From positions 1-33,083 of IMG/VR virus record IMGVR_UViG_3300010151_000066: 33,083 nt of DNA; one strand, written 5' to 3'. Of the stretch, positions 1-33,083 are shown in pieces (position 1 is the stretch's first letter; each line of letters opens with the position of its first letter). The position numbers were made by a program, and so were the translations under genes. A model generated the notes under the pieces. That model was not told where the DNA came from. It saw only the letters and a list, made by a program, of their open reading frames with translations, and searched no databases. The stretch comes from a virus.

Positions 1-38
1 GCATACTTCTCGCGCATCTTCTTCATGTCAATTCCCAT
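1..38 (-). CDS. Start of a gene cut by the window edge (possibly gp32-like ssDNA-binding protein)
   Basis: Only the first 12-13 codons are present, reading MGIDMKKMREKY. An ATG at 36-38 is preceded by a strong ribosome binding site (TAGGAGG followed by five A residues), so the start is well supported. A basic, helical N-terminus of this type and the position next to a DNA polymerase-like gene would suit a T4 gp32-type single-stranded DNA-binding protein. With so few residues this identity is only a guess. The gene has its own upstream control region (sigma70-like promoter, inverted repeat and late-type element between 66 and 144). Confidence 0.7.
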   Translation of the reverse strand, partial: MGIDMKKMREKY

Positions 39-65
39 TTTTTCCTCCTATGTGTTAATGGGTGG

Positions 66-74
66 GTAAATAAC
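66..74 (-). promoter_or_regulatory. Candidate late promoter element, copy 1 (GTTATTTAC)
   Basis: On the coding strand the gap before the start codon at 38 contains GTTATTTAC. It resembles the (A/G)(C/T)TATTTA element found before five other genes in this window, and lies about 28 nt upstream of the ATG. It is the most divergent copy (TTATTTA instead of CTATTTA), so this assignment is weaker than the others. Confidence 0.35.
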
Positions 75-82
75 CCTATAGT

Positions 83-106
83 ATGATTGATAACTCTCTC
101 AATCAT
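83..106 (-). repeat. Perfect 8-bp inverted repeat in the leader
   Basis: ATGATTGA at 83-90 is the exact reverse complement of TCAATCAT at 99-106, with an 8-nt spacer. It lies just downstream of the sigma70-like -10 box, so it would form a hairpin at the 5' end of that transcript or act as an operator beside the start site. No U-run follows it, so it does not look like an intrinsic terminator. Confidence 0.45.
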
Positions 107-115
107 CTGGTAAAC

Positions 116-144
116 ATTATACTACTCTTCAATCTCAAAGTCAA
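116..144 (-). promoter_or_regulatory. Sigma70-type promoter
   Basis: Read on the minus strand there is TTGACT (139-144), a 17-bp spacer and TATAAT (116-121), an almost perfect housekeeping promoter. It lies in the gap between the tubulin-like gene and the next gene (start at 38), and points towards the latter. The predicted start site is near 109, giving a leader of about 70 nt. It would allow host-polymerase (early/middle) transcription of the downstream gene independently of late genes. Confidence 0.75.
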
Positions 145-152
145 GTAAAAAA

Positions 153-971
153 TCAAAGTTGAACAATTTCTCTTCCACACACGAGTGAATAGCAGAAATT
201 GTTGTCGTAATCGGTTTCAAATATTCCAAAACTCGTTCTCTCATCTTTTTCCCTCACTTGATTTCTAATCTTGTTATTCAATGTTGCATCCTCCTTGAGG
301 GATTGCCCACCGATTGCGTAATAATAGCGGGTTTCAGTCTTGCTGTCAAGAGAAAAAAACATTTTTTCTTCTCCGGTCTCGACGTTTACTATACCTACTG
401 TGCGTATGCGTGAAGTTGGAGCAAAAGGATAAAAAGTGCTCATTACTGGTTTACTATTGTTAAAGACGTTGAGGAAGTGAATCGCCGGGGCAATAGTTTG
501 ATTGATACTTATATAATAATCAACAATTGATACTTCGCCCACAATATCACTCACAGAAGAGTTATCAACCAGGATGATTTGTTCGAAAATGCCAGATCTA
601 GCATATTCCTGAAGAATGTGAAAGCTGGCGCGCTGTTGAAGACGGCCCGTTTCACTCAAAAGGTCTGGTTGTTCATATATGTAAAGGATTGTGATCTTGC
701 AATGTTTTATTGCCTCCAGGATCCTTAAAGATGCAGCAGAAATGTGTCCCGAACCACCTAAGATAAAAATTACTTCGCCATTGCAATTAAGAAAGTTCGT
801 GAGGTCGGGACACTCTCTTTCATATTCTTCCGGGTGGTCCCTCTCGGGAATAAGATAAAAATTTTTACCCTGTCTTGACTGCGTGTCGATGCAAAACACA
901 TTATATTGTGGATATTTTGTAAACTCTTCGGCAATATTACACCCACAGTTACCCAAACCTACGATATTCAC
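153..971 (-). CDS. Tubulin/FtsZ-like GTPase-fold protein
   Basis: A 272-residue protein whose first 12 residues (MNIVGLGNCGCN) fit the G-x-G-x-x-G-x-N nucleotide-binding loop that opens FtsZ/tubulin proteins. CIDTQ (27-31) sits where FtsZ has its NTD segment. VIFILGGSGHIS (67-78) occupies the place of the tubulin signature GGGTG(T/S)G but is degenerate. A segment around 96-137 (LYIYEQPDLLSE through IILVDN) follows the FtsZ strand-helix-strand pattern, and 148-168 resembles the FtsZ helix carrying the conserved Asn. I see no clear T7-loop catalytic Asp, and the C-terminal half is short. A nucleotide-binding, tubulin-related fold is likely; polymerisation or GTP hydrolysis is unproven. The GTG start overlaps the stop of the polymerase-like gene (GTGA), with GAGGAA upstream, indicating translational coupling. 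Confidence 0.7.
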   Translation of the reverse strand: MNIVGLGNCGCNIAEEFTKYPQYNVFCIDTQSRQGKNFYLIPERDHPEEYERECPDLTNFLNCNGEVIFILGGSGHISAASLRILEAIKHCKITILYIYEQPDLLSETGRLQQRASFHILQEYARSGIFEQIILVDNSSVSDIVGEVSIVDYYISINQTIAPAIHFLNVFNNSKPVMSTFYPFAPTSRIRTVGIVNVETGEEKMFFSLDSKTETRYYYAIGGQSLKEDATLNNKIRNQVREKDERTSFGIFETDYDNNFCYSLVCGREIVQL

Positions 972-2152
972 TTTGATTTCCTCATCTCGCCATAGTTTTT
1001 GCCGACAGAAACGTTAACGAGATATTTCCCGAACAAGGTATCTCCAAATACTTCTGTTATTCGCGGCAATAGGTGCTTATCTTCCTTGCAGATGTCTATC
1101 ACAAGTGAATCATGTAAGCTAAACGCTATATAAGACTTCGTATTCTCAAGAATTTTATCAATCTTTATCATTTGTCGCAAAAAGAGGTCTGATGATGTAC
1201 TTTGGATTAAATAATTTAATGCTCGCCTCTCATCCACCTCTATGATTCTATCGAACTTAGTTATAATTTTACCATCTTTCCAGGTTTCTTTAAGCAACTT
1301 TTCACGATCATATGCTTGATTCAATAGGTGATCTTCAGAGTTGGGGTTGTATAGCCAAGCAAATAATCTTGTTTTTGCTTCTTCTCTCGTCCCCGTTCCA
1401 CGAAATACATTTTCAATATTCCAAATATGTAAATCTTGTTGCGGTTGTTCCTGGCCACTAAGTGAAATAAAAGTTCTCAGCTCGGCTGCATTAAAATCCA
1501 GCTCAATAAACAAATCATTGTTAGGTTTCAAAACTCTTCTATGTTTTTTGTCCAAAGTTAAGATGGGAAATGAACCATTCTTCGTGGTCAATCGACCAGT
1601 GACGGTTCCAAAGATATTATAATGAACATGAGGATCAATCTTGTTGAGTTTCTTCAAAAACGCCCTTGAACGATAAGCGCCCAACTCGCTTTTCAATGCT
1701 GAGGAATCAATATTTAATTTCTGATATTTGATTTTCTCAACCAACTTTGTGAGATCCAAGAGGAAGTCGTAATTAGTTGGTTTTTCGTTGTTTTCAAAGG
1801 TGTAGTGGCTAATTCTGTTCTTTATATCGCACCATTCGAACAGGAACGACTCTGGTATCGTCTGGAACAAGCAAACATCTTTTAGGTTAATTTTTGCTGT
1901 GGTAAAGGCACGAAGAAATGCCTTCATTTTGTTGCTAATTCTATCCCAGTCTTCCTTTAGCTCTGGTGGACAAACTTCTGCAAGTTGTTTCCCGCCAACA
2001 TAAAGATTCGCATATTCAATATCTAAGTTTTTTAAGAAAGAGGCGTAGGACCAAGTCCTGGAAAGATCAGGGGGAATCTCATCATAGATCATTCCCCCAT
2101 CAGAATATATACCAACACAGTGTTTTTTATCGTCGAGAGCCTGGAAGAGCAC
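968..2152 (-). CDS. Short family A DNA polymerase-like protein
   Basis: A 394-residue protein containing the palm/fingers blocks of Pol I-type polymerases. TVTGRLTT (183-190) corresponds to the TGRLSS block, DFNAAELRTF (219-228) to motif A with Asp219, and R256-x3-K260-x3-F264-x3-Y268 to the O-helix (motif B). ALNYLIQSTSSD (311-322) matches the conserved N-x-x-IQGTAAD helix. Motif C is SLHDS (345-349), so the usual Glu of HDE is Ser. No 3'-5' exonuclease domain is evident and the protein is much shorter than Pol I (about 930) or T7 polymerase (about 700). Known T4-like phages use a family B replicase (gp43), so this is probably an additional or atypical polymerase. The GTG start lies 2 nt after the preceding stop with only a weak ribosome binding site; a downstream ATG at codon 21 is an alternative. 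Confidence 0.8.
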   Translation of the reverse strand: MLFQALDDKKHCVGIYSDGGMIYDEIPPDLSRTWSYASFLKNLDIEYANLYVGGKQLAEVCPPELKEDWDRISNKMKAFLRAFTTAKINLKDVCLFQTIPESFLFEWCDIKNRISHYTFENNEKPTNYDFLLDLTKLVEKIKYQKLNIDSSALKSELGAYRSRAFLKKLNKIDPHVHYNIFGTVTGRLTTKNGSFPILTLDKKHRRVLKPNNDLFIELDFNAAELRTFISLSGQEQPQQDLHIWNIENVFRGTGTREEAKTRLFAWLYNPNSEDHLLNQAYDREKLLKETWKDGKIITKFDRIIEVDERRALNYLIQSTSSDLFLRQMIKIDKILENTKSYIAFSLHDSLVIDICKEDKHLLPRITEVFGDTLFGKYLVNVSVGKNYGEMRKSK

Positions 2153-2154
2153 AC

Positions 2155-3306
2155 TTAACCCCGGGCATTTTCAAAAATCTGATTGTCAATATACCGCATT
2201 ACTCGCCCAAAGTCAAACAAATCATACAATCTTTTTAAATGTTTTATCTTATTTTCCAAAAGGTGGGGGTGCCAAACAATACCCGCCTCCTTCATTCGCA
2301 CACGAAAATAGAATTCCACCCAGAACTTCTCATCGGGGATTTCACTTTCCAGCAAAGGCTTTCTTCTTATTTCACAAAGCTTAGTTGTGTTAAGGTTTTG
2401 TGGGTTGGCCATCGGAATTTTAATTACTGGTTCTCGGCGAACTAGAGAATTATAATATGTTATCAGAGTAGCTCGAAGAAAGTCAATATCTTTTATATCG
2501 GTTCTTTCATAATATTGTTCAAATAGATCCTCCACAGAACCAATACCATAATTGAACATAAATTTTTTCATTTCTTTTGTGGTGATATCTGCAACCAACC
2601 GCCATGGAACATTATAATCCAACTTAAAACCAAATTTTCTTGCAGCATTTTGAAAAAATACAAAGTTCCTATCTCTAAGGATCTTATCCCATTTGATCTT
2701 ATCATTATCATAGCTAAGATCTTTAAATTCCACAACCAAGCCCGTAAACCTGTGGGGACAAAAATCAGAAATTATATAATCTGTAAGCGTAATCGGAGAT
2801 TTTTGGAGAATCACGTCTCCAAACTCTAAAAACTTATCAACGAAATCATCAAAATTTTTCACAGAACCCTTGGACCCCTCCAGCCACGGGCCTGCATAAA
2901 ATTCAACGCTATCGGTGAGAATCCTCTGATAATCTTCAATGGGGTCTTCGTATGCTTTGGTGGGGGCAATTGTCAAAAGAAAAGTATCAATCACAGACAG
3001 ATTACCGCCGGAAAACCCTTCTCTTATGTGGGCCAACAACGCTTCGAAAGCATCTACCACAAAGTTAAGGGCACGATATTCAGGGCTGGAGTCAAAATGT
3101 TTTATAAATCTTTCCCGAACAACAATTGAATAGGCTTCCCTATCAATCTTCCCAAATAATACCTGATCACCGTGCCAAAAATCAATTCCATTTTCTTTAG
3201 AAATGAGTGGATAGGCAACACGAATATATCTTTTTCTCTGGGCGAAGGCCCTCTTTGAAGAAAGACCGTTTCTGCCCATTGGTGCTTCTGATTTTATTAT
3301 TTTCAC
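2155..3306 (-). CDS. Conserved-looking phage protein of unknown function, in the baseplate operon
   Basis: A 383-residue soluble protein with mixed alpha/beta composition, rich in aromatic and charged residues, with no signal peptide or membrane segment. I do not recognise the family. The start is GTG at 3304-3306, chosen because GAGG lies 8 nt upstream; the next ATG is codon 10. It follows the giant hub-like gene after a 53-nt gap (3307-3359) in which I see no promoter or terminator, and directly precedes the polymerase-like gene. Position suggests a late virion or assembly protein, but there is no motif to confirm this. Confidence 0.75.
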   Translation of the reverse strand: MKIIKSEAPMGRNGLSSKRAFAQRKRYIRVAYPLISKENGIDFWHGDQVLFGKIDREAYSIVVRERFIKHFDSSPEYRALNFVVDAFEALLAHIREGFSGGNLSVIDTFLLTIAPTKAYEDPIEDYQRILTDSVEFYAGPWLEGSKGSVKNFDDFVDKFLEFGDVILQKSPITLTDYIISDFCPHRFTGLVVEFKDLSYDNDKIKWDKILRDRNFVFFQNAARKFGFKLDYNVPWRLVADITTKEMKKFMFNYGIGSVEDLFEQYYERTDIKDIDFLRATLITYYNSLVRREPVIKIPMANPQNLNTTKLCEIRRKPLLESEIPDEKFWVEFYFRVRMKEAGIVWHPHLLENKIKHLKRLYDLFDFGRVMRYIDNQIFENARG

Positions 3307-3359
3307 AACTTATTCCTCACAGGTTCCAAATCAACACCTCGCTTTGGGCTAGTCCGCAT

Positions 3360-6300
3360 CTAAGGCGTGCCCCCGCTACTCCCGCCGGTACCTCCGCCTG
3401 ATGAAGGGCCACCCAACCCGAGGTTGAGGAGAACCCTGACACCACGTGCAGGGCCGGGGGCGCTGGGGGACAGCGGTACCGTCGTCGGTGCAGCGGTGGC
3501 GGCACCTTCAAATTTCTTCAACTCATCCGATATATTGGCCGCTTTGGCGCCGAGGTGGATGGATGGCCCTTTACACTCTTCTTCGACGGCAGATTCAGTC
3601 ACTGCGTCGTGCTCCTGAAGAACATCTGTCTCTAGTATCGCGGTGCCCTCTTCGCTGGCAAATGCTTGCCAAATTGCTTTTATTTCAGTTTGATAATATC
3701 TGTCTTCCACAAGATGAAACACCTCATGAACAAAGTGTAATCCGCCAAGACCCAAATTCTGAGCTTGTTTTCTGGAGGCTCCCGGCAATCGTGGATTTAA
3801 ATATACATACTGCCCGGGATAAAACAATGTATTTCCAACCATCGACACATTTATATCATATTTCTCTCTCAAAAACCCTTCTTTATTATCGGTATCGCCG
3901 GTTATTCTTGCTTCCCTTAATCCCGGGATGTCTTGTTTCGCGAAAGTGATATCCTTGACCAAGCCCTCTCTTGCCCCAACCTCAAAATGATAAATACCAT
4001 CTTCGAAATTTTTGGATCTCTTCGACTCATCAAACGCAGGATCTTTTTCCAAAGAATAAATATATAAAAAATGTACAATATCTTCAGCGCTCTTGTAGGG
4101 TGATTTGGGTAATTTTCCGTCAGCCGTAAATTGTCTTAGCGCCTGCAAAGTGCATTTCCCCCTGCGAAGACCAACATTCTGGTATGCCTGTTCAACATAG
4201 TTCGTTTTAACGTCGATATCGTTAATATCCACACCATCCAGGCAGCCCTCCCCAAGAGCTTTTCTAATCAAATCGTTAGCTACATCAAGTATAAAACTTT
4301 TCAGAGGGTAGGTTTCCAGCTGTTGAATTACAACATTCTGCTGATACCAGAGTTGAAAATACTCCAAACTTATAGGAACATGAGCCATGTTTAAAATATA
4401 TTTTTTTAGAACGTCCTTCTTACCCCCGGGTGCGTTGTAGTCGGGGACTGTCTCCTTGTATATTACGGTGATTGGACCGGATAATATTCCATGATTTTCA
4501 AAAATCTTCTCTCCCTTAACCGAGGGGTCGTCGCGACATATAGCAATGGCAATATCCATAATATCCCCAAATGTTACAAAATAAATAGGAATCTTTGAGG
4601 GGTCGGTTCCCTGGGGGCGTGTGCCCGACGAATCCAACTCGGTCCCCGGCTCCCAACCCGCATCTATATCATCGCCGCCGACCACATCATCAGAGTCACC
4701 GAGATCCGAGTTTTCACGTTGCGCTTTTGCTTTCCCATACCACTTTTTAGTCAGGGCACTCTTATCGATGCTAGACCGTCCTTCCTGGGGCGTTTCATTA
4801 TAGGTGTTCATATCCTCAATCGCCGCCTCTGTGGTAAGAACCCCCTCTGCGCTCGTTCCAATACTGGTTGGATTCACTTGTATAATCCGAACACGGCCAT
4901 CGTCGTAAAGGAGGTCCATCATCGTATTATACCTGGCCATCCTTCTAACCTGTGCGCGCTTTCTTAGCTTCGCCGCCTGATCTTTTAAGTTTTCGCCTGC
5001 CGCAGCAATAGCAATATCTATATTTTCAAGGTCTGTATTTATATAATCAACCAACTCATCCACGTCCACGTCTTTATCGGCATACATGGGGTGGCCGCGA
5101 CCCCGTTCGGCGTTGTGTTGAAGCTCGTCAAGAATATGATCTTGGAGGAGACGCAACGTGCCAGCGATAGGTTGATTTGGCTTATAATTTTTTAAGCTTG
5201 GGGTCATCTTCTCAATTAGGACTGCGACATCGTAGTCAACCCTTCTAGTTACGCCGACAAGATCATCAGTCCCGGGCCAGTAATGTTCTTTCACCACCTC
5301 CGTGTCCGGTTTGAGACCAGTGAGGGCACGATAAATTTCCTCAATAATATTATCTTCAATGATATCTTCTTGCGACCTCACGTACTTGCTGCCCCCCGTG
5401 TTTGTGGCGATTCGTCGGCGCACTGATGGTTTCGAAAGGTGGCTTTTTATTTTGTTTAACTTCTTCTTTAAGTCTACTACCTTTGTCCTATTTGCTTTAA
5501 TATTTCGCATCAACTCGTGAAGAGCCTCGACACGTGCATCTTCCGGTGTCCACAAAACATTCAGCAATGGTCTATTAAATTCCGCTTCGGGAGCAGCAAT
5601 ATATTCGATATCAAGCTCCACAGTCCCATCTTGTTTGATAGATAATTCATGATTTACAAGCTGTAAATAAAGAGCTAATTTGTTTCTTTTTAGTGCCTCG
5701 ATGTCCGCATCGGTGTATAGATTTGAACCCTGCACCACTGAATTTTCGGAGAACGCCCAGCCGACAACCACCTTAAACTTAAATTTTTTAAAATCATATT
5801 CTAAGTGACTTGCTTTGGATCCTCGGCCATCTGTGTATTCGATCAGGTCCACGGGGGAGGGGGCGCCGTCCTGCGCTCGAAAAAAAAGATCGTTCAAGGA
5901 CTGGAACCACAACCTCAGCTTCGCCGAAATTACCCTCTGGGCCTCTTCGGGGTTTGTCCCGGCCAACTCGTATGAAAAACTTTTTATGCCGCCGGCCGAT
6001 CCTCCAAAGCCACTAAAATAACCCACATCACCAAGAGGGTCTGTCTCCTCATCGACGGTGCCGTGAAAAGCAAAGTCTCTGTCAAAAATAATGTTCTTCG
6101 CAAAGGGAATCTCCACCCAATCTGTAATCTTTTTGCTCTTAACCTTGGCCTTGAATAGCCTAACTTCGGGATAAAGGCCAGCAATTTGCTTTTCAGTAAA
6201 TTTAAAAAGATTTTCTGGGCTCGATCTCCCAAGAAGTCTTCCGTTTATTTTTGGCAACTCGCCAGTGACAAGGCTAAAATTCTCAAACCGGCTATTGCGA

Positions 6301-6521
6301 GCCTTTGATTTTTTGGCAATCGGAATAATCTGGTCCACAAGAAAACATTGTTTTAAAAACCGCTGTTGCTTTCCGGCGCCTTCTCCGTCCTCGATAATAA
6401 ATTCTTCTTCCTCGCCAGGAGAAGGTTTTAAGTCTGGTCGTGGGGGGCCAGCCATGTTATAGCACCCGCCGACAACCAAAAAAATGATAAATAATATTAT
6501 TGATAATCCTACAAAAACCAT
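3360..6521 (-). CDS. Very large baseplate-hub-like virion protein with lipoprotein-like N-terminus
   Basis: A 1053-residue protein. Near the C-terminus there is a hub-type block: MVGNTLFYPGQYVYLNP, then LGLGG (about 925), then HFVHEVFH and YYQTEIKAIW. This V-x-x-V-x-H...Y-x-T-x-I pattern is typical of gp27 / late-control-D tail hub domains. The middle is helical and coiled-coil rich (about 330-600), and the last 45 residues are Pro/Gly/Ser-rich low complexity. The first 20 residues are hydrophobic and end in GGC, like a lipoprotein signal. The first ATG is 3 nt after the gp53-like stop but lacks a ribosome binding site; the alternative start MAGPP (ATG at 6453-6455) would remove the hydrophobic segment. 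It is probably the tail hub or spike-associated protein; moderate certainty. Confidence 0.65.
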   Translation of the reverse strand: MVFVGLSIILFIIFLVVGGCYNMAGPPRPDLKPSPGEEEEFIIEDGEGAGKQQRFLKQCFLVDQIIPIAKKSKARNSRFENFSLVTGELPKINGRLLGRSSPENLFKFTEKQIAGLYPEVRLFKAKVKSKKITDWVEIPFAKNIIFDRDFAFHGTVDEETDPLGDVGYFSGFGGSAGGIKSFSYELAGTNPEEAQRVISAKLRLWFQSLNDLFFRAQDGAPSPVDLIEYTDGRGSKASHLEYDFKKFKFKVVVGWAFSENSVVQGSNLYTDADIEALKRNKLALYLQLVNHELSIKQDGTVELDIEYIAAPEAEFNRPLLNVLWTPEDARVEALHELMRNIKANRTKVVDLKKKLNKIKSHLSKPSVRRRIATNTGGSKYVRSQEDIIEDNIIEEIYRALTGLKPDTEVVKEHYWPGTDDLVGVTRRVDYDVAVLIEKMTPSLKNYKPNQPIAGTLRLLQDHILDELQHNAERGRGHPMYADKDVDVDELVDYINTDLENIDIAIAAAGENLKDQAAKLRKRAQVRRMARYNTMMDLLYDDGRVRIIQVNPTSIGTSAEGVLTTEAAIEDMNTYNETPQEGRSSIDKSALTKKWYGKAKAQRENSDLGDSDDVVGGDDIDAGWEPGTELDSSGTRPQGTDPSKIPIYFVTFGDIMDIAIAICRDDPSVKGEKIFENHGILSGPITVIYKETVPDYNAPGGKKDVLKKYILNMAHVPISLEYFQLWYQQNVVIQQLETYPLKSFILDVANDLIRKALGEGCLDGVDINDIDVKTNYVEQAYQNVGLRRGKCTLQALRQFTADGKLPKSPYKSAEDIVHFLYIYSLEKDPAFDESKRSKNFEDGIYHFEVGAREGLVKDITFAKQDIPGLREARITGDTDNKEGFLREKYDINVSMVGNTLFYPGQYVYLNPRLPGASRKQAQNLGLGGLHFVHEVFHLVEDRYYQTEIKAIWQAFASEEGTAILETDVLQEHDAVTESAVEEECKGPSIHLGAKAANISDELKKFEGAATAAPTTVPLSPSAPGPARGVRVLLNLGLGGPSSGGGTGGSSGGTP

Positions 6522-6524
6522 TTT

Positions 6525-6857
6525 TTATAAACCGTAATATTGTAAAATTCTTTCTAATGGAAGTGGGATATTAATGCGAGATCCAACAGCAACATAGGCT
6601 TCTGTGGGTGCCATATTATAGTGGGCGATCACCCACCACAATCTAGGGTTTTTATAATACTGATGAGCAAGTTTATAAAATCTATCTCCGACCCTCCAAA
6701 CGTGTGGCTTTACCGCAAGTGTTGCAATTTCCTCTTCGGTTGGGGTTCGCAGCGGCGCTGATGCATACTGCACAATCGCCCTTTTTCCCAATTTTCTTAA
6801 TTTCTGTTGGTATAAAGAACTGTTATTTGATATTATTCGTCTTTCGTCATATCTCAT
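6525..6857 (-). CDS. 53: LysM-like baseplate wedge protein (gp53-like)
   Basis: A 110-residue protein whose C-terminal half (about 52-108) is a LysM-type fold: HVWRVGDRFYKLAHQYY, then NPRLWWVIAHYN, then VGSRINIPLP. T4 gp53, a baseplate wedge component that joins wedges during hexagonal baseplate assembly, has the same kind of domain, although it is longer. The gene lies 3 nt from both the preceding tail-tube/baseplate gene and the following hub-like gene, so it belongs to the same translational unit. The family is well supported; the exact T4 equivalence is inferred from fold and context. Confidence 0.75.
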   Translation of the reverse strand: MRYDERRIISNNSSLYQQKLRKLGKRAIVQYASAPLRTPTEEEIATLAVKPHVWRVGDRFYKLAHQYYKNPRLWWVIAHYNMAPTEAYVAVGSRINIPLPLERILQYYGL

Positions 6858-6860
6858 GGT

Positions 6861-7952
6861 TTAGTCCTCGCGGTCTCCGGGGTAGGGAGCCCCGTGCAGG
6901 ATTGCGTACTCGCGCGCGGCGGTTGAACTGTTCTGGCGATCTGAATTGTTTGGGCTCCCCGGGGTCAGGACGACGACGTTCGCGGCTTTTTGGCGCTCAA
7001 CCAACACAGCCTGTGCTGCGACCGAGGCGGGGGCGGCTTTTGCGTCGGCCGTGCCGAGAAAGACCCCGTCGGCGACCTTGCCCCGCGCCAGATCGAAGGC
7101 GCGATCCACGTCGATGGTCGATGAGAGGCCGTCGATGAGATCCTGCGTGGTCTCATCGTTGTTCTTGTCCTTCTTCTCGGTGCCGTTCACTCCAGTTTTC
7201 TGGGTGTTTGAGTTGATACCATACGGGAACTCATTCTCCAGAAACTTACCATCAGGATCAGACCCCAACACTTCACCGTGAAGCACCGTGAAATCAAACC
7301 CAATTGATATTTCCTTTGGTATCATGTTGCCGTCGTCGTCCCACAAGAAACCAACCTCCACTTCGTGGGTGATGTTTAAACTTCCTATGAACCCAGATAA
7401 CCAATTTGATCCCTTGCTAGCTCCCGAGATTAGATTCGCGAATTTAATCTCGACAACGGGGGCTGCTTGGGGAACGGGGGGTGCGCCGCCAGGAGGCTGC
7501 ATCCACACTGGGTATAGGAAGTTCACCAACCTTCCAATCTGCGCTATGTTGAATCGTCCCTCTGATTTGCTGGCCGAAACAACCTTAAACGATAGCGCTA
7601 TTTTCCTCGAAGTTCTCTGAAATGTGGGAATGGGATCCATCCTTGCAAAAACGGCCTCTTCGTTCCAGCTTGAACCAAAGGAATCAGAAAAACCAGTTAT
7701 CATTGCCCGGAACCTTGCTACTTTCTTTTGGTTACCAAAAACCTGACGGATCAAAATATGGGCTTGTTCATTCTTCTCAAGCCCCGCCGGCTCCAAAGAA
7801 GGTCGCGAGTGAGACTTCCGCCACTTGGCCAGCTGGCGTGGGCCATCTTTGTTGAAGTCGTCGAGATCTGGGGCCCAATCGGGTCTCGGTTTTGATGGCG
7901 ATGCTCTTTTTTTCTGTTGAATTATTTCATCTGGTAGAAAATGGTGCGGCAT
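6861..7952 (-). CDS. Baseplate / tail-tube junction protein (gp48/gp54-like candidate)
   Basis: A 363-residue protein. Its central region (about 75-235) has a repeated beta-rich pattern (RFRAMITGFSDSF, WNEEAVFARMDPIPTF, RKIALSFKVVSASK, then SLNITHEVEVGFLW and KEISIGFDFTVLHGEV). This resembles tube-like domains of proteins that cap the baseplate and nucleate the tail tube. The flanks (first 60 and last 120 residues) are polar and probably flexible. It lies between the tape measure and a LysM wedge protein, the usual neighbourhood of gp48/gp54. There is no obvious Shine-Dalgarno before the ATG at 7950-7952. The assignment to gp48 or gp54 is inference. Confidence 0.6.
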   Translation of the reverse strand: MPHHFLPDEIIQQKKRASPSKPRPDWAPDLDDFNKDGPRQLAKWRKSHSRPSLEPAGLEKNEQAHILIRQVFGNQKKVARFRAMITGFSDSFGSSWNEEAVFARMDPIPTFQRTSRKIALSFKVVSASKSEGRFNIAQIGRLVNFLYPVWMQPPGGAPPVPQAAPVVEIKFANLISGASKGSNWLSGFIGSLNITHEVEVGFLWDDDGNMIPKEISIGFDFTVLHGEVLGSDPDGKFLENEFPYGINSNTQKTGVNGTEKKDKNNDETTQDLIDGLSSTIDVDRAFDLARGKVADGVFLGTADAKAAPASVAAQAVLVERQKAANVVVLTPGSPNNSDRQNSSTAAREYAILHGAPYPGDRED

Positions 7953-7979
7953 TTTATTGTTTACAACCCAAGATTAGCG

Positions 7980-10622
7980 CTAGTATATACGCGCTGCTGA
8001 TCCCGGTGAAGCCCTCCTGTTATCTAAACTTGTTCTCTTTGCTGATCGTGCTGTAACTACACCATTTTGTACGAGGTTTATTTCCCCAATAGAAGTTGCA
8101 ATAGCCAGCGCGGTATCATGCCCAGTCTGCCCAAGCTTATTCAAAATCCCCCTTAACAAACCATTTGTTACTGATGAACCCCCGGCAGTGGAAGTTGCAG
8201 CTTCCGAGTTATAAGCCGCTGCCGTAGCAGCAACGGATTGTGCCAAATTAACGTTATTCGCATCAAGATTATTTACTGCATGGATTGTATTACCAAATGC
8301 GTTGGCGGCTGGACTGGCATCTGGGCCCCCTGCAGCATTGGCCTCGTTTATCATCTTGGCTATTTCGGCCATCGCTTCAAGCTTTTCGAGGGGCAACAAC
8401 AATAATCCAACCGCAAGGGCAGCAAATCCAGCGCCCAGCGAAAGCATCGCGTGCCCAGCAGCAGCTGAAACGGATGCCAGCGTGGCGACCAACGGAACGA
8501 GCAGCGTTGTTGATGCCAGCACTTTCTCAATCCCAGAAGCATTCCTTCCAAGTGAATCGGCCAAAGAAGCCATCCCTTCGGAAGCCATCCAAACGCCTGC
8601 GCCAATCCCCAAGAATGCTGCTCCCATTGCCAGAAGGGGTGGAACCGCAGCCCAGCCCACAGATGCCACCGCGACTAAACCAACAGTCAAAACCCCAAAA
8701 GCCAAAGTCATTGACATGAGAAGGGGTACAACGGCCTGCATTTCTGGTCCCGATAGTCTTCCGAGGGCATCAACCAGATTAACAATACCGGTAGTGGCCA
8801 ACCAAATACCCGCGCCGACTCCCAACACGGCAGCGCCAAAGGCAAGAAGACCAACGGCGCCTCCCTGTGCTGCCTTTCCTGCTGTGCCCGCGCTCACGCC
8901 GACTGCTTGAATAGCAGGCCCGGTGGCGGCAAGACTACTTGATAATACAGAAGATAAGGCGGCTCCCAAGCCAAGAACCTTTCCAGTAAAGAAGACAATG
9001 ATCCCAGTTCCAAGGGCAAATACTCCAAACCAATCGCCCATGGTTTTCTGAAGGGACAGAATTTGATCCGCGAGCCAGCCAAGAGGTTTCAAAAGGAATG
9101 ACATATTCATAGCAAAGCTCTTTGCAATCGCTGAGAACTTCTGGACAACAGACATTGCATCTTGTGTAACCTTTTTAAATTTTTCTTCTGACATCGTCGC
9201 AGATTCTACACGAGACTGCATCACTCTATATTCAGAGGAACTCATTCCAAGAAGTTTATTCGCTTGGGCCATATCTTTGATGCCGGCGGCGTTTGCAATC
9301 GCAATCTGTTGAAATTTCCCCATCGTCGAAAATTGTCTACCTGATGCTTCTATGGCCGCAATCGTTAATCCAATTCTTTCGTGTTCTTCTGCATTTATCA
9401 TCTGAACTGTGTTCAGGTATGGACCACCCAATAGGGCGTTCAACTTACCAACGGCAGTTGCACCAGTGGCAAACACATCAAACTGGCCAGCATAGCTAAG
9501 CAGCGCGGCCATCTCGGCGCCGCTTGCTTTTGCGGCGGCAGCGAGGCCCTGGAAAACGTTAATCATATTTCCGCCGTGTGCGGCCAGTTGAGAAGAAGCT
9601 TGCGTAAACTGTGTAAAAATAACTTCGGGTGGCACCTTGAGTGCCTGCCCCAGTCCAACAAGGTTCCGCGTTGTAGAGACCGCTTGCGACGATGACATTT
9701 TGAGGCCCTTGGTCATAAAGTCCAAGGCTTGAGCGGCTTGTCTCGATCCCACCCCAAATCGATCAAGAAGGGCGGTCGTCTGAACGAGATTCATCTGGGC
9801 TGATTTATTCATCTCCGAGAATCCAGCCATGTTTGAGAACAAATCACCAGTCGCTCTCGCAGCCTGTGCCGTTGAAACGCCATATGTTCTTAAATTAATG
9901 TGTGAATCAATGATGATATCATTATAAGCGCCGCCTGCGCCGGTTGCTTGCTTGAAGCTTGCGATGGCTGCATCTTGTTCCTTAAGGAGAGCCACGGTTG
10001 CTTCTGTAACCTTGGTAATGAGTCCGCCACCCATGTTGGATACGGAAAACTGCTCTCTCATTGCCGCCGTTAAGGAGCCCATGCTCCCTCGCATCGTGGC
10101 CAACTGAAGAATTTGGCCCTCTGTCGTGTTTACCCACGCGTCAGTAACGCCGAGGAGGCCTCCCATCGTGCCAGAGAGATTGCCAGCAAGTTGAGTTCTC
10201 TTTTTAAGCTGCGCCATTCCCGCTGTTTCAAGGTCCAAGGCCTTCTTCATTGCTGGGACTTGGCCGCTCTCTATTGCGGTTTTTACTTCCCTTAATAATC
10301 TTAATCTTTGTGCTTGTTCTCCTGTTAAGCCGGCGGCGGTGTCCTTAATGCGGGTAAGGTAGCCGACTTGCGTGTCAAGTTCAACATTACTCAGACTAAG
10401 ATATTCTCGCATTCTTTCAGCAGCTTGAATACGAATCTCTGCTTGGGTTTGGATTAATTCTGATTGTTTTATTTGCTCGCCAGATAGTTGACGAATGCGT
10501 AGCTCTACATTCTCTTTTCTACGCCTGAGTTCAAGATCTTGTTCATAGAGAGCATTAAGCTCCCCTTGAAGCTCTATCTCTGATTGTATTTTTTTTATAG
10601 GTCCTTCTTCGTCAGCAGCCAT
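7980..10622 (-). CDS. Tail tape measure protein
   Basis: An 880-residue protein with tape-measure architecture: an N-terminal charged coiled coil (about 10-75), a long Ala/Gln-rich helical region, and a block of strongly hydrophobic, Gly/Ala-rich segments (about 535-745) that could form several membrane-spanning helices during DNA ejection. Tape measures set tail length and sit inside the tube; T4 gp29 does this job and is shorter (about 590). Two similar 33-residue stretches (596-628 and 666-698; GAxxLGxGAGxW core) indicate an internal duplication. The gene ends with TAG. It follows a 107-residue gene after 11 nt and precedes baseplate genes, as expected. Confidence 0.8.
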   Translation of the reverse strand: MAADEEGPIKKIQSEIELQGELNALYEQDLELRRRKENVELRIRQLSGEQIKQSELIQTQAEIRIQAAERMREYLSLSNVELDTQVGYLTRIKDTAAGLTGEQAQRLRLLREVKTAIESGQVPAMKKALDLETAGMAQLKKRTQLAGNLSGTMGGLLGVTDAWVNTTEGQILQLATMRGSMGSLTAAMREQFSVSNMGGGLITKVTEATVALLKEQDAAIASFKQATGAGGAYNDIIIDSHINLRTYGVSTAQAARATGDLFSNMAGFSEMNKSAQMNLVQTTALLDRFGVGSRQAAQALDFMTKGLKMSSSQAVSTTRNLVGLGQALKVPPEVIFTQFTQASSQLAAHGGNMINVFQGLAAAAKASGAEMAALLSYAGQFDVFATGATAVGKLNALLGGPYLNTVQMINAEEHERIGLTIAAIEASGRQFSTMGKFQQIAIANAAGIKDMAQANKLLGMSSSEYRVMQSRVESATMSEEKFKKVTQDAMSVVQKFSAIAKSFAMNMSFLLKPLGWLADQILSLQKTMGDWFGVFALGTGIIVFFTGKVLGLGAALSSVLSSSLAATGPAIQAVGVSAGTAGKAAQGGAVGLLAFGAAVLGVGAGIWLATTGIVNLVDALGRLSGPEMQAVVPLLMSMTLAFGVLTVGLVAVASVGWAAVPPLLAMGAAFLGIGAGVWMASEGMASLADSLGRNASGIEKVLASTTLLVPLVATLASVSAAAGHAMLSLGAGFAALAVGLLLLPLEKLEAMAEIAKMINEANAAGGPDASPAANAFGNTIHAVNNLDANNVNLAQSVAATAAAYNSEAATSTAGGSSVTNGLLRGILNKLGQTGHDTALAIATSIGEINLVQNGVVTARSAKRTSLDNRRASPGSAARIY

Positions 10623-10633
10623 TAATTAAAATC

Positions 10634-10957
10634 CTATTTGAGGGGCCATTTAATTCCGGTAGAGGTCTCAAATTTTGAGACAGCCCTGTCAAGATCCGCC
10701 TTACTTCTAAATGTTGATGGGTCACTAAGCCCGTGTCTTTGTAGGGCCTTCATATAAGAAGACTCTTGTGCAACCGTTGCTGCAAAATCCCGAATACTGG
10801 ATTTTGATCCTCGAACTTGAAACCCCAAGTTATTCAGCCCAAACATTCTTTTAAGAAGTAGCTCAATCGCGGTTCCCATTTGCCGTAAAAAACTTTCATT
10901 TAATTGTTCTTTATCAACAGTTAGGTCAATAACGATTTCTTGTTTAAGGTCGTCCAC
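10634..10957 (-). CDS. Small unknown protein upstream of the tape measure
   Basis: A 107-residue protein beginning MDDLKQEIVIDL if the GTG at 10955-10957 is used. This start is preferred because GGAGG lies 8 nt upstream; a TTG five codons earlier opens the same frame but overlaps that ribosome binding site. The sequence is mixed charged/helical with an SKSSIRDF segment, and no family is recognised. It is the first gene after a terminator (10991-11022) and a candidate late promoter element (10980-10988), so it leads the tape measure / baseplate transcription unit. Confidence 0.7.
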   Translation of the reverse strand: MDDLKQEIVIDLTVDKEQLNESFLRQMGTAIELLLKRMFGLNNLGFQVRGSKSSIRDFAATVAQESSYMKALQRHGLSDPSTFRSKADLDRAVSKFETSTGIKWPLK

Positions 10958-10979
10958 AATAAATCCCTCCAATGCTTTG

Positions 10980-10988
10980 TAAATAGTT
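10980..10988 (-). promoter_or_regulatory. Candidate late promoter element, copy 2 (AACTATTTA)
   Basis: The coding strand reads AACTATTTACAAAG here, identical over 14 nt to the element before the sheath gene (16108 region). It lies between a terminator and the GGAGG of the downstream gene, about 23 nt before the GTG start. This is the position expected for a -10-like phage late promoter with a short leader. Confidence 0.5.
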
Positions 10989-10990
10989 AT

Positions 10991-11022
10991 AAGATAAAAA
11001 TAAAGCCGGCGTGGGCCGGCTT
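10991..11022 (-). terminator. Intrinsic terminator after the gp26-like/85-residue gene pair
   Basis: On the minus strand AAGCCGGC (11022-11015), loop CCAC, GCCGGCTT (11010-11003) forms a perfect 8-bp GC-rich stem followed by TATTTTTATCT. It begins 9 nt after the stop of the 85-residue gene and is followed at once by a promoter-like element, so it marks a boundary between transcription units. Confidence 0.85.
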
Positions 11023-11030
11023 GTTATTTT

Positions 11031-11288
11031 TTAAGGAGACTTTGATTTTCGACGGGCCTCTTCCATCTGTTTTCTTTCTTCTTCGAACTGTTTTCCTAAA
11101 CGTGTAAGAAACCACCTCCTGAGTCCAACAGGAAGATTGTACGCTTCAAAAAAACTCCACCCGCCATGGTATTTTAAAAGAAAAAACTCTTCATAAACGC
11201 TTTTTAAGTATTCATCACTGAGGCCAAAAAAAGTCTGTGGTAAACGGGACATCAACCATCGTTGAAGCGCCACATTCGCCACAGACAT
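11031..11288 (-). CDS. Small partner of the gp26-like baseplate protein (assembly-factor-like)
   Basis: An 85-residue protein with a compact core (EEFFLLKYHGGWSFFEAYN, then LPVGLRRWFLTRL) and a charged helical tail. Its first 74 nt overlap the end of the gp26-like gene in another frame. The start at 11286-11288 is supported by an AAGGAGG site lying inside the upstream coding sequence, 3 nt from the ATG. Small proteins with a WSF..AYNLPVGLRRWF-type core commonly follow the gp26-like baseplate gene in T4-like phages, and could be the functional counterpart of a baseplate hub assembly factor such as gp51. That role is inferred, not shown. The overlap contains a run of seven T residues (see findings). 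Confidence 0.7.
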   Translation of the reverse strand: MSVANVALQRWLMSRLPQTFFGLSDEYLKSVYEEFFLLKYHGGWSFFEAYNLPVGLRRWFLTRLGKQFEEERKQMEEARRKSKSP

Positions 11289-12075
11289 ATTCCTCCTTCA
11301 GTTCAACTGCCGGGGCACACTCTTGATATGTCGTTCTGATATATCTTGAATCGCCTGCAGGGCATGCTCCAATAAATGACTCAATCACTTGCTTATCGGT
11401 TTGTCCGTTAATGGAAACAATGATGGTTCTCAGCTGATTTGTAAGCGCACTTTCAGGAAGTTTTAGTTTCTTTTGTCTTTCGGAAAGCTTTAGCAAGCTT
11501 TTTTCGTCGGCACCCGACAAGAGACGACATTCGACAGCGACACCAAGTTTGGGGGTTCTCATGATGAAAGTCCCTACCTCGGTTTGTTGGACATTTAATT
11601 CCTCTAGATCTCCGGAAGTTCTTCTATCGGCCGCTTCCAGGTTGAACTCGTGTCTTCCGTGGGAAAAACAAATTGGGCAAATAATCTTTGTATCGTATTC
11701 ACTCCCATATCCGTTAATTCGACAAGAAATAAGAATTGCATTCTTATCTCCAAGCAAAAGGGTGTTGGGATCAATAGACCTGTCTACAAGAACGCTCCTG
11801 ATCAAGCGGTCGATGGCCAGCCCCTTTTTTAATAAAGATTTGTCCGCAAGGATATCTTCTTCCTTGGCGGTCATATACTTAATTTCTACGCACTCTTCAT
11901 TGTGTAGGGGGTGAGCGGGAGGATAGAATTGGCCCCCGGACGGAAGATCAACGAACTCCGTGGGGGCGACGAACGATAAACTGTTTTGGTTTTCTGAAAT
12001 TAAATCTTGAATTGCTGGACTAACTTCTGCGTGGACCGGGTTTGATGTTACCCGGTCTTGATTATTTCTTGACAT
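11215..12075 (-). CDS. 26: Baseplate hub protein, gp26-like (T4_baseplate family)
   Basis: A 286-residue protein matching the T4 gp26 baseplate family. An N-terminal segment reads FVDLPSGGQFYPP (41-53), followed by EIKYMTAKEEDIL (64-76). Then comes a two-part cysteine site, CPIC (133-136) and CGEC (265-268), likely coordinating zinc, and a typical ending DFFWPQ. It probably acts in assembly of the central baseplate hub. AGAGGAG lies just upstream of the ATG at 12073-12075. The gene follows the tail tube gene after 50 nt, and its 3' end overlaps an 85-residue gene. Confidence 0.75.
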   Translation of the reverse strand: MSRNNQDRVTSNPVHAEVSPAIQDLISENQNSLSFVAPTEFVDLPSGGQFYPPAHPLHNEECVEIKYMTAKEEDILADKSLLKKGLAIDRLIRSVLVDRSIDPNTLLLGDKNAILISCRINGYGSEYDTKIICPICFSHGRHEFNLEAADRRTSGDLEELNVQQTEVGTFIMRTPKLGVAVECRLLSGADEKSLLKLSERQKKLKLPESALTNQLRTIIVSINGQTDKQVIESFIGACPAGDSRYIRTTYQECAPAVELKEEYVCGECGASTMVDVPFTTDFFWPQ

Positions 12076-12125
12076 TTTCTCCTCTTAGGTTTGAATATAA
12101 TATAAATTTAGCGGGGGTTATCCAA

Positions 12126-12713
12126 TCATTTGCCGCCTGCCCAGGCGGCGGCGAGGTCTGTGAGATCACCGCCCGTAATGACTCTAATGTCTGGATCTTT
12201 CCTGGCATAGTCATACTGAATTGTTAGGCCAATTTCGACCAAGTCATCAGCACCATAATCCAAATCGCCATAGTCCACCATCTTGATCCAGGGATTAACA
12301 AGAATCCAGGCTTCAATATCATTTCCCTTGTGATCAAGTTGTACAATCTGGAATTCATTCCCGAACGCGCTGACCGATGCCCCCTTCGTGATTGCTCTCT
12401 TACTCGATTGTGGGTCTTCAGGAATTGTATAGCCTGATTTTGTCATCATCTCATCGATAATTGTGACAATATCTCTTTCACCACCAATGTCAACCAAAGA
12501 GAGGCTAACTTCTTTCCATTCCAAACGAGCAGGAAAATGAAAGGTATGGTTGAGCCACTTGTGTGCAACGGAACCAATTTCAAAACTTGGCTTCCTTACG
12601 TTTTTTGCAGCCAACTGTAAGGCTCCATGATCGGTATTGGTGAATCTAACTATCCACCGAAATTTTCGCTTAGGGTCTGAGAATTGTGAGCCCCAAAAAG
12701 GTGCTGTCGGCAT
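12126..12713 (-). CDS. 19: Tail tube protein (gp19-like)
   Basis: A 195-residue protein, slightly longer than T4 gp19 (about 163). It has the tube-protein pattern: an N-terminal FRWIVRF strand (19-25), KNVRKPSFEIGS (37-48), LEWKEVSLSLVD (64-75) and a C-terminal VEIGLTIQYDYA strand pair. It polymerises into the inner tail tube around the tape measure. It lies directly downstream of the sheath gene, the conserved gp18-gp19 order, and has its own candidate promoter element and GGAGGAAT ribosome binding site. Confidence 0.9.
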   Translation of the reverse strand: MPTAPFWGSQFSDPKRKFRWIVRFTNTDHGALQLAAKNVRKPSFEIGSVAHKWLNHTFHFPARLEWKEVSLSLVDIGGERDIVTIIDEMMTKSGYTIPEDPQSSKRAITKGASVSAFGNEFQIVQLDHKGNDIEAWILVNPWIKMVDYGDLDYGADDLVEIGLTIQYDYARKDPDIRVITGGDLTDLAAAWAGGK

Positions 12714-12744
12714 TATCTTATTCCTCCTTCAAGAATAACCACAC

Positions 12745-12753
12745 TAAATAGCC
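12745..12753 (-). promoter_or_regulatory. Candidate late promoter element, copy 3 (GGCTATTTA)
   Basis: The coding strand reads GGCTATTTAG in the 51-nt gap between sheath and tube genes, about 32 nt before the tube ATG. It would permit extra transcription of the abundantly needed tube protein. Confidence 0.45.
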
Positions 12754-12764
12754 TTTGAACAAAT

Positions 12765-15700
12765 TTATTCTTCAAAAGAAGCTCCTGTTGACGTAATGAT
12801 AAAGTCAAGAGCAATAAATTCGATTGCTCGCGCTGGTTTCAAGAAAATCTTAGCATACATGATGTTTCTATCAACTAGCTCAGGGGTGGTTGTGGTTCTA
12901 TCAAGAACCAACTTATAATCGGTTAAACCAAACCTTGCTTGAACTGTTGCAAGAAGCGGCGTGACCTGTCCCCTAAAGCGAGCCCACGTAGCTTCAACAT
13001 TTTGATCGAACAGGATTCGCGATGCTGCAAATGAAATTTCCTTTTTAAGGAAAATCAACAACCTACGAACATTAATCCTATCCAATGCGGATCGTGTGAC
13101 CTGCAACGTCTTCTGTCCGAAGATCACAATCCCCTCTGCTGGGAAAGTGGCGATCGGGTTAACGTTGTGTTCATAAAGGTCGTCTCGATCTTTCGATGAG
13201 AGTCTTTCTCGGACAGCAACAACCGCGAGCCCAGAATCTCCCTCGCTCAAACCTCCCCGGTTAAATCCGGCAGGTGCGAACCAAAGCTCACTTTGTGTTG
13301 CACTGTTGCCCATTACACCGAGGGCGACAACCGAGGGCGGCACCCAAAGGGTTTGACCAGTGGTCGCAGTATCCCTAACCAGCACCCAGGGATAATAAGC
13401 ACAGCCGTAGCTAGAATTAATATTTCTATCCTTTAGCGCATTAACTGTGTTTGTTACATCTCCGAGATTATCGCCTTCTGAGAAGGGGGTCGTACGCTCA
13501 GAACGAGGCGTATACCCATTTTCCAGATCGATAATCGCGAGAACATCCCCTCGTTCCTCACAGTTATCAATGAGGCGGTCGGTTAAGAGGTCTTTTGTTA
13601 GCCCAGGGACAGCGGCCAGATTAATATCAAGGCCTTCTGCGTCCTGTACCATATCAATGGCCCTACGATAAGTATTATACACGAAGTTGTTCGCTTCAGT
13701 TACGGCGCCAGTCATTAGCCTATTGGCTAGTGGTTCCCGCTCACGAACATCGAATCCATCAAAGCCACCAAACAGTGGTAATGTGAACTTATCGTATCCA
13801 AGCTTAGTCAATCCATCCAAATCAGCCGTATAGTTGATACCGTTCAACGTGGTTGCATTAACCGTTAAGGATGTACCATTCACTCGTGAGCCAGAATTAT
13901 ACACCGCGACAACCATCTTGTCATTTGCGGTGATAGGTCCACTTGCGCTAAGATCATCCAAGGTAAAGTATACAGAGGTATCAGACAAATCACTAACGCT
14001 TATTGGCTGTGTTCGAACGAGGTCTAGGTAGGATTCTTGGAATAATCGGCCACCCTCCAGTGTTCGTGTTTCAAGACCAAAGTACGCATTTCTCGCGTCA
14101 CTGAGCGTTCTGTCATCAGCCGTGACTCTTAAATTAATTTTTGGATACTGAACGGTACCAGAGAACGCACCCGAAGAGGTGGTCCTAATGAATTCACCGG
14201 CGAGACCACCCTTGATTTCGTCATACCCCGTCACAAAGACCGAAGCCGTGTTCACCACCGTGTAGGCACTGTTCCCAAATGTGTTAGCGCTGCCGCTTTG
14301 AATGAAGAAGGTATTATATCGAGGCGGTCCATAGAATCCAGTTGGAAGTGCCCTCTCATTAATCGCCCCATCTCTTACGGCATCTGTAACTTCAACATAG
14401 AGATACTTTGATCTATTCTCATAAAAACCATATGTGCGATTTCTTCGACTAACTTCGTCCCACTCCACACGCTGGTCACCGATTACACGAGCAATAAAAT
14501 CTGCTGAGTTGGGATTAAGAGAAATATCTTCAAATCTCTCCAAAACAACCTTATTCGCATCAGTGTCTCGTACCGAGCGAACTTCAATTGAGAAGGTTCC
14601 CCACTTGTCATATTCATTATTTGAATATTTAAGATCTCTAATAGAAACTTTAATATTCTTTGCTGTCCAACCATCCTTGGCACGAGCGACCAAACGGAAC
14701 AACCTTAAGTCAGCTACAGAGGGGTCGAAAGCAGACGCCAATCCAAAATCTTGGTGGAAAACCCACCCTGACGATGCGCGTTCACTATCTTTCTTAAAGT
14801 TTCCGCCGCCGGCAGTGTTGGTATAGTCTGCAAGGGGCAAAATCACACCATAATATTTACCAGCTCCCAGAACTCCCTGTTCGTCATCACCGCTCCTGAG
14901 ATTTCCTTCGAAAGTTTCACCAAGCCAATAAATTTGAGCGTCCGTAGCAGTGTTGGTGTCATCGTTCGCCAAAGTAGGATTAGTATTAAAAACCTTACGG
15001 ATAAATCTGTTTGAAGCTGGGTTGAAATCAAACGCCGTAGTGCTTACTACGCTAGTTGAGCCATTGTTATTGGTAATCTTCGCCTTAAAGGCGATTTCGT
15101 TGGAATCGCCAACGCTTCCTATTAGAATTCCTGCCCCAGACGTTTCGCCTGACCCAGCATACTGGGTGCCGACCAAGTCAACAGCTCCGCTGACAGCATC
15201 AAAATACCACACCGCGGCTAGAGTACCATTAACAAGTGTTTCCGTGGCACTTCCGCCATCGAATCCAAGTGTAGACCCAGACTCAAAATTGTCCACAATA
15301 ACATCAGTGTTCGCGCCCACTGCATTTCTTCGAATTGAAACTGTTTGGTCTTCATCCGGACCGAGGCCGTTGACAGCATAAGTTACCGTTACGCCAAGGG
15401 TTTGGCTATTAATCGAGGCAGTGACCCGCTCGGCGATGCCCTGAACGTTTGTTGTTCCAAGCAGTCCAACTGTCGTGGTTACTAAAGCGCTCGCCTCATC
15501 AAAAGTGAAAAGAGCATTTCCTAGAGTACCGGTAATTTGGAAAGTGCCGCCATCTAAACTGCCAGTCATTTGACCAAAGTCTGAGCCGTGATCAGCTGAG
15601 GCAGAAAGAATAATACTACCTGAAGCGAATTCGCCCAAAGATCCCGAATCGAATACGAAGAGGCCCTGTGCGCCGCCGCCGCCATTAGGCGAACCATCAT

Positions 15701-16070
15701 AAAGTCCCAGATTATACCCAGGAACTCCCGATGAACCATTGTTAGAAACATGCTCAGATCCAACAAGCCTTACAAAGGTGACAGGAGCATTATTTCTCAA
15801 ATAAGCTTGGGCTGCATACGATGCATACGTAGGGGACGTATAATTTCCATCCCTCCAAACGTCGCCGCCCCGTCCTCCAGGAATAGGTGTTCCAAAAGTT
15901 TCAGCAAATTCGGAAAACGATTGTACTTTAGTTGGGGTCATCGTTGGGCCTCTATCAGATCGGCCAACAACGAGAGGTCCGCGAACTGTTGTTTCATCCG
16001 CTAGGAAAGATCTGTCAATTTCTTCAACAAATACCCCAGGAGAAACAAATTGGAATTTTTTTTCGGACAT
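12765..16070 (-). CDS. 18: Tail sheath protein (gp18-like), unusually long
   Basis: A 1101-residue contractile sheath protein. The N-terminus (QFVSPGVFVEEIDRSF, then VVGRSDRGP and a FSEFAETFG segment) and the C-terminal domain (ALDRINVRRLLIFLKKEIS, then TWARFRGQVTPLL and AIEFIALDFIIT) are characteristic of the gp18 family. T4 gp18 has 659 residues. The extra length lies in the middle (roughly 130-750), which is Gly/Ser/Thr/Asp-rich and beta-rich and probably forms surface domains. The conserved C-terminal domain interlocks subunits and contacts the tube. The gene has its own candidate promoter element and lies directly before gp19. Confidence 0.92.
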   Translation of the reverse strand: MSEKKFQFVSPGVFVEEIDRSFLADETTVRGPLVVGRSDRGPTMTPTKVQSFSEFAETFGTPIPGGRGGDVWRDGNYTSPTYASYAAQAYLRNNAPVTFVRLVGSEHVSNNGSSGVPGYNLGLYDGSPNGGGGAQGLFVFDSGSLGEFASGSIILSASADHGSDFGQMTGSLDGGTFQITGTLGNALFTFDEASALVTTTVGLLGTTNVQGIAERVTASINSQTLGVTVTYAVNGLGPDEDQTVSIRRNAVGANTDVIVDNFESGSTLGFDGGSATETLVNGTLAAVWYFDAVSGAVDLVGTQYAGSGETSGAGILIGSVGDSNEIAFKAKITNNNGSTSVVSTTAFDFNPASNRFIRKVFNTNPTLANDDTNTATDAQIYWLGETFEGNLRSGDDEQGVLGAGKYYGVILPLADYTNTAGGGNFKKDSERASSGWVFHQDFGLASAFDPSVADLRLFRLVARAKDGWTAKNIKVSIRDLKYSNNEYDKWGTFSIEVRSVRDTDANKVVLERFEDISLNPNSADFIARVIGDQRVEWDEVSRRNRTYGFYENRSKYLYVEVTDAVRDGAINERALPTGFYGPPRYNTFFIQSGSANTFGNSAYTVVNTASVFVTGYDEIKGGLAGEFIRTTSSGAFSGTVQYPKINLRVTADDRTLSDARNAYFGLETRTLEGGRLFQESYLDLVRTQPISVSDLSDTSVYFTLDDLSASGPITANDKMVVAVYNSGSRVNGTSLTVNATTLNGINYTADLDGLTKLGYDKFTLPLFGGFDGFDVREREPLANRLMTGAVTEANNFVYNTYRRAIDMVQDAEGLDINLAAVPGLTKDLLTDRLIDNCEERGDVLAIIDLENGYTPRSERTTPFSEGDNLGDVTNTVNALKDRNINSSYGCAYYPWVLVRDTATTGQTLWVPPSVVALGVMGNSATQSELWFAPAGFNRGGLSEGDSGLAVVAVRERLSSKDRDDLYEHNVNPIATFPAEGIVIFGQKTLQVTRSALDRINVRRLLIFLKKEISFAASRILFDQNVEATWARFRGQVTPLLATVQARFGLTDYKLVLDRTTTTPELVDRNIMYAKIFLKPARAIEFIALDFIITSTGASFEE

Positions 16071-16107
16071 TATGAGGGTCTCCTTTCAAAAAACATTTTT
16101 GTCTTTG

Positions 16108-16116
16108 TAAATAGTT
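16108..16116 (-). promoter_or_regulatory. Candidate late promoter element, copy 4 (AACTATTTA)
   Basis: The coding strand reads AACTATTTACAAAG, a 14-nt exact match to the copy at 10980. It lies about 38 nt before the sheath ATG. It directly follows a small hairpin (TTGGAA/TTCCAA, 16115-16129), which lacks a U-run and is therefore unlikely to be a strong terminator. Confidence 0.5.
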
Positions 16117-16139
16117 GGAAGATTTCCAAAAAGAATTAA

Positions 16140-16997
16140 TTACTCTCGGTAAAAACCCTTCTTAATAAATTCGTTTATGTCGCCAACAATGACGTGCTCG
16201 CGAGGAATCTTCACCTCAACAGCATTTTGTCTCCTTACAATCTTTGGCTGGTCTTGGTTTTTGTCATCGCCAATGATATATCCCAATACTCTTATTTGTA
16301 CATTTGTCTGGAACTTTCTTTCATCTGCTGCCAAAGTTGAGAGATTATTACTACTTGCAAAGCTGGCCTCGATGAAAGCTTCATACTTATGACCATCTTT
16401 ATAAATGTTCACCAAGTTTATCCCCCCTGGGCGAGTTATAAATGGAGTTATCATTTCATTAATCTGTTGTTGATATTCGGCATACAGAACGATATTGTAA
16501 TTAACTTCAATATAGATGGGCAATGGAATAGTAATTGTTTCATACACAACTTTCCCCGGCTTTCTGGTTCTGTAGTTTTCATTCTTATAAATTCTTTTCG
16601 AATCGGCATTCGAAAAGTTTGCTGTTTTTTCTTGATTTATTTCTCTCGCTATAGTGATTGAGCCGCCTTTACTATCCGACACTGGCGGGATATTTGCATA
16701 GACCATCGCCTTGCGTGTTAGATCCTTTGTCATGGCAGTTCTTTCAATCGTAATTATGGGCTTAATCAACACACCATTCTCATCACGAAGGTTTTTATTA
16801 TCCTTAATCTGAAAAGATCTTTCGGCAGAAGTCCAAATAACAGGAGCTTGTTTCCACCCCTCGTTGGTCGTGCAGAATATATTTAATTCTTTTATATATT
16901 CTGTAAGGGCCGTATCAATGGTCTCAACCGTGGAGGGTAAAAAGGTTTCTTCTCTAAGGGGTGCTAACCCCGGATTTTCATTTTTCTTAAGTGGCAT
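16140..16997 (-). CDS. 15: Tail sheath stabiliser / tail completion protein (gp15-like)
   Basis: A 285-residue protein. The central segment (ETITIPLPIYIEVNYNIVLY, then AEYQQQINEMITPFI) matches the most conserved part of T4 gp15, where a beta strand pair is followed by a helix and a proline-ended IxPF/ILPYF. T4 gp15 (272 residues) caps the tail at its head-proximal end and allows head-tail joining. The gene overlaps the end of the gp14-like neck gene by 11 nt, and is followed by the sheath gene, as gp15 precedes gp18 in the wider T4 order. Family assignment is by pattern, moderate to good. Confidence 0.75.
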   Translation of the reverse strand: MPLKKNENPGLAPLREETFLPSTVETIDTALTEYIKELNIFCTTNEGWKQAPVIWTSAERSFQIKDNKNLRDENGVLIKPIITIERTAMTKDLTRKAMVYANIPPVSDSKGGSITIAREINQEKTANFSNADSKRIYKNENYRTRKPGKVVYETITIPLPIYIEVNYNIVLYAEYQQQINEMITPFITRPGGINLVNIYKDGHKYEAFIEASFASSNNLSTLAADERKFQTNVQIRVLGYIIGDDKNQDQPKIVRRQNAVEVKIPREHVIVGDINEFIKKGFYRE

Positions 16998-17475
16998 CGA
17001 ACAGTCCCTTCCTCGCCTTCACACATTTAGCTGAAATCTCAATGCGATGATCGATTTGCCCAAATAGTTGTTTGGGCTCACTGAGTATCACAATCTCATA
17101 ATAAAGGCTACCATAAAGAACAAAGTCGCCCTCTCTAACAAATAGGTCCTGATCCTCTGTTAATCTACGTTTATGAAAATGAACAGTTATTTCTGAATTT
17201 TTATCAGCACCATAGCTCGTATCGGTCGTTGTTTCTATCCCTCCCCACTCGACAAGAGCGTAAACTCTGATGGGTGGTAAGAATGTTTTTTTTATGGCCT
17301 CTCCATAAACATCATGATAATCAGTATGTTTTACACTTATCGGATAATAAAGAACCTGTTGACCAATAACTCGTTCGATTAACTCATCATTAACCTGTTT
17401 AACAAGATTTCTTTCTTTCTCCCCCAGAAACATTGGAGGTGGGGGCTGAGGGGGCTGTGACCATTCGTTAGACAT
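16987..17475 (-). CDS. 14: Neck protein (gp14-like)
   Basis: A 162-residue protein. EIERVIGQQ-type helix, YYPISVKHTDYHDVYGEAI (about 43-61) and a C-terminal block (TVHFHKRRL, then REGDFVLYGSLYYEIV and LFGQIDHRIEIS) follow the layout of T4 gp14. That protein has a (Y/L)xPR...DxxxGE block, then a region stating a file-like strand pair and an NEGD-type loop. It is shorter than T4 gp14 (256). gp13 and gp14 form the neck ring between portal and tail. It lies between the gp13-like and gp15-like genes, the canonical order. Confidence 0.65.
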   Translation of the reverse strand: MSNEWSQPPQPPPPMFLGEKERNLVKQVNDELIERVIGQQVLYYPISVKHTDYHDVYGEAIKKTFLPPIRVYALVEWGGIETTTDTSYGADKNSEITVHFHKRRLTEDQDLFVREGDFVLYGSLYYEIVILSEPKQLFGQIDHRIEISAKCVKARKGLFDAT

Positions 17476-17481
17476 CTCTCA

Positions 17482-18180
17482 TTACCCCACAAAAATAGTT
17501 AATGGCACATTCTGTTGCGTCTTGTTTGCCGCTTCAAGCTTCGCGGCATCAATCTCTGCCAATCTAGCATAAGTTAGTTCATCAAGAACGGCTTTTAGTT
17601 CCTCTCTCAGCTTTTCCTGCTCATTTTGCGCTTGTGCCAAGAGATCGGCATGATTAAGAGTTACTGATTCGCCTGGAATGGGGACAGTCGTAAACTTCCC
17701 TCGAATTTGACCAAGCATCTCCTTACACAGGGCCAAGCAAAACCTTCGAATCCACTGTTTTCCTATGGAATTGATGTTGGCATAGGGAATATTCGCAAAC
17801 GGAACAGTGTTCATGTTGTTCACACCCAAGGTTCCGTTATCTTTATCCGCATCTTGATCCCAGGGGTCTTCTGAGACCATAAATTCAAACCAGATCTTTG
17901 TGGGACCAGCGTTTGTGACTTCTGGAAAAACTCTGAGTTTATTATTTCTCAGCTCATAAGAATATTGAGAAATCCTGGTGTATATCGAGTCGTCAAACGC
18001 CATTGCCTGCAGTTTATTTTGCCATGTGGGGACCAATTCGAATGTCGAATCGTCGCTCCACTGGCCATAATTATGGAGGTTTCCAACAACACTTAGGCCA
18101 CCATAATATCCGAAAAATCTCCACATAACATACGGTGATTTATAATAAACTTTTTTAATAGAAACCTTTTTATTTCCCAC
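17482..18180 (-). CDS. Neck protein, C-terminal part (downstream of an in-frame amber codon)
   Basis: A 232-residue frame starting at GTG (VGNKK) and containing a conserved block SIKKVYYKSPYVMWRFFGYY (7-26), then MAFDDSIYTRISQYSYELRNNK and a coiled-coil tail (about 180-220). It is in exactly the same frame as the upstream 174-residue ORF: 18 sense codons separate that ORF's TAG (18235-18237) from this GTG. No convincing ribosome binding site precedes the GTG (only ACGGACTC). The two pieces most likely form one 425-codon neck/head-completion protein (gp13-like), read as a single chain only if the amber is suppressed or is an error. Confidence 0.65.
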   Translation of the reverse strand: MGNKKVSIKKVYYKSPYVMWRFFGYYGGLSVVGNLHNYGQWSDDSTFELVPTWQNKLQAMAFDDSIYTRISQYSYELRNNKLRVFPEVTNAGPTKIWFEFMVSEDPWDQDADKDNGTLGVNNMNTVPFANIPYANINSIGKQWIRRFCLALCKEMLGQIRGKFTTVPIPGESVTLNHADLLAQAQNEQEKLREELKAVLDELTYARLAEIDAAKLEAANKTQQNVPLTIFVG

Positions 18181-18234
18181 GAGTCCGTAATAAGAGCTTG
18201 ACGTGTTGGTTGCTGCCGATGCACTAATAATCGA

Positions 18235-18759
18235 CTATAAATCATAATCCTGCACGCCACTTGTTGTGTCAAAGCTTGCAGAATAAACAGTTCGGTTTCC
18301 ACCGATACCGGCTTCGGCTGCTGCTCCATCAGACACTCTTTTAGAATAAGCAAAAGTAAAGCGTGGAAGCTTGGTCGCAACCCCAACCGGACCTGTTATT
18401 ATTTCGCCGTCGTGGTCAAAGGTCCCAGTGGTTGCTCCAATAACATCAGAAAGAACATTTTTTGATTGATGAATATTAACAATGTACGAATATTCTAAAA
18501 CTGCCTCTTCATAAGCAGCATAAACTTGATATTCAGTTATTTCAATATCTAAAACATCGCCGCCTAGCTTTTTATAAACATACGCAACTTGATCGACGGC
18601 GCCAGATACAAAGTCAGTTGAAGCCTGTGAGCCTGCAGGCCCCGTATAAACCCCAAAAGGCAGCGGACTGGTTACAGAATTTACGCTAGCATAGGTTCCG
18701 GTTACCGGTAGTACGATTGCGCTTGTCTGGCTTACGGGTGTTAGTGTGGGAACGGCCAT
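18235..18759 (-). CDS. 13: Neck protein, N-terminal part (gp13-like), ending at an in-frame amber codon
   Basis: A 174-residue ORF. YKKLGGDVLDIEITEYQV (62-79) then a helix AAYEEAVLEYSYI resembles the start of T4 gp13-type neck proteins (KLG-x-P-V-x-x-V-x-x-T-x-x-Q-(V/I)). The ORF stops at TAG after VQDYDL, but the same frame continues without another stop through the following 250 codons to 17482. The start is well defined by AGGAGG 8 nt before the ATG at 18757-18759. It is the first gene after the capsid terminator and a candidate late promoter element. Alternatives are a true split gene, a recent nonsense mutation, or a sequencing/assembly error. Confidence 0.65.
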   Translation of the reverse strand: MAVPTLTPVSQTSAIVLPVTGTYASVNSVTSPLPFGVYTGPAGSQASTDFVSGAVDQVAYVYKKLGGDVLDIEITEYQVYAAYEEAVLEYSYIVNIHQSKNVLSDVIGATTGTFDHDGEIITGPVGVATKLPRFTFAYSKRVSDGAAAEAGIGGNRTVYSASFDTTSGVQDYDL

Positions 18760-18784
18760 TCATGAGACCTCCTTTAATACATCC

Positions 18785-18793
18785 TAAATAGTT
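18785..18793 (-). promoter_or_regulatory. Candidate late promoter element, copy 5 (AACTATTTA)
   Basis: The coding strand reads TTAACTATTTAGG, 26 nt before the neck-protein ATG and about 16 nt after the U-run of the capsid terminator. Its placement between a terminator and a ribosome binding site supports promoter function. Confidence 0.5.
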
Positions 18794-18800
18794 AAGCACA

Positions 18801-18831
18801 AACAAAAACCCCCACACCAAAGGTGTGGGGG
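18801..18831 (-). terminator. Strong intrinsic terminator after the major capsid gene
   Basis: On the minus strand CCCCCACACC (18831-18822), loop TTT, GGTGTGGGGG (18818-18809) is a perfect 10-bp stem followed by TTTTTGTTTG. The stem starts about 25 nt after the gp23 stop. It ends the head transcription unit and would protect the 3' end of the abundant capsid mRNA. Confidence 0.93.
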
Positions 18832-18855
18832 CTCTTTTTAAACTACCAGACTATT

Positions 18856-20565
18856 CTAGCCAAGGAAGTCCTTGATAATAACCAAACCATAAGCATCCGG
18901 TCGAACCATCTGCTTGGCATACCTGGTCATCACGCCCTTACGGGGCACGAAGTCCTCGACACCAAAGATAGTCGGGGTTACTTGGAGAGGTACATACGGA
19001 GCATAAACATAGCCACTCTCAAGGAATGAACTACCCTTACGGCCCACAAGAATAACATTACGTAGGAAGTATGGATCAACATACACATCCCACTTCTTGC
19101 TAATGGCGCCAATCTTCATGGCACCAGCCTGACCCACTTCCGCGTCTGCAGTTACAGAAGCTCGGAAGCCAGCGGTGAATTCAAGAATGTTAGCAGCCTC
19201 TGGGCTACAAACAATGAAATTCGCTCCGCCGCGCAGTGTCTTCACATGGATACGGGCCGACACATCATTAATTGTTTCAATGAGAGTCTCGTACCACTCA
19301 GAGACAGTACCGGTAAAGTCTGCACCGAGAAGATTCTCGTTGGCAAGAATACTAATATCATTGCCTGTGCCTCGATCTACGAAACGACCAGGGCGTCGAG
19401 ACCAGAACAGAGTAGCATCACCAAGAGGATCTGCTCCCTCTACAAGGTCATTGAGGATCTCGCGGTCGATTTCAAGAGCAATCTGCTCTGAAAGGATACT
19501 TGTAAGCTCAACCTCAGCATCCATATTATGATATGCATTGAGATCTTGCGCAAGTTCCGGAGTCCACTTAGCCTTGAGCTTCTTGGTAACCGCGGTGACA
19601 GCCACACTATCGACCTTGATGTCGATTTCTGGCATAACGTCAGTGCTGGTGTTATTGAATGAACCCGGAGTAACATCATTCGAGCCTTCAAGCCCCCAGG
19701 GATCCGCACCAACAACAGAACCAAGACCAGATTGCTGGAAGTTGTCTGCTCGGTTATACGATGCAGTAAAGTTTGCACCAGCAACTGTTCCAATGGCACC
19801 TTGATCATGCGTGAGGGTTACAGTTACGGTGGTGCCATCCGTCGAAGTTAGACGACGAACAACAGAATCACCCGCAGCCAAGGTTGTCACTGTTAAGCTT
19901 ACAAGCTCGTCCGCATTAAAGTTAGGAAGAAGTGCTTGCGCAAAAGTAAACTGTGCAACCGTATCTGAGTCATCACCCGCAAGAAGATCCGGGTCAAAAC
20001 GGATAAGTCGTCGTTGAGCATCAGTAAGTGCATCAATACGAGTGGAGGCGAGTGAAGCAGTAAGCCCCGTCACCGCACTGCCGGTTGGAGACGCATAACC
20101 GGACTGGAGGTTGTAGAACCCACCGCCATTCTCAGTTACATCTGTCACACCACCAGCGATCTGACTACCGATTGCCCCTCCACCGTAAAGTGATTGAGCA
20201 TCGTTACCGGTAATTCCAGCACGCGTATGAGTATAAGTAAAGTCCAGGAAGAAGATAAGTCCACTTGGTAGACTCATCGGCTGCACTGAGACCAGTTGGT
20301 TGGCAATTAGCCCACCAAAGACACGACGAACGATGGGGAACGCAACAGCTGCGAAACCCTCAACATCGCCACCAGCCATCGAGGAAGCTTCGCGGAGAAG
20401 CTCCTTGGCTTGGTTTTCGAGAAGAACGGCCATGCCGCTCTTCGCTTGATCGCTATCGAGACCCTCAAGAAGGCCTGTCTTCTCCCACTTGGAGAGGAGA
20501 GCATCACCCTCGTTTTGAAGATTACGATTAACGATGCCTTCTGTTAATTTTTGTAACACTGACAT
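18856..20565 (-). CDS. 23: Major capsid protein (gp23-like)
   Basis: A 569-residue HK97-fold major capsid protein of the T4 type. The N-terminus (LLSKWEKTGLLEGL, 23-36) parallels the T4 gp23 KW..LLEG..L delta region, and VAFPIVRRVFGGLIANQL followed by VSVQPMSLPSGLIF is the conserved gp23 core entry. The likely maturation cleavage by the prohead protease is in LLREA, between Glu59 and Ala60 (L-x-E consensus), close to the T4 site after residue 65. The C-terminal ISKKWDVYVDPYFLRNVILVG and APYVPL segments are also typical. AGGAGG upstream overlaps the gp22-like stop. The gene ends in TAG, followed by a strong terminator. Confidence 0.95.
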   Translation of the reverse strand: MSVLQKLTEGIVNRNLQNEGDALLSKWEKTGLLEGLDSDQAKSGMAVLLENQAKELLREASSMAGGDVEGFAAVAFPIVRRVFGGLIANQLVSVQPMSLPSGLIFFLDFTYTHTRAGITGNDAQSLYGGGAIGSQIAGGVTDVTENGGGFYNLQSGYASPTGSAVTGLTASLASTRIDALTDAQRRLIRFDPDLLAGDDSDTVAQFTFAQALLPNFNADELVSLTVTTLAAGDSVVRRLTSTDGTTVTVTLTHDQGAIGTVAGANFTASYNRADNFQQSGLGSVVGADPWGLEGSNDVTPGSFNNTSTDVMPEIDIKVDSVAVTAVTKKLKAKWTPELAQDLNAYHNMDAEVELTSILSEQIALEIDREILNDLVEGADPLGDATLFWSRRPGRFVDRGTGNDISILANENLLGADFTGTVSEWYETLIETINDVSARIHVKTLRGGANFIVCSPEAANILEFTAGFRASVTADAEVGQAGAMKIGAISKKWDVYVDPYFLRNVILVGRKGSSFLESGYVYAPYVPLQVTPTIFGVEDFVPRKGVMTRYAKQMVRPDAYGLVIIKDFLG

Positions 20566-20579
20566 TTTTTTAAATCCTC

Positions 20580-21560
20580 CTATGATTTTTTGATTCCAGC
20601 TAAACGCTGCATCCGTGTTAAGACGTGATCAGACTGTTGTCTTTCTTCACGTCGACCAGAAAAGACCATAGTTGATTTTTTGGAGACAACTTCGTTCAGC
20701 GATTCTGGCTTCTCTCTCTGGGAGATCGCGCCTTCCACTGCACTTTGAAGGGCTTCATAGATCATCTGTGCCTTCTCAATCGTTTGTGCTTTAGAAATCG
20801 TTTCGACAATTTTAGATTTTTGTCGCTCATTCAAGGAGGGGTTCTCTAAGACACGGTTAGTATATAAAAGCCTCGCGTTGGAGACCGATACTTCATCAAG
20901 TTTATCCTTAAGTTGAAGGATAATTTTTCTAAATTTTTGATTTTGTTTATTTAGTTTATGTAAATTTTCTTTAAGATTCTTTTTTTCTTTATTGGCTTCC
21001 GCAATATCCCTTTGAACCTGCTGCACGAGCTGCTCTTGCTCAAGGTTAGGACCGGGAATTCCACTAGAATAGCCCGAAGATAAAGCATTATATTCAAAGG
21101 TTAATTCTTCGGCTAGTTCTTTTAGCTCGCCCTCATCAAGATCGACATCTTCGTCTTCTTCTTCGTCGTCGTCTTTATCTTTTGTTTTTTCCTCTCGAAG
21201 CTCGACTTCATCATCAATTTCTCCCGCAAGCTCATCGCGGTCAGATAGTTCGCCCACCTCGGGCTCTTCTTCGCCAGCCTGTTTCATAAGATTGACAAGA
21301 TCTACTGTGATGACTTCATCATCTTCGGGGCACCCGCACAGTTCTTCACCACCAGCTGCCGCCAGAGGGATACTATCAAGTACGGCCTCCTCCTCTTCGG
21401 GCTCTTCTAATCCCAAGAGATCATCCTGTTCTAAGAGGGTGTTAACCGCTTCCTTGATATCTTGTGAATACTTTTCCAAGATTTCTTGTTCGGCGTTTTT
21501 TATTGCCGCCTCTTTAAGGGCCGTGGCGTCGACAATAGCTTGATCAAGCATGGAACTCAT
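20580..21560 (-). CDS. 22: Prohead core scaffolding protein (gp22-like)
   Basis: A 326-residue, highly charged protein: an N-terminal helix, a long Glu/Asp-rich stretch (about 45-155, including runs such as DDDEEEDEDVD), then a Lys-rich coiled coil (about 180-240) and a basic end QRLAGIKKS. T4 gp22 forms the internal core around which gp23 assembles and is then degraded by gp21. This protein is longer than T4 gp22 (269), mainly through the acidic region. It lies directly before the capsid gene, the conserved order. A CAGGAGT ribosome binding site and a candidate promoter element precede it. Confidence 0.85.
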   Translation of the reverse strand: MSSMLDQAIVDATALKEAAIKNAEQEILEKYSQDIKEAVNTLLEQDDLLGLEEPEEEEAVLDSIPLAAAGGEELCGCPEDDEVITVDLVNLMKQAGEEEPEVGELSDRDELAGEIDDEVELREEKTKDKDDDEEEDEDVDLDEGELKELAEELTFEYNALSSGYSSGIPGPNLEQEQLVQQVQRDIAEANKEKKNLKENLHKLNKQNQKFRKIILQLKDKLDEVSVSNARLLYTNRVLENPSLNERQKSKIVETISKAQTIEKAQMIYEALQSAVEGAISQREKPESLNEVVSKKSTMVFSGRREERQQSDHVLTRMQRLAGIKKS

Positions 21561-21585
21561 TTAAAATACTCCTGTTGCATACAAT

Positions 21586-21601
21586 ATTTATCAAGATAAA
21601 T
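21586..21601. repeat. Inverted repeat overlapping the gp22-like promoter element
   Basis: ATTTATC (21586-21592), two bases, GATAAAT (21595-21601) is a perfect 7-bp inverted repeat. Its right arm overlaps the CTATTTA element (21597-21603), so it could be part of an operator or simply reflect AT-rich promoter sequence. Confidence 0.3.
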
Positions 21602-21605
21602 AGTA
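21597..21605 (-). promoter_or_regulatory. Candidate late promoter element, copy 6 (TACTATTTA)
   Basis: The coding strand reads TTACTATTTATC in the 71-nt gap between the 140-residue gene and the scaffold gene, 37 nt before the scaffold ATG. It would drive the scaffold-capsid pair down to the terminator at 18801-18831. Confidence 0.5.
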
Positions 21606-21631
21606 ATAGTTGCTCACAACGGAAAAATATT

Positions 21632-22054
21632 TTATCCAACGCCCAAGGAACCAGACCAGTTGTCAAACCCAAGGGATGCAGTAGAGATTGCCGTCAGGCC
21701 CGCAATGATAGAAGCGGACGATTGATTGCCGGTATCACACAACAAAAACACACTTTGAATTCTCCACTCGCCAGTATACGATTCGCCGTTCGCTAAGGTA
21801 AAGAAGTTTTGACTTCCCGGCACCGAACCCGATGTACCCTGCGACGAAAACCCTACCCTGAACGTACGGTCATCTGAGCCAGTTGGAACAATATTTCTAA
21901 CCGTTACAAATTTTGATATTCTCGGAAAAGAAATTTCTTGTGGTGCCGAACCCAGAGCCGGAACTGTTAAAGATGCAGTCGCATACGGGATTGCACTCAT
22001 TTGGTACTGACCAACACTAGCCATCCCTGCTTTGTAAACTAAATAATTTGGCAT
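21632..22054 (-). CDS. Possible head decoration or other small virion protein
   Basis: A 140-residue, beta-rich, Ser/Thr/Gly-rich protein with almost no charged runs (PRISKFVTVRNIVPTG, then FRVGFSSQG and YTGEWRIQSVFLL). The composition suits a secreted or virion surface protein rather than an enzyme. I do not recognise a family. It lies between bS21 and the scaffold gene in the head cluster, 3 nt after the bS21 stop, and its GGAGATAG ribosome binding site overlaps the bS21 end. A capsid-surface protein is a plausible guess. Confidence 0.6.
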   Translation of the reverse strand: MPNYLVYKAGMASVGQYQMSAIPYATASLTVPALGSAPQEISFPRISKFVTVRNIVPTGSDDRTFRVGFSSQGTSGSVPGSQNFFTLANGESYTGEWRIQSVFLLCDTGNQSSASIIAGLTAISTASLGFDNWSGSLGVG

Positions 22055-22057
22055 TGT

Positions 22058-22324
22058 CTATCTCCTTTTCCTTCTCCTTTTGGGTTTTGGTTTATATAAA
22101 TTACTTTCTTCTTCTTTTCTCGCCTGATTTTCTCGCTCGATGACCCTCTTTCTCATTCTGTTTCTTCTGTTTCTGACCACCGAGGGCTTTTCATAATATT
22201 TTCCTTTAATCAAGTTTTCAAGAACACCAGATTTTTTTACTTTTTTGCTGAAACGACGAATCGCCCTATCGATTGAATCTCCCCTTCTGACATAAATTTC
22301 AACATTAATTGGTTTTCCTGCCAT
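22058..22324 (-). CDS. Phage-encoded ribosomal protein bS21 homologue
   Basis: An 88-residue basic protein that follows bacterial bS21 along its length: VEIYVRRGDSIDRAIRRF (8-25) corresponds to the bS21 start with its DxALRRFKR block, KKSGVL (30-35) to EKAGVL, and YYEKPS (43-48) to the hallmark FYEKPT. An Arg/Lys-rich helix and a very basic tail (KPKRRRKRR) follow. bS21 sits near the anti-Shine-Dalgarno end of 16S rRNA in the 30S subunit and affects initiation; phage copies are thought to exchange into host ribosomes. The ATG at 22322-22324 is chosen over an upstream in-frame GTG (22351) because AGGAAGT precedes it and it clears the previous gene. Confidence 0.88.
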   Translation of the reverse strand: MAGKPINVEIYVRRGDSIDRAIRRFSKKVKKSGVLENLIKGKYYEKPSVVRNRRNRMRKRVIERENQARKEEESNLYKPKPKRRRKRR

Positions 22325-22332
22325 CGTACTTC

Positions 22333-22743
22333 CTAAATTAGATTCTTCCACTTTGAAGAAAACAGTGAACTAATATCAACGCCTGGATCTTCTGGCGCAT
22401 ACATCTCCAAGGGAGAAGTGGCCCCGGGAGCACCTTGAGAGCCCCCCTTTCTTAGGGGTTCTGTTCCCTCAAAAAGATTAACGCCATTATAGTTTTCATT
22501 TCCAATGGCATTTAACATTTTCTTTTTTGTTTCTCTGATTTTTTCTTTATAGTTGTCCTTTCTTTCTTGCTGCTCAACAATTAAATTTTCGTCTACGGGT
22601 CGCGTGCGTTGAATTTCAACAGTACCCGTTCCTTTGAGCACTTCTGAAATTAAATTCGAAAGAATCCCTTCTTCAAAGACGACTTCTTTAATACACTCTT
22701 TGATGAGGGGCTTTAACATCTTTTTTAATTCACTTGTTTTCAT
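22333..22743 (-). CDS. Small head-cluster protein of unknown function
   Basis: A 136-residue protein with an amphipathic N-terminal helix (SELKKMLKPLIKECIKEVVF), a Lys/Glu-rich helical middle (60-80) and a polar C-terminus ending in FSSKWKNLI. No family is recognised. It overlaps the end of the prohead protease gene by 4 nt and ends with TAG 8 nt before bS21. The location suggests a minor core or assembly protein. Its beginning resembles in style, not in detail, that of the 136-residue protein at 28704-29114. Confidence 0.65.
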   Translation of the reverse strand: MKTSELKKMLKPLIKECIKEVVFEEGILSNLISEVLKGTGTVEIQRTRPVDENLIVEQQERKDNYKEKIRETKKKMLNAIGNENYNGVNLFEGTEPLRKGGSQGAPGATSPLEMYAPEDPGVDISSLFSSKWKNLI

Positions 22744-23342
22744 TTTTTAATAATATCATCCAAAAGATTATTAATTTTGTCTTGCTTCGAGAAAACTTCC
22801 TTGTGTTCCTTCAACATGAAAGCGTCGGGAGTGGAAGGCTCTGACACCATATCAAAACAAATAAGCTGTAAATCGGGCTCAACGATGGTACGCCCCTGTT
22901 GGTTTTTCACAGACCCGAGCGCCCTCGAAGAAATACCCATCTTAACGCCAGCCCCAACAAGAGACTTAAGAATATCACCAGCCGGTGTTGGCAAGATCTC
23001 AATTTTACCCATCACGTTGTTCCCATCCCACCAGATTTCAGTTACGAGGTGGGAAACATTTTGGAGATTAACAACAGAACTATCCGGGTGATCTAATTCG
23101 CCCATTGCCCTGCGATCATTCACGGTACCTTGATACTTCTCGATCTCTCGTCTGAGGATGTCTACTGGATATTCCCTACCATTTCCGTTCTGGCGGTCTG
23201 CTTCTTGAAGCTTCCCGGTAAGAATAACTATATTGCCATCGCGAACTCTTTTCTTCTCGTCCTCGGTTAAAAAGTCTTGACACTCCCCTCCCTCGCAAAG
23301 TTCAAAGTATTCTCGAATAAGATATTTATTTGTATCTGCCAT
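22740..23342 (-). CDS. 21: Prohead core protease (gp21-like, peptidase S80)
   Basis: A 200-residue herpesvirus-type prohead protease. GELDHP (81-86) contains the catalytic His85, and GISSRALGS (136-144) contains the nucleophile Ser138. FDMVSEPSTPDAFM (163-176) is the family's third conserved block, and an early NGREYP (54-59) segment is also typical. T4 gp21 (212 residues) cleaves scaffold and capsid N-termini after L/I-x-E, turning prohead into mature head. The upstream 78-nt gap carries two hairpins (23356-23388), which may affect its expression. Confidence 0.93.
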   Translation of the reverse strand: MADTNKYLIREYFELCEGGECQDFLTEDEKKRVRDGNIVILTGKLQEADRQNGNGREYPVDILRREIEKYQGTVNDRRAMGELDHPDSSVVNLQNVSHLVTEIWWDGNNVMGKIEILPTPAGDILKSLVGAGVKMGISSRALGSVKNQQGRTIVEPDLQLICFDMVSEPSTPDAFMLKEHKEVFSKQDKINNLLDDIIKK

Positions 23343-23420
23343 CTCTTAACTCCAAGCCACGCTCACCGTGGCACGGACATACATCCGTTTCGGCATCGTC
23401 TAACAGGCTGTAGCTGCCAT
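23343..23420 (-). other. Structured intergenic leader before the prohead protease gene
   Basis: A 78-nt gap holding two adjacent perfect hairpins: ACGGA/TCCGT (23373-23377 and 23384-23388, 6-nt loop) and GCCACG/CGTGGC (23356-23361 and 23367-23372, 5-nt loop). The second ends about 13 nt before the ATG. No U-run follows either, so they are not typical terminators. A six-codon ORF starting ATGGCAGC also begins just after the upstream stop. A translational control element is possible. Confidence 0.35.
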
Positions 23421-23729
23421 CTAATCATTACTTTTTCTTACCTCCAACCTAAAACCAAAATCGCTCAAAAACTGTGTCAACAGATATGTGGTCCCTGATG
23501 ACAGGCAGCTTAAAATAAAGAAATTGGCCAAACTATAATCAAAGTTAAATAGTTCTGTGTAATCATTTATTCCAAACAAAAGCGAGCCAACCCAAAAGCC
23601 AATGCACATTGGACAATGAAAAAAACCTTTCCACTTTTTTTTGGATGGTCGGAAGCGATCAAAGAGTTTGCTATAAACAAGAATTTGGGTTAAGCCAAAC
23701 GCAGTTAAGACAAAGTAAATTAAATCCAT
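23421..23729 (-). CDS. Small membrane protein, DUF1360-like
   Basis: A 102-residue protein with two or three hydrophobic segments (about 2-20, 42-56, 66-86) and a cysteine pair, FHCPMCIGFWVGSLLFG (about 37-53), in the first membrane hairpin. This C-x-x-C-x-x-FW(V/I)G arrangement is the signature of the DUF1360 small membrane proteins found in phages and bacteria; their function is not known. It lies among the head genes between a 188-residue unknown and the prohead protease. It ends in TAG. Confidence 0.7.
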   Translation of the reverse strand: MDLIYFVLTAFGLTQILVYSKLFDRFRPSKKKWKGFFHCPMCIGFWVGSLLFGINDYTELFNFDYSLANFFILSCLSSGTTYLLTQFLSDFGFRLEVRKSND

Positions 23730-23736
23730 TACTCAC

Positions 23737-24303
23737 CTATTCGTATCTATAAATTGAGGAAATGCCATAGGGGCTATAAATATATCCAGGACGCACAGAT
23801 CCCTTTTGTGTTGACTGGGGAACTTCGCCAAGCTCGGTAGTCTCGTCTTCATCCGGCTCAAGAAGGCCCTCTTCCCACTCTTCTTCAACCTGATCGTCGA
23901 AATCTACAAATCTCTTTTCTTCTTCAATAAACTTACTGATTGTAAGAATGAGCAGTTGTAATACATCGACTTCTCCACTGCCAGGATATGCTGCTTCCAT
24001 CGAACCATATACATTGCCCCCCTGCACAGAATCCTGCCTAACAAGACCTTTTTCAAAAAGTGCCTTAAAAAACCTATCTTGAATATCATAGATCTTATCA
24101 GTTATTCTAGTTTTGGGAAAGACAACAATTTTGCTATTTTTTGATGAAATCGAAATGTCTACATCCGGGTGATCAAAAATAAGAATGTCGCCATCAACTG
24201 TTTTTCTTATATTGAGCCGAACCGGGATAGGGTCGTGGGTCGTCGCTGCCTGTTGCTGCTCGACCTCCTCCTCGGTGTCACCTATTTTGATAGTCAACGC
24301 CAT
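23737..24303 (-). CDS. Unknown acidic head-cluster protein
   Basis: A 188-residue protein: a beta-rich N-terminal half (VRLNIRKTVDGDILIFDHPDVD-like strands, 28-50), a helical middle (DVLQLLILTISKFIEEEKR) and a strongly acidic stretch (about 135-160) before a Tyr-rich end. No family is recognised. It starts 4 nt after the 271-residue gene and is followed by the DUF1360-like gene. Context suggests a virion or core component, but this is not demonstrated. Confidence 0.65.
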   Translation of the reverse strand: MALTIKIGDTEEEVEQQQAATTHDPIPVRLNIRKTVDGDILIFDHPDVDISISSKNSKIVVFPKTRITDKIYDIQDRFFKALFEKGLVRQDSVQGGNVYGSMEAAYPGSGEVDVLQLLILTISKFIEEEKRFVDFDDQVEEEWEEGLLEPDEDETTELGEVPQSTQKGSVRPGYIYSPYGISSIYRYE

Positions 24304-24307
24304 TGCT

Positions 24308-25123
24308 TTAAATCTCGTTTACCAAGCTTTGAATTTTCAGGACTTTTTCAACCATTTCTTGGTTAACTTCTTGATTTTTAAAGTCTTCAATAACAATAAG
24401 CACCTCTTTAACCTTTTTGGAAGTTTCTTCTTGTAACAGGACTTCATCTTTCTTTAGAAGACTCTCCACCAAGACTCTTAGGCGCCGAATCTCCTCATTG
24501 AGAAAAACTTTAAGCTCAAGGCCATTATCAGAAAAAGAACCAATATATTTATTTAAAAGGTTCTTCTGTTCTTCCAAGAGATCACCACTATATTGCTTAT
24601 TAAACTTTTTAACAAAGGTTTGATAAACAATGTTATCAACTGTTGGCATATTATTCTTTATACTGTTTCGCCTGCCCGCAAGACCACGAATGATTTTCGT
24701 CTCTAACAACACCTTTGTTTTAACTGGGACCTGATCATTAAAGATTTGCTGAAGCGAAGCTAAACTTTTATAGTTTGGGACGAAAATAGAATATGCGTCC
24801 TTTGAAAGAACCTGATTAATTGACTTAATCAAGTTACTCTGTTCAACAAACAGCTGACCCTTGTCTACTTTCAAAAAGGCTCTTTTTGCTTCGAACAGAA
24901 TTCTTTCAGCTGTGGGGTAATCATACTTTTCTTCACCAATAACAGCATTATAGATTTCTAATTCTTCTCGTAGGGCCGAGCCCCCACAAAAGTGTTCCTT
25001 AATAACATCAATGATTTTTTTCTTCTTCTCGGCGTCTTTGTTAAGAACACTCTTTGTAAGATGTCTTACTAAAACTTCATACAAAAAAGCAGTGTTCCGC
25101 TTTTTATTGTGTCTGAGCTTCAT
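24308..25123 (-). CDS. Unknown helical head-cluster protein
   Basis: A 271-residue, Lys-rich, predominantly helical protein beginning MKLRHNKKRNTAFLYEVLVR, with several coiled-coil-prone stretches (about 180-265). I do not recognise a characterised family, although proteins with this kind of beginning follow the portal gene in other marine T4-like phages, as far as I recall. Its start overlaps the portal gene end by 20 nt and is preceded by GGAGAAAAGAG, so translation is probably coupled. A core or portal-associated role is possible. Confidence 0.7.
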   Translation of the reverse strand: MKLRHNKKRNTAFLYEVLVRHLTKSVLNKDAEKKKKIIDVIKEHFCGGSALREELEIYNAVIGEEKYDYPTAERILFEAKRAFLKVDKGQLFVEQSNLIKSINQVLSKDAYSIFVPNYKSLASLQQIFNDQVPVKTKVLLETKIIRGLAGRRNSIKNNMPTVDNIVYQTFVKKFNKQYSGDLLEEQKNLLNKYIGSFSDNGLELKVFLNEEIRRLRVLVESLLKKDEVLLQEETSKKVKEVLIVIEDFKNQEVNQEMVEKVLKIQSLVNEI

Positions 25124-27116
25124 CTCTTTTCTCCATTTTAGAAATCAAATCTCTAATCTCTTTGTTTACTTCAAAAAGTATTTTTTCTTCATTATAAATA
25201 GTCTCTTGTTCTTCTGTTATACCCTTTGTCATCTGCTTGAGAGGTGAATAACCCGGGTAGAGTGTTCTGGGGGTTGATTTTGTTTTTTCGTTGCCCCATT
25301 TCGCTTTAATATTCTTCTTTCTCGGGCCCGTACTCTCGCGGCCATCACTTGTTACTGGTTTGTACCACTTGCCCTTTGATTTAGAGGTTGTAGTTTGCTC
25401 AGACCTCCCAAATGCGCCCTTCTTTTTAATTTTATGCCTTCCTTCTTCATCTCGCTTTGGTGGTTCGGCCAAGAGAAGATCATCGCCGGGAATTTCCTCC
25501 TCTTCACCCTCAAGGCCCTCAAGACCCTCAAGACCCTCTTCACCTTCGAGTTCTTCGCCACCAAGCTCTCCCTCAAGACCCTCTTCACCACCAAGCTCTC
25601 CCTCAAGACCACCCTCTCCTGTCGCCCCGGCCAACGCTTCCGATGCCTCGTCAGCAGCAGCTTCAAGGGCGGCTTCGAGCTTGCGATCATAGAACATTTC
25701 GCGCTGATTACGTAAGATTTCTTCATCTGAGAGATTAAAGATGTTTTTTGCAACCCACTGTCTACTAAAATAACCCTCTGTTGCGCCGGCGGCAATATCA
25801 AATTTAAGTTTCCAGTGTTCAAGCTCTTGCATTGCTGCAATTTTTGAAGGATTGTTAAGGGACAGGCTAAAAGAAATTAAATCTTTCGCCCTATAGCCAA
25901 GAATATATAAATGAATAATACCAACCTTCTCTAGCTCAGTTATAATCGATCTCTGCAATCTTTGAATCGTCCTTGCAAAGCGAATATCTTTTTGTGCCAA
26001 GGTTGTTTTGTCCTCTTCGCTCTCGGCGGAGTTCGAAAGATAAGATGCGGGAATCTTTAACGCTGAAAAGAGTTTATCTCTCAGGTATTTTACATCATCA
26101 ACGTCCCCTGTCCAAGAACCCCCCGCAAGTGTTTCAATCCTTGAAGTATTGCCACCTCTCGTTGGAATATAATAATCTTCTTCAATACTCAGAGGATTAT
26201 ATCGTAAGTCAACACGGCCCGTGTCTTGGTTAACAACCTGATTTCGCTTCATCTGCGTAACAACTTTCTGCATGTATTGTTCAATTTCATTTGGCGGAAT
26301 GGCACCAACATCAATATAAAACACACGTCGTTCTGGGGATCTCACAATGCGATATGCCATCATCGCATCTTCAAGGAGGGTTAACTGTCGCCAGATTCTC
26401 CTTGCGGGGTCCAGGACCGAAGTTCCATACGGGGCGAATTTATCATTTCCTAAAATACGAAAATGAGCGACTTGCCAATTTTCAAAAGTCATCCCACCAG
26501 AGTTCCACTGGTACTGGACGTAGTTTGGGTTCGTTGGATCTTCGCCTTCGAGCCTCTCAATTTCGTGGGCTGGGAGGCCAATGGCATTTTTAACGCCGTG
26601 CTCCTCATCAATATCAAGATAAAGAAAGAAGTCCCCGAACTTGCACAAAGACCGACACCAGCCAAAAAGATTAAATTCAAGATTCAATATATTTTCGTAA
26701 AGAGCATATAAAATTGATTTAAGCTCTTGGTTCGGGCACTCAATTTTAAGAAGGGGCTGCAACTCGCTCGATGTTGTCATCTCGTCGGCATAAATATCCA
26801 TTGCGCTCGCAATCTCAGGAGTGTACTCCATCTGATTAAAGTCCGCATATCTTTCAGAGCGGTTCTGAGTGGCAAGAATGTTTGCGTGAAGATGATCAAG
26901 TGGATTGTAGGTTGTTTTCTTAAACTGCTGTCCGCTCATAGAACGAAAGCGGTATTTATCCATCTTCCGTCTTGTCAAATCCCTCTCTGTCTGTGTACGA
27001 TAATTTACTATCGGACCAGAAAATAACTTTGTTAATTTTTTAAAAAGTTCAGATTTTGAATTTCTTGGATTGTTGTCCCGATTTATTCTTCGCCTGTTGT
27101 TGTAATAGCCAGCCAT
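25104..27116 (-). CDS. 20: Portal protein (gp20-like) with acidic repeat insertion
   Basis: A 670-residue portal vertex protein, longer than T4 gp20 (524). Typical gp20 elements include NRSERYADFNQMEYTPEIA, DIYADEMTT, MMAYRIVRSPERRVFYIDVG, MKRNQVVNQDTG with YNPLSIEEDYYIP, and KYLRDKLFSALKIPASYL. The dodecamer forms the DNA channel, nucleates head assembly and binds terminase. After the conserved core (about residue 500) comes a Gly/Glu/Leu-rich repeat block (25495-25625) that explains much of the extra length. The gene begins 3 nt after the terminase stop. Confidence 0.93.
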   Translation of the reverse strand: MAGYYNNRRRINRDNNPRNSKSELFKKLTKLFSGPIVNYRTQTERDLTRRKMDKYRFRSMSGQQFKKTTYNPLDHLHANILATQNRSERYADFNQMEYTPEIASAMDIYADEMTTSSELQPLLKIECPNQELKSILYALYENILNLEFNLFGWCRSLCKFGDFFLYLDIDEEHGVKNAIGLPAHEIERLEGEDPTNPNYVQYQWNSGGMTFENWQVAHFRILGNDKFAPYGTSVLDPARRIWRQLTLLEDAMMAYRIVRSPERRVFYIDVGAIPPNEIEQYMQKVVTQMKRNQVVNQDTGRVDLRYNPLSIEEDYYIPTRGGNTSRIETLAGGSWTGDVDDVKYLRDKLFSALKIPASYLSNSAESEEDKTTLAQKDIRFARTIQRLQRSIITELEKVGIIHLYILGYRAKDLISFSLSLNNPSKIAAMQELEHWKLKFDIAAGATEGYFSRQWVAKNIFNLSDEEILRNQREMFYDRKLEAALEAAADEASEALAGATGEGGLEGELGGEEGLEGELGGEELEGEEGLEGLEGLEGEEEEIPGDDLLLAEPPKRDEEGRHKIKKKGAFGRSEQTTTSKSKGKWYKPVTSDGRESTGPRKKNIKAKWGNEKTKSTPRTLYPGYSPLKQMTKGITEEQETIYNEEKILFEVNKEIRDLISKMEKRDEAQTQ

Positions 27117-27119
27117 TTT

Positions 27120-28697
27120 TTATCCCTTGTAAAGCCAAAAAAACTCTTTTACTTGTTTTTGGTGTTCACTCATACTATCAGATATTTGAGTAGATTTATA
27201 GCCTTTCTGGCCCGGAATCGTCGCATTAAATGTTGAATTTGACTTGAATACTGATCGAAGAGTCGCTTTTGAATACTCGATCTCTTGTTTATTAGCAACC
27301 AATGCAGTATCCCTCACCCAACAACCAATTGCGCAAGACATAATTAAGTCGTCATGATAACTTCTTTGTGCCTGCGGTTTTCCATTGTTCCAAATGAACG
27401 TTGTCATCTCGCTCAACATTCGTTTAGAATATATGGTAATTAGTTGGTTTCTAACGAATTCTTCAAGTTTAGCGATGATAAGAGGTCTTGTTTTGTTTGT
27501 GGTTGAGAAGCCAGCCACTGCACTGTTATTGTTTTGTGCAGAGATTGGGTCTATGAATTCATGAGTGGATTTAACAGAATAATAAATATTTGGATATTCC
27601 TTGTCTCGCAGCTTTTCCAAGACGGCAAATCCAACAGAATTGTTTTCTACGACCATCAGGCAGTTCCCATACTCTTTGCCCGTGTTATAAAGTATTTCAC
27701 TAAAAAAGTCTAATGTGATCTTCCCATGATATTCGGCTACGATCTCCATCGTTTCTAATTTAAAAACAAGAAAAGCAGAATAGTCATTAGCGTCACCTCT
27801 CGCAACATCTGCGGAAATCATATAAGAATTAGTTGATTGGTGTTCTTCCCAGATCCAAAGATTTCTATCCACCCCCGTTCTATATTTTGGATCTTGGACC
27901 CTATCGCGGACGCGGTCAATATCATCCGCATGGAAGACTGTCTCACCGGAAGTATTGAAATTACACTCTAATTCCTGTGCAATTTGCCTGCGAGACATAT
28001 TTCTAGTTTCTTTATCATACCACGCTTTGTCGCGGTCAGGGTGAGCATCCCACTTGAGCATCGTGGGATAAAAATCATTCTCCCCGGCTTCCGATTCGGC
28101 ATATGCTTTATGAAACCAATTGCCAACACCATTCGGAGTTGAAAGAGCTATACATCGACCGCCAGTAGAAAGAGTTGGATATAGACCAGTCCACAACTCA
28201 CTCATATTTTCAACGTGCGCGGCCTCATCGACAATTAAAAGAGACAACGCTTCTGAGCGACCGGCATCGCCGCTGGTGGAGATTGCTTTTATCTGGGAGC
28301 CGTTCGAAAGCTCAAAACTTGCCCGGTTATCCACGGAGATATCTGCGACGCGAATCCAATTAGGTAAATTTTTCATTATGGCTTTCACTTTCTTGACCAA
28401 GTTGGATGCGGTGCCAAACTTGGTTGCCATAACAATAATATTTTTATCACGGTAGAACAACATCAACCACGCAGCATAAGCAGCGGTGATTGTTGAAATG
28501 CCGAGCTGTCGCGCTTTCAAGATAACATTAAAGCGGTAATCGTTAAAATCGCCTAACAGTTGTGCTTGAAAATCGTAAGTTTTAAATGGAATCAGTCCCT
28601 CAATGGGGTGAGAGATCTTTACATAATTATTTACAAAATAATCAGGGTTCTTTCCGGACTTAAGTATTTCTGCGACAATTTCTTTTTTTGTGAGCAT
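27120..28697 (-). CDS. 17: Terminase large subunit (gp17-like)
   Basis: A 525-residue packaging ATPase-nuclease. ATPase motifs: adenine/Walker A region KARQLGIST (61-69), Walker B LLIVDEAAH (153-161) with Asp/Glu, and coupling motif STPNG (186-190). RNase H-type nuclease: SADVARGD (295-302) with Asp297, VVENN (349-353) with Glu351, and the HDD triad end (448-450). Length is slightly below T4 gp17 (610). It pumps DNA through the portal and cuts the concatemer. It is directly followed by the portal gene (3-nt gap), so the gp18-gp19 pair that separates gp17 and gp20 in T4 lies elsewhere here. Confidence 0.95.
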   Translation of the reverse strand: MLTKKEIVAEILKSGKNPDYFVNNYVKISHPIEGLIPFKTYDFQAQLLGDFNDYRFNVILKARQLGISTITAAYAAWLMLFYRDKNIIVMATKFGTASNLVKKVKAIMKNLPNWIRVADISVDNRASFELSNGSQIKAISTSGDAGRSEALSLLIVDEAAHVENMSELWTGLYPTLSTGGRCIALSTPNGVGNWFHKAYAESEAGENDFYPTMLKWDAHPDRDKAWYDKETRNMSRRQIAQELECNFNTSGETVFHADDIDRVRDRVQDPKYRTGVDRNLWIWEEHQSTNSYMISADVARGDANDYSAFLVFKLETMEIVAEYHGKITLDFFSEILYNTGKEYGNCLMVVENNSVGFAVLEKLRDKEYPNIYYSVKSTHEFIDPISAQNNNSAVAGFSTTNKTRPLIIAKLEEFVRNQLITIYSKRMLSEMTTFIWNNGKPQAQRSYHDDLIMSCAIGCWVRDTALVANKQEIEYSKATLRSVFKSNSTFNATIPGQKGYKSTQISDSMSEHQKQVKEFFWLYKG

Positions 28698-28703
28698 GCC
28701 ATT

Positions 28704-29114
28704 TTAATCCAAGTCCATATAATTGGGGTGTTCACGATCTTGAGGCATATAAGAAGCGAGGTTTATGCCAATCTTCTCTTTAACCTCGTCGAAAACCAGA
28801 AGAAGAATTTCTTCAACTTGCTCGTCAGTAAGTCTGCCACCAATACCGCCGGGTCCCTGTGTCGCCTTATTCCCAAAAAATCTTATAATTTTACGAATCT
28901 TCTTTTCATCATAGATGGACAGCATTTCCATCAGTGTGGCTTTCATAATTTGTTCGTAGATGTTTTCTATTGGAAGGGCATCGGGCCGGTTCGCCAGTTC
29001 GTTATCAAAGGGGTGGATGGTCATCCCCGGTTGGCCTGGGGAAAAGTTTTCATTGATCGCCCGCTTTATTTCTTTTCTGACGAGGTTCTCTAAGCTACTT
29101 TTATTTATTTTCAT
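28704..29114 (-). CDS. Small protein before terminase (possible small terminase, unproven)
   Basis: A 136-residue protein starting MKINKSSLENLVRKEI, largely helical, with DEKKIRKIIRFFG (about 67-79) and a C-terminal LTDEQVEEILLLVFDEVKEK helix. The ATG at 29112-29114 overlaps the preceding stop (ATGA), which is preferred over an upstream in-frame TTG. It ends 6 nt before the terminase large subunit. That position is where a gp16-type small terminase is expected, but I see no recognisable DNA-binding motif, so the role remains a positional guess. Confidence 0.65.
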   Translation of the reverse strand: MKINKSSLENLVRKEIKRAINENFSPGQPGMTIHPFDNELANRPDALPIENIYEQIMKATLMEMLSIYDEKKIRKIIRFFGNKATQGPGGIGGRLTDEQVEEILLLVFDEVKEKIGINLASYMPQDREHPNYMDLD

Positions 29115-29677
29115 CGTTTCAGATTCCAAGGCATAAAGGTGGGCGGCTCTTTATCCTTCGAGGTATCATTCTTCGGCCTCTTGGTGGTGTCCTGCTCCAA
29201 CCAATCTTTAAAATTCTTTTCGAGCCTGTCCTCGGATGGTTCTTTTACACCCCCGACATCCTTAATTCCACCAATCTTAAAATATTGATGAGCCATGACC
29301 CAGCAACGAATACGATTCATATATTCCATTCTTGCTTCCAACTCACTATCCTTTGTCAGGGTGAGGGTATTTCCTGTAATACGTTTATATTCTTTTTTAA
29401 GAAACTTGGCAATGTCAGCAATCATCTGCTCAATCTCACCTTCGAGCTTGTCGCCCTTTACGTCCCTGATATTGATTTCAGAATGATAATGGATACAAAG
29501 AAGCGGCCCATAAAACCTCACGCTGAATCCGTCCATCACTCGCTTATCGAGAATAGGGTTTCCTTCCTCTCTCTTCAAACCAACCTTAATCGGTTCGCCT
29601 TTGTCGTCGAGGGCTCCATCATAAACATTTGCGGCTGCTTGCGCGATGCCATTAATAATTTCAAGTGTTGTTGACAT
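29111..29677 (-). CDS. Unknown protein upstream of the packaging genes
   Basis: A 188-residue protein beginning MSTTLEIINGIAQAAANVYD. The start at 29675-29677 is preferred because AAGGAG precedes it and it begins just after the stop of the zinc-site gene; an in-frame upstream start would overlap that gene by about 100 nt. It has a FSVRFYGPLLCIHYHSEI segment, helical regions (ELEARMEYMNRIRCWVMAH) and a polar C-terminus. No family is recognised; late-operon context only. Confidence 0.65.
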   Translation of the reverse strand: MSTTLEIINGIAQAAANVYDGALDDKGEPIKVGLKREEGNPILDKRVMDGFSVRFYGPLLCIHYHSEINIRDVKGDKLEGEIEQMIADIAKFLKKEYKRITGNTLTLTKDSELEARMEYMNRIRCWVMAHQYFKIGGIKDVGGVKEPSEDRLEKNFKDWLEQDTTKRPKNDTSKDKEPPTFMPWNLKR

Positions 29678-29679
29678 TT

Positions 29680-30084
29680 TTACCAAATTCTCCTTGAAGC
29701 ATCTTGCTTCTCCGGGCGCCAGCCCGATTCCCAACGTTCTTCTCTGCCCTCGACCCATTGAATGTAGCAAGTATAGCAACATTCAAATTTATTCATATAG
29801 AGATCGTCTTTCATCTCAAAAGAATAAGTCTCGCAGACAGGACAAGCCCGTTTCGAATCCTTATTAAGTAGTTTTTTAGATATAAAAAAGCCATTAACTT
29901 CTATCTTGTCTTTGGCCTCACTTATTTTGCGTTGCTTTTGCTGGATTTTCTTTATTTGTTCAAGGTATTCTTTTTCTTTTTCCTCGGACCAATTGGCCTT
30001 TGGGTTTTGGATTGCCTCTTCGCCATACTTGTCTCCGATGGCTTGTTCGACTTTGGCGATAAAATTGTAATCTTTTTCAGTCAT
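29680..30084 (-). CDS. Zinc-site (CPVC...CCYTC) phage protein
   Basis: A 134-residue protein. The first 60 residues are a charged helix with AIGDKYGEEAI and EKEKEYLEQIKKIQQKQRK, probably a coiled coil. CPVC (about 83-86) and ECCYTC (about 102-107), separated by a beta hairpin (YSFEMKDDLYMNKFE), form a four-cysteine zinc ribbon. The C-terminus (YIQWVEGREERWESGWRP) is Trp/Arg-rich. A nucleic acid or protein-interaction role is possible. It lies between a fibre-like gene and the packaging cluster. Confidence 0.7.
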   Translation of the reverse strand: MTEKDYNFIAKVEQAIGDKYGEEAIQNPKANWSEEKEKEYLEQIKKIQQKQRKISEAKDKIEVNGFFISKKLLNKDSKRACPVCETYSFEMKDDLYMNKFECCYTCYIQWVEGREERWESGWRPEKQDASRRIW

Positions 30085-30087
30085 TAT

Positions 30088-30942
30088 TTATGATCCGTCG
30101 CTCAACTCCAAAAAGTGACATTCATAAATTTCAAGCTCGTGTTCTTCGCCTGATGTGTAATCGGCCTGAAACTCTGGGCGCCAGCCGGAGGCGTAGGGCG
30201 AAGTGCCAGAGTTCCTGTCGTCGAAGATGCGTCCCGAGACCTCGTCAGGGTAGGGGATCTCCTGTACTATGTTAAGTGAAGTTGCGCTCGTCTCATTGTA
30301 AACCCACCAGATCCATTTTTTGGTGCTTAAATCTATGGTGCCATTACCACCGACCGCAAATATAGTTTTACCAAGCGTTGCGCTGGAACAGAAATCAATC
30401 GTCCCGTGTCGTGCCTCGCCGCCCGTATAACCCCTGATCCCGTCTGCTTGCGTGCCCGCCGTCACTTTAACTTCGGCAACAGCTAGTTGGATGTTGGGTC
30501 CCGTATAACCCGAGGTCCAAAAATCAATCTCTGCTCGACCAGGGTGAGCTGCGCCGCTGTTTAAGATCAGTGGGCTGCCTGCCCCGGTCTTGGTTACGGT
30601 TCCGGCCCCGGACGTATTAGATGTAATCCAACCTCGATCCGTGACGGCAGTGACGTTGGCATCGGCAAGAAGAATGGCGGATTTTTTTCCGGCGGTATGA
30701 GAAAGATACCCTACAATTTGGCCATACAGGTGAGCCGGCACCCATACGGGCCGACCCACAGTAGCATCTAAATAAGCACGCCACGCTTCGCCGGCGTCGG
30801 CTGTTTCTGCCCAATCCCCGGTTGTTACGCCTGTGCGGGGTAATGAACTATAATTTGCATAAGATTGAGCACCTGCCGAGACAACATTGATAAACGACTT
30901 CAAATTCGAAGCACCGGTTGTCATTATTTTTTTTATACCCAT
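30088..30942 (-). CDS. Virion surface or fibre-like protein (jelly-roll type)
   Basis: A 284-residue, Gly/Ser/Thr- and aromatic-rich beta protein. The composition and segments such as AEIDFWTSGYTGPNIQLAVAE and KWIWWVYNETSATSLNIVQE suggest a lectin/jelly-roll C-terminal domain. The N-terminus (MGIKKIMTTGASNLKS) probably anchors it. A SD-preceded ATG (GAGGAG, 6-nt spacing) follows a 12-nt gap. Function as a receptor-binding, fibre or head-fibre protein is inferred from composition and from its neighbour at 31430. Confidence 0.6.
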   Translation of the reverse strand: MGIKKIMTTGASNLKSFINVVSAGAQSYANYSSLPRTGVTTGDWAETADAGEAWRAYLDATVGRPVWVPAHLYGQIVGYLSHTAGKKSAILLADANVTAVTDRGWITSNTSGAGTVTKTGAGSPLILNSGAAHPGRAEIDFWTSGYTGPNIQLAVAEVKVTAGTQADGIRGYTGGEARHGTIDFCSSATLGKTIFAVGGNGTIDLSTKKWIWWVYNETSATSLNIVQEIPYPDEVSGRIFDDRNSGTSPYASGWRPEFQADYTSGEEHELEIYECHFLELSDGS

Positions 30943-30954
30943 TTTTTATTCTCC

Positions 30955-31416
30955 TCACTTACCAAGTGCATCCGATGCCGCATATAGGACTCCAAGACAG
31001 AGCACGACACCAGATAAAAAACCCCCAGCATACCACCAGATTGAATAGTCTTTCTTATCAATCGCAATTTCTCTTAAAACCTGAATCTCATTATCCTTAA
31101 TTTCAAGTATGTTATCATATTTAAATTGCAAGCTATCAAAGCTTGCCTGTAAGCTGTCATATTTAAGTCCCCACTCTGCGTCTTTCTTCTTACCTAAATA
31201 GTCTAGTTCAAGCTTGAAGCGCTCGGAATCTATTTCCATTTTTGCCATCATCTGTGCGAAAGCATACGGATCTAAGAGGAGGCCGTCAAACGGGGCAATA
31301 TCTCCTCTTTTAAGATTGGTGATTTCGGGTTTAGATTGTGGGTCTTGTTGGGCTAAGATTGCCGTGGGTGCGAGTATGATTGTGATGGAAAGAAGTATCG
31401 AGATTAATTGTTTCAT
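30955..31416 (-). CDS. Secreted/anchored coiled-coil membrane protein (spanin-like candidate)
   Basis: A 153-residue protein with an N-terminal signal peptide (hydrophobic 4-20, likely cleavage after ILAQ or nearby), a long coiled coil (about 58-118, with the repeat DSLQASFDSLQFKYDN) and a C-terminal membrane segment (about 126-148). A periplasmic coiled coil anchored by a C-terminal helix recalls a unimolecular spanin, but there is no lipobox cysteine in the signal, so an outer-membrane anchor is not evident. It lies between two fibre-like genes, with GAGGAAAA before the ATG. Confidence 0.6.
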   Translation of the reverse strand: MKQLISILLSITIILAPTAILAQQDPQSKPEITNLKRGDIAPFDGLLLDPYAFAQMMAKMEIDSERFKLELDYLGKKKDAEWGLKYDSLQASFDSLQFKYDNILEIKDNEIQVLREIAIDKKDYSIWWYAGGFLSGVVLCLGVLYAASDALGK

Positions 31417-31429
31417 TTTTCCTCATTGG

Positions 31430-32365
31430 TTAATTGCCGAGTGCGATGTCGGCCAGTGTATCGAAGTTGGCTGCGGTGAGATTTGAATTCACGACGGCGC
31501 CATACTTAAGTTTTGTCCCGATGGGACCGGCTGTGACGTAGCCCCAAAAATATGTCCAGACTATTCCTGTATCCGGCTTATTCGAGCAGGAGGCAGTATA
31601 AAATGTATGCCCCGAGCCATCTAAGGTTTGTTTCCACCTGATGGTTGCTTCGTTTGCAGCCTCATCGTAAGAAATAAATAAAACAGTTCGGCGGGGGGTT
31701 AGCGCATCAATATATGTTGTTACACAATCAGTGGCGAGGCCGGCTCCTGAGTGTGTCCCGGTGGCCGCAGATAAATTAACAGCTGCAGCAGTAGAGTGGT
31801 ACAAATATCGGGAAGAAAAGACGCCGGCTAAACCACCTGTGGACTTCGCTCCCGCAAAAAACCACCCCCAAGCATTTTGAGTTCCTGCGGTATTGCCAAA
31901 ATTAACATATCTACTTCCCACATCGGCGACATCTACATCAAACACAAAAATGTAAGTTCGATCTACATCCATTATAATGTCAGAATCAGTATAACCGGCG
32001 AGCAGGTGATCATTTCCAGCGGCAACTTCAAAATAACCATCAAATCCGCCTACTGAGTCAGCAGATATGGTTGCAGTCTGATTAGTTGGGATCAAGTCCC
32101 TGCCAGCGTTCACGGACGTGCCAGTGCTTGTGCCGTCCCCCTCGGAAAAAGTATATTCCAGGATGGGGTCAATTATATCTCTTAGTGCAGTTTTAAATGG
32201 GTCTGCAGGTTCAGGGGGGGCTCCTCCTCCGCCGCCACCAGTTATCACCGAGCGGGCTTCTTGAGTCATGGTTGCTATTGATAAAGCTGCACCACCAAAG
32301 CCGCCGCCGCCTCCAGTTCTTCTGCTGATGCTCTGGCCGGTTATAAAACCACTACTAAAACTCAC
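31430..32365 (-). CDS. Fibre/adhesin-like protein with LamG/concanavalin-type domain
   Basis: A 311-residue protein. Residues 1-55 are Gly-rich (GGGGGFGGAA and GGGGGGAPPEP), forming a flexible arm. Residues about 60-311 form a beta-rich lectin-like domain: LEYTFSEGDGTSTGTSV, TYIFVFDVDV, RTVLFISYDEAANEATIRW and a final KYGAVVNSNLTAANFDTLADI, the usual end of LamG/concanavalin-like folds in phage virion proteins. The GTG start at 32363-32365 overlaps the upstream stop (GTGA) and is preceded by GGAGAAC. It probably recognises a host surface glycan. Confidence 0.65.
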   Translation of the reverse strand: MSFSSGFITGQSISRRTGGGGGFGGAALSIATMTQEARSVITGGGGGGAPPEPADPFKTALRDIIDPILEYTFSEGDGTSTGTSVNAGRDLIPTNQTATISADSVGGFDGYFEVAAGNDHLLAGYTDSDIIMDVDRTYIFVFDVDVADVGSRYVNFGNTAGTQNAWGWFFAGAKSTGGLAGVFSSRYLYHSTAAAVNLSAATGTHSGAGLATDCVTTYIDALTPRRTVLFISYDEAANEATIRWKQTLDGSGHTFYTASCSNKPDTGIVWTYFWGYVTAGPIGTKLKYGAVVNSNLTAANFDTLADIALGN

Positions 32366-32775
32366 TGTTCGTTCTCCACATATTCAAATCCAAATTTATC
32401 AGCGATCTCTCTGGCATACGCTTCTGGATCTGAATGGTACTTTTCAGCTAATTCCTTAATCAGCCGCTTTTCCTTAGTAAGTAGTTCTTCGTTTTTTCGC
32501 TTCCGTTCTTCTTCGAGCTTTTCGATGGTTTCTTGATACCTTTTTAAAATTTTATCTCTTTTTTTGATCTCGATCTCATGGGCTTCATTGAGAACATCGA
32601 TTTGGCCTCGATAACTTTCTTCTGCTGCGAAGAGAATATCGGCAATGCTCGTTCCCGAGTTTCTGAATACCAGCCAAGCGATAATAGCCCAGGATATAAG
32701 GAGGGGGATGTACCAGTAAGTCTTGAAAAAATACCAGACTTTTTTAAAAATTGTTTTTATGGATAGCCATGTCAT
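32362..32775 (-). CDS. Membrane-anchored coiled-coil protein (inner-membrane spanin-like candidate)
   Basis: A 137-residue protein with a single N-terminal membrane helix (about 18-38, YWYIPLLISWAIIAWLVF) and a long Lys/Glu/Arg coiled coil (about 50-115), ending in a small acidic domain. This is the architecture of Rz-type inner-membrane spanins, and the gene directly follows a holin-like gene. No endolysin is visible in the window, so a lysis role is inference. A short AGGA ribosome binding site precedes the ATG. Confidence 0.6.
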   Translation of the reverse strand: MTWLSIKTIFKKVWYFFKTYWYIPLLISWAIIAWLVFRNSGTSIADILFAAEESYRGQIDVLNEAHEIEIKKRDKILKRYQETIEKLEEERKRKNEELLTKEKRLIKELAEKYHSDPEAYAREIADKFGFEYVENEQ

Positions 32776-32777
32776 TT

Positions 32778-32984
32778 CTAGTCCTGGGGCGTGTTCTTCC
32801 CCGCTGCCTTCCAGCGAACTGCGATGTCAGCGAAACCTTCAACGCCTACGTACGCGAGGGCGACGGCAACCCATTGTTCGCTGGTGATTAAGTCTGCAAC
32901 CAAAAAACCAGTCGAGACGAGCCATACAAAAAGATTGCGGCTGATTAACATTGCTACCCACTTATCTAATGCTTGCTTATCCAT
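32778..32984 (-). CDS. Small two-helix membrane protein (holin-like)
   Basis: A 68-residue protein with two hydrophobic segments (about 18-33 and 37-55) separated by a short turn, a charged N-terminus and a charged tail, the size and layout of class II holins. The ATG overlaps the stop of the upstream gene (TAATG). It is followed after 2 nt by the coiled-coil membrane protein, so the two are probably co-translated. The holin role is inferred from topology and its neighbour. Confidence 0.6.
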   Translation of the reverse strand: MDKQALDKWVAMLISRNLFVWLVSTGFLVADLITSEQWVAVALAYVGVEGFADIAVRWKAAGKNTPQD

Positions 32985-33083
32985 TATGAGTTCTCTATCC
33001 AGCTTGAATCAGGATTAAAATAAATTACGTTTGGTGTGTCAGTACAATGACCAACAATTCTTACATAAGAATCTGATGCTTCC
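32984..33083 (-). CDS. C-terminal end of a gene cut by the window edge (virion-type protein)
   Basis: The minus strand is open from the window edge to a TAA at 32984-32986, encoding 32 residues that end FNPDSSWIENS. The stop overlaps the start of the holin-like gene (TAATG). The sequence (YVRIVGHCTDTP, then NVIYFNPDSSW) is beta-rich and looks like the end of a structural protein, but too little is present to identify it. Confidence 0.6.
   Translation of the reverse strand, partial: EASDSYVRIVGHCTDTPNVIYFNPDSSWIENS

Follow-up and report, generated by a model that had tools for sequence, protein, structure and literature searches.

We describe a new family of compact tubulin/FtsZ-superfamily proteins, encoded by a core gene in the replication module of a large lineage of uncultured marine T4-like phages. 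The member analysed here is encoded near one end of a phage sequence of 33,083 bases, the entire IMG/VR record, to which we refer as the window. By its fold and its nucleotide pocket, the family is a branch of the tubulin/FtsZ superfamily; by the features tested, it is not PhuZ, TubZ or FtsZ. The features on which the analysis rests are listed in Table 1.

Table 1. Features of the window. Residue numbers refer to the tubulin-fold protein.
Feature	Position	Strand	Evidence and conservation
gp32-like ssDNA-binding protein gene, start (MGIDMKKMREKY...), cut by the window edge	1..38	(−)	N-terminus shared with the full-length gene in locus L001
Tubulin/FtsZ-fold gene	153..971	(−)	272 aa; GTG start at 971, stop at 155-153; ORF list, model, structure searches, dN/dS
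H7-S7 segment, residues 172-187, site of the T7 loop	411..458	(−)	DSSP of both models, column counts
Second site, part 3: H165 in H7	477..479	(−)	182/182; 225/226 in the wider set
N157 in H7, guanine-contact Asn	501..503	(−)	181/182; hhalign
N137, guanine-contact Asn of the T6 loop	561..563	(−)	181/182; aligned by hhalign to FtsZ PN-D
Second site, part 2: Q121-EYA-R125-S126, end of H5	594..611	(−)	Q121 and R125 182/182, S126 181/182
T4 loop GGSGHISA, residues 72-79	735..758	(−)	hhalign alignment with the FtsZ and PhuZ T4 loops
Second site, part 1: Q22-Y23	903..908	(−)	Y23 182/182, Q22 177/182
T1 nucleotide loop GLGNCGCN, residues 5-12	936..959	(−)	hhalign alignment with the FtsZ T1 loop
Family-A DNA polymerase gene, 394 aa	968..2152	(−)	DNA_pol_A E 3e-15; PHROG DNA polymerase; directly upstream of the tubulin-fold gene
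Gene for a 383-aa protein	2155..3306	(−)	No Pfam or PHROG match; upstream of the polymerase gene; kept in 134/185 loci

The gene and its predicted fold

Across the tubulin-fold ORF, the plus strand is interrupted by stop codons. The GTG start and the stop codon of the polymerase gene, which lies upstream, overlap by 4 nt (GTGA); as read from the sequence, the start is preceded ∼8 nt 5′ by a Shine-Dalgarno-like GAGG. Comparison of the window gene with an 81%-identical homologue (locus L001) yielded a dN/dS of ∼0.08-0.12, and the differences at codon positions 1, 2 and 3 numbered 40, 20 and 116, respectively. From the dN/dS, the distribution of differences over codon positions and the overlap with the polymerase gene, the ORF is a genuine gene. 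Sigma-70-like promoter matches (11/12) occur at 116-144 (−), in the gap preceding gp32, and at 321-349 (−), within the tubulin-fold gene; overall, 11 matches were counted as compared to 7.1 in shuffled sequences, a slight excess only. RNA structure between the tubulin-fold gene and gp32 was not better than in shuffles (z −0.7).

The match of the protein to the Pfam Tubulin profile (PF00091; E 0.007, 17 bits) falls short of the curated cut-off of 33 bits. Profile searches of PDB sequences returned no tubulin, and the kinship is therefore visible through structure only. The AlphaFold model of the window protein, calculated from an alignment of 61 relatives (pLDDT 94.5, pTM 0.92), has a complete two-domain tubulin/FtsZ fold with a central H7. 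In a Foldseek search of the PDB, TubZ ranked first (4ei7, E 4.8e-13) and FtsZ next. According to VIA-align, CetZ (3zid) superimposed on 250 of the 272 residues with a Z-score of 25.2 and an rmsd of 2.6; FtsZ (2r6r), TubZ and tubulin had Z-scores of 23.2, 22.9 and 21.9, respectively, with model residues 1..272 covered. PhuZ chains were absent among the 50 VIA-align matches listed, and the closeness to PhuZ described below is profile-based. The model of a second family member, 41% identical to the window protein, had a pLDDT of 91.6 and a Z-score of 25.1 against CetZ. As modelled, the likeness of the window protein to tubulin/FtsZ exceeds chance. An earlier note, made from the sequence alone, had proposed a tubulin/FtsZ-like protein, and comparison of the predicted structure with FtsZ and TubZ bears this out, as it yielded a tubulin match and not a different Rossmann-like fold.

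Profile-profile comparison modestly supports homology to tubulin/FtsZ. Using hhalign, the family profile matched PhuZ with an E-value of 1.1e-5 over the N-terminal half, and FtsZ with an E-value of 0.0075 over 159 columns, with the structural elements in register. In the positive control, FtsZ matched PhuZ with an E-value of 1.9e-9; the negative control, the Rossmann profile TrkA_N, gave an E-value of 0.0042 over 30 columns only. We also considered a Rossmann dehydrogenase-like NAD binder whose likeness to tubulin is due to chance, a reading that would account for the GxGxxG motif, for D29, which closes strand 2, and for the weak matches of some members to TrkA_N or Sacchrp_dh in Pfam (best E 0.0046). 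However, the TrkA_N alignment is short, Asn residues occupy the T6 and H7 guanine positions, and the top matches in both structure searches were tubulins, FtsZ, CetZ and TubZ, which aligned along the entire protein with its C-terminal domain included. Together, these observations largely refute an NAD-binding Rossmann protein, which we regard as hardly tenable.

The model comprises S1 (residues 2-6), H1 (7-19), S2 (24-29), S4 (66-72), H4 (76-87), S5 (92-99), H5 (107-125), S6 (131-136), H6 (137-144) and H7 (149-171), named by analogy with FtsZ. In the model, the order of strands and helices matches that of FtsZ through H7. The strand-helix-strand block that had been read from the sequence at residues 96-137 corresponds to S5-H5-S6.

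A fixed place in the replication module of one phage lineage

Among 185 distinct loci, the polymerase gene lies upstream of the tubulin-fold gene in 165 and the SSB gene follows it in 165, without any change of strand. These are followed by RecA (136/185), FEN (93/185) and a DnaB-like helicase (63/185), the last named by analogy with Flavobacterium phage immuto; the other neighbour families were checked. Among loci with room upstream or downstream, the single absence of a polymerase or SSB gene was that of the SSB in L231. No exonuclease domain was found in the 394-aa polymerase ORF, and its homologues in the lineage are likewise ∼394 aa and without one. The identity of the SSB was supported by a homologue in L038 that matches gp32 (PF08804, E 4.5e-15). 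An AGGAGG Shine-Dalgarno sequence precedes gp32 (38-55 (−)); its strength suggests a host that uses such sites, unlike the Flavobacterium host of immuto, the nearest deposited relative of the window by terminase.

The coupling to a polymerase gene, noticed initially in the window, extends across the lineage: the two genes overlap or are separated by ≤10 nt in 109/166 cases, and all 67 loci that were fetched by their polymerase and had room carry the tubulin-fold gene downstream. At L038:6404-7999, genes that we named by eye as thioesterase-like and nucleotidyltransferase-like lie between the two. Gene order is conserved for every gene of the module, and the linkage to the polymerase is therefore not specific to the tubulin-fold gene and is no proof of interaction.

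Relatives of the protein are encoded in at least 583 IMG/VR stretches. By contrast, no close homologue was detected among 50,697 deposited phage records queried with the window protein and the protein of L006, and neither PHROGs nor NCBIfam holds a matching family. Immuto, Microcystis phage Mel-JY01 and LR756508 are related phages that possess the same module and have different small genes at the position of the tubulin-fold gene. A profile search of the three identified no member, and their sequences do not support a hidden tubulin between polymerase and SSB. The tubulin-fold gene therefore marks one lineage. A scan with the back-translated polymerase of LR756508 gave no match. In each of ten contigs of 131-191 kb, the gene occurs exactly once.

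The earlier assignment to a T4-like phage is supported by the virion genes of the window, which encode terminase (gp17), portal (gp20), major head protein (gp23), head protease and tail sheath of T4-like families. The portal protein has a long, acidic Gly/Glu/Leu low-complexity stretch near its C-terminus (∼25,290-25,700 (−)). The Far-T4 phages are similar in being uncultured, T4-like, marine and freshwater, and in their T4-like virion genes; the text of the Far-T4 paper mentions neither tubulin nor FtsZ (PMC4360716). No such tubulin family is mentioned in the literature searched, and further papers may do so. One match was to a bacterial record (L089; CP070664.1, a WOR-3 MAG). We rejected it as cellular or prophage because the match lies in a phage piece bounded by runs of N. 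At ∼5.5-10.8 kb of this locus, the 'chromosome' encodes polymerase, the tubulin-fold protein, SSB and RecA between N runs, and the piece looks like a scaffolding artefact in the public record.

The place of the gene bears on a further explanation, in which the protein is a mini-FtsZ that stops host division, either by capping the FtsZ of the host or by assembling together with it. Unrelated phage inhibitors are known to block host division, and a cap could suitably be made of an FtsZ-type fold in which one face is defective. Nevertheless, the identity to FtsZ is 11-14% only, the gene keeps a set position within the replication module instead of lying among early host-takeover genes, and strong constraint acts on it across the lineage, in which it is a core gene in single copy. 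We therefore consider a decoy of host FtsZ very improbable.

A degenerate nucleotide loop and a nearly invariant second site

Conservation was counted by column in 182 distinct full-length family sequences, and residues were equated with those of FtsZ and tubulin from hhalign and general knowledge, not by structural superposition. The motifs VGLGNCGCN, CIDT and GGSGHIS, on which the earlier note relied, are present in the minus-strand ORF of the window. The first contains the T1 loop, which lies at the end of strand 1 and has the family pattern GLGxxGC[NA] (G5 181/182, G7 182/182, G10 179/182, N12 106/182). The T4 loop departs from the signature GGGTG[ST]G, reading GGSGHIS in the window protein and [GS][SACG][GS]x[IV]S[GA] across the 182 sequences. 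The two Asn residues predicted to contact guanine are nearly invariant. We take N137 to occupy the position of β-tubulin N206, and N157 presumably occupies that of β-tubulin N228 and S. aureus FtsZ D187; four residues before N157, position 153 is aromatic (Y or F in 142/182). The guanine contacts are conserved in ∼95% of members, which indicates that the nucleotide matters in most lineages.

No catalytic acid of the T7 loop is conserved at residues 164-188 in the 182 sequences, the best column (185) being E/D in 115/182. N168-V169 was ruled out as the 'NVD' of the FtsZ T7 loop because it lies 11 residues from N157, as compared to about 20 in FtsZ. A non-equivalent position could furnish an acid. 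In the window model, H7 is followed by coil alone until the C-terminal domain opens with its first strand at residue 189, and H8 is therefore missing; the model of the second member likewise has no H8. The window model ends with a strand (259-266) and six further residues. As the protein stops with its last strand, it has no H11 or C-terminal tail. The degenerate T4 motif and the want of an obvious T7 acid, both pointed out for the window protein, thus hold over the 182 sequences. The accompanying guess, nucleotide binding without canonical hydrolysis, is consistent with the conserved guanine Asn residues at the level of sequence.

The peak of conservation was not confined to the nucleotide loops: Y23, Q121, R125 and H165 are each present in every one of the 182 sequences, and E48 and E51 are conserved in at least 177. 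By topology, Y23 precedes strand 2, Q121-S126 close helix 5 and H165 belongs to the final third of H7, an arrangement in which the four invariant residues would face away from the nucleotide. This second site may be part of the structural core and not a binding surface.

Addition of the tubulin-fold genes fetched by polymerase gave a wider set of 228 sequences, 226 of which cover the guanine sites. The guanine Asn was lost in 12/226 (L343, L330, L351, L313, L060, L299, L303, L306, L338, L340, L297 and L354), with N137 substituted in 12 and N157 in 11. Their segments align without gaps, and 11 of the 12 have Glu or Asp at position 75 of the T4 phosphate loop, as does just one of the remaining sequences. 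On a tree from which these columns were left out, the losses require a minimum of 5 changes, corresponding to three clades (support 98-100) and two single sequences. The pocket-less genes are intact, of normal length and in the same position, and retain Q121 and R125 in 12/12 and H165 in 11/12. Since the guanine Asn was lost repeatedly while the gene and the second site were kept, the pocket is dispensable in several lineages and the second site is not. Judged from their sequences, the pocket-less members may be natural nucleotide-free tubulin-fold proteins.

Comparison with known systems and proposed function

Tubulins encoded by phages are known from jumbo phages that form a nucleus and from plasmid-like phages, and some nucleus-forming phages are without PhuZ. 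PhuZ, the tubulin-superfamily protein of nucleus-forming jumbo phages, is the closest by profile among the systems compared and also has a degenerate T4 loop. It differs from the present family in length, 314-344 aa in ten PhuZ sequences fetched versus 272 aa, in agreement with the earlier remark that known phage tubulins are longer. Moreover, PhuZ of phiKZ matches both phrog_4733 and TubZ_C_2, whereas neither matched the window protein at E ≤ 1. Unlike PhuZ, the family has neither the H11 tail nor the T7 acid, and it sits in the PolA-gp32-RecA module of T4-like phages. TubZ, a partition tubulin of plasmids and phages, which has the best Foldseek E-value in the PDB and a Z-score of 22.9, is set apart by the same two elements, as the family model is without an H11/C-terminal tail and the family without a T7 acid, and by the lytic, T4-like replication-module context of the family. 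Archaeal CetZ, compared by fold, and bacterial FtsZ match over the full length, and the T1 loop and the positions of the guanine-contact Asn residues align; however, identity is 11-16%, the T4 signature of the family is degenerate, and H8 and the T7 acid are absent. The C-terminal linker and conserved peptide of FtsZ are also absent, as the window protein stops after its last strand. The best viral structural neighbour, A0A6J5RW92 in BFVD ('FtsZ Cell division GTPase', uncultured Caudovirales phage; E 5.1e-13, TM 0.78 by query length), has 452 aa and is 14% identical to the window protein.

The earlier note had further suggested a cytoskeletal or DNA-positioning factor. In its PhuZ-like form, a cytomotive filament would rely on GTP-driven polymers to position the DNA of the phage or its site of replication, and might also carry capsids. 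The full tubulin fold, the profile similarity to PhuZ, the degenerate T4 loop shared with it according to hhalign and the guanine contacts conserved in most members are consistent with such a function. However, a dynamic spindle of the PhuZ type depends on GTP turnover. PhuZ requires its T7 Asp for dynamics, whereas the T7 acid is not conserved here; T7/GTPase mutants of PhuZ form non-dynamic filaments and DNA centring fails; and the C-terminal H11 tail, which the family does not have, is critical for PhuZ polymerization (PMC7950403). In addition, the nuclear-shell protein chimallin (phrog_4795) was not found in the ten contigs of 131-191 kb, which are possibly incomplete, and the phiKZ control was positive. 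Finally, members without the guanine site are kept in place. Together with the absence of H8 and of a TubZ/PhuZ-type tail, their retention makes a GTP-driven cytomotive filament less likely, and we consider this function doubtful.

Most tubulin-superfamily proteins polymerize, and longitudinal assembly is usual. A static filament or nucleotide-stabilized oligomer, assembled with GTP and without turnover, could compartmentalize replication. The conserved guanine contacts fit this possibility, as do the non-dynamic filaments of PhuZ GTPase mutants (PMC7950403). By contrast, H8 and T7, which normally contribute to the longitudinal interface, are reduced in the family, and pocket-less members exist. 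Overall, we judge static assembly improbable.

The lack of a T7 acid, of H8 and of a tail, together with a pocket that can be lost, leads us to favour a non-cytomotive role over a dynamic spindle like that of PhuZ, with the tubulin fold serving phage replication as a scaffold or accessory of its machinery. We give this function an even chance of being the correct one; the guanine contacts kept by most members and the prevalence of polymerization in the superfamily speak against it. In most members, GTP or GDP would be bound as a structural or regulatory ligand, and GTP would not be hydrolysed by the canonical trans mechanism. The protein would act as a monomer or static oligomer, and its working surface would be the invariant Y23/Q121/R125/H165 face opposite the nucleotide, perhaps in contact with the translationally coupled polymerase. 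Because of this coupling, the polymerase is the first candidate partner. More tentatively, the tubulin fold may be an obligate replisome accessory, for example a partner of the exonuclease-less family-A polymerase, acting through the invariant face with GTP in a structural or regulatory role that was dropped in several lineages. If this is true, the family would be the first of the tubulin superfamily with a nucleotide-independent core function.

These data identify a core gene, present in single copy and overlooked by annotation pipelines, in a T4-like phage lineage that is abundant in the sea, and widen the range of the tubulin superfamily. Natural variants that have or lack the guanine site, together with the lineage-wide loss of the T7 acid, make it directly testable what a tubulin fold can do without GTP turnover.
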